NCBI RefSeq assembly: GCF_964340395.1
Contig: NC_135552.1
Coordinates: forward strand, 27,686,181 to 27,750,180
Direction of reading: 5' to 3'
DNA: 64,000 bases
Origin: Glandiceps talaboti
Lineage: Eukaryota > Hemichordata > Enteropneusta > Spengelidae
The position numbers and the translations under genes were made by a program. Shown in pieces: positions 1 to 64,000 of the stretch. The notes below the pieces were generated by a model that was not told the origin of the DNA, searched no databases, and saw only the letters and a list, made by a program, of their open reading frames with translations. Numbering within the stretch: position 1 is the stretch's first letter; each line of letters starts with the position of its first letter.

Positions 1-242
1 AGTAACAATAGATGAAATATGCTACCTATTTTAAACATGCATACAAAAACTGATAAGGAATTGATACACAAATATTTATATATGTAGATTGTATTTTGTG
101 TGATTTACTGTTGACACTACCACTCATTAATTACACACATTACAGGCTAATTTATTTTTAATGAAGTATACATGATAAAGTAATGAATTCTTAATCTAAC
201 AGACCTTCTGTAGCATGTAACTTTATTTTATGATTTTGACAT

Positions 243-612
243 TAGGTCTAAAAAAATAATTGTTTGGTTCCAGTTACCCGACCCCACCTAGTTTTTCACT
301 GCTGACCTTACATATTTGAGAAAAAAATCATAAAATCATAAAAATTTTGAAGTCTCATGAGAAATAGTGGATGTGGAAACTGACATCAACTTAAAAAGAC
401 AAAATAAAACTGTTCTTCCACTCTGCAATGGCTGTACATCTGATAGGAAGAAATAAGCAACAGAGACCATTTGGAAAACAATGGAAAACCTGAACTAGAC
501 ACACACACAGAAAAAAAATACAATAAAATAAAATTAAAAAATCTACCTACCCCACCTATTTTAAAATTGAGCGTAATTAATTGGAACCACACAATTTTTT
601 TATTAGGCCTTA
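243..612. mobile_element. Inverted-repeat MITE with TAGG(T/C)CTAA ends
   Basis: The left end TTAGGTCTAAAAAAAT and the right end read on the other strand (TAAGGCCTAATAAAAAAAT) both continue into ATTGT(T/G)TGGTTCCA(G/A)TTA. About 40 bp of imperfect terminal inverted repeat encloses ~290 bp without coding potential. The outer TA suggests a Tc1/mariner-type target, but this is not certain. Confidence 0.55.
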
Positions 613-1320
613 GCAGGCCTCTTATGATAAAGTGTTCATCAAGAACAGCACATAGGTAATTCTACCTACATTTTACCCTGTCATTTAAGTATGCAGTAAA
701 AATTTAACATCTACTAAAATTCCAGATGTTTTTATAACTAGTTTATATACTGGGTTCTAACTATCATATGAAAATAAATATCTACCTGTCTTCTAACTGT
801 ATATTTTAAAGGTTACATACACACAATTTATTCAAGCAGTTGATAGCTACCACAGCTCCTCGCACACTTAATACCTGAGTTCCACTACAATTTACCTATT
901 AATTGATCATTGCACTGCAAAACGTATGATATGACAGCTCCTTAAACGTGCACAAGGTTATCCACATGTGCAATATTGAGCTAAATTGTTTGTAACTTAC
1001 TGTTGTCCATTTTGTGGCTCGAACGAACGTAAGACAAGATTGACGGAATAGACAAGATGTAGGTTGAATTTACTGTTTTAAAGTTCATTTCTGTATTTTA
1101 TATAGTCATTAGTAAGGGTAAAGGTAGTTATTCCCAAAATCAGTCTGCATGAAATCTGTGTGTAATCTCGGGGTTGTAGATAAGGAGGAACCATAGTGGA
1201 GAGTGTTTATTTCCAGAGCTATTTTCAATGCTGTTACACTATTGCTGTATATGTGTATATGGAACAATCTTAACATGATGATGTCTACTGTCAGGAATAG
1301 CTGTTGTTGGTGTCACTCTC

Positions 1321-1743
1321 AATCTGATTAAAATCCGATGTAGTGTACACTTGCAATTTCTTTTTGGCTTTTACGTTTACTGTCGTTTGTTCTTTTGTGA
1401 GCACACATTACATACATCTGACAGAACACCATAGGTTTCCTGAATCCAATCTCATACTTACGAGTAGCCAACCAGAACTGTCACCGTTCGAAATTGAAAG
1501 AAAAAGAATGACCAAACAATAACGATAACGATCAATTTCTGTGCTCTGTGCTTGTGCTCTTCGAACAGAGTGCTCTGAAGTACTGAACCCGTATTTTTCG
1601 GCATTTTACGTGTTTCCATTAGTTGAGTAAATTCACTCGGTGTTCTCGAGTTGTAACGAGTGCTCACAAAAGAGGAAATGACAGTAAACATAACAGCCAA
1701 AAAGAAATCGTGAGTGTACACTACATCGGATTTAAATCAGATT
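1321..1743. mobile_element. MITE with ~90-bp terminal inverted repeats and 12-bp target duplication
   Basis: Left end AATCTGATTAAAATCCGATG; right end on the opposite strand AATCTGATTTAAATCCGATG. The similarity runs on for about 90 bp to GTGAGCAC. The element is flanked by the direct repeat GGTGTCACTCTC (1309-1320 and 1744-1755). The long duplication points to a Mutator-like superfamily. It shares its ends with the element at 42229-42479. No transposase is present. Confidence 0.75.
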
Positions 1744-1755
1744 GGTGTCACTCTC

Positions 1756-4700
1756 AGACCCTAATATTATTACCCATACAAAGTATACAGACACAAGAAG
1801 ACTATAAGAAACCAACACCTGCACATTACTCCTTAGAAATTGACAAACTGATTCATACCCAAACATGCAAATAACATCGATTCACAAGACCTTGCCAGAT
1901 TTTCAATTGAATTAAGTCTTGAATGCATTCATTGATATACTATACAATGCCACCAACTTATCACTAATTTTTAACTCACTCAATATTTATCCATGACACA
2001 TACTTTTTTAATTCACTTTAGTTAATAAAGTCATTGTTTTTATCAGTTTGGTCATGAAATGTGTCATCAGAAAAAACTGGTCTCCTACTAATACTATGTC
2101 TACTACAGATAAAATAATATACTGAAAAAAAATGATTGATAAGCCAATAAATGAAAGATTTGTCCAATTCTGTATGTTATTTATTACAGCAATTCAACAT
2201 GTGTAATCATATTCAGAAATATATCATGAAAAGGAGTATGTCCTGTCATGACTATGTTACAAGTGTGGTCCATGAAGAAGTACTGCAAAGATATAAAATT
2301 CAAATTCTGAAATCCAATTTTTGTATTCTATGACTACAACTTATATCTTGCTGTCAACACATTCCCAAGAAATGGCCACAGCTTTAGAAAAGTGAGCCAA
2401 GCCCAACAACATTTAGGTCTCAAAAATAAATTTGGACATTGATATTTAAAAGAATTTCAAGCCTTACTGGTGTCTTGTTTCAGGCCAGGGTTCAAGGGTC
2501 ATACCTCCTGTCAGAGGAAGCTAATCAGTCATAGAGGACATGTGAAATGTCACAATTCTCTTTCTTTTGACACCCCATCAACACAAACCTTTGTCACTTT
2601 CACTGTTTCCTACATCATTTCTTTGATACACCTAAAGTGGCTTTCACACCAGGATACAACATGGACTTTCAGCCCACATAATTTGAATACAGAATTCTAA
2701 CTTGAAATGAATGCTGAAACATTATCCATTATTTTTGTGTCACAACACCTATCCATTTCTGTGTCCATTTCTAAGGGTAAATAAACTTGTCTTTAGTTCA
2801 TAGGCTCTTAGCCTTCTTAGCTGTAATTGATATGATAGAGTGACTTTCCTTCCAGGACTCTAACCACATCCAACATAATTTGAACATGGAATCAAAACTG
2901 ACATACACACTGAAATATCCCTCTAGATCTGGAAATATCATCCCTGTTTTTTGTGCCACAGCACTGAAACACAGCACTGAACACAGCACTGAACACAGCA
3001 CTGAAACACAGCACTGAACACAGCACTGAAACACAGCTGAAACACAGTGATAGAGGGGGACTGTGAGTGAAACAAAATATTGCGTGATTCACCACTATTT
3101 TTATGCCACAACACATATCCATGTCAGAGTTCACTTCATAAAACTCTCAAATGTCAATCATTTTTATGAACTGCTTTCTCTCCTGGACTCTGACCACATC
3201 CTACATTATAGGTGTATCATATTCAGACTGAAACAGACACTGGAAAACACTACCAATCATCCTAGTACAATGACTTTCTCTATTTTCATGTCCATTACAT
3301 TACAGTGTTCATTTCTCTGTCTAATTCAATACGTTAGGTAGTTAAAGTTTCATTATGGTAAACTGACCCAGTTCATCTTAATAATTCATTCCGTGTTCCA
3401 AATTAGAAAACAATTTGTGTACTTCCCATGTCCTTTTTACTGCTTTCAGTTCTCAATATCATATTACACCGGACATTTTCCTTTGCCAGTAAATTAACAA
3501 CGTTCGAATCACACAATATTTCACTTTGATAAATCTTATCACTTGAGTCATAAAATAGAACAGTATTTATATCTCACAAGGAATAAATATAAAACATTTT
3601 ATGAATTAAATGATTTCTTTTCAATGGAATGTGGGAATAAAGGATGGCAATAAAAGTTCAATTACATACATCAGAATACAACACTATATCGATATAATTT
3701 ACTCTCATATAAAAAAAAAACCAGTTAATCTACTAACTGTCTTCTGAATTTTTGTCCTATTTGAAAGAACTTTTAACCAGCAATTTTATACACTTTCTTT
3801 TGAGACATTTTAATGGTGGTTTTTTTCTGTGTTTTTGTAACTTGTATTATTTTTCATTTTTAGTTGTTAGCTTGTTGTACAATGCACTGAGACATAATGT
3901 AACACATTTCTTTAAAAATTAAAATAATAATAAAAACTAACTAACCCACAGCTACCCATTATTTCCGTTGTGGAATATCTGCATCACCATTTGTATATTT
4001 CTACGTACAATTTGTCTATTTCTGGAACACTTCCTTGTATATTTCAACACAAAAACTTGTCTATTTCATTCAAAAATATAATTCTTAGTTTACTATTTTG
4101 ATATACAACTAATAAATTCATCCGTTATGTCTATCACATAAACTTGCAACGATTTGGATATTTTGATGTTACAATGCTCAAAGAATTAAAATGTTACAAA
4201 AACAAGTCCCATTTAAACAAAATAGAAAATATTTATTAATTAAAATAAAATTTATTAATTTACTAATCCTGAAATTATTAATTCATTTAATCTTATCCTA
4301 ATATAACATTTTTAATTTTTACTATATCTAACTATAGGTGTGGCATCTTGACATTTTTTCTAGTTCATCCTGTTTTTTAAGTGGGACAGTACCCTCTAAC
4401 TTATCCTCAGCTCATAAACAAATACACTATAAACAATAACGAGTCTACATAAAGTACCACATCATGGCTGTATATGGACATCATTAACATGAAGGTCATA
4501 TTTAAATGAAGGCATAATAATTAGGACACATCAAACTACTACTTGGAACTTTTGAGGAACATCCTGCCATTGTAACTTTTCCTGTTTTATTTCACGACAT
4601 GTCTACACAATAATTTCCTCAGAAACTTGCTTAATTCGTGTTAATTTCTCTTCACTTCCCTGTTCACATTTTTTTCCAAAAAAAGTAATAACTTTTTAGT

Positions 4701-5718
4701 GTTACATTTTCAATGTTTATGTGATTTGTTTTGTTTTAGTTTTCACGTTTGTTTAAAACTACCTTACAATTTACAGGTTTTTCCTTGAAAGGTCCTCCTT
4801 TTTCTGATAGCTTGCTTATCTTTTCAAGTATTTGAACTTCGCGTATCATATTGAACAGTTTTGGGAGTTTATTTGTTCAGCGCGCTGACATTCTCTACCT
4901 CCAGATTCTACCAGACCATAGGTCTTGGATCTATGACCAGACAATACTCGACGGTTTCGATGGCATTATGTAACGTATCAAAGTGTACTTTTTTACGCCC
5001 AAGTTAATACGGTAAACAACTCCACGAAAAGTTTACTGAAAAACATCGATCTGTTGACATACGACCAAGTCACACCCAAACAGACCGCTCACCATGACAA
5101 ACCATATCTATGTATGCGTGGATGATCCTTTGCTACCGTAGTCCGACCCCCGAGAGTCTCGTAGCAAAAAGGGGCGGTCAAATAACATCGCATGGCGGCC
5201 CCTTCAAGAGAGAAACTTCAGTTCATCGCCTTACAATTTTGACATATCTCTGTCATCATCTATGGTCATGCTATTTTCTCTGACACTGTCGACATCGTCC
5301 AACATAATCTATGTTACATGGCCTCTCTTTGCAGAGGTCAGGTCGTGATTTAGGCCAAATGTGAGAATGAGTTTGAACCTGTTAGTGTTACTGTCAAAGG
5401 AAACAATCTTTGATTTAAATCGAACAGCGTCTATGAAATAGCTGTCACTGCTAATGTCATTTCAAAGGGACGATAAAGACAGTCTCTGTAATCTAGTTCG
5501 CTGACTTCCTTACATTGATAAGATAGCTAAAGTAAATAGGAACCGTTGTATCTTTTTACACATTCTTCCACCGAGCGTACAGTGTTTCCACCCCTCGTCG
5601 TACGTACGCCTATGTAATGCGAGCCCATGCTAACTAGAAGTGTGAAATACTTACATTTTTCACGTGTGTCACTGTCAACGCTCCTGTGAACTATTTGGTG
5701 TCTTAATATCCAAGTTTA
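1756..5718. other. AT-rich stretch, no gene recognised
   Basis: I see no exon with convincing coding character. Three diverged copies of a motif around GGACTCTRACCACATCC lie between about 2640 and 3220, suggesting an old ~300-bp repeat. CpG frequency rises from about 4860 onward. Confidence 0.5.
2958..3042. repeat. Short tandem array, 14/15-bp unit
   Basis: CAGCACTGAA(A)CA repeats about six times with one-base length variation between units. It sits in noncoding sequence; the open frames across it are by-products of the repeat. Confidence 0.8.
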
Positions 5719-5949
5719 TCAGTACGCCCGATTAGTTGTAGATTTGATCGGAATGCAGAAAACGAGTATGTCTTGGTTGCAGAGCCTCTCCACGGTGATG
5801 CATTCGAAGACGTCGTACAGAATGACTTCATTTCCGTTTCCGGGGGCGTGGTCTTTTATGTTCGAGACAAGTTCCTCCGTAGCCGTGTAGCAGACGAGCA
5901 GATAGTCGGACGACGCCGCGGAGGAGTTCCACAAATAATCTGGAGATTT
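5719..5949 (-). other. Unassigned CpG-rich open frame, open on both strands
   Basis: The minus-strand frame has no in-frame ATG and ends at a TGA at 5719. It reads for about 75 residues with protein-like composition, including DYLLVCYTATEELVSNIKDH and EVILYDVFECITVERLCNQD. The antisense codons in the same register are also open and protein-like (EYVLVAEPLHGDAFEDVVQN). Base composition differs from the surroundings (many CpGs, RNY-type codons). It could be an exon of an unidentified gene or a chance result of a CpG-rich promoter region. I recognise neither translation, and no strong flanking splice site settles the strand. Confidence 0.3.
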
Positions 5950-8748
5950 TTTTCAAATCACGAAAGAAGGTTGAAATCAGTGTTTATTGTCAAAGTCCGG
6001 TTGTCAAAACGTGAACGGAAATCCGTTTTATTCAAAGTATAATTTCAAAAAATAATATAATGTGTAATTAAAACCGAATTAAAAACACCATCAATTATAA
6101 GTAACATTGGTTAATCTTAATTGCAATCAATATATTTTTATTGATCGTTTGATGATAAGATATCTAATTAATGTAAATTTTGTAATCAGTTGAAATATTT
6201 ACATATCAAATGACAATTATAATTCATTTCAACTTTAATGCTAACCTTTCTTGTCTTCCAGATTCAAGTCATGAAATAAATAAAATTAATTGTAAAATCA
6301 TCATTTTCTATCAGATCAGACATTTCAAAGCTAGAGTAGAGTGAGTGTTAGTATTACTTTCCATTTTCTCAAGTGTTCTTTTTGATCCAATCATATATAT
6401 ACCACTGAGCCATAGCCAAGTTCTATTTTGGTACAGTAACTATGCAGTCTTTACTGAATCATAATAACCTGAAATGCTATCTTTATCTGTGTTATATGAA
6501 AGCATGAACATTGTATATTTTATTCATTTAAACCATTTAAAAAAAAATTTTTCAGTCTGCTATACTTGGGGCAACATGTAGGCATATCGAATAAATAAAT
6601 AAATAAATAAATAAAATAAAATAAATAAATAAAACAGACAAAAACACTTTGCATTAAACCTTAGCACTCCCATAAACTTACAGCCTTAGTATATTATTTT
6701 GATCATACAACCAACAATCTATTTACTCAAAATTGTTTAAAATACCAGTAATTACTCTCTGTAGAAACTGTACATGTTACTTAGATGTCCTTGTATAGTA
6801 GCAGGTTGAAATTATGATTTATTGGGGCTCTGATTTTTGGGTGCTACATGAACATACACACACACAGGTGATTCAATACTGTTCAGGGTGTATGATATTA
6901 TGATTAAGTCATCATATATAACAAAACTTAAAAAAAAAAAACATTCCAGTTGCGGCTAGTGCAGTTGAAATGTTGAGTTTGGGTAAATAACATTGGAAAT
7001 TTAGGACTCTAACAATATTGGCATATTTTCAGTACAATGTCTGTAAGTACATATGTACATTTCTATATACATGAATGTCTTTTGCAACTGAAACATATAC
7101 AAATGCAAATCAATTCTGGTTTTCTACATTCAATTGTCCATATGGTTGTTTTTATGCCATGTTTTCTTACCTCAAATCAATCACTAACACTCATATGTAC
7201 ATTTCAAATTCTACATAGATACACTAACACATATACTCACACATACTGACAAACATGAAAGGTTTAGTTAACAATACATAACAGCCTGGGCAATATAGTT
7301 TCATTGTGATTATGTATGTATTTATTTCTTTGATTGGCAATTTATTTACAAAAAAGTTGATAAAAATAACTGCAGTAATTCTAATTTACATTTTTCAATC
7401 ATATATCTATTAAAAGGTTTATAGAATTAGTCATTATTATTTTACAATCAAGTCTAAATATTGAAGTCATGTGGTTTTTTCCATCATCTATAAAATTAAT
7501 GTAATTATGCTGTTCATCAATGAATGAGTGGAATTTTAATCTGAAAACAGAAACCAAATCTTGTCTGAATGTATTTTTCTCTAATGAATATATGGCATAC
7601 ATTAAAAAATTATATATCTGCACATACTTTGGTACACAAAAAGCTCTGGATAACATCTGTAAGTTATTTCCTAGATTGAAAACCAGATTGGAAATAACAG
7701 TTGATAAGTGTGACTGAATATATACAACTGAATATCTGCTAGATCGAGTTGGAGCCAGATTTATCTACAAATGTGAAACCGCACAGAACATTCAAATTCA
7801 ACGTCTTGACACTTGGTGGCGCACTTATAGAAAATTGAATTTACATATCTTGACACTTGGTGGCGCACTAACACTTGACCATTGGTGGCATGCATACTGC
7901 TCCGTCTTTACATTCACACACATTATGGCTTGAGATTTACCGGTATGTCAGCAAGTATTTTGTTTCTGATAGTCAGATTTGACAGGCAAACAAAATTACA
8001 AAGTATCATAAAATAAGGCAGATATAAAGCACTTCTACAATCTTGGCAGATAAATTGTTGACCTCAAGAGACTGTACACAATATAGAAGAATTACATATT
8101 CTACAAAATAAACATTTTGTAAGTTAAAGAATATAGTTTTGGAATTTGAGATATATTGTCCTAGCATACTGTTTTCATGTTGTCAACAGTTTTGAGAGTA
8201 AAGTTACTAATTCAATGCTATCAAAATTAATTCAGGGTAACATGGCCCTAAAAAATACTATTTTGTTGTTCATTATTCAAGTAATCACCAAATTCCAATC
8301 TCATTTTTTTCTAAAGGAGCAAAAAAAATGAAACTAACTTGAATAATGCGTCTATGTTCTGGACTATGCAGTATTGTGTTGTCAAATATTTTTCTTGTTT
8401 GTTTTCTTTTTTTGTTTACACTTACTTTTACTGAAGGCATGCACAAGATAGTGCTGAACACAAAGTAGTTGGGAAATGTTAAAATTGTACATTGTCTCAC
8501 ACAAGGATATAGAAAATAGCAAAGTATTGCAAACAGTTGTTAAAGTCAAACTCAAGAGGGCATACTTTAACAATACATTCCACAAAACAGATATCACATC
8601 TAATACCAAAAAAAAATATGATTTTCTGATTTTTTGTATTTTTTCTGATTTTCCCCAAGAATAAAAAAACACAAATGAAATAAAGCAATGTACAATAAAG
8701 GAAATTAATGAGATGTTGTTTTGTAGAATAAAAGAGAAATGGTTTTGA
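5950..8748. other. AT-rich interval before the SPC25 3' end, no gene recognised
   Basis: It contains an AATA microsatellite at about 6590-6633 and two copies of a segment around CTTGACACTTGGTGGCGCAC at about 7804-7870. The part nearest 8748 must include the SPC25 3' UTR, but I see no clear AATAAA on the minus strand close to the stop. Confidence 0.5.
6590..6633. repeat. (AATA)n microsatellite
   Basis: AATA repeats with interspersed AAATA, about 44 bp. Confidence 0.8.
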
Positions 8749-12799
<4,051 letters not shown>

Positions 12800-15242
12800 T
12801 GTAACACAGTTCAGTGTATACCGTACGGTTATCTGTAGAGGTGAAGTAAACAAATTCAAAAATCCGTTGATGAGCTTCAGTTCTCAACAAGATATCTTTC
12901 AAAAATACCTTATTTGAATAAAATTTGTTCAAACTTTGATGAGTACCCTAAAAATTCAACACCTTAGCATGAAATTAGAAAATAAATACATGTAGTTTTG
13001 GCTGTAAACAATCATTCCATTCATGGGTTGATAACAAATTATTTATTAACCCTACCCCAAAGTCCTCTGTGAGAGGTTGACAAAGTGGAACAAAGGTAGG
13101 GTGACAAAAATCGATAAAACTGGGTTCAAAACAAGTCTGTGTGACAGTGACTGATATTGAATCAATGGAAGAGTTATAACCGATAACAGAGTGTCTATAG
13201 TAAGTGTGCAATACCCCATAGTATTGTACAGTATATACATACAGTGCTAACACAGTAGCTGTACAGCCAGGGGGAGACAGAGTAAGCTGAAACTCAATTC
13301 TGACGTGTCCCTCTCTTCTCTTCTCTCTTATTTGGAATTATAGAAATGAATTCCACCCTCCGCCACTATGATTCCCAAACCTTGGTAAATGGGAGTGACA
13401 ACAGCTTGCATCAAGTCCCAGCTTACTCCATCTGTAAACAGTCACTATACTATAGTATAGTTGCCGTGTGAGCTGTCAGCTCTCAAGTCATTATTGTATT
13501 GTACAGCACAAAATGTCATAGGAAACCAACTCCTAAGAAGCCTTCTAAGTAAATCCATATTGCATATTTATGATATCATATACCTGTAGATGTCTGATCA
13601 GGTTAGGGAGAGAGGCCGAGGTCTAAAAGAGTAGAAAGGCTGAACAATGGCCAATATATTGAAATATGCATTTATGATTGGCACAGCTGTGTCAGTTATG
13701 ATTGGTTTCTATAGAAATTGTACCATCAGTGTTTAGGTAATAGTATATATATGTGCAACAATTTTTTTTTGTACTGGGTACATACTTTAGATTATTAAAA
13801 TGTAGGTGTGAAAACTGGTTGTTTGGTAGAGCTATAGAAAAAGTTGGACCAGAACAAAAGAATGGTTCCATGTAATGCTTATTACATGCAACATAACACT
13901 AATGTAATGATTCAGGATTGAAACATAGCCCTTGGAAAGGAAAACATATCTTCCTCGTCTGTGTTAAGCATAGACATTTCTCTCCAAGAGTCCAAGGTCG
14001 GTTTTAACAAGTGCAGACTGTTTGCTAGTATAGTTCCTTTATGGTATTGTTATGATTTACACCTCCACTCTTTACTTAGAAACCACATTTGCATCTAGAC
14101 TAACTGTCTGCAACATCTGTTCAAATACAACTTGAGAATAACCACTGATACACTTTTCTTTAGTGTTGTACAACAGTAACAACATGTACATGTGAGACCA
14201 GTCACTCTTCAGTGTATCTATCATTCATAGCAGATACAACACTAGTAATCTATATACTCAGTAATAACATTGAATAATGAGTTTCAAAATACAATTTGAA
14301 GTCCTAATTTACTATACATTTATGTTATTTTATCCTGTCTTAGTCTGCCATATTTCATTTACTTGCTGCATTCAAGTACAATACATGTTTTGATACCTTG
14401 AGGCTATACAATCAATGTCTCCTTCATGTGTAACACAATGCATGTTGTAACTATATGCAAAGTAAAAAAGCTCCACAGCAAAGCAGGGAATTGACTTGAA
14501 TTTGAGTCAACCATGCATGATGTGTTAATAAAGTTCCATGGCTCAATGACTGAACTAGTCTTAGCTACATGCGTAACACAAAAGATGAAAGCACTCAATA
14601 AAAGTACAAGATTTAAACACCCCATGGTGTGTTTCCATCTATTGATTTCACATTTCTAATGAATGTTTCAAAATCAAGCCTGGAAGTGTTTTACAACATG
14701 ATGACCTGCGCTATGAGAGAGCACATCAAAGCTGAGCTGAGCTCCTTTAGCTGGTATCAACAATGTGAACCATGTATTTAGTTTGTCAACAGAGCAGACT
14801 GTCAGGTGAGCAAAAATCTAATTACAAACTGTGTTATTTCTGAGCTGTGTATTTTCACTGTGTAAAATGAAAGAAAATGGCAGTCTGACATGACTGAATT
14901 GCAATATTCACATTCGCTGACAATCTTGTTATAGTTTGCACCTTTAGTTAAAATTGTTTTCAAAAATAAAACTTCAAAGTAAACTAACCCCTGGTATTTG
15001 TGAATAATATTAATAATTAATATTCTGACAAGTCCATGCTTGTTATTTGTCTTCAAAATAACTCAAATCAAAAGAATCAAAAACAAACAAATGAACTAGA
15101 AAATGACCCAAAGGAATTTACATAATTACCAGAATGTCCCAGTGGTCTCATACACCTTGGCTAAAACTGCACTGGCGACAAAAAAATATGGATTCTGGTC
15201 TCGGCGGCGAGTCATAAACACGCACAATTTTCCCTAGCTTAC

Positions 15243-15400
15243 CCACGCTGCCACTGGAGCGTCGCGTCGTTCTTTTTAAAGATATTATGACGTCGCCAGG
15301 TGATAGATTCGAAAGGTGGATGAGGGCCAATAAAGTGTTTACAAAAGGTAACAATCGGTCATTTCTCATTCATTGTTTACATTGTACCCGTCACAAAGAA
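15243..15400 (-). other. Candidate noncoding first exon of SPC25
   Basis: On the minus strand a strong 5' splice site (GCGTGG followed by GTAAGC) ends a CpG-rich segment at 15243. Joined to the acceptor at 12833-12834 (CTCTACAG) it would give SPC25 a spliced 5' UTR. The 5' limit is a guess. A short open frame crosses this exon but resembles nothing known. Inference only; transcript data are absent. Confidence 0.35.
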
Positions 15401-15865
15401 ATTATGTAAATTAGAAACACAATAAACATTCGGAATGGTAACGGTACACCCCTACCGTTTGATTAAGTTACAGTAACGAGGGCATATCTTACTGCGATAA
15501 AATATATATTGCTTCTGTGACTCGACTTCCGAGGTCGTCTTCAGAGCAAGAATCGACATTTTTTCTGCTCTGGTTACGGCGCAATGCCACTGCCACTCAC
15601 TGCCAGCAAATCGACCACTGACTCGCAATGACTCACTCTCTTCTCCATTTTAGTATTCAATCTGTGAATAATCGACGCCACTGTTTGATAATCTAAAATA
15701 ACAGCTTCATGGTTGGAATTACACACTTACTCAAATATGTGCAACTTAGTCAGTCAAGTCAATAAGAAAGCTGTAAACATCGCTTGGACAGCACAAGAAT
15801 ATCGCCAAGTACGTACCTTCGTTCAAACTATGGCGGTGTTCATGAGCTCAACCAATCATGAAAGA

Positions 15866-15883
15866 GTGTATCACGTGATACAC
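15866..15883. promoter_or_regulatory. 18-bp palindromic E-box (TCACGTGA core)
   Basis: GTGTATCACGTGATACAC is a perfect palindrome, 10 bp after a CCAAT box and about 345 bp before the RAB18 start codon. The TCACGTGA core is the type bound by bHLH-zip factors such as USF and the MITF/TFE family. Binding is inferred from the motif only. Confidence 0.45.
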
Positions 15884-16227
15884 AGTTATGATGACGTATT
15901 CGAAAGAACCGCAACTGATGACCGAGGACAGAACGAAAGCATCCGGACTTCACTGAATTTTGGCAAATTGACATCATAATCTGACAGATTTGGTACTCTG
16001 GATCCCGTTTTGAAGAAGAAGTATCGATTAGTAGCCTTTTTGGACCAATTATAAGTGTCGAATCTGAAACAGTGCCTGAATACGTGGATATTGTCCCATC
16101 ATATTGAATGACGAAGTTTCTATTTTGATTGTTCACTCGATCATTTGAACCTAACATACCCTTAGAAAAGTAATTTACTCGTCGTGTTACCGTGTGTTAC
16201 CACTAGCCTATAAATTATTTATTCAAA

Positions 16228-19200
16228 ATGAATGACGACGATGTGCTGACGACTTTGAAAATTCTAATTATAGGCGAGAGTGGTGTTGGAAAGTCAAGGT
16301 ACGTTATCGCTGTCTGTTCTGTACTCCGTGCCATCTGAACATTACATCATGCAATATTCTCAAGTTGATTTACAACATTGGGTCTAGTTATGTACTGTTA
16401 TTGATTACAAATTACTGATCCGTATATTGATATACACAACCTGTGTTATATATTTCCTGTAATATGTCTCTACTTCCACCGCCACCCCTCAAACACAGTT
16501 GTTATATCCCCTCACAGTCACTTTGGGGTCATCCAATAGCCAACTTACCCAGAGGTCATACCCCCCGCCCCACCACAACCACCACCACTCACACAAACAT
16601 ACATACATATTCATACGTACGTACATACATACATATTTACATACATAATATCAAAGACAGACAGACAGACACAATACCCAAGTTACACTGCACAGTAGGA
16701 CAATTGAAATACAACTGCTATACAACGAGAATATAGTCATTGTCATCATACATGACCAGTAGTGAAGTAGTCCAGCAATTAACAGTGTCAAGACCCTATA
16801 ATGTCATTTATACATTTGTTACATACCATAAATGTTTCTAATGATTATCATTGAATCAGATTTGTAATAATTATATAATTTCCTCTCTCTTTCAGTTTAT
16901 TGCTTAGATTTACAGATGACACTTTTGACCCAGAACAACCAGCAACTATAGGTATGTGCATCAGAAACATTCTTTGCCCCTCACCCCCACCACACACACA
17001 CAGACACACACACACACACACATGAATAAACAAATGAGAAGTTTAAAGATTACTTTGTTGTTCAAATCATAAAAGTATTATGACTAAGATTTGAGTTCAT
17101 AGTACAAATAAGTATCAGTCCAACTACATTGATATGGTACAATAAACTTTTCAACACAGATGGACTTGAGAATGGCATAATTTGAGTTTGAATTAAAGGA
17201 CAAGTCCAAGTCTAATTGAAACTTCTGCTTTATTTGAAGATTTTGAAGGTATGAATTTGGATGTTCAACAAAAAATGTGGATGAATACATTTGAGGAAAA
17301 CACATCACACAATGGTGACCCTGCTATTGTGAAAAGGGTTAAATTTCCTATTATATTAATACCAGTGATACTTGATCCTGGACTGATACCATGCCATGCC
17401 ACTCCCTGACATTTTAAGACAAAATTTTGATTATTTTTCAGGTGTTGATTTCAAAGTGAAAACATTATCAGTAGATGGAAATAAAGCCAAATTAGCGATA
17501 TGGGTAAGGATATATCATTTTATTATAGAATGTATGTGCAATAATTTATAATATGGGTAAGTATATATCATTTCCTGATCTGATGAAGGACCGGCCGTGT
17601 ACAAGTCTGTAAAATATTATAAACTAATTTTTTGTTCAACATTTATCCAGGTATTCATGTTTTCTAACTATTTCAAATTTACATGACATGAAGGACTTAC
17701 TAATTTTAGAAAATCACTTTTGATGGTAGGCAGAATTTTTTGACTCACGCATGTTCTCACCACACCTAGATCAATCTATCACTAGTATTGAGTCACTGTC
17801 TCAATGTTGAATGACTACATGTGACTGACTTCTAATTCCATTCAAAATTGGAAACATTTTAGCATGGCAGCATTTTGATCAAATTTAATATCAAACTGCT
17901 AAGCATTCATTAATTTTTTGCATCATGATTCATGATTTTGTCTTGTATAATTGACATACATGATTATTTGAAATGACATATTTTCTTATTTTTCACACAC
18001 AGGATACTGCAGGACAAGAAAGATTTAGAACACTAACACCAAGTTACTACAGAGGTGCACAGGGTGTCATTTTAGGTGAGTAATAAGATTACAAATAAGC
18101 AATACCAACAAGCAATTACTATGATCATGTATGTATGTATGTATGTATGTATGTATGTGTGTGTGTGTATGTATGTATGTATGTATGTATGTATGTATGT
18201 ATCTATGTATGTATGTATCTATGTATCTATGTATCTATGTATCGACTATGTATGTATCTATGTATGTACAAGTAAAGACTATCTAATGCCAGATCAGAGG
18301 ATACAAGTTGTTCTTTATATCTGTATAGATTGTCTTCACTGGTAGTAGTATTCACTAGTAGTATCCACAAAGTCTACCATGTGTTTATAAATGTATGATA
18401 AAGTTTGTATTTTTGTGATATAGTGCAAATGACTATTGTTTCAATGACAAGTATTGTGTTACTGTGTTTTTTCATCTAACGTATATATTTTACTTCTATC
18501 AACTCATCATTTGATTTGTTATGATGTACATAACAACAGAGTTGTGCATAGTTAATGTAAAGGATATTGTTACATTTATAGTGACTTGCTGAATTGTAAC
18601 TATGGTAACGATCTCGATGTAAGTTTAATGTACACATCACAACAGAGTTGTGCAAAGTTAATGTAAAGGATATTGTTAGATTTATAGTGACTTGCTGAAT
18701 TGTAACTATGATAATGTATATAAGCTATAATGTATGTCAGATTTTTCTAAGACATGGTCATCCTTGTAAAAATGATGTCCATTTTGTTATATTGACATCA
18801 AATTTAATCAGTTATCTTTTCTCCCCTTTTCTTTCTTGATTGTTATAGTTTACGATGTCAGCAACAAACAAACATTTCAGAAGTTAGACATGTGGTTAAA
18901 TGAACTGGACACATTCTCAACCAAATCAGACATAATCAAAATGTTAGTAGGCAACAAAATAGATATGGTGAGTAGAACCATTCATTTTATTGCAATTCTG
19001 TCTGTTTCTTTGCCTGGATATTGGTGTTGATATTATGTAAACTCTGTCAATCTCAGTTCTCTATAAACATATTTATCTTTGACCCTATGTTTCATTGATG
19101 TGGTACTAATGTTCAGAGTACTACAGTCAGTTTGAGTTGTGTATCATTCTGTATTTCAGCTTCACTAATCTAGACTTGATCATGTCTGACTAGTATATAT

Positions 19201-20434
19201 GCATGTGTGGGTCTGTTTGCATTGACATCCTAAGTGTATTGTTTGAAGAGAAGAAATAAAGTGATAAATTAACATAATTCATATATGTGCAAAAATGATA
19301 GTGGATTTGATTTTAACTGAGAATGGTAGGTGTTTTCTTGAACAAAGTACCAGCACAAACTTTAAAGGTTTTTTTATAGGGTACATTTCATGTTAAAATG
19401 TTCAGGGATGACGTGTGTATTACTTCTAAGATGAAACAATGACGAAGGAAACAAAACCTATTATGTTTATAATCAGTGAAGGTAAGGATAATATCAACTG
19501 ACTTTTTGAGTTTTCACTTGGTGTCAGGATAAACGAGAAGTAGACCGAGAGACAGGAATGAAATTTGCCAGAAAACATGCCAGTTTATTTATTGAGGCCA
19601 GTGCTAAAACCAGAGAGGGCGTACAAGTAGCGTTTGAAGAACTTGTTGAAAAGGTGAGAATCTTATTCATTCAGAAAGACACATACACACACAACCAGGA
19701 CTAACAGACTAACAGTTGAACTAAGGAATGATAACACAATATCATACAAGCTCAATAAACTTCATTCATTTTTAGGGGAAGGGATTCTGGCATCAATGAT
19801 TGCTGAACTTCATTTTCGCACTTCTAACCAAATTTTGAAAACTTTCACACCATCAATGTAACAAAATGTGGCTTTTTGCCAACATCCCCTATTTTGCATG
19901 TTTTACATTGAATATTTGTGGCAATACATGATTGGCATTTGAGCAAAGAGGTAGATTACAAAATTGATCAGATCTGTCCGTCTATCTCCAAATTTGTGAA
20001 TGTTTGTTTAGGTGAGGGGGGGGGGGGTTGTTTTTGCCTAAACAAACAAAGATGGCTTGTTGAGAGTGAGATTGTATGATTGTCCCTAAGACCGGGGGTC
20101 ACTGATACAACCCTCCACTTCTAATTCTAGCTAGACATGTGTACACATAGACTGAAAGAGTTATCTTTGGTGGTACATATGTTGACTATTAGCTAACAAG
20201 TGATTACAAGTGATTAGAGGCATGTACACAACAACAAAGTATTCAGTCATTGGTTACTCATAATTCTACTTCATAATTACCTACTTGTAATAATTATTTT
20301 TTTGTGTGTTTATTTTTTTATAGATTATTCAAACACCAGGGCTATGGGAAAACGACAGTCGTGGAATGTCACTAAGTGATAGAATGAACCAACCTGGAAG
20401 TAGTAGTTGTAGTGCATATTGCTCCCTTACGTAA
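16228..20434 (+). CDS. RAB18: Rab18 small GTPase, seven exons, 205 aa
   Basis: Exons: 16228-16298, 16896-16951, 17442-17503, 18003-18075, 18849-18967, 19528-19653, 20324-20434. All borders are GT/AG and the total is 618 nt. Rab18 is a membrane-bound GTPase of the ER and lipid-droplet surface. Visible motifs are the P-loop GESGVGKS (16-23), switch I around [12 protein letters not shown] (39-50), WDTAGQE (63-69), NKID (123-126) and EASAKT (150-155). The body is nearly identical to human RAB18 ([39 protein letters not shown]). The protein ends in CSAYCSLT, where human has CGGYCSVL, so both C-terminal cysteines are kept but the last residue differs. AATAAA at 20648-20653 and 20757-20762 are likely poly(A) signals. 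Intron 4 carries a GTAT microsatellite and a ~107-bp direct duplication. Confidence 0.98.
16586..16670. repeat. CATA/CAGA-rich microsatellite in RAB18 intron 1
   Basis: Interrupted ACATACAT units, then a short CAGA run ending around 16670. Confidence 0.6.
18128..18265. repeat. (GTAT)n microsatellite in RAB18 intron 4
   Basis: GTAT repeats with an internal GT run and scattered CTAT variants. Confidence 0.85.
18527..18716. repeat. ~107-bp direct duplication in RAB18 intron 4
   Basis: Two copies share ACAACAGAGTTGTGCA(T/A)AG, GTTAATGTAAAGGATATTGT and TTATAGTGACTTGCTGAATT. They are nearly identical and sit side by side. Confidence 0.75.
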
Positions 20435-20785
20435 CCTAAACACTTACATCATTGGTTATCTCTGAACTAAGTTGATGTCAATGAACAGCATCTCAACCCA
20501 GGTATGCTGTTACTTGATTCAATAACGACACATTTCTGATATAGTATATTACATGCTTTGCTGGTACCAGCAACTAAAAAAATGTTTGTCAATGAATGTA
20601 AAGTTTATTTGTGGTGCAAAGTGAAGCTGTCAAGTTTTCATAAAACTAATAAAAATACAGTAACTATGACAACCACATATCTATTTACATAAACAGTTAC
20701 ATCAACAAAAGATGTACATATTTCACCAGCGATATGAAAATCATGAATTTTGATTTAATAAAGTTTTCAAATGTTAGTCCACTTT
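20435..20785 (+). terminator. RAB18 3' UTR with poly(A) signals
   Basis: After the TAA at 20432-20434 there are two AATAAA hexamers, at 20648-20653 and 20757-20762. The second is the likelier end of the main transcript because it is followed by a T/GT-rich stretch. A longer UTR cannot be excluded. Confidence 0.5.
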
Positions 20786-22783
20786 ATTGATTAAGATTAT
20801 TGCCTTGTTAAGAGTAATATGTTTCAATAGTTGTTGGTAGGAGAAGAAACAAAGTGTTATCAGTTTTCTTTGCGATTACAGCAAAGTGTTACAAAGTCAA
20901 CACTTGTACATCATGATTGACAATTCTTTATATTAGTTTTAATTGATTTATTTTGGTTGTTATTTAAGATTGGATAAAGTATTCTTCATAGTCTTCCAAA
21001 ACTACCTTTAATCTGCTTGTTGTTGTAATTTCATAGTCCTTCTATTTGAACTGGGATTCATAACGATAAATGTTGAGGATGTAACACATTTGCAGTACAC
21101 TATATTCCTGCAAGCACCTTGCAGTCATATTCAAAATAAGTGCCACAAGAGGGCATCCCACATTGACCATTAAAGTTGAGTACTAAAATCACATGGCCAA
21201 TTAACTGAACATGAAACAGTCATCAAAACGTGACTAGCACAACTCTGCAATTTACTAAAAAACTAATATTTGATATGAAACAAACCAGAATCTTTTGACT
21301 GGTTGAAAAATGCCATCAACTTTTATCAAGATATGCTGGGAAATGAGGATTTTTCAAAGGAGGCCATAGTTCTCAACTCACAAAACCCTCACTTCTGGTT
21401 CAAAAACTAAACCTGAACAGCACTCCTAGTGGCCAAACTATACAATTTTTTGTCTTTCTGATATCCGGAATAAAGTGTATTACATTTGAGGATAGAAAAT
21501 GAATGTCTTGGACTCTAGGGACCATTTTTCTCATCTTAAATTATCACAGGTTTGCAATGATTTGGCAATATTTGAAGCTGTAAGCTGCATAGTATTCAGA
21601 ACACAAACACAAGGTTAATTCCATTATTAGTGGCAATCAACATTGTATTGTTTTAACTAGTGACACTCTTTTTACAGGCGTACATTCTAAAATGCCTGTA
21701 GCCAAATATTAATATTCAAATTGTGTTTTTAAAATGCTGCACATTTAAAAGAAACTTTCTGATTTGTGAATATTGTGACAATGATTATGGTAATTATAAT
21801 GTATGGCAAAATTAGCATATGGGTTCAAAGATTGCCTAGGCACAGACTTCAAAAAACCTGTAATGATTCAAGATATAGTTACATAATTATCCTTCTGTTG
21901 TAGTTTATCCTAAGATATCATTTCCTTGCTACTCAAATATTTACTGATGTCCAACCAACAAGATAATGGATCAAAATAAAGGTTATCGTCACTTTTTGTC
22001 CCCATCCTATAGCAACAACACCTGTTTGTGAAAAAAAAATTCTGACTCAACAAGAAAAGTATGAGTGGATCATTTACTGGTTACTTTTATTCTTTGCATG
22101 CCACAGTTATGTACTATGAATACAATATTGGATAATCAAAATATTATAGTTACAGCACAAACTGATGACATGTACTCAAGTTGTTGTGATGTAACATGAC
22201 TACCTCACGCAAACTGATGACATAAACACAAGTTGTTATGAATCTGAACAAGTAGTTACAGCACAAAGCATAGACCCTCCACCAGATGGAGGGTCTATCC
22301 ACAAAGTGATGACATGAATGCAACTTGTGATATAACATGATCAGAGAATTTCTCTCGTGTGTACTGCAAACACAATTTGGTGTGCACAAGGTATAAATCT
22401 AAGCAACCAAAATGAGTCAATAAATGTCCACTCAAATAAAAAAAAAACTGGCCTGCATGCAGAAGAAAATCTTGCATTACTTACCAATGTACACATATAG
22501 TAATATTGAGTCTGCACCCAACTTATATTTTGATTTCTATAATACAACACCTGGCCCACCCCAAGAGATATGATGTGGGAGATTTTTTGGCCATTCCTTG
22601 CTCATAGTCCTAGAGTATCTTATTTTAAATTCACTTAATGTTTGCAGAAATTAGAAGTTTAGTGTTTTGTTTTGCATTTATTTTCATTCCAAGAAGAAAG
22701 ACTACCCAAATATTTTCATTGAATAAAGTGGCAAGTAAAAAATGTATACAGTTGAAAATGTAATGTTTGACAGTACAATGTTT
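20786..22783. other. Intergenic AT-rich stretch downstream of RAB18
   Basis: No coding exon is recognised. A segment at 21407-21470 resembles 25955-26020 (sharing ATACAATYTTTTGTYTTTCT), so a dispersed repeat is likely. Degenerate repeats of CTGATGACAT...CAAGTTGTT at about 22150-22340 enclose a hairpin at 22270-22298. Confidence 0.5.
22270..22298. repeat. Hairpin, 12-bp perfect stem
   Basis: ATAGACCCTCCA, a five-base loop, then TGGAGGGTCTAT. A similar hairpin (ATAGACAGTGGAGGG stem) lies at 47209-47242, suggesting a small dispersed family. Confidence 0.7.
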
Positions 22784-24483
22784 GTATGTACACTAGCTAC
22801 AAGTCTGTTGTATCATGTACTGTAAAGCTGTGTTGGTATGTACACTACCTACAAGTCTGTTGTATCATGTACTGTAGAGCTGTGTTGGTATGTACACTAC
22901 CTACAAGTCTGTTGTATCATGTACTGTAGAGCTGTGTTGGTATGTACACTACCTACAAGTCTGTTGTATCATGTACTGTAGAGCTGTGTTGGTATGTACA
23001 CTAGCTACAAGTCTGTTGTATCATGTACTGTAGAGCTGTGTTGGTATGTACACTACCTACAAGTCTGTTGTATCATGTACTGTAGAGCTGTGTTGGTATG
23101 TACACTACCTACAAGTCTGTTGTATCATGTAATGTAGAGCTGTGTTGGTATGTACACTACCTACAAGTCTGTTGTATCATGTACTGTAGAGCTGTGTTGG
23201 TATGTACACTAGCTACAAGTCTGTTGTATCATGTACTGTAAAGCTGTGTTGGTATGTACACTACCTACAAGTCTGTTGTATCATGTACTGTAGAGCTGTG
23301 TTGGTATGTACACTACCTACAAGTCTATTGTATCATGTACTGTAAAGCTGTGTTGGTATGTACACTACCTACAAGTCTGTTGTATCATGTACTGTAGAGC
23401 TGTGTTGGTATGTACACTACCTACAAGTCTGTTGTATCATGTACTGTAGAGCTGTGTTGGTATGTACACTACCTACAAGTCTGTTGTATCATGTACTGTA
23501 AAGCTGTGTTGGTATGTACACTACCTACAAGTCTGTTGTATCATGTAATGTAGAGCTGTGTTGGTATGTACACTACCTACAAGTCTGTTGTATCATGTAC
23601 TGTAGAGCTGTGTTGGTATGTACACTACCTACAAGTCTGTTGTATCATGTACTGTAGAGCTGTGTTGGTATGTACACTAGCTACAAGTCTGTTGTATCAT
23701 GTACTGTAGAGCTGTGTTGGTATGTACACCACCTACAAGTCTGTTGTATCATGTACTGTAGAGCTGTGTTGGTATGTACACCACCTACAAGTCTGTTGTA
23801 TCATGTACTGTAGAGCTGTGTTGGTATGTACACTACCTACAAGTCTGTTGTATCATGTACTGTAGAGCTGTGTTGGTAAGTACACTACCTACAAGTCTGT
23901 TGTATCATGTACTGTAGAGCTGTGTTGGTATGTACACTACCTACAAGTCTGTTGTATCATGTACTGTAGAGCTGTGTTGGTATGTACACTACCTACAAGT
24001 CTGTTGTATCATGTACTGTAGAGCTGTGTTGGTATGTACACTACCTACAAGTCTGTTGTATCATGTAATGTAGAGCTGTGTTGGTATGTACACTACCTAC
24101 AAGTCTGTTGTATCATGTACTGTAGAGCTGTGTTGGTAAGTACACTACCTACAAGTCTGTTGTATCATGTACTGTAGAGCTGTGTTGGTATGTACACTAC
24201 CTACAAGTCTGTTGTATCATGTAATGTAGAGCTGTGTTGGTATGTACACTACCTACAAGTCTGTTGTATCATGTACTGTAGAGCTGTGTTGGTATGTACA
24301 CCACCTACAAGTCTGTTGTATCATGTACTGTAGAGCTGTGTTGGTATGTACACTACCTACAAGTCTGTTGTATCATGTACTGTAGAGCTGTGTTGGTATG
24401 TACACTACCTACAAGTCTGTTGTATCATGTACTGTAGAGCTGTGTTGGTATGTACACCACCTACAAGTCTGTTGTATCATGTA
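22784..24483. repeat. 52-bp minisatellite, about 33 copies
   Basis: The unit contains TGTACACTACCTACAAGTCT and GTTGTATCATGTACTGTAGA. Variants recur along the array (CTAGC for CTACC, ATGTAATG for ATGTACTG, CACCACC), so units are recent copies with shared sub-types. It lies about 2 kb past the RAB18 3' end. No function is apparent. Confidence 0.95.
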
Positions 24484-26456
24484 GCGTCATCTTGTGTTCA
24501 TTCTTACAACCAAGATAACTGTTTTGTGTAAAGTGCAGTCAGTTCAACATCAGTCAAATTGAACCCGTCGTCATCCACATGCACTGTTTATGGAGAAGTC
24601 AGAAAAATAATCATAACTTGAGTCTGGTGCACTTTTTAGTGTTTTGATGTCAATCATTTTAGCTTGCACACTGACAATTATATTATATTCCTATGTTATT
24701 ATTACGTATTTTAATGTTTATACTTGATTATTATTTGTCAACCATGTAGTGTTAGATTTAATATTTTGATAAAATCTTGAAAGAAATTTATCACCTATAA
24801 GCTGGGTATGAAATTCACCTAGCTACTTTGTGTATTGTCATTATTGGGTGCTAGCACAGAATGCAAAAAAGACAACAGAAATTACCTCTGTAGTGAAGAG
24901 CGCCCTCATAGTTGACCCAATTCCACTCTGTGAGATTCTTTCTGCAAACTTGAGGTCGTAGTTGCGTACATTCTGAGTATAGAGGTAATAGACACTACAT
25001 GAATTTTAAGAATTTTATTTGTGTTATGACCCTTTTCAACCAAGTCCAGATTTTCTAAGAAGCTTACAAGATATGTAATGTCATTTTGAGTGTTTGCTGA
25101 CAGGCAGCTATCACAAGCACTGTGTGCTGCTGACAGGCAAGACTTTCACAATGTGTATTTTTGGACAAAAAGTGCAGCAGCATGTTGTGGTGTTGACAGT
25201 GTCTGTCAGTAGACTGCAAATATTCATAGTTTTATCAAACGTACATGGTGTTCAGGTAACTGTAGGTTATTTCTATAGAATATCCCGTCCCCCATTTTGA
25301 GATAGACATTTCTTGGAACTACTTTCACCAGGGTTTTTCTTTCATATTTTAAACTTTTCAAATTTTAATTTTCTTTTATATTTCATCAGACTTTGATTAT
25401 ATTTAAAAATTACTATGTATGAATTTAAGCAATTGAAGTTTATTTTGAATTTGCACATTAGCATACCTAAAATATCACAGATTTTACCAAATATGATAAT
25501 GAAAAATATCCAAAACCACAGATAATTAAATTATTGAACTTCAGCTCAAATATTGTGTTTCAGCAAATGCAAAATGGATGCTCTAAATAGAGAGGAAATC
25601 AGTACCAGTAAATTTGGAAGTCTTGTATGTACACAGCAAGAGAAACACAGATACTGCTAAGTGTATAATTGTGACTATTTTAGTGTTGGAAATAAAGAAA
25701 TAAATACTGACTTTATCCACTTGCCTCTCACTTTCTGTGTGTTTGTCACTTTTTGACATTTAGGTCAATATAGTAGTACTGACTATCTTCAATAGTAAGA
25801 ATTATTTATTGTGTTTCCTGACACAGGAACTCATCAGAGCCATTTTGAAAATGTTAAAAATGTTTTCACAAACCCCTGTCCACTGGTTACAGGTTAGATT
25901 TGCCTGTACAAATCTGAGGTGGGATACTCGCCATGCTGTGATAGCCAAAAACTTCTAAACAGTGCCCTCAATGGTCAAATTATACAATCTTTTGTTTTTC
26001 TGATAAGCCAATACTCAGTGAGAAATGGCAAAGGTAATGATGCATACAGTGCTTGAAGCATAATACTCTAAAGTTTTCACTTCAGTCTTTCTAATAAAAA
26101 AAGACAAATATGTTTTAATATGTAAAATCATTTAGAATTTATTCAGATACGTATGAAAATAGCATAAAGACATTATTATAACAGAACTTCATCATAATAA
26201 TATGATAATCCATAAATTCAATTTTTAAGAAGATATTATAAATTGGAAAATATTAGCTTGGAAAAACATTAGGAGGAAAATTTGTGAAAGACAAAAAAAA
26301 TAAAATTATTCTCCGTGATAATTTATAGTACTTACACAATTATATAGATATAGTGATCATAACACTGCACCACTAACATGTGATGTTAATAATTTGATAT
26401 AAAAATTAATATATACTGTACAATGGTATAAAGATATGTAATAATTGTACTGTGAC
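24484..26456. other. Intergenic stretch between two minisatellites
   Basis: No recognisable exon or RNA gene. The open frame at 25094-25300 has no family resemblance. A diverged copy of the dispersed segment at 21407-21470 lies at 25955-26020. Confidence 0.5.
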
Positions 26457-26720
26457 TAGCCCAGAAACTTGGCTATCTGACTTGACATACTGGCTTGACA
26501 GTTAGCCCAGAAACTTGGCTATCTGACTTGACATACTGGCTTGACAGTATAGCCCAGAGACATGGCTATCTGACTTGACAGTATAACCAACAGACTTGGC
26601 TATCTGACAACATACTAACTTGACAGTATAGCCCAGTGACTTGGCTATCTGACTTGACATACTGGTTTGACAGTATAGCCTAGAGACTTGGCTATCTGAC
26701 TTGACATACTGGCTTGACAT
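26457..26720. repeat. ~47-bp minisatellite, six copies
   Basis: The unit includes CTTGGCTATCTGACTTGACA and TACTGGCTTGACAGTATAGC. Copies vary by internal deletion. Confidence 0.85.
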
Positions 26721-27364
26721 GTTGAAAATGACGTTGTCAAGCCAGTCTGTGGGCTGTAATGTGACCTCATTCAAGTTCAAATGTAAGGGTTATTTCATAG
26801 TTATTTGTATAACAAAACAGTCCTATGTTAGGAGTAATTCAAAACTAAAAATGACTGCCAACACTCAATGAATTGGTCTCAGAGCCTGTGTGGATGACAC
26901 CATAGTCATCTTTATTTAGATTGGATAATTCTTCTTTCTGTATTTATAGTTCCACAAACTTGTCTCCCAAGAATTTCAGTAAGGGCCGACCCTATGGGTT
27001 CAGTGTTAATGCAGAAGAAAACTACTGGAGTGCTTGAGGAATACCTGCATTGTTTGACAAGAGCCAAACAAAATGACACTTACAGCATTACAAATTTAAT
27101 CAAATCTTGACCAGGGCTTGAACAACAGTGGTAAGAGGCCAGTGGTTAACGTTATAACCACTCAGCTACTGACATCACTCAGTCAAATTTATCCATCACC
27201 TTGAATTCTACACTGATGTTTTTATATATGTATCATTTGTACAATACTCTTCACTTTATCCTATAATAGAGCTTAGCTGCTATATCTCGTCAAGATGATG
27301 ACAACAAAAAATACCGTTATGACCATGAAAATTAGAAATTTAAATAAAACACACAACATAATTT

Positions 27365-27545
27365 GATCAGCTGAGAGCTTTAAACTGCAAACTGTCAGTC
27401 TTGTTCACTCTATGATAGAGGGCGCTATTGATAAGCTGAGCGCTTTGAACTGCAAACTGTCAGTCTTGTTCACTCTGTGATAGCGGGTGCTGTTGATAAG
27501 CTGAGTGCTTTCAACTGACAAACTGTGTCAGTCTTGTTCACTCTA
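27365..27545. repeat. ~62-bp tandem repeat, three copies
   Basis: Repeated segment with ACTGCAAACTGTCAGTCTTG and TTCACTCTRTGATAG; copies are about 85-90 percent alike by eye. Confidence 0.75.
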
Positions 27546-28081
27546 TGACAAATGGCAATGTAAATGCTCTCATAGAGCTTAGGGAGTCTGTTGTGTTCAT
27601 GTTTGTGACAATGTGATAATCCTATCACCTGCAACATTACTGAATTTTTGTAAGGAAAGGAAGGATATACAGTGTAAATTCAGCTGCCATGATGGACATG
27701 CCACCCACTGTATGTAGTGTAAAACGTTATTTATAAATCATACTGTATGTGCAGCCTACAAGATATTAATACCTGGTGTATCTCTTGAATTCTCAACTGA
27801 ATATTACAAAATCAGAGAAACTTACACACTTGAGAGAAAACAGTGATGTTTTTTCACATGAAAAATACTGCTACAAAGGAAATAACAAATCAAAAATTTA
27901 CCTGTTGAGAAATGAGGTGAACTGATAACTATATCGCTAATATATTTTTATAATACTGTTTCAATGCTTACACTATGAATAACATTATATGCATACAAAG
28001 TTCTATAGTGATCCATAGTGACAACTACTGAGGCACACTGAGCCTGCCATGGCCTAAATATTATGAAAATCAGCAGTTTTG

Positions 28082-28182
28082 AAAACTATATATGTGGACC
28101 AATATATGTGGACAAAGTCATACATACGTATGACAACTATGTGGACCAATATTTGCTGATAAAGTCATACATACGTATGACA
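28082..28182. repeat. ~51-bp direct duplication
   Basis: Two copies of TATGTGGACCAATAT, a short variable part, and AAAGTCATACATACGTATGA. Confidence 0.75.
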
Positions 28183-29044
28183 ATCAAGAGTACAAAATCT
28201 ACATGTCTTGAAAAAGGTTGGATTTACCTCGACCAAGTTCCATAACATTTCCATTTTCATATCACTTATCACTACCCTTTACATCCCCATTTAGCCAACT
28301 TGTGGAATCTCCTTCATTCAGGAATCAATTAGACCAAACCAAAGTTAGGAATATCGGGGTGACGAGATGACTAACATGACAACATGTACAAGGCATTGTA
28401 AACTTGAGAAAGTATATTACAAAAATTGAGATCAATTATTTTTATTTCTACATGTTATTGAGAAATGTAGTTGCATAGGTTACCAACTCCATACAGAGTC
28501 ATTATCAGCAGTGGAAGAGATCTTGTGATTTTTCTCAGTACTTTTACTTTCATATGAAAGTCTACTTGAAATAAAACTACCATTACAGAGAAAAACCATT
28601 TTAGTTTTGGACTGTGACCCACCTGTAGACTGTTATTAAAATGGACCCTAATACTTTAAATAAATGATAAAATAATTGATATACATACAAATCACAATGT
28701 AAAATACCCTTGTGTTAAAAACAACAACAAAAGTTCACAAACACCAATAATCACATATCAAATTTAGTTAAAACTCAATTTACCTAAAGTGAACAAATTA
28801 ATTATTACCAGTAAATTGTAAAGCATTTATGTAAGCAGAAATGAAAACAAAGAATTAAATGAACTTCCTAAATCATTGTAGGAATTTTCAAACACATAAT
28901 TTGGAACTGAAAATCACTAAGCCTACTTAGGTTCAACTTAAAAATTCATCTTGAGTAATCTAGGGGGCTCTGATTCTACTATCATCACATTCAGAGGTGA
29001 ATGATAATGAAATCGGAAATATGGCTGTCATTGATGGAAATATG

Positions 29045-29240
29045 GCTGTCTCGCCCCATCTTCCAGTCCCCCGACCCCATTCTTTTTACATAACCTTCTC
29101 ACCCCATCTTCAACCCCCACCCCCATCCCAATTCTCTTTTTACATAGCCTTCTCACCCCAACCTACAACCCCTATCCTATTGTTTATGTAACCTTCTCAC
29201 CCCATCCTTCAACCCCCAGCCCCACCCTGTTCTCTTTTTA
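29045..29240. repeat. C-rich degenerate tandem repeat, about four copies
   Basis: Units contain CTTCTCACCCCATCTTC, a run of C and A, then TTCTTTTTACATA, about 55-60 bp apart. Confidence 0.65.
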
Positions 29241-30541
29241 CCAAATCTAACAGATACTGAATTTTCCTGTGTCTATGTAAAACACTATATTTTGCAATTG
29301 CTTTGTATATTAAGTCTGGCAGTGCATCATATATTACATTTTCTTGTATGCTCTTTGCACATTTGCCCACTAATGTCTTGAGCTTCATATAAAGCATACC
29401 TTCTATCATCACTAGGTTAATGTGGAATAAATAAACTGTCTGGAAAATAGCAATAATCAGTGCATGTCAGTTTTAGCCGATATTTATAAGTACTTGGTGG
29501 ACAAAAATCTGCAGAGAAAAAATTAGTATCAATGAGACAACATGTCTATATAAATTGGACGATGTAACTAAGAAGCGAAGGCACTTGCATTTCTGTATTA
29601 TACCGGTATATTTTGACTTGAAATGAAACAATATTTGTGACTTTTTGAGTAACACATAACATCAAATGGTTACTGGATGTCTTTATCCAAAACAGCTGTA
29701 ACCTAGAATCACCCTAACTGACTAAATGACACACATTGGAATCAGTGGCCAAGTCGATGTGACTTTTATATAAATACTGCCCTCTAGTGGCAATATAGTA
29801 CTAGCAACACTTTGTGTAGATAAAGTGTGTTGTGGAAGTACGAAGATTGAAAAGTAATGCAATAATCATATATATATTATGTAAATGAAATACGTTTTGT
29901 TGGACTATTCAAACATTTAACCTTTGACTTCAGTAACAACTCCTATATTTTAACTGTGAACACAGGTTTCCAGTGAATACTCAATAAAATCCAATGAAAA
30001 GGATGTGCAGTACATCTATATTCAAATAATTCACCTTTGACCTAGGGGTCATGCACCTTGATGACTTATAACCTTTAACCTTTACAACACAACTGGTGTA
30101 GACTGTAGGCACAGAATTAGAAAGCCACAATCAATAGTAAGGCACAAACAGTAGTTTTGTTGAATTTTCACAATCTAAACAAACTTGAAACCTTGTAAAT
30201 ATTAACACTAGTATTACAATTGTATCAATAAATATCACTTCTGCTTTTTATACAGGTCATTCACTTTCAATGTTTCTATCTATTTATGACAAAAAACAGC
30301 ATATTTAGAACATAAACGATATTTTGACCAACAAACTCATATTATACTAACTCTAGAAACTGTTTTATTTGACAAGATTGCCAATAAAATAGTGTATTTA
30401 TCATTGCAGACACTCCTTATCATTTCTTACCACTCACTCATTCACTTGTAATTGTTGTAAACGACACAACAGGATTAAGTGTCCATAACAAATGAATGTG
30501 TCAGTCTAATTTAAGTTGAAATACTGAATATTATCTACGTT
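29241..30541. other. Intergenic stretch before the NOSTRIN 3' end
   Basis: No exon is recognised. The short frames present lack family resemblance. Confidence 0.45.
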
Positions 30542-30590
30542 TTTATTCTACAGGTGTTATCTTACAATCACTGTCTGGATATGTTGATAA
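30542..30590 (-). terminator. NOSTRIN 3' UTR start with poly(A) signal
   Basis: On the minus strand AATAAA lies at 30547-30542, about 45 nt past the TAA stop. Another AATAAA follows near 30363-30368. Both suit a short 3' UTR; which is used cannot be told from sequence. Confidence 0.4.
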
Positions 30591-33500
30591 TTATTTCATT
30601 TCCTGTACGTAGGATTCTGGGAATATTCCAGTATTTCCGCGCACTTCTCCCAACCACCAACCATCACCTTGCTTTTCATGTACGTTGATAATATCACCTG
30701 GAAATAAGAAATATATTGTGGATATCAGTCATGTAATATTTGACATCATTATAGATATTTGGCTGAAAATCGTTATGCTCTCTCTCAAAATGTATTTAGT
30801 AGCTGTGTTTTGTGCAAATGCAAATTTATAAGTGTAATTGCAATACTACAAATATTACTGTATACAAATATGAAAAGTAGTATTCTGTAATCACACTTTT
30901 TTCTAAAATTATGTAACAAAACCAATGAATAGGATATTGTATCACATTTATGCCACACTTAGTATACTTGTACTTCTGGTTTTAATGTTTACTGCACTGT
31001 ATTACTAAAACCATAAAACCACAAACAACGTGAGTAAAGCCAGTCTGTTTATGTGTTGGCCATTTTATTCTCCAGTAATAAGATTAGTTCTTAGCGTTGT
31101 ACTTGTTTCCATTGAGTTTCCCGTTTACTATGATTATGACCAAGGATTCTACAGAGTACACTTATACATCATATTATACACACTTGTATTTATCATGAGT
31201 TCATCATATTATACACACCTGCATCTATCATGAGTTCATATTATACACACCTGTATTTATATGAGTTCATCATATTATACACACCTGTATTTATCATGAG
31301 TTCATCATATTATACACACCTGCATCTATCATGAGTTCATATTATACACACCTGTATTTATCATGAGTTCATATTATACACACCTGTATTTATCATGAGT
31401 TCATATTATACACACCTGTATTTATCATGAGTTCATATCATACACACCTGTATTTATCATGAGTTCATCATATTATACACACCTGTACTTATGAGTTCAT
31501 CATATTATACACACCTGTATTTATCATGAGTTCATATTATACACACTTGTATTTATCATGAGTTCATCATATTATACACACTTGTATTTATCATGAGTTC
31601 ATCATATTATACACACCTGTATTTATCATGAGTTCATATTATACACACCTGTATTTATCATGAGTTCATCATATTATACACACTTGTATTTATCATGAGT
31701 TCATCATATTATACACACCTGTATTTATCATGAGTTCATATTATACACACCTGTATTTATCATGAGTTCATCATATTATACACACTTGTATTTATCATGA
31801 GTTCATCATATTATACACACCTGTATTTATCATGAGTTCATCATATTATACACACCTGTATTTATCATGAGTTCATATTATACACACCTGTATCTATCAT
31901 GAGTTCATATCATACACACCTGTATTTATCATGAGTTCATCATATTATACACACCTGTATTTATCATGAGTACATCATATTATACACACCTGCATTTATC
32001 ATGAGTTCATCATATTATACACACCTGTATTTATCATGAGTTCATCATATTATACACACCTGTATTTATCATGAGTTCATATTATACACACCTGTATTTA
32101 TCATGAGTTCATCATATTATACACACCTGTATTTATCATGAGTTCATCATATTATACACACCTGTATTTATCATGAGTACATCATATTATACACACCTGT
32201 ATTTATCATGAGTTCATATTATACACACCTGTATTTATCATGAGTTCATATTATACACACCTGTGTTTATCATGAGTTCATCATATTATACACACCTGTA
32301 TTTATCATGAGTTCATCCTTCTGAGTCGGTACAAAGTCATACAAAGCTTTACATCGACATACAACTTCACTAGGAAAGTCAGGGTCAAAGTCATCATCTG
32401 ACATAAGATAGAAATGTACATGAATTATCTTTACATGTAAACACATTAATCAGGTTGGTAAAACAGTAATACTACATTCTTGTATCACTAACATGGGTTC
32501 TTTTTACTTATGAGTAACGTTTCCCCTGTTCATGTCGACAGACTTTGTCAAACTATCAGTTTGCTGGCTTTACCACTAGGTGGCGTAGTAAACAATTAGA
32601 ATCCTTGTTCATGGTACAAGTACGTATGTACCGGTATTACTGTAAATGAATTACATAGTGAAAGCAACACACAAAACAAAATAATTAGTAACTCAAAGTG
32701 AATTGCTAGGCACTATCGTCATGGAAACACAATCATTATAATTACAAATTATGTCTTGTTTTCACATGTACAGTTTCAAGTATTGTACCATAATGCTAAT
32801 GTTAGTTGATTGATTTCTTCATACTTGACGTCTATAACAGTGTTCTATAGTTGATTTTCCACTTCCAAGAGATGTATAGTGCAAGACAACATCAATTATG
32901 TTGTTAACTTTAGGCTTGTTTTGTCCTCATTACATTTGAAATAATATTTTTCATTGTGAAATGATGGAAAGACATGTTTACCTCTTTAATTTGAGTGATT
33001 TTTTAAAAGAGACCAAACTCCATAAATGACAGTAAACCTAGGGTAAAGTCAGGTGACAACATCCCCTGAGTAGCGAGTGTAACCCACCCCAATCTCCTAC
33101 TCCCCCACCCCCTCACACTTTCACAATACATGATATAACATGGGGAGATGCACGATACATCTTGGAACTATTAGTATTGTAAGTTATGAGTACCTAAGAC
33201 AAACCTTGTTAGTGTTATACATGTCTTAACAAAGACTATTAGTAATTCTAAGCTACGAGTACCTATTCCATTTGGATTATTACCATAGTACGCTCCATCA
33301 GCTGGGGGTCTGGACATATCACCACCACCTTGTGCCCCTCCAACAGCTCCTCCCCCTCCACCGGTGATTGGGATATTTAGTACACTCTGCTGAAGACCCT
33401 GTCAGGTAAGATGAATTGATGTAGAGGTTTATAGGGTGATGAGAGTAAACACCAAGTACAATGTGAATATATGACAGGTCTTTCACTGAAGAGCTTGGCG

Positions 33501-36500
33501 GTCAAAATTTAAAGAACTTTATCAAAGAACTAACTGTCTGGATAAAATTTTGTTTCAATGATATTTGTTTTGTCTGTTGTTCTACTAACTGTAGTGTTGT
33601 AATTCATCAGACAATATTTAAGCAATAAACCAACCCTGGGGATGGTTTAACAAGAGGTTTTGACCAGTGAACGAAATAAATTAACTTGCTATCATTCATA
33701 CATATATTGAGTTCACTGAATTCAAAACCAACTGGTATACCAGCCTCAGGGGTGGTTTATCGCTATCATATCATACCAGTATCTATATCTATATTATATC
33801 TGGAAAAAAGCGAAAACAGACTCAGCAGACGACAAAGTTAACTATACAAGTAGTATTGGTAAACATCACAACTTGGATGCGTGCCAACTGTACATATATC
33901 ACTGTTTTAGTTTTAGAACAGTTAGTTTGATGTCTAGACCAGTCAGATCCCTCGATTTGCACCATAACGTTTTCTATATATACTCTTCAGCAACTGACTA
34001 CAAATTTGTGCATTGATTGGTATGAGTGTCTTTCTAATACTCCACAATGGATTAATTAAATCTAAAGTAGTTGACATTGTATAATGACATAGTTGAGTTC
34101 AGCTAGCTGTATTGTGGATTCTGTAGTCAATCAATAACCAATATTTTTCATAAATAAACTGGAATCACCTGACATGACATAAAAATTGAAACTTCTCACG
34201 CTAGAAAAAACTATTAAGTTCAATATTTTATGTTAGTTGCACCAGTTTGCTATTGGAGACCATTTTCTTACTATACATTCAGCTATAGAGATAACACTAT
34301 TAGCAATGATTGATTGACTGACGTTACTTACAGATTTATCTTTTTGACTTGTAATATACATGCTAAGTTTATGTTCTGGTTTGGCTTTCCTTTCCATTAC
34401 AGCTATAGTACATTGTAGTTTATATTGACAGGCTGATAGTGTCTCTACCATTGCATCAGCCTGGGGAGAAACAAGACACATACAATGTTTAGAGGTTGTA
34501 GTAGACCAGTGAGGTGAATGTTTAGGGGGTTATTGGAGACCAGTGAGGTGAATGTTTAGGGGGTTACAGGAAACCAGTGAGGTGAATGTTTAGGGGGTTA
34601 CAGGAAACCAGTGAGGTGAATGTTCATAGACACTGGGTTCATACTTAGTAATGAGTTTCTACTCACAGTCAAACATTTCTTGGAAGCAAGTTATACACCC
34701 TGATGATGCTGATGAGATGTCAGTGAACATTTGGGACTTGCTTCCAAGAAAGTTGTCGACTCTGCGAGTAGAAATTCACTACTAAATGTTACAAAACATT
34801 TTGAAAAAGATATATTTAGAACTGAACCACTCACTTGGCGTATTTGTAGAATGGTATCATCCATACCAACATTACTGGTATACTGTGGATTATCGGAGTA
34901 GACACCGGTAAGACGTTGTAAACCTATGACAGTCGAGACACAACAATAATCATTCAAATTACAACAATAAAGACCACAATTGACAGTGATTTTATTGAAA
35001 CTCAAGAACAGGTAACAATGATGAATCAAGAAATTCTTAATTTCAAGTTCAACACTGTCTAACACTCTGGTAGTAGCTGAAAAGAAAAACATCTTTCACT
35101 GAAAAGTAAGTATACTGTTTATCACTCTCGTAATCTCTGTAAAAATATGTCTTTCAAAAGTAAGTACTCATTTACTATACTCTACCTTCTTTGCCCTTGA
35201 CTTCTTTATCTATCATTTGTCCAAGCAGACAGATTTTAGTTTGTATAGATGCACGCCTCCTGTTTGGCTTCATGCTATTGTTCAAGTCTTCTTCATAGCA
35301 GTCCATCAACATCTGTCCGGATACCACTGACCCTGTTCCCTTCTCTGCCGTCACAGCCCGGATATCTGATGGTACATCCATCCTTGATATTGCTGTACCC
35401 ATACTTGTACATGCCTGATATGCAATGTTTTACATATTTGATTAGCAAATGTGATAAGTTCACTATAATTTGAAAGCCCATTTTGTACAATATTGTCTTC
35501 TATATCGATACAGTTGCAACATTGCATGTATCTCACTTTTTTAAGTAAGTCCCAAAACAAAGTTCAACTTGGTTTCAATACTTTTATAATAAATTATATA
35601 CTGTTTTTGTTTGATATGGGAAAACTAGTCCATGCAGTACAAGCCCTTTAGTTGAGATTCCCACCAATATTTTGACCACACATTTAGAAAAGTGTTTTCT
35701 ATGACATGTTTCCCCTCCTCAGTCATTCATTCAGCTATCAATGTATATAAATATAAATTCAATGATGTAATATTTAAAATGACAAGTGAATGTCTAATAA
35801 TGTGTCATTTAAAGTTTTTCTACAGATGATAACATCCTTCTGAACTCCTCAATAATCCCCTTTTCTCAAATTCTCACTCACTTCTGTTAGTTTTGGTCCG
35901 ATGTGTGCCATAAGTGAATTGTATTTATTCAACATTTCTTGTAAGCTCTTTAGTTTTGTTTCTTCCAGAGATTGCATCTGTGTGGCGTACTGTCTCATGT
36001 TCTTCTCAAAGTCGTGTCTTGCCCGTTCAGCAGACACTGTTATATCCATGTACTCTTGACTAGCCTTGGAGGATACTTCTTCTGCCTTCTGAGATTTAGT
36101 TTGTAACTGTAAACAAAATATTGAACATTTTGAGACATATTAACGGGGAACACCACTCCAGGAAATGGACATTATCATAAATTATGGGTTCAGTGGAGAG
36201 AAATTTCATGATTTTATATCACCTACAATTAATTGATTTCTGAGAACATCAAGTTGATCTTGTGCCCTTATACTATATAGGGTATTTTTGGATTGAAATG
36301 TGTGCTTAAACATTTCAGAAACCAATTTATTTGTGTGTGAAAAAAAAACCTTCCAATATACAGATGATTTCATGAATACACTGTCCACAATGATTTGAAA
36401 ACTACTTTGCTGTTTTAACCTGCTATTATTCAATATAATCAAATTGTCATACTACTACTAGAAATAAAACATTTTTGGTACAGACCTGAAATCCAAAATC

Positions 36501-39500
36501 TAATATCATTACAAGACTACAAAATGCAAATATTTGTCAGCATTAATCTACCACCACAAGATAAGAACTATAGGCAGGTGAAAGAACAATTTAAGAGTGA
36601 AAGGTTTACAATAAAAAGTGTTTTTTTCTACATTTTTCACAAGAATACAGAACTAAAAAATAGTTGCAGCTACTATGCCTTCAACGCATACCCTGAATAT
36701 AAATAACTATCTACAAAATTCAAATAGCCATTAGTCTTCCTCAAAATCTGACCTCTTGACCTATGTTTCCATGACAACAGACATGTATTTGCATACACTC
36801 ATGTACAACATGATGATTGTGACTAAAATAGTTCCTAGGTGATGTGAAATAGATATTGATATCTTACTTTAGCCATGTCTTTATCAGAAAGTGTCTTCTT
36901 GCCTCCTGATTGATATTTTTCTACTTGGTCATTCAACAACTCAGCTTCCTTAACCTTACTGTGACTATTCTTCTTAGCCTAAAAACATGACATAATAAGT
37001 CAAAACAGTTTCATTAAAACATTTTCAGTACACATTTCCAATGTGTATTATCTCAATTCTTGGTTTTAAACATACTAAAATGATGGGAAAGGACAGACAA
37101 AAAGAGTCTGTAGACTGTAAGGTATGTTGTGTCATTCCACCCTTATTGGCCATCTTTGTTAGCGTGCAAGGCTAATGGATACAGGTTCCCCAATATGACA
37201 TCTCTTGCAGACTAGTCAAGATATTACAAGATATTTTGAACAACAGTATATCAACAAACTTACTTGATGCTAACTAGATGTACTTGATGTGTTCAATGAA
37301 ATCTACATACTTTGTCAGAATTCTATTGGCTGATACTCAAGCCTTATTATTTGTATTTGATCAATTTGACCCAAGTTTATCCAATGGTAAAGATTACAGC
37401 ATAACATAACTGGTCAACTTACAGAAATTCAGAGCGGGTTCATTGTATACACAAGATACATACTTACCTTCATGTGTTCTTGTTTCTTTTCATGTAAAAT
37501 TTTGCCAGACTTTTCTACACAGGATTCAATCTGAAGTAGAACAGAAAATAAAATTAAAATATTGCACGTCAATTGTAAAACTTAATAAAGTACCTTCCTA
37601 CATAGTCATATCACTGAACCATCATTACCCCTTACACTGACCTATATTGGCACAATGGCCATGCATAACTCCCTCAAATCTCACGATGGCCATGCATAAC
37701 TCCCTCAAATCTCACGATGGCCATGCATAACTCAAATCTCACAATGGCCATGCATAACTCTCTCAAATCTCACGATGGCCATGCATAACTCCCTCAAATC
37801 TCACGATGGCCATGCATAACTCAAATCTCACAATGGCCATGCATAACTCCCTCAAATCTCACAATGGCCATGCATAACTCCCTCAAATCTCACGATGGCC
37901 ATGCATAACTCCCTCAAATCTCACGATGGCCATGCATAACTCAAATCTCACAATGGCCATGCATAACTCTCTCAAATCTCACGATGGGAGGACATCTATC
38001 CTACTAAGTCCCCAACTATACGACTGCGTTGACTGGCACACTGTGGTGGTTCAAATCTTGCCCAAAGAAAGTAACCGTTCAGAAAGAAATGGCAGTGGTG
38101 AGGTGAACAGGCAACAAGCAGATTATAAACCAAGCCTTCAACTCTAACCATTCAACCACCATGACCCAAAACTCTACACACAAACACATGCAGCATCAGA
38201 TCAAGTGTATGGTATACTATCACATCTACATGTATCTGCAAAACAGACAATAAATCTCCTTCCTAGGTTGTTTGCTTCATTACAGACAAACTATAAATGA
38301 TAACAAGCCATTGAGAATGACATAGTCCCCGCTATGATTGGGTTTTAAGGAATTAGCACTACTCTGATCACGCAACAACACTTGTGAACCTAAATCAAAC
38401 AGACTTAGATATGTTGTGTCTGCTTGTCGGACATGGAACATGCCTACAACAATAAAGGATTGGTCGGGTATGGGGGATCATATCAATATGAAAATGGATA
38501 TGCAAATGTATGTCATAGAACACTGTCCTAATACCAACTCTGAATGAGATCTGTTCAAGCATGTCTGAGTTGGCTTTGGACATGGAAAATTCACAAACAA
38601 AATGGCTGCCAGGCAGCCATATTGGATCGTATCATGATGAAAATGGATATGCACATGTATGTCATAGAACACTGTCCTAATACCAACTTCGAATGAGATC
38701 TGTTCAAGCATGTCTGAGTTATGGCTTTGGACATGGAAAATTTGCAAACAAAATGGCTGCCAGGCAGCCATATTGGATCGTATCACAATGAAAATGGATA
38801 TGCACATGTATGTCATAGAACACTGTCTTAATACCAACTTTGAATGAGATCTGTTTAAGCATGTCTGAGTTATGGCTTTGGACATGGGAAATTTGCAAAC
38901 AAAATGGCTGCCAGGCAGCCATATTGGATCGTATCACAATGAAAATGGATATGAACATGTATGTCATAGAACACTGTCCTAATACTAACTTTGAATGAGA
39001 TCTGTTCAAGCATGTCTAAGTTATGGCTTTGGACATGAAAATTCACAAACAAAATGGCTGCCAGGTGGCCATATTGGATCGTATCATGACAACAATGAAT
39101 ATGCACATATATGCCATAGAACACTGTCCTAATACCAACTCTGAATGAGATCTGTGTGAGCATGTCTGAGTTATGGCTTTAGACAGGGAAAATTCGCAAA
39201 CAAAATGGCTGCTAGGCGGCCATATTGGATCGTATCATAAAACAAATTGACGTGCATATGTATGCCATAGCATGTTGCCCCTGTACCAAGTTTGAAAAAA
39301 ATCGGTACAGGCATCTCCAAGAAACGGCTGCGGACGGACGGACGGACGGACACACGGACGCACGGACGCACGGACGGACAGACGGAACCCAATCCATAAG
39401 TCCCCGTTCCGGACTTCGTCCGCGGGGACTAACAAGTTATACTAATTTAGAGACATTTAGTAACAAAATTGGCGAAACTAAATTCTGAAGAGATTTAATA

Positions 39501-42500
39501 TATACTTACTTCTTTCTTGGATTTATTTTGTTCTTCATTAGCAACTTTCATTTGTTTGTAAATTTCGTCCTTCAGTGACTGTCCAAGAGTACTGTGTGTA
39601 GGGTAGCATAGGTAGATTATATGGTTAAAAAAACTACATCATTGCAAATGTTCAACATAATATGTCTGAGGAGGACATTATTTAGCTATTACCGGTATAT
39701 GTATGCAAGTCTTTATCTCAGATAATGTCACATTTACTATCAATGTCATGTAAAGTCAAAGCAAAAAATTTAACTCGTTTGGTGAAATGGAAACGTTATA
39801 TATTGTGTAACAATGTTTTTGATTTATACTCATTGCTTATCAATTCTACTTTTCTCATTTCCTGTTTTTTTTTATGATACATAACATTATGTTATTATTG
39901 TATTGACATGATATAATAATTTTTTTTTTTTAAAGGTTACACTCTTCAAACAATCCTGTTTGCTTTGAACAAATTAAGAGAATTTATTATACAGTAGAGT
40001 ATTGTTATACTTTAGCTTATCTAATGGATTGAAACTTAAATAACATGGACTTCTGCTAAAGATAGTTTTTGCACAACAAATATTTACATATTAATAATGT
40101 ACTCTGATAGTATTATTAGGAATAAATTTTGAATGAAAAATGACAATAAATGGTACATGGGTAGAAAAATGTGAGATAAAATTTGACTGAATGTGATAAA
40201 TAGATGACCCCCCCCCCCCCCCCCCATATCCCCAGTCATGATGCGATAATAATAAAAACAAAAGAAATCTCAGAACTGACCTGTGGAGTTGAGCTTCAGT
40301 GTCAAAATGTGATGCAACTGAGGTCCACGCTGAACACAAAGATCTGCAGGAGTGTAGAAATCAACAGAAATTTGATTTTTTTTTTTTTAATCTAATAAAA
40401 TTCTGATTCTATGAATCCACTATTTCTGTGATTAAATAACACTATAAATATACCTGAATTTCATTACATTTCCCATGATATGCTGTGCATATTTCTATTA
40501 GTATTAGGAGAAAATACTGACTGACTGACTGACTGACTGACTGACTGACTGACTGACTGACTGACTGACTGACTGACTGACTGATTGATTGTTGATTGAT
40601 TTGATCAATTGATTGATTGTTGATTGATTTGATCAATTGATTGATTAAACATTTCAATAGTTTAGGATACTTACCCAAGACAAAAATTTGTTTGTTTGGT
40701 AGCTCTTTGTGATAATTTGGCTAGACTTTTGCCAAATGCAAGTTCCATATCAGCTCTGTAAAGATAAAAATAGTGGTATGACATGGTAATAAATGATTTG
40801 ACAAGTGCTGGGACAGTTGCACTTTGATTACAAGACTTAACTGACTATACAAGCTACAAAACAAATGACAAATGACAATACATGAAATGAGTCTAGTCAT
40901 CAGTTTTAATCAGATTTTAACACCTGTCATTACATTGAGACGACTGTAATGTGTACATTTATATACACTTCCTTTTTGTGATATTTTTATCTGAACTATA
41001 GTATTATAAATAGCTATGACATCATGCAAACTATAAATGAGAATTATCTCTGTATCTGAAGACCTGAACTCTAATATTAAAATAAGCATCTTTACAAAGA
41101 ACAAAATAGTTTATCAAACTGACAATTGTTTTTAGTTTCTATTTAAAGTGGCCATATGGATGAGGATTAGATATTTATTTTGGAAAATCAATGTGAAAAA
41201 ACATATGCCAAGTCCTTGTTTGTAACTCAATAAACTGCAAAAGATTAATAAAATGTGTAAAATGTTTGTTGTTTTATATGTACAATAACAAACCTTTTTA
41301 CACATTTTTTAGTGTTTTGCAGTGAAGTTGAGTTACAAACACTGACTTGGTCTGTGTTGTTTCACATTGATTTTTCAAGTAGGAAGCCATAATAAAATTC
41401 ACATAAATACTCAATCCTCATCCACATGGCCACTTTAAATATGACATATACATTCCTATACATTAACTGATAGACATGTACAAGGATGGTAGCAATATAT
41501 CTGATCTAGTTTGCATTGTTTAACACAGTAATTCTGTCTTACTCTTGTCATTATGTACATATTCACTCTACTAAGCACACTGACTATACTGTAATGGTGA
41601 TTCCATGTACTATCAATACAATATAAAGAATTGTCTATGTAGGGTAGGTGATACAGAAGCCACAATTTATTGCCAAGTATTTTGATCCAGTTCAAAGTTT
41701 AAATTCATTTGTACAGTGGTGTTATCACACATTTCTATTTGTGTAGGAAGGAGATATAGACAGATACTGTGTCTACAAGAGATTTGGCACCCTCGGCAGG
41801 TAAATCTAACAATACATTTGGAACAATCTATAGTACCGGGGTATGGTTCTTCATGATCGTATAAAAGACTGCTCCTTTGTTATAGACCTTTCAACCTTAA
41901 TCACATGGTTGTACAATAATGCTAACAATGTCAGGGAAATCTGGTAACATTTGGACATTTCCCAAAGTACTAGGTCAGTCTAACAATCTATCAGCTGGGG
42001 TCATGGGTCATGACCTAGGTCATTCTGATTGTAATGACTGCTTCTATTTGATTGTACATTCTCTTATCTAAAACTGAATAGCTTTTTGAAAAAAATACAG
42101 TATGTTAAAAACAAAAGAGGGGAAAGCCAGGTAAAATTTGACACTGTCCCAGAGTTATGTTTGAGATTAACTTTGGTGGGGAAATCCCCCCAAAAAGTCT
42201 GGTATAAAACTCGGGTAGATATGTTACCAATCTGATTAAAATCCGATGTAGATGTCGGCTAATCGTTCATTGCTATTTTACCTTCGTTATTTTGCCATAA
42301 TTGACATTCTTGGTAACTACATTTTTTGTACATGTTAACATTTTTTAGCCTGATCGCCTCAGGAGGCGATCGGACTAAAAAATGTAAACATGTACCAAGA
42401 AGGTCAATTCAGGCAAAATAACGAAGGTGAAATAGCAATGACCGATTAGCTGACATCTACGTCGGATTTTAATCAGATTGATATGTTACCTACTTAACTT

Positions 42501-45500
42501 GGTATTTTACAGTGACACTGATTATAATCATAATAGGCTGAAAATAATTATAATCCCCCCCCCCCAAAAAAAAAATAAAAAAAAAATGGTAAACTCAATC
42601 TACTTTAACTTGATATAATTCTACAGTGACACTGATTATAATCATAATAGACTGATAATGACATCACTGGTATAATAAAACTATTTTATTTCAAGAGTAG
42701 ACGTTCAAGGGGCTCTGGTTTCAAAAAGTTCTACTTTATATCAGAGTCCAAATTTTTTGGTTTTAATTTCAGAACAAATCCAAAATTTAGTATTCATTTC
42801 CAACACATTTGTGACTTTTCATTAAGTCATTTTTTTCTGACTGACAAAGCCAGTATTATCTCGAACAATTTGCTAACGTTTACATGTAAACATTTTCCAC
42901 AGAACACTGAAGTAATTATAAAAACTTCAGAAGAACAGCCTTTATATAGAATTACACATAATTTCCTGCACAACCTTGACAATCAGTATATGCACACTTC
43001 TAGTCTATATCCTGTCACAACTATTTTAAACATTAACTTAATACAATTGTCAACATTTAGTAAAGTTTCCTCATAACTTTCATGTTACTAAGTCTTCACA
43101 CAGTAGTTGTTTTTATCGAATAAGTAGATGGACCCACATGACATGAAATCCTTACACAGTAGTTGCCTTATATTATAGACTCTCTCACCAGCCCTTGGGA
43201 GCATCGCTATTAGCTGTTTTGTATGTACCAACATCTGCCGAATAATTGTACTAGAATATCCTTGTACTGTGGGCCCTCATCAACTACATAGGGCTAATCA
43301 TTTGTTGACATGTTACTGCAACTCTGTGTTATTGCGACCCCCCAGAAACACATCAACACATGATAAGCCCCATGTAGTCAATGAGGGCCCACAGTACTGC
43401 GTAGATATCGTACATACAAAACAGCCCTTTTAGTGATGCCATGCTCCGAGCACTGTGAGAGAGTCTACCTTTCTTAGTACATGACACCAATATGTCAGTG
43501 TAAAGTGTGATATGATAGTGAGAGAGATAAAGCTTTATCATAGCAAACAATTCAAATACTGAACACCTTATCAGGAAGAAGTATAAATAATATATCATGG
43601 GCTAATTTTACAAAATTGACAACTTTATAACTGTTTTAGTTTGGATGACCAAGCCAGGAGTCATCAACACAAATTGATAACTTAATGATTCTTGACACTT
43701 TGAGTTTGGTTGACCAAGCTTGGGACTCATCAAGATTATCTTGTCACAAATTGATAACTTATATTAATGATTCTTGACACTTTGAGTTTACTTGACCGAG
43801 CTAGGGAGTCGGGATAAGGGTTATGATGCAATTTCCAATATAAAAATAAATTACCAATGAATTGGAAAAAATTATATCCCGCTTGCCTGTGTGATTTTTA
43901 TCCATGATGAGGTTATATACATGTAATCTAGTTCATTGCTGTGTTGAATACTTGAGAAGTATTAAATTCAGAAACACAAACACTGATTTGTAGTCATTTC
44001 TTATTTGATGTACAACAATTTACACATAACTATGAAATTTGTCATTCTGATAAGGATCGTCGACCAAAACAGATCGAAAGCTGAATGCTACAAAACTTTG
44101 AACTGCTTGTGTGTAATAACCTGTGTCAGTCAATTTACTCAATTGTATCCTTCCTTCAACACATTAAACTTTCACTGCAGATATCTATAAATTTAGACCT
44201 TCCATTAGCCCAGACTTGGTTCTCCATGGCTTTACATACTGATAGCCAAGTCTGTGGGCAAACTGGCCATCAGTATGATCAAGCATGACAGCAGAGTTAC
44301 AAAAGACTTCACAATGCCAAAGACAACATGTAACACACACATCAGACTTTTACTTGCTTGAATGTACAATTCATTACAGAATGCTCCATATCATACTTGC
44401 ACTATCTGGTCAAAGGTCAATGACTTCAAACAAGTCAGGTGGGAGCTATGTGTCACGACACAACTGTTACAATATTCAGAGACATGAAGACATATCTATT
44501 CCTGGCTTTTACCAACTGATGCTGACAGACTGTTCACAAAAGACATGAAGAGTTCAGGACAAAGGTCAATAATATATGGGATGATATTCAGACAAGATAA
44601 AAGGTCAAAGGTCAAGGATACGGGGATGAGGTTCAGTAGAACAAAAGGTCGAGAGTCAAGGATATGATATGTTTTAATAAGGCATTTAATTCATTTTAAG
44701 GACACTAGAAAACTACAGATATTGTTTATGTATCACTGATTTGTTGGTATGTGTGATATTTACATGACATGACATGGGGTGAAAAAATGTGGCAGGTTTG
44801 TGCAATTATGCAATATGGAGACCTGCAAAGCAACAACATTCACATGACTGTGATGAAGCAATGACATTCACATGACTGTGATGAAGCAATGACATTCACA
44901 TGACCGTGATGAAGCAACGACATTCACATGACTGTGATGAACCTACAACATTCACATGACAGTGATGAAGCAACAACATTCACATGACTGTGATGAACCT
45001 ACAACATTCACATGGCAGTGATGAAGCAACGACATTCACATGACTGTGATAAAGCAACAACATTCACATGACTGTGATGAACCTACAACATTCACATGAC
45101 AGTGATGAAGCAACGACATTCACATGACTGTGATGAACCTACAACATACAGGATTGAGTCATGAAAACACAGTCATTCAGGTGACATAGGATATCTTCCC
45201 TACGGCCAAAGTCTAAAAACCATTGTAAATTTAATCTGTCTACTGTACTTAATATTGCTACTTGTTTTACTATTGTGCTACTTCCTGGAGCAAACCAGTT
45301 ATCAACTCGTCAGTATTGGTTATATTTTCTCTATACAAATAATGGTGCAGTCCACAATTATATTTGTTATTTTGCTGAAGGACTAATTCTACATACATTA
45401 CATAGGTACAATTCAACATTGTTACCATATGGTAATATATGCTAGATGGCAAAAGGTTCTTTTTAATTGCTCTGATTTCTCACATGACGCAACCTACTGT

Positions 45501-48500
45501 TCCTGTAGGAATTCAATTTGTGTTCACTGGATAAAATAGCTCATAGTTATGTTTATTATGTTTGTGTGCACCAAGTTAGAGAGAAAGTAGGAGTAACCAT
45601 GGTAACCACCTGACTGTTTTTGCATTAACAGACACTTCATCAACATTACTGACCAAAAAAAAATGTTACAATCACAAAAAGAAGGTGATGCAAAATCAAA
45701 ACTAAATCTTTGACTGAAAATCAAATTAGTGAAAGTCCAATTGAGAAAGCATCCTTCAATGTGAAATCTTGTTGAACCATTTACACTTAGCGAATCTTCA
45801 ATGAGTACAAGGGAGGGTTATAAACACACCTTATCTGTAGATGTAGCATCATACTAGTTGCCATTACTCATACTCATATGGTTATCTGTTTATACTCTTT
45901 CAGAGTCCAGGGTTCATGGTTTTGACATGGAAAAGAGATTAGCTATTTTTACCCTGAATTTCTTTACTTACCTTTCTTGGATAATGGAGGCAACTTCTTT
46001 ACAGAAATCATGGCCTTGTTTCATGTGACGCTTCAGTTCCTCATATCCATGGTAAGCCTACAAAGTAAAATACACCAATGGCATATTATTAGTATTAAGA
46101 CCACATAGCTCATACTGATTTACTAATTATCAAATGGTTGGTTGGTTGGTTGGTTGGTTGGTTGGTTGGTTGGTTGGTTGGTTGGTTGGTTGGCTGGCTT
46201 GTTGGTTTTAAAAAGAGACGTGTATGTAAATTCTCTATGGAAATTTTCACACATTTCATTTCACATGTTGCACTGAGAAAGATATGTTCATACACTAGTA
46301 ATGCAAAGAGTACTTTGTAGTTCTGTGTTTGATAATTGTAATATTCAATTTCATATTTTTCTTAAGCTATCCATGGCTTCAAATCTCAAGATCTCTCTTC
46401 ACCCCTAATTTTAGACTGTCGACAGTCTACCCTAATTTCTACACATTACATGCAATGACTTGATATATGTAAACCAAAGCAAACATAGAGATGGGTTCAT
46501 TTGTTGAGGAAAGACTAGAAGTCAATCCCTTACATATGAGATATAAACATTTGGAAACATTATTTGTCAGTTTACTTTGTTTTATACTTTGGCATGGTTT
46601 TCTCACTATATCTAACCTTAGAACCTCATCTGTGTAATAAGTTCCACTATGAATAAAGGAATCCATTGTGGGACTCAGTGCACAGCTTAGGTCTTGTTAA
46701 AGTTAGTCATAATCCCTTGATATAATTGTAAACTAGACTCAATCAATCACTAATGACATTTTAATTAATGCTCACAGGTGTGAGTATTGTCACCATGAAA
46801 GAATTTTTAAGGATATTACTGTCAACCAAACTGTTACTCTGCAGCAACAAACAAACAAACAAACTGAAGTATTGTACAGTGTTCCACAAGTAGCATATTA
46901 TTTGAGTCATGAGAACAGAAAAAATTAATTACTTTTGCTCATTAGAAACAAACAACATACATATTCTGCTCAATTCTACTATTTCCTGTAAATAACATAT
47001 CTATCACTTTAGTACAAGGAAACTTATATGTTATCAACATCAGAGTTTGATCACGACTTTCCAGACACATAGCTATAAATTATAGTGAGTATCATTTGTT
47101 ATTAACGGTACCTACATTCCATGTCCTTCACCTATTTCACACACTAATATCATTGTAGCCAACAACATGACAAGTTTCACTGTAGTTTCATATCTCTATG
47201 ATTAAACCATAGACAGTGGAGGGTCTCCCCTCCACTGTCTATTATTAAACCCATGGTCAAACTTGTCAACGATAAGATGCTAGGTTACACATCATTGTAA
47301 TATCTAAGGTATTCTTTGACAAGAATGTAAAACAGTGCACAAGAGATAGATACTCATTGTATCCTAGCTCTGGATTTATGCGCTGTGGGGTTTTGACACA
47401 TCTTCTCCCACTATGGATTGTTGAAACCCCAGAGCGTATAAATCAAGAGCTAATTGTATCCAAGCTAAGGAGCTACGTTTCATGTCAAGTTTGGGATAAG
47501 AGTGGGGTTCAACATGTGTCACCATGAACAACAAGTAGGCAAAGAATAAACAGTTACAATCCTTATATTAGGCTATGTTAAGTGGTTCACTCCTAAATAT
47601 TCATCAAGCCAATCAATTATCAGACACTGTGTAAACTAAATTCTTATATAGTTTCCCCTTTTTGTAACTAGGTTTCAAATAGTCTGTAACTTAAGGTACA
47701 CCGTGATGGGCGCCCTCACACATCGGCCAACCCCTCCCACGGAGGAGGGCGGAGAGGGCAGAATGTCACGATGGATCTCTTAAATTTTAAATTGTCAATG
47801 AACTTTGAGATTCTTTTAGTATGTTTTCAACTAGTAGTTTTTATCGCTTTTGTAGTGTTTCAGCGCCTATGAACTTTTAGGATATATGGCGCTTTACAAG
47901 TATTATTATTATTATTATTATTATCATTATTATCTTACAGTCTAGATTTCAAACACGTTTAGAAATACACAAGTTTGTATAAAAACTCAACAAACACAGT
48001 TACAATATAAATAGGATGATTCATGTCAATAAACTGACAATTGATAACAGTGGTCACTATATAATCTTAAAGCACCCCACAAAAGTAAATATAAAACTAC
48101 TTCTCATAATTATAATACATGGGAACACAACAACTGTAATACGTTTAAAACTAATAACTCCTGTTCATTTATATTTGCTCTTTGGACTCTCACATTTCCC
48201 TAAATAAATAGAGTGATATCACTGGGGCTCACTCCTCATATTAAAAATATATAACACTAAGACTGTAACAAAAAAATTAAAATTTATGTGTGAATTCTAA
48301 CAATTGTTTTGGGATTATTTGGAGCAAAATTCTGACATTATATTGACAAGTAGTTATCTATTATTTTCAATAAAACTTTAGTGTTATATTAATAGACTCC
48401 ACCTTCTAAGTAAACAATGAAATACAGTTATATAAATGCATATACATTGTGTACAGTTATATGTGTTGACAATGTGAAGTGTAACAATGCAGGTGATAAT

Positions 48501-49278
48501 GGCTAACACATATGTGTTTGACTAAAACAAAGAATTGTCCTGTGCTATTTCCTGACATCAGGTGTAATCTCAGACTGTGGAAGTATCACCCACCATTTGA
48601 TAGCTCTATGAGTTACAAAGTGACATCTCGTATCTGTACTAAGGTTATTTAGTGGGGAGGAAGAAAATGTACATTCCGACCAAATGAAGTAATGACGAAT
48701 AAATATCAACATAGCTTGCAGTAAATGATTAATTCCTATGGAAACATAATAATATCTGATGTATGGAATATATACGTTTTTCATAAGTAAAGTTCAGCAA
48801 CTATTAGAACTTTGCCGAATCACACTCAGATAGTAAAGAAAATTATAGGTTTACGATGTAATATGTATGCAATTTGTTAAAACATTATTGGTGTCATAAC
48901 ACGTCCATAAAATTCAAATTGTGTCAAATGGTCTCTGAAGTAAACTGCTAGCGATTTACGACGATTTCGTGTAAGCGGTAAGAACAATACGTTTGACCTC
49001 ATTAGGAATTATTTTGACGGCACGATTCTGCATTACACACGACATGACAGTAACGCTATGGTGAATCCATGCATAACGTTACTGGTTCTCGTTGTAGTTT
49101 AGACAGTTGTAAATCATTTATGAACTTGCAACTATCTCATGCAGCCTTTCAGGATCGTGACACAGACCAAAATAATGAAAGATCATAAAGGTTCGCAAAG
49201 CAAACACGTGTATAAATGTATGTGTGTATAAAGAGACGATGTGCTACTTACGAAAAATGACTCCCGGAATTCTGTCAT
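30591..49278 (-). CDS. NOSTRIN: NOSTRIN-like F-BAR/SH3 protein, fourteen exons, 509 aa
   Basis: Exons in transcript order: 49278-49252, 46057-45972, 40755-40675, 40343-40281, 39591-39510, 37530-37468, 36978-36868, 36106-35882, 35414-35186, 34923-34835, 34460-34332, 33398-33263, 32397-32296, 30697-30591. All are in frame, 1530 nt. NOSTRIN binds membranes and endothelial NO synthase and links endocytic membranes to actin regulators. The F-BAR region covers about residues 10-265: [19 protein letters not shown] matches human VYKNLKEFSQNGENFCKQV, and [18 protein letters not shown] matches human SSAWAWASEGMKSTADLH. A coiled segment follows ([14 protein letters not shown]; human AISKIDIEKDIQAV), then a glycine-rich linker at ~400-440 and a C-terminal SH3 (CKALYDF, residues 456-462, to [12 protein letters not shown]). 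Human NOSTRIN is 506 aa. Exon 12 has a second in-phase donor 21 nt earlier. The exon 13 donor abuts a minisatellite made of its own sequence. Confidence 0.95.
31170..32318. repeat. 32/35-bp minisatellite built from the NOSTRIN exon 13/intron 13 junction, about 34 copies
   Basis: Read on the minus (sense) strand, each unit carries GAACTCATGATAAATACAG, the last 19 nt of exon 13 (22 nt in the 35-bp form), followed by the intron start GTGTGTATAATAT. The real donor at 32295-32294 is the outermost copy, and the array runs downstream through intron 13. Units differ by presence of one CAT triplet and by point changes. Five copies have A instead of G at the last exon-equivalent base. Confidence 0.95.
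34494..34628. repeat. ~34-bp tandem repeat, four copies, in NOSTRIN intron 10
   Basis: The unit contains CCAGTGAGGTGAATGTTTAG followed by GGGGTTA. It starts about 30 bp upstream (sense strand) of the exon 11 acceptor. Confidence 0.85.
34645..34785. mobile_element. 141-bp foldback element in NOSTRIN intron 10
   Basis: The ends TTAGTAATGAGTTTCTACTC and, reversed, TTAGTAGTGAATTTCTACTC continue into a shared TTTCTTGGAAGCAAGT. It is a small nonautonomous inverted-repeat element; no clear target duplication was found. Confidence 0.65.
37655..37987. repeat. 31/26-bp minisatellite, about 11 copies, in NOSTRIN intron 5
   Basis: The unit is ATGGCCATGCATAACTC, optional CCTC or TCTC, then AAATCTCAC(G/A). 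Long and short units alternate in a partly regular order (long, long, short). Confidence 0.9.
38326..39430. mobile_element. TA-flanked nonautonomous element with internal 151-bp tandem repeats
   Basis: The left end TAGTCCCCGC and right end GCGGGGACTA form short inverted termini consistent with a TA target. The interior is mostly a ~151-bp unit in about 5.5 copies, seen by repeats of AAATGGCTGCCAGGCAGCCA near 38601, 38752, 38903, 39053 and 39204. A CGGA-rich run at 39332-39385 and a foldback AGTCCCCGTTCCGGACTTCG lie near the right end. The roughly 60-135-residue minus-strand frames are repeat artefacts. Confidence 0.65.
40206..40225. repeat. Poly-C run in NOSTRIN intron 4
   Basis: About 19-20 C's between exons 4 and 5. 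Confidence 0.7.
40517..40646. repeat. (ACTG)n and GATT-rich microsatellite
   Basis: About 16 ACTG units, then GATT/GATC-rich repeats, ending about 30 bp from the donor of NOSTRIN exon 3. Confidence 0.9.
41147..41434. mobile_element. TTAA-flanked palindromic MITE, 288 bp, NOSTRIN intron 2
   Basis: AGTGGCCATATGGATGAGGA on the left matches AGTGGCCATGTGGATGAGGA read from the right. TTAA flanks both sides (41143-41146 and 41435-41438). Inner arms also match (GTTTGTAACTCAA; AAAAATGTGTAAAA). A TTAA target fits piggyBac-like or Kolobok-like elements. Confidence 0.7.
41997..42022. promoter_or_regulatory. Cluster of nuclear-receptor-type half sites
   Basis: Four AGGTCA-like half sites are packed into 26 bp: GGGTCA, T, GGGTCA, TGACCT, AGGTCA. 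They form a DR1 followed by an inverted pair. Binding is inferred from the motif only. Confidence 0.3.
42229..42479. mobile_element. 251-bp foldback MITE with 11-bp target duplication
   Basis: The ends are AATCTGATTAAAATCCGATG and, reversed, AATCTGATTAAAATCCGACG. The two arms pair over almost the whole length, meeting at a GATCGCCT/AGGCGATC centre. It is flanked by GATATGTTACC on both sides (42218-42228 and 42480-42490). Same family as 1321-1743. Confidence 0.85.
43178..43465. mobile_element. TA-flanked inverted-repeat MITE, 288 bp, NOSTRIN intron 2
   Basis: The ends GACTCTCTCAC are inverted and bounded by TA on both sides. The arms share GGGCCCTCATYRACTACAT and GCTGTTTTGTATGTAC. This is the pattern of a Tc1/mariner-type nonautonomous element. 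Confidence 0.6.
43630..43805. repeat. ~85-100-bp direct repeat, about two and a half copies
   Basis: Repeated CACAAATTGATAACTTA, ATGATTCTTGACACTTTGAG and TTGACCAAGC-type segments in NOSTRIN intron 2. Confidence 0.7.
44602..44614. promoter_or_regulatory. DR1 nuclear-receptor-type motif
   Basis: AGGTCAAAGGTCA is an exact direct repeat of AGGTCA with one-base spacing, the HNF4/RXR type. Further AAGGTCA half sites lie near 44413 and 44564. It sits in NOSTRIN intron 2. Motif only. Confidence 0.3.
44823..45146. repeat. 29/30-bp minisatellite, about 11 copies, NOSTRIN intron 2
   Basis: The unit is ACATTCACATGACTGTGATG followed by AAGCAAC(A/G) or AACCTACA. The two unit endings alternate in part of the array. 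Confidence 0.9.
46136..46192. repeat. (TTGG)n microsatellite
   Basis: About 14 GGTT units, roughly 80 bp upstream (sense strand) of NOSTRIN exon 2. Confidence 0.9.
47209..47242. repeat. Hairpin, 15-bp perfect stem and 4-base loop
   Basis: ATAGACAGTGGAGGG, TCTC, CCCTCCACTGTCTAT. Related in layout and ends to the hairpin at 22270-22298. Confidence 0.75.
47365..47452. mobile_element. 88-bp MITE with 9-bp target duplication
   Basis: The ends TAGCTCTGGATTTATGCGCT and, reversed, TAGCTCTTGATTTATACGCT are inverted repeats. ATTGTATCC flanks both sides (47356-47364 and 47453-47461). An 8-9-bp duplication suggests a hAT-like or Mutator-like source. Confidence 0.7.
47690..47935 (+). mobile_element. Probable SINE/LINE 3' end with (ATT)n tail
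   Basis: The segment ends in TATGGCGCTTTACAAGT and then an ATT microsatellite, a common 3' end of SINEs and their partner LINEs in marine invertebrates. A CpG-rich part (GGGCGCCCTCACACATCGGC) begins near 47708. The 5' limit and family are not determined. Confidence 0.45.
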
Positions 49279-49629
49279 GTTGGGAGACGTATATACGTTT
49301 CCTTCTTCAAAACATAAAGTTTATGAACGGGCAAGTCACGATCGTTCAGCCTGGGAAGTTGTACAGCGCCACCAGTTGCACAGTCGCGGAACTTGAGCTG
49401 AACTTTAACCCCTCATGTAGCAAACATGCAATATAGACGTATTTAAAAATCGTCATACGAATTTCACAGTATTTTATTATTTTTATGTTTCTTTTCAACT
49501 ATATTACAAACAATATTTTGTTTCCATTATTTTTATTTTCAAATAGCATTTCTGCGTGTAATCTCGTTAGAACCTCTCGTTTGTAACGAGATTTCATGAC
49601 CTCCATTTCACGTGGGAAACTGGGGAGTC
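49279..49629. promoter_or_regulatory. Bidirectional promoter between NOSTRIN and PTGES3
   Basis: Only 351 bp lie between the two start codons on opposite strands, so promoter and 5' UTRs of both genes must be packed here. The interval holds scattered CpGs near the NOSTRIN side (TCGCGGAAC, ACGATCG). A perfect 10-bp inverted repeat, AATCTCGTTA (49560-49569) with TAACGAGATT (49584-49593), lies about 40 bp before the PTGES3 ATG. No clear TATA box is seen on the PTGES3 side. The shared-promoter role is inferred from layout. Confidence 0.7.
49560..49593. promoter_or_regulatory. Inverted repeat in the NOSTRIN/PTGES3 promoter
   Basis: AATCTCGTTA and TAACGAGATT form a perfect 10-bp inverted repeat with a 14-base spacer that carries another CTCGT. 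It could be a dimer-binding site or a 5' UTR hairpin of PTGES3. Confidence 0.4.
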
Positions 49630-52600
49630 ATGGCGGGTGAAGGGTAAGTGTATTCTGCCTTGCACGGTACCAACGAGAACATTGAATATGATATTCACAT
49701 TATGATGTATTCTAAACAAGGAACAGTGGCATCTTTTCACTGAAATATATCGGGAGAAGCTATTTTTGTGCGCATTGTATCGCTCGTTGTTGGACACGAT
49801 GACTTGTTTCGTACCGTATCGCTGTACAGTACACTCGTGTACATGTGACATGACCCGAATAACTCACTATGCACCACACTTTCACTTTACGATGTATTGC
49901 CGGTGAAAAGGAGCTTACTAACTCCTCATACAGTCTCCAATGATTTTACAGTATCTCGTCATCCCAGTGTTGGACATATCCTCATGGTTTTCACATTACT
50001 CTGGTTTACAGCAATGCACCGATGCCGATCATCCATTTTTCTTTGCCTAGATGCTAGAACTTTCTGGAACTGTATTTGGAAAGCTTTGTCATGGTTAACA
50101 TAGTAGTCTTTACATTCACCGGTAGTGTTTTTAAGATTTGTATATTTGATTTGGTTAATGACATTTATGCTATTTTCCAGATTTATTCAGTCTTTCCCTT
50201 TCTAAAAATTAAATTCTATTGAGAGTTGACCTTTGTTTTCTGAATTCCTGGAATTTTCTCACATGATCACAGCAATATTGCAAGAAGTATAGACTTTACA
50301 GGGACATCTGTAGTGAAAATTGCAATTCGATATATGTCATAGCTAGTGGTGTAATGTCACAAGAAAAAATTCAATTGAAATTTTATTTTAAAGGTGATTC
50401 AAAATGCTCACATTCACTATCGCTAATTTGCTAGACTACATGTTTGTGAAATGCATTCTGGTTTTAAAACTTTTCAAAAGCGTCTGCAAACACCTTAAAA
50501 TGACCCTTTTTCAGTCACTTCCCTTCGGATTTACTTCGAGAGTTTTCGGGTATTTCCGGTCCCACCTAGACCACGGGATTTTATGACGTCATAGAGAGAC
50601 ATGGTTAGCACGTAGCCTATGACGAGCGTAGTCAACAGGTGAATAAAACTCAACAGCATTGTGAAAAAATACATTGCTGGTGGTTGTAATAGACATCAGT
50701 AAACAAAAACTACACTCTACATGTCTTATTAACCAACATTTACCGATATTTACTCACACTTTCTCACTAATTGGCAGTGTCTGTGGGTATAAATGCTAAA
50801 ATATTATCTCCCCATATTATGGCAAAATAAATCAAAACGGCTAGACTACAGTGTAGATATACATAAACACTTGTAATGTCGCTCGCGTGTTTCAATTTAT
50901 TTATCTGATTTTTTTATTATTTGCCGAGGAGAAGCATTACAATATCTTCGACAGGCATGGCGTCGACAGCATATTATAGCCCACTATACTCGACTATACT
51001 CACTGATGTCGCTTTTTGAACGGCGCATTTAGCAACAAAGTAAACATATTTATCTTGAATAAATATACTAGCTATTAGATTGCCATATTATCGGCAATAA
51101 AATTGTAAAGAATTGAGGAAATTTCGCGAGTTTAGTGTTGTCATTTACATGACTTTAGCAACTCGTCTGGAAGAAAACTTGTATGGTTTCCCTTGTTGCG
51201 ATATCACTTAATTTAATGCAACAAGCGGCCTATTTAATATTCATTAGAAGAATTCTGTAACGAATCATGGTATTCGAAGTATACAGTTTAGGAAACCAAC
51301 AAATCAAATATCGCGATGTGTTCATGATATTAAATATGATTGGACAATATTGACGTCGGCAATCAAGGTCGTGACCCCAGCACATGGTCATGAAAGAAAG
51401 CCTGCAACTAGATACTTGGCTAGCCATGCCGGTCCAGTTTCTCAGGGTTTGTTTTGAAGTTAGAGACGTTATTTCTGTACGACTTGAAGAATTTTACAAT
51501 ATATCTGATTGATAAATATGGATTACATCAACACGTGGATAAATTTAACCCGACACGAATGTGCGCTGTGCTCTCCCGATTCCATACGTACATTGTACAT
51601 ACACTACTTCAGCTTTGATCGGCGGAACTATCCTAGTATAAGCTTACTGCCGCGGCCGCGGTGAGTGCACAAAACTTGACAACACTACCCCTCTACCGAT
51701 ATATAATAATCACCTGTATACCGTGATAAAAACAAGCAATAATTCGAGTCCCCAACAAGTCGATGAGACCTACTTCTGTTCTGTCCGATCCGAATGCGAG
51801 TTTCTTAGGTTTTATATGGGTTTCAGACTCGGACGAGAGTATTACGCCCTAGACAATAATAGATGTAAACTTGTGTTCACAAGCCAAACATGTGACAATA
51901 CAAGACCACAACGAAAACTGTGAAAAATTTACAGGTCAGTCTCATTTTATATATGGACAAAAAAATTAGGTCGGTCACAGTTCCATTTACATGATGCAAT
52001 GACTCGGAGCGTACTTCCATATGCTGGGAGCAAATCGAATCAATTAGTGTATTATTGGACCAACAATTATATTGTGGCACATGTCCCGATACGCCTTCTT
52101 GAAGTTTCCCATTGGTATTCTAATAGCTAGTATATTTATTCGAGATGAAATATGTTTACTTTGTTGTTAAATGCAATGTTCAAAAGGCGACGCGAGTACG
52201 ATTGGGCTAAAATATGCCGTCCTTGGCCCGGGGATGCCGTCAAACGTCACGACGGTATCGTAATGCTTCTTGTCGGCAAATAATAAAAAATCAGATAAAT
52301 AAAAGTCAATGAATGTGAAACACGCGACATTACAAGTGTTTATATATATCTAGTCTAGCCGTTTTGATTTATTTTGCCATAATATGGGGGGATAATATTT
52401 TAGCATTTATACCCACAGACACTGCCAATTAGTGAGAAAGTGTGAGTAAATATCGGTAAATGTTGGTTAATAAGACATGTAGAGTGTAGTTTTTGTTTAC
52501 TGATGTCTATTACAACCACCAGCAATGTATTTTTTCACAATGCTGTTGAGTTTTATTCACCTGTTGACTACGCTCGTCATAGGCTACGTGCTAACCATGT

Positions 52601-55600
52601 CTCTCTATGACGTCATAAAATCCCGTGGTCTAGGTGGGACCGGAAATACCCGAAAACTCTCGAAGTAAATCCGAAGGGAAGTGACTGAAAAAAGGTCATT
52701 TTAAGGTGTTTGCAGACGCTTTTGAAAAGTTTTAAAACCAGAATGCATTTCACAAACATGTAGTCTAGCAAATTAGCGATAGTGAATGTGAGCATTTTGA
52801 ATCACCTTTAAGATTTGCGAAAATGAGCTTCCACACTTGCACACCCCATACCCACAGTACTGCTCAAAATTACAGTTGAAAATTTGACTCTGCAAGATAA
52901 GAATTCTACTTTCAGTTTACCACTCAATTTTCTCAGCAATGGTTTTGCATATTTGTTTTCCAATTCTCAAACCTGAAGTCCATGCTGTCTTGGTATATAT
53001 TACATGTGCTTTCACAGTCTATCTGATGAAGGGGAAACCTAATATTGTTGTACGCAAAAAATAAAATAAAATTATCTACAAAAGGACAATCCTAAATATG
53101 TTGTACATAACAAAATAATGTGCTTTTGTTTTAGAATTGTTACGATACACGCCCCAATCCTGTGGGCTCAGCGAGCGGACGTCCTCTTTCTCACCATTGA
53201 AGTTGAGGACATGAAAAAACCTGATATTAAATTGGATGAGTCCAAACTGAGTATCAAAGGCAAAGGAGGTCACGAGGGAAAAGAATATGTAGTGGATTTA
53301 GAATTTCTCAACGCTGTCAATGTCAAGGTTGGTATTATTAAATGTACTTGCTTGTTAAATGGTTGCTTATTTAATTATTAAGATATGTGTGAATCTATTT
53401 GCAGAGTTTTTACTAAGATCAGGGAATGCCAGTACTATACAGGAAAGAAAAATGTGATAACGCTGACATAGATTCCCCATTCATTTTACTGATGGGGGAA
53501 CCTCAGTAAAATGACTTGGGAACTTGGGTAAATTTTAGTTACTTACAAACCTAATCAAAAACACAGTTTACAAATGTAGTTATCATTTTACTTTGATGTG
53601 GGTATGCAATAGACTGAAAGATCAGCCATTGTGGGCACTCTTCTCATCCCTTCAGCCATTGTGGGCACTCTTCGCATCCCTTCAGCCATTGTGGGCACTC
53701 TCCTTATCCCTTCAGCCATTGTGGGCACTCTCCTTATCCCTTCAGCCATTGTGGGCACTCTTCTCATCCCTTCAGCCACTGTGGGCACTCTTCGCATCCC
53801 TTCAGCCATTGTGGGCACTCTTCTCTTCCCTTCAGCCATTGTGGGCACTCTTCTCATCCCTTCAGCCATTGTGGGCACTCTCCTTATCCCTTCAGCCATT
53901 GTGGGCACTCTTCTCATCCCTTCAGCCATTGTGGGCACTCTCCTTATCCCTTCAGCCATTGTTGGCACTCTTCTCATCCCGTCAGCCATTGTGGGCACTC
54001 TCCTTATCCCTTCAGCCATTGTGGGCACTCTTCTCATCACTTCAGCCATTGTGGGCACGCTTCTCATCCCTTCAGCCATTGTGGGCACTCTTCTCATCCC
54101 TTCAGCCATTGTGGGCACTCTCCTTATCCCTTCAGCCATTGTTGGCACTCTTCTCATCCCGTCAGCCATTGTGGGCACTCTCCTTATCCCTTCAGCCATT
54201 GTGGGCACTCTTCTCATCACTTCAGCCATTGTGGGCACGCTTCTCATCCCTTCAGCCATTGTGGGCACTCTTCTCATCCCTTCAGCCATTGTGGGCACTC
54301 TTCTCATCACTTCAGCCATTGTGGGCACGCTTCTCATCCCTTCAGCCATTGTGGGCACTCTTCTCATCCCTTCAGCCATTGTGGGCACTCTTCTCATCCC
54401 TTCAGCCATTGTGGGCACGCTTCTCTTCCCTTCAGCCATTGTGGGCACTCTCCTTATCCCTTCAGCCATTGTGGGCACTCTTCTCATCCCTTCAGCCATT
54501 GTGGGCACTCTCCTTATCCCTTCAGCCATTGTGAGCACTCTTCTCATCCCTTCAGCCATTGTGGGCACTCTCCTTATCCCTTCAGCCATTGTGGGCACTC
54601 TCCTTATCCCTTCAGCCATTGTGGGCACTCTCCTTATCCCTTCAGCCATTGTGGGCACTCTCCTTATACCTTCAGCCATTGTGGGCACTCTCCTTATCCC
54701 TTCAGCCATTGTGGGCACTCTCCTTATACTTTCAGCCATTGTGGGTACTCTCCTTATACCTTCAGCCATTGTGGACACTCTCCTTATCCCTTCAGCCATT
54801 GTGGACACTCTCCTTATACCTTCAGCCATTGTGGGCACTCTCCTTATACCTTCAACCATTGTGGGCACTCTTCTCATCCCTTCAGCCATTGTGGGCACTC
54901 TCCTTATACCTTCAACCATTGTGGGCACTCTCCTTATACCTTCAACCATTGTGGGCACTCTTCTTATACCTTCAGCCATTGTGAGCACTCTTCTCATCCC
55001 TTCAGCCATTGTGGGCACTCTCCTTATCCCTTCAGCCATTGTGGGCACTCTTCTCATCCCTTCAGCCATTGTGGGCACTCTTCTTATCCCTTCAGCCATT
55101 GTGGGCACTCTCCTTATACCTTCAGCCATTGTGGGTACTCTTCTCATCCCTTTCCACAAGGGGGAAGGGATATAAAGATGCTATCAGTTATACATTGTAC
55201 AGTCTAGGCATGCATTGAAAGCATTCATTTAATATGTATTTGTATCACTTGTCTCCTTGGCACTTTGTTTAATTATGAACTGAAAGCGTACGAAAATGTC
55301 CAATTTTTGGCAGATAAGGTGTAATGTAACAAGTAAAATCACCCATGTTGTGTAATGCAGATTTGCATCTGTACATGCCTACTTGAGTTTTTACAGTTTA
55401 ATTTGTAGCGTTAGATTTGAGTGCAAACCTGGGACGATAACCTCAAAAACAAAAGCTAATGCAGCTACAACCAACCCCTCTTTGCTCTATCTCAGGTATA
55501 TGTCAGGGTGGTTTCATGTCCTTGAAAATGTGAATATATGAAATTGTTCATTCTCTGTTTCTTACAGGACTCTAAATATCAAGTTCTGGCCAGACATATA

Positions 55601-57986
55601 GAATTCTTTATAAAGAAAAAAGAACCTGGTCCCTATTGGGATAGACTAACAAAAGAAAAACTTAAGGTAAGTTCTGGTTTGCTTTCAATATTCAGGACAA
55701 GATGATATACTAGTTATCTTCAAGAATTTATTATTTATCTTTGTTGATGAATTTAACAAGATGGAGGATTCATGAAAACAAAATTATTATGAAATTTGTA
55801 TGATATACATATGTCTCAACAGTTGTGATGTAATGCCTTCAACAACTTAAATGTTTTACTTTCCTCTCATTTTGAGTTGGCAATGATATCTGTACTTCAC
55901 CTTATACATGTAGAGATGAGTTATTGAATTTTGGGGGTAAGGAAAACTAGGGGAAGAGCCATGAAATAAGTTCAGAAAGATAGAATTGTAAATTCTGTCA
56001 CTTGTATTATGATGTCATCAAATAAAACTTAAAACAGTCTGTTTAAAAAAGCTAAAAAGAGGCTACCTTTGGTGTCGGAAGGCATTGGACCCAACATTTC
56101 TTTTATTATTTCAGAAGAACCAGGAACAATCTTTCATATTGGCAAACTTTAAAGAGATATTAAGAACTCTGATATTCAGTGAAATTGATCCTTGAGGCAC
56201 TAAAAGAATTGATAAAACTTTCTATTTTTACCTCTGTTGATTTCTGGCAGTGTCACTGGTTAAAAACAGATTTTGTGAAGAATTGATAAAACTTTCTATT
56301 TTTTCCTCTGTTGATTTCTGGCAGTGTCACTGGTTAAAAACAGATTTTCATAAATGGAAAGATGAGGATGATTCAGAAGATGAAGGTGGTGATAGAAGTC
56401 TTGAAGATGTAAGTATCTTGTTAGTCTTAGGCATAAAACAACAACAAAACTCCCAAAATGACAGGTTTACTGGCAAAGTGCATTCCTGTATTTATTCACA
56501 TTCCCTTGAGTTCCCATTGATTGAATTTCCGTAAAATTTTACAGAAAATATGGGTTGGAAGTTTTCATGTGAAGTTCGTACAAAGTAGTGTGCAGTCTTA
56601 AACTGTTAGTCTGTTTAAGTAAGACTGACTCCTGTGTACAAGTGTAGCAGGTATATTCAAGTATTATATTGATACCTGTCATGTTATCTCAGTATTATGG
56701 AAATCCCCATGGCAACCCTTGTATTAACTATATTATTATTACCTATGTACCAGAAATTACTTGCACTGGTGGTATTTTCACTGCAGTGCAATACATATGT
56801 ACCAGAAATTACTTGCACTGGTGGTATTTTCACTGCAGTGCAATACATATGTACCAGAGATTACTTGCACTGGTGTGCACACCACATACTAGTGGTATTT
56901 TCACTGCAGTGCAATACCAACCTATTTATGCATTCCTGCATGCAAATGAGGATGTGATCATTCATTCATTCATTACACACGAAATTGCGTGATTGCACTG
57001 TATGATTTTTCTGAAATTTGCCATTTCAGATAAACATGTAATAGTAACAGAACCTCATGCCACGGTGACTTTCCGTGTGGGTACTTACAGGTATTTGCAC
57101 TCGAGCTTGCAACTTGCTACGCTTCTGAAAGTACAGGTGCAGAGAACACTACAAGCACTCGTGCAAGTACACCACGCTTACACTCTCATGTCATGAGGTT
57201 GTGTCATATTGATTGAACAATCATTCTTATATTAGAAGTCTTGAGCCAAATACACAGTAACTTGTGATTAATTTTATATAGAAGTACATATTTTGTTAAC
57301 ATAGGGAGAACTACATGTACATCCACATTGTTAACATAGGAAGAATTACATGTACATCTACTTTGTCCTGTTTCAGATGATGTCACAGATGGGAGGTGGT
57401 TTTGATGCAGAAAATATGCCAGACATGGATGATATTGCACCAGATGATAATAATGAACCAGACAGTGATGATGAAGGTACATGCTAAACAACACTTAACA
57501 ATTTTAACCATTCTCATCCATTTTTATGAAACTAATTTTCTCAATAAATTCAATTGCTTACACTTTTGCTGAATATGACTAACTTTTAAAATCAATCTAT
57601 ATACACATTACTATGTTTCTCCATAAATTCAACCACTTATCAATCTATATTTATGTAGCTTCTTACTGACCAGGGTTTCAATCCCACATTCTTCCATTAG
57701 TACTTTATTATCAGTAGAGCCATTATGTTAACATAGGACTATTCTTTCGTTGTACATAAAACACAAAATAAGGTTTAATAGAAATTTCTATTTAAAAACA
57801 AATTCGCTAAAAAGTTTAAATGTGAATTAGGAATAGGGGATTTTGATGTTTTTTGGTGTTAACCATCTTGTTTCTTCATTATTGATAGTAGAACATAGCA
57901 CAAAGATGACTTCCCTAATCTCTTGGATTCCTCCTGATGTTTTAACAATCTTTCTTTCTATTTCAGAACTGCCCGATTTAGAATAG
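49630..57986 (+). CDS. PTGES3: p23 / prostaglandin E synthase 3 HSP90 co-chaperone, six exons, 169 aa
   Basis: Exons: 49630-49643, 53135-53327, 55568-55666, 56325-56408, 57377-57476, 57967-57986. The total is 510 nt and all join in frame. p23 binds and stabilises the ATP-bound closed state of HSP90 in client maturation. The CS domain spans about residues 6-100, with WAQRADVLFLTIEVED and the signature WDRLTKEKLKCHWLKTDF (human WPRLTKERAKLNWLSVDF). The acidic tail is typical: KWKDEDDSEDE, a Met/Asp-rich stretch, and the end PDLE, as in human p23 (160 aa). The start is a five-residue first exon, ATG GCG GGT GAA GG, followed by a consensus GTAAGT. The exon 2 donor (GTTGGT) is weak. Intron 1 holds a 2.4-kb foldback element and intron 2 a 51-copy minisatellite. 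A duplicated acceptor lies 74 bp before exon 4. Confidence 0.96.
50392..52807. mobile_element. 2.4-kb TTAA-flanked foldback element in PTGES3 intron 1
   Basis: The arms 50392 to ~51085 and ~52115 to 52807 are inverted repeats. The outer ~540 bp are nearly identical by eye, with small indels; the inner ~150 bp are more diverged. The ends read AGGTGATTCAAAATGCTCAC outside-in on both sides, bounded by TTAA (50388-50391 and 52808-52811). The ~1-kb centre has no transposase-like frame. The same 60-residue frame appears once on each strand only because the arms match. The TTAA target and AGG end fit a piggyBac-like or Kolobok-like nonautonomous element. Confidence 0.85.
53623..55152. repeat. 30-bp minisatellite, 51 copies, in PTGES3 intron 2
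   Basis: The unit is CAGCCATTGTGGGCACTC followed by TTCTCATCCCTT or TCCTTATCCCTT. Because 30 is divisible by 3 and the unit lacks stops in several frames, it gives open frames of over 500 codons on both strands. These are not genes: they lie in an intron and consist only of a 10-residue repeat. A block of six units (53941-54120) is repeated exactly at 54121-54300. Confidence 0.95.
56207..56348 (+). repeat. 74-bp tandem duplication of the PTGES3 exon 4 acceptor
   Basis: Copy 1 (56207-56274) and copy 2 (56281-56348) differ at about one position. Each holds a T-rich tract, TTTCTGGCAG and the first 24 nt of exon 4. Only copy 2 continues into the rest of the exon. Copy 1 would run into TGA after about 11 codons. 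Confidence 0.95.
56745..56925. repeat. 52-bp repeat, three copies, in PTGES3 intron 4
   Basis: The unit contains ATGTACCAGAAATTACTTGC and GGTATTTTCACTGCAGTGCA. The third copy carries a small insertion (GTGCACACCACATACTA). Confidence 0.85.
57292..57361. repeat. ~35-bp direct duplication upstream of PTGES3 exon 5
   Basis: Two copies of TTGTTAACATAGG(G/A)AGAA(C/T)T and ACATGTACATC, just before the exon 5 acceptor. Confidence 0.8.
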
Positions 57987-58580
57987 TCCACAGTGTATAT
58001 ATATACACACAGTGTTTTTTGTAAGTTTTACCTGTGCGTTACTGGTACCCAACGATCCCATTTTTTTCTGGGCATATCATTCTGACTTTGTCATTTCTAA
58101 CAATCCTGTGATTTAATGTTGTAGTTTTATTTCTATTTTTATTTCCCTACCGTTTGTAAAGTAGTGTAAAAAGCCTTTCGTACTCTTTAGTACAAGTATG
58201 CAGAGTTCCTCCTCTTTTTTTTTCAGAAAAGATAATCTCACATTTTTAATGATAATGATTCCTATGTAAATAACTGAAACTGATTCTATTTGGTATTATA
58301 ATTTATAACCTCAATATGCAATTCAGTAATTGTTATTCTAATGAGCCATGGAGACAATATCAATTTTTTTTTAAAATCCTTTCCGTAGTTGTTGTTTTTT
58401 TATGTTCGGGATAATAAGTCTAATCATGATTCAAGTAGTGGATGTTGTAGTGGAGTGAAAAAAATCCAAACTTTCTAGTCTAGTAGTAGTATTACTGAAT
58501 TACATATGTCATTACTTCACTTTCTGCCATACACTTCCTTGCACATCAAACATTAAAGAATCCATAACGAATAGAATTAA
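57987..58580 (+). terminator. PTGES3 3' UTR
   Basis: T-rich sequence follows the TAG stop, with a 16-bp palindrome GTGTATATATATACAC at 57993-58008. The variant poly(A) signal ATTAAA lies at 58552-58557. The transcript may run further; vertebrate p23 genes have long 3' UTRs. Confidence 0.4.
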
Positions 58581-60454
58581 TTAGAGGAATAGTAGCAGAA
58601 GACCCGCACTGAATTTGTAAAGATGGTTCTGATTGGCTGTTTCCAAAGAACAGATGACCAACAACCAATCAGTGTTAACCAAAGAGTAGAAGTCACCATC
58701 CAAGACACATCTCTCCTATTGAAAAAGCTAGAATCAACTGAAATGTATTGATATTAGCTATTCATAAGCATTCATTAGTATGCAAAAAGGGTTGGGGATC
58801 TGTTTGTCCTGTTATGTAAATGAGGGCATTAACTTTCATTCCATTGATGTTGTGGTCTGATAATGATCACTTTCTTGAGTACAGTTTAGAAGAGTAAAAT
58901 GAAGAGAAATTCCCTGGAGTTAGTTTTCAGCTAGTGTGCGTATTTGTAACTCTTCAAACCCAGTGCCATCAGCTCTCTGATTTTATTACCTCCTACCTTG
59001 ACTACAACCAGGCAACTATCTTCTTTTTTTTACTAAATTTCAGTATAAAATTTGTTGAATATTTCAAAACATCTCATACTTTAAGGATTTGTGTCCAAAC
59101 TTTACCAGATTGTCTCAATGAGGTATCATGTTTAAACAAAAAATCCTGTCACATTCAGTGTTGAAATATAATTGACAAAAATTAAAATGTGTAATTCAGT
59201 TTGATTTTGTTGTTTTGCTCCAGTACTAGAAATGTGAAAGTGTCTGTGCTTCAAATAGAGCTTGATAGCTGTGTAAGTGATGTGTGGAAGACGTTAGAAT
59301 TATAAAGCCATATAATCCTGCAACATTCAGGATTATCTCAAATTATTATGACTTGTACACATTTCTATTCATACTCCTGTATAACTAAAAATATGGTGTG
59401 CTTGTAATTTAGAACCAAACATATGGTGTTTAACATTTGGACATTATTAAAAGATGCCCTTGGGTGTGGAAGATGCAGTGAATGTAACGTGTTGGTTGTG
59501 TTCAACTTCAGAAAGTGTATGGGTTGTTTGGGATAAGATAATACAGCAAACTTTAACAACCAAAAGTGATAGTGTAGAGGAATGAAAACCAGCATATGCA
59601 ATGTGATATTGATCAAATGGAACAAGATGTCCATACAGTTTTAGTAGAATTCAAAACGGGATCCAATAATTCCACTTTTCCTTCGTACATAGAGTAGGCA
59701 AGATAACTGGTAGTAGATAGGTAGGAATGTGAAACTTGTCTGATCAAAAGTATTTTTGTGTGAAGAGATGTCAAAATAAGATGTACTATTCTAAAATATT
59801 GGATAATGGACATCTTGGCTCCATGACAACCCTCCTTGCTGTTGACCAACAGATATCACCATTTTGTTTCCAAGTTCTCTGAACTTTCCTAATGACTAAA
59901 CCCGTGTCACGTATTATACCATAGATAAAGCTAATATTTCAAGCAAGGGTTCATTGTCAATGTTTATATGGCAGTATTTCAAATAATACACCTATGTAAT
60001 CATTGACAATTAGCCCTAGCTCAAAACTTGTGTGTGAACAATTATTTCTGAAACTGCTTCACTGACTTAACACTTCAAGTATTTGGTTGTACAGTACTAG
60101 CAAGACGTGATGTTTTTGGATTGTAATGTCGAGATGAACTCTTTCAATCCTTAAAACCATCAGAAACTTTAAACTCTTAATCTGCAGGATTACCAGATTC
60201 ATTGCTTTTTAGTCCAAGCATGTTTAGAATTTGCAGCAGATTTTTACAAATATTCATATTTCACATTTGCATTCAACTCTGCCCAACCACCATAGTTTAT
60301 GTGAAAACAAAAAGTTGTCATGGCAACAGACTGCAGCAACTATACATGTAGTTAGTTTATCAAGTAAGGAAACTTGTAAGAATTCATAAATTAAGTATAA
60401 TTCTTTGTAACATGTTGACAATTCCAGTAAAAACTTATTAAAAAATTCATCTGT
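58581..60454. other. Stretch downstream of PTGES3, no gene recognised
   Basis: It may include extended p23 3' UTR. Frames at 58934-59164 and on the minus strand at 59365-59849 show no family features. Confidence 0.45.
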
Positions 60455-61897
60455 GCATGTGTACGTACCTGTATGTATGTGATTGTGTATGTACCTACCT
60501 GTATGTATGCGATAGTGTGTATATATAGTGTGTATATGTACCTACCTGTATGTATGCAATAGTGTGTATATGTACCTACCTGTATGTATGTGATTGTGTA
60601 TGTATGTACCTACCTGTATGTATGCGATAGTGTGTATATGTACCTACCTGTATGTATGCGATAGTGTGTATATGTACCTACCTGTATGTATGTGATAGTG
60701 TGTATATGTACCTACCTGTATGTATGCGATAGTGTGTATGTACCTACCTGTATGTATGCAATAGTGTGTATATGTACCTACCTGTATGTATGCGATAGTG
60801 TGTATATGTACCTACCTGTATGTATGTGATAGTGTGTATATGTACCTACCTGTATGTATGCGATAGTGTGTATATGTACCTACCTGTATGTATGCGATAG
60901 TGTGTATATGTACCTACCTGTATGTATGCGATAGTGTGTGTATGTACCAATCTGTATGTATGTGATAGTGTGTATATGTACCTACCTGTATGTATGTGAT
61001 AGTGTGTATATGTACCAATCTGTATGTATGTGATAGTGTGTATATGTACCTACCTGTATGTATGTGATAGTGTGTATATGTACCAATCTGTATGTATGTG
61101 ATAGTGTGTGTATGTACCTACCTGTATGTATGCGATAGTGTGTATATGTACCTACCTGTATGTATGTGATTGTGTATATGTATATGTACCAACCTGTATG
61201 TATGCGATAGTGTGTGTATGTACCTACCTGTATGTATGCAATAGTGTGTTTGTACCTACCTGTATGTATGTGATAGTGTGTATATGTACCTACCTGTATG
61301 TATGCAAGTGTGTTTGTACCTACCTGTATGTATGTGATAGTGTGTATATGTACCTACCTGTATGTATGCAATAGTGTGTATATGTACCTACCTGTATGTA
61401 TGTGATAGTGTGTATATGTACCTACCTGTATGTATGCGATAGTGTGTATATGTACCTACCTGTATGTATGCGATAGTGTGTATATGTACCTACCTGTATG
61501 TATGTGATAGTGTATGTACCTACCTGTATGTATGCGATAGTGTGTATATGTACCTACCTGTATGTATGTGATAGTGTGTATATGTACCAATCTGTATGTA
61601 TGTGATAGTGTGTGTATGTACCTACCTGTATGTATGCGATAGTGTGTATATGTACCTACCTGTATGTATGCGATAGTGTGTATATGTACCTACCTGTATG
61701 TATGTGATTGTGTATGTGTATATGTACCTACCTGTATGTATGTGATAGTGTATGTATGTACCTACCTGTATGTATGTGATAGTGTATGTGTATATGTACC
61801 TACCTGTATGTATGCGATTGTGTATGTACCTACCTGTATGTATGCAATAGTGTGTGTATGTACCTGCCTGTATGTATGCGAGTGTGTATGTGTATGT
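60455..61897. repeat. ~34-bp minisatellite, about 40 copies
   Basis: The unit is TGTACCTACCTGTATGTATG followed by YGATAGTGTGTATA, with units shortened to 26-30 bp in places. On the minus strand each unit contains ACAGGTAGGT. The Tyr/Val/Cys-rich frames across it are artefacts. Confidence 0.95.
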
Positions 61898-62251
61898 ATG
61901 TATCTTTACGCATGTCACATATACATCTATATACATTAAACATATAATAAATGTGTTATACATGCTTATGGTATGTATTGATATATCATCATGTACAAAT
62001 ACATGTGTGTAACTGCACATTAGTACATTGTACATTTACATGTGTGGCTGTGAAATACACATGTATGCATGCATTTGATGGCATTTCCTCTAACATAGGA
62101 ATTTCACCAAATTTTCCAAACTTACATGTGATACTGGAAGAATCCATTCAGACTATAATTTACATGATATATGTTGGTTGACCTACAGGACACCAGCTAA
62201 GTCTTAGCACACTTGAACTAAAGAGTCAATACGTCTATAGGCATGGCAGTG

Positions 62252-62350
62252 TCTGTGTCTGTCTGTCTGTCTGTCTCTCTGTGTCTGTTGTGTGTGTGGT
62301 ATGTATGTGTGTGTGTGTGTGTGTGTATGTATGTGTGTGAGTGAGTGTGT
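62252..62350. repeat. CTGT and GT microsatellites
   Basis: A CTGT run is followed by GT/GTAT repeats and a short GTGA run. Confidence 0.85.
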
Positions 62351-62510
62351 AAAGACCATTACATTGGTAGGCATGATATGTGGTGACATATTCATAATAT
62401 TGTACTTAGAGTGTCTTGTTTTGGAAATTATTCAAGGTGAAGTTATCAGATCATTCATATGCAAATTAGGTCACAATTCGCAGCTATGCTAATATTACTT
62501 CAATATTGTG

Positions 62511-62620
62511 TTAGAAAGGCGAACGCCCAGAAAAAAAACTCACGTAAAAGACGCAATAACGATGGAATAAAGGTAAATACAGGAAAACCAGCCTATCTAA
62601 CATCAGATTTTAATCAGATT
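62511..62620. mobile_element. Partial MITE of the AATCTGATT-end family
   Basis: The right end GATTTTAATCAGATT matches the ends of 1321-1743 and 42229-42479, and the interior keeps ATAACGA(T/A)GG. The left end lacks the matching terminus. A 20-bp near-direct repeat (62491-62510 and 62621-62640, two differences) flanks it. Confidence 0.5.
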
Positions 62621-62640
62621 GATATTACTCCAATATTGTG

Positions 62641-64000
62641 TGGAGATATGTCTAGGCATGTCAATATGAAGGGTTGTTCAAAGCAAAGTGATCCCATCTT
62701 TTATTATAAATGCAAATTGAGTCTAAGATATGCGAGCTAAAACAGCATTATGCAATGGTCTTCTATTAAATGACTAGGTTTGTTGCCATGGTAATTGGTG
62801 GAGCTATTACTTTAAGTGCCGAGTTGGAGAATTGTGATTGGGGTTATGAGATATGTTCTACCGTTTGATGAAAATAGTTCCAGGGGTATTCATAGGAAAT
62901 CAAATCAATGTAACATGATATTGGAATGCAAATTAGACTTCACATGTTGACTTTTAATTTTAAGTAAACTTTATTGAGAAGTTCCAGGAATTAAAAGTAT
63001 GGTCATTGTTGAGGTATTATTCAAGATAATGTGCATTTTGGCCAAGAGCTAGATTTTAACTCATGCAGTGCTAGATGATTTAGATGCTCCTTTTCCGAAC
63101 TGCTGTTTTTTACAAAGTTTTGGGCCATATCAGGCTCAATCGTGCTCCCAACATCTATTACTGGGACAGCTTTTGTCAAAATAAGCACCATTGGTGACTA
63201 ACCAAAGTCTTCGAATTCACCTTTTCATTTGGATGAAATACCTATTTTCTGGCTGAAATGTACATTTATTGAATCCTAGTTTCTAGTTGAAATGTGAACT
63301 TTTGACACCTAGTTTTGGCAATATTTTTTAATCCTCTAAGGTACACACACACACTCTCCCCTCCCCACAGACAGTTACGAATTGCTATTCTTGATGTTAT
63401 CAAAGAAGACGCAATATCTATTGCTAATGTATAATTAAGTAGTAGATTTTAAGTTGGAAATTATAATTTCAAGTTTTTTGCTGTAAATAAATTTTACTCT
63501 ATCATAATACCTAAGTGAGAATGAACATGGTGCAAGACGCCCATACCAATTCGTGACAAGTTGCGTCCACCATTTCGACCACTATGAGATGCCATAAGCC
63601 AAAGACACCCACACATTTCATGGGCGTAGAAAGTGTGGCCGCATGTTGTCACGGATTCACACGCGGACTAAAACAACTATTTCATGTATACTTCATACTC
63701 GTCCACAAAGAACTGAGACATCCCACCACCTTTACGAGTCTGATATACATTGCTGTTTTAATTACAAATCAACAACAGATCAACACAATATCTTGAAAAT
63801 GAAAGACTGGAGAATAAACATTAACACACATCATCTTGTGGAAGCCACAGCAAAATACTCATCAACTCACAAACTCACTACTGTCACTTTGAAATCTTCC
63901 GAATAAAAGGCTTGACGTTTTAACGAACAAACAAACAATACAAGTCATGCTCATTCTCTCACAAGAACACACTGGAAGGCTAAGATATTCAGCTGAAGAA
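62641..64000. other. Right end of the window, no gene recognised
   Basis: The stretch 63500-63960 is poor in G on the plus strand and carries AATAAA near 63904. It could be a 3' UTR of a gene running in from elsewhere, but no coding exon is recognisable. Confidence 0.35.

Follow-up and report, generated by a model that had tools for sequence, protein, structure and literature searches.

What happens to a gene when the end of one of its exons, splice donor included, has been copied dozens of times into the following intron, and which of the copies is spliced? The question is raised by a minisatellite on the minus strand of the window, that is, of the whole 64-kb stretch of DNA analyzed here. 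This array, at 31167-32317, was found with TRF (period 35, 34.1 copies, score 1882) and split into 34 head-to-tail units, of which 20 are 35 nt, 13 are 32 nt and one is 31 nt long, the innermost having been trimmed manually to 35 nt. Each unit begins with 21 nt from the end of a NOSTRIN-like gene's penultimate coding exon and continues with 11-14 nt of intron. The 21-nt exon-equivalent ATGAACTCATGATAAATACAG is identical in 20 of the 34 units and altered or shortened in 14, and the intron part GTGTGTAT is present in all 34 and GTGTGTATAAT in 32. Unit 1, the outermost, is the exonic copy itself. An earlier note on this DNA had described a minisatellite of about 34 copies made from the gene's own exon-intron junction with the coding copy outermost, and both the TRF count and the splitting into units bear this out. 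The array is beyond chance, as 33 near copies of the 30-mer at the junction lie no more than 2 kb away. A search of the window with Rfam gave 0 matches.

The array-bearing exon (32296-32397, minus strand, 102 nt) was delimited by its AG/GT boundaries, its translation and its SH3 match. Its final base opens a Gly codon that is split by the intron, and it joins in phase 1, at 30697, the last coding exon (30591-30697, minus strand), which carries the stop and the second half of the SH3 domain. Joined, the two exons encode a complete SH3 domain (PF14604, E 8.3e-17), and the sequence matches in the PDB are led by GRB2 (E 7.5e-18), with NOSTRIN in sixth place (2yun, E 2.4e-15). The last intron, which separates them (30698-32295, minus strand), is 1598 nt long, and about 70% of it is array. 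An upstream exon matches FCH with an E value of 2.2e-05 and 25.1 bits, just below the curated cut-off of 27.8, and a middle F-BAR exon (35852-36139) gave weak matches, all below the cut-offs. The exons also align by eye with human NOSTRIN. Based on this alignment and on the SH3, FCH and PDB matches, the assignment of the gene as NOSTRIN-like is well supported.

The reading frame indicates which donor the gene needs. The authentic 5' splice site, CAG/GTGTGT at 32290-32298 on the minus strand (the slash marks the exon end), is the sole donor that joins the last exon in frame, and only this first donor yields an intact SH3 domain; because of the frame, a functional mRNA must use it. Transcripts spliced at any of the 33 inner copies (31178-32263, minus strand), as well as those that retain the intron, read seven extra codons (VYNMMNS) and then reach an in-frame TGA at intron positions +24 to +26 (32270-32272, minus strand). 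It had been claimed that use of an inner copy adds TGA-containing sequence after about ten codons and truncates the SH3 domain; the addition and the truncation hold, and the length is corrected to seven codons. The stop lies 9 nt before the last junction if unit 2 is used, 41 nt if unit 3 is used, 73 nt if unit 4 is used, and farther away for later units. Under the 50-nt rule for NMD, transcripts from units 2 and 3 are predicted to escape because of the 9 and 41 nt and to encode a protein without the SH3 domain, and only transcripts from unit 4 onward would be candidates for NMD.

Can the strength of the first donor account for its use? The GT is intact in all 34 units, 29 of which read CAG/GTGTGT and five CAA/GTGTGT (exon-equivalent last bases at 31786, 31684, 31582, 31547 and 31184), and 28 of the 33 inner donors are the same as the authentic site over nine bases. 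These counts agree with the claims that the inner donors are near-identical and that exactly five units are weakened by an A at position -1. Scored with a human donor matrix, the authentic donor reaches 9.32, the second best of the 11 NOSTRIN donors (one of them, at 36227, uncertain), a score attained by 1.0% of the 8456 GT sites in the window, and its duplex with U1 is predicted at -9.6 kcal/mol. Authentic donors are not stronger than the inner copies. With 28 inner copies that match the NOSTRIN one at all nine bases, the choice of the first donor cannot be a matter of strength and must therefore rest on position or exon context. In a toy competition by strength only, the first donor obtained 3.4% of use, and in a second version with an assumed decay over 100 nt it obtained 28.7%; with shares this low, the silence of the inner copies must come from context. 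Concealment of the inner donors by RNA structure was ruled out: the predicted fold is ordinary (z -0.88), and the predicted accessibilities in 11-nt windows overlap, with 0.0097 for the first donor and a median of 0.0031 for the inner ones, three of which (all CAA units) are more accessible than the first (0.0100, 0.0107 and 0.0129).

How one of several identical 5' splice sites comes to be used is fundamental to exon definition, and the question has usually been approached with a few engineered copies. With 34, 30 and 73 near-identical donors in ordinary genes, the NOSTRIN-like array and the two DCTN2-like arrays amount to an experiment of nature on the selection of the first 5' splice site, and the read-out is clear in all three because inner use meets a stop at once. 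What gives the NOSTRIN-like array its worth is that so many intact decoy donors occur in ordinary genes.

The founding paper on arrays of this kind, the mirages, is reportedly Canestro 2002. In the excerpts of two reports on amphioxus, mirages are minisatellite-like tandem duplications that span exon-intron boundaries, found in globin, Adh/Adh3, TnC and PGBD5 genes, and are reported as leaving the regular mRNA undisturbed (PMC3087553, PMC3902484). As excerpted, the first of these reports names BflGb6 and BflGb9 as the globin mirages, gives unit lengths of 10-72 bp in Adh3 and 150-160 bp in the globins, states that AG/GT splice signals are present in many copies, though not necessarily in each, and describes array lengths that are unstable among haplotypes or somatically (PMC3087553). 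The NOSTRIN-like array is a mirage, a known but little-studied kind of repeat, and one of several locally. Like those of amphioxus, its repeats span an exon-intron boundary, unit 1 holding the exon end and the intron start; its units, at 31-35 nt, have a minisatellite-like length, and many copies keep their splice signals (GT in 34/34, CAG/GT in 29/34). The view of the earlier note that an array across a functional splice site is unusual has to be given up, since the same kind has been published for amphioxus and four more lie within 266 kb. Unlike BflGb6, for which the excerpt gives 6 and 3 units in two haplotypes (PMC3087553), the arrays found here have 34, 30 and 73 donor units, and unlike the amphioxus mirages named in the excerpts they lie in NOSTRIN-like and DCTN2-like genes, with two arrays in one gene.

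Our literature search, in the portions of the papers at hand, brought up nothing named a mirage outside lancelets, the nearest case being the boundary repeats of human segmental duplications (PMC2812944); nothing was found on VNTR units with donors or on competing or duplicated donors. As excerpted, the human internal tandem repeats have units of 30 bp on average, four units in the mean, lie in some cases at exon-intron boundaries and are in some cases said to cause novel introns (PMC2812944). They resemble our arrays in being minisatellites at such boundaries and differ from them in that here up to 73 units are present and no novel intron is evident. Likewise, the NOSTRIN-like array copies splice signals as a tandem duplication across AG/GT does, and unlike an intron-making duplication of that type it lengthens an existing intron from the donor side. 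The minisatellites in intron 1 of an earthworm metallothionein gene are, in the part of the report at hand, not described as spanning a splice site (PMC12783039). In the region surveyed here, GC amounts to 34.6% over 264 kb. Branchiostoma genomes have about 41% GC, so the DNA may come from a different lancelet or from a different phylum. Searches with PF14830 (molluscan haemocyanin) and PF01353 (GFP) produced no match; as the controls for both were likewise without a hit in any genome (0 of 14 for GFP), neither result excludes a clade. If the animal is not a lancelet, these arrays extend mirages beyond lancelets.

The units of the NOSTRIN-like array retain a record of their turnover. They share a mean pairwise identity of 97.2% (substitutions only) and include 11 identical 35-mers and seven identical 32-mers; the former, 11 of the 34 units, are the commonest type, to which unit 1 belongs. 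Identical units are most frequent at lag 3 (9/31 pairs, against 4/33 at lag 1), and because identity peaks there, segmental duplication of about three units is suggested. The likely founding unit appears to have been flanked on both sides by short ATG repeats, and one ATG of the ATGATG is missing from most of the 32-nt units. Substitutions number 15 in 714 exon-equivalent and 2 in 374 intron-equivalent positions; with a Fisher p of 0.068 and units that are not independent, this gives no firm evidence that inner donors are selected for or against. In BflGb6, concerted evolution is reported, in the excerpt, to act inside the cluster and to exclude the boundary units (PMC3087553). Here, homogenization is visible in the 11 identical units and the lag-3 pattern, and such an exclusion is not seen, as unit 1 equals the consensus, in contrast to BflGb6.

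Could the copy number be an assembly artefact, a mis-joined or wrongly expanded repeat? The number comes from one assembly, and one globin mirage was, according to the excerpt, aberrantly assembled in a draft genome (PMC3087553). Against this, the NOSTRIN-like units differ by ordered variants, both flanks of the array are unique sequence, and the assembly reaches chromosome scale, its 590 Mb lying in 47 contigs, of which contig C5 measures 29 Mb, so that we regard an artefact as highly improbable.

Very probably the array is a passive mirage in which the inner donors are mostly silent. A short segment spanning the 5' splice site of the exon would have been duplicated in tandem and would then have expanded into the intron through slippage or unequal exchange. 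The array is tolerated because the outermost copy still gives a proper donor and the extra copies sit within the intron. The working donor is the exon-proximal copy, as the reading frame shows, and the inner donors would stay mostly silent because the splicing machinery defines the exon from its body and its acceptor and picks the proximal donor. Some leakage to inner donors is likely and would give truncated or decayed transcripts.

Is the NOSTRIN-like array alone? In the surveyed region (the window with 100 kb on each side and 2 kb more, 266 kb around the NOSTRIN-like array), four further arrays or duplications lie across junctions, in exons named, by eye against the human sequences, as UBR-like, DCTN2-like and PTGES3-like. 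Two are donor arrays, of 30 and 73 units, in the DCTN2-like gene. The smaller one follows an exon ending in LKDLHQQ (L026:7009-8521, window offset 141009-142521) and is made of 49-bp units, each with about 44 nt of coding exon and GTAAG; the GT is present in 30/30 units, 28 of them AAG/GTAAGG and two AAG/GTAAGA. This exon matches Pfam Dynamitin (E 1.6e-09) and, in the PDB, dynactin subunit 2 (E about 1e-05). The larger one, with 50-bp units, follows an exon ending in AEDVDKIQ (L028:7711-10000 and L029:1-1353, window offset 161711-165353) and has 73 donor positions, 71 reading CAG/GTAAAT and two CAG/ATAAAT; one of the latter adjoins the authentic donor, and the GT is lost there. By comparison with the human protein, this array is probably part of the same DCTN2-like gene. 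Read-through hits a stop inside the first inner unit in three arrays, the NOSTRIN-like one and the two DCTN2-like ones.

The third case is the end of a UBR-like exon with three 28-bp copies of CAG/GTAAGA (L012:775-861, window offset -69225 to -69139), for which PRT6_C was matched at an E value of 5.8e-04, below the cut-off, and the PDB held no relevant match. Its inner donors would add 28 or 56 nt that contain no stop and shift the frame, and a transcript read through in full reaches a stop after 19 codons. The fourth, on the plus strand at 56204-56348, is an acceptor duplication in the PTGES3-like gene, two copies of 74 bp, each with the 3' splice site plus 24 nt from the start of the exon. 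In the upstream copy, whose exon-equivalent begins at 56251, the frame reads CHWLKTDFVKN-stop; in the downstream one, whose exon begins at 56325, it reads CHWLKTDFHKWKDEDD. It is the second junction duplication in the window and independent of the NOSTRIN-like array. The PTGES3-like gene has a CS domain (E 8.7e-09), and its C-terminal exons are without a meaningful Pfam match. An intron of this gene also holds an array of 51 copies of 30 bp (53622-55152), a unit that is a multiple of three, in which long frames are open on both strands.

The recurrence of similar arrangements in DCTN2-like, UBR-like and PTGES3-like genes weighs on the idea that the NOSTRIN-like array is a splicing rheostat, in which regulated or copy-number-dependent use of inner donors gives SH3-less NOSTRIN (units 2-3) or decayed mRNA (units 4 and beyond). 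Such a device would fit donors that all keep their GT and mostly equal the authentic site, an SH3 domain that is truncated upon any inner use, and stop distances of 9, 41, and 73 nt or more that would split the NMD fates. Owing to the recurrence, in 264 kb of which 13.5% is minisatellite (87 loci of period at least 12), the array seems to be a side effect of a genome rich in repeats and not a NOSTRIN device, and we consider a rheostat very improbable. That the length of NOSTRIN or DCTN2 alleles determines what fraction of transcripts is SH3-less, truncated or decayed, with rheostats across many genes, is likewise very improbable; if true, hypervariable minisatellites would create heritable expression variation across many genes of the animal.

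Do such arrays favor junctions at all? Local near copies within 2 kb were found at 2 of the 29 located junctions of the NOSTRIN-like and PTGES3-like genes, a count that leaves aside a NOSTRIN exon of doubtful status whose donor lies near 36227, the donor belonging to the exon that begins at 40755, exons that might lie upstream of 46057, and the first acceptor of PTGES3, compared with 253 of 2000 positions drawn at random from the window and 129 of 615 drawn from inside the two genes. Among 84 minisatellite loci of period at least 15 in the 264 kb, the best donor motif reached p<0.05 against random stretches of equal length in six, and no enrichment was seen over the 84 arrays (KS p 0.23). Four of these six strong-donor arrays (the NOSTRIN-like, the two DCTN2-like and the UBR-like one) are at real exon ends, to be compared with five real junctions among 18 strong GT sites in the two gene spans (P 0.054). 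A preferential founding of arrays on donors is thus unsupported by the junction count, the KS test or the last comparison. All three figures are in line with coincidence, that is, with arrays that land anywhere and overlap some junctions, the splice sites being irrelevant to their origin. This reading bears on origin only and is compatible with a passive mirage, the units remaining donor copies, and it draws on small samples and partly annotated genes; as a rival we give it little probability. Since arrays show no sign of preferring junctions, the notable point is tolerance: arrays across donors survive.

Some further arrays were seen in the surveyed region. The one at -83363 has no exon in sight. 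Two others complete the six strong-donor arrays and lie at no recognized exon end. Of these, the array at 118074-118138 contains no exact copy of its own consensus donor, and a 34-bp array at 60525-61894 carries 35 exact copies of CAG/GTAGGT on the minus strand and is strongly donor-like, with no coding-like frame at its edge. In the NOSTRIN-like gene, an array of 4.2 copies of 34 bp (34484-34624) stops 23 nt short of an exon that begins at 34460; its units contain the branch-point-like motif CTCAC together with pyrimidines, and it may multiply branch points.
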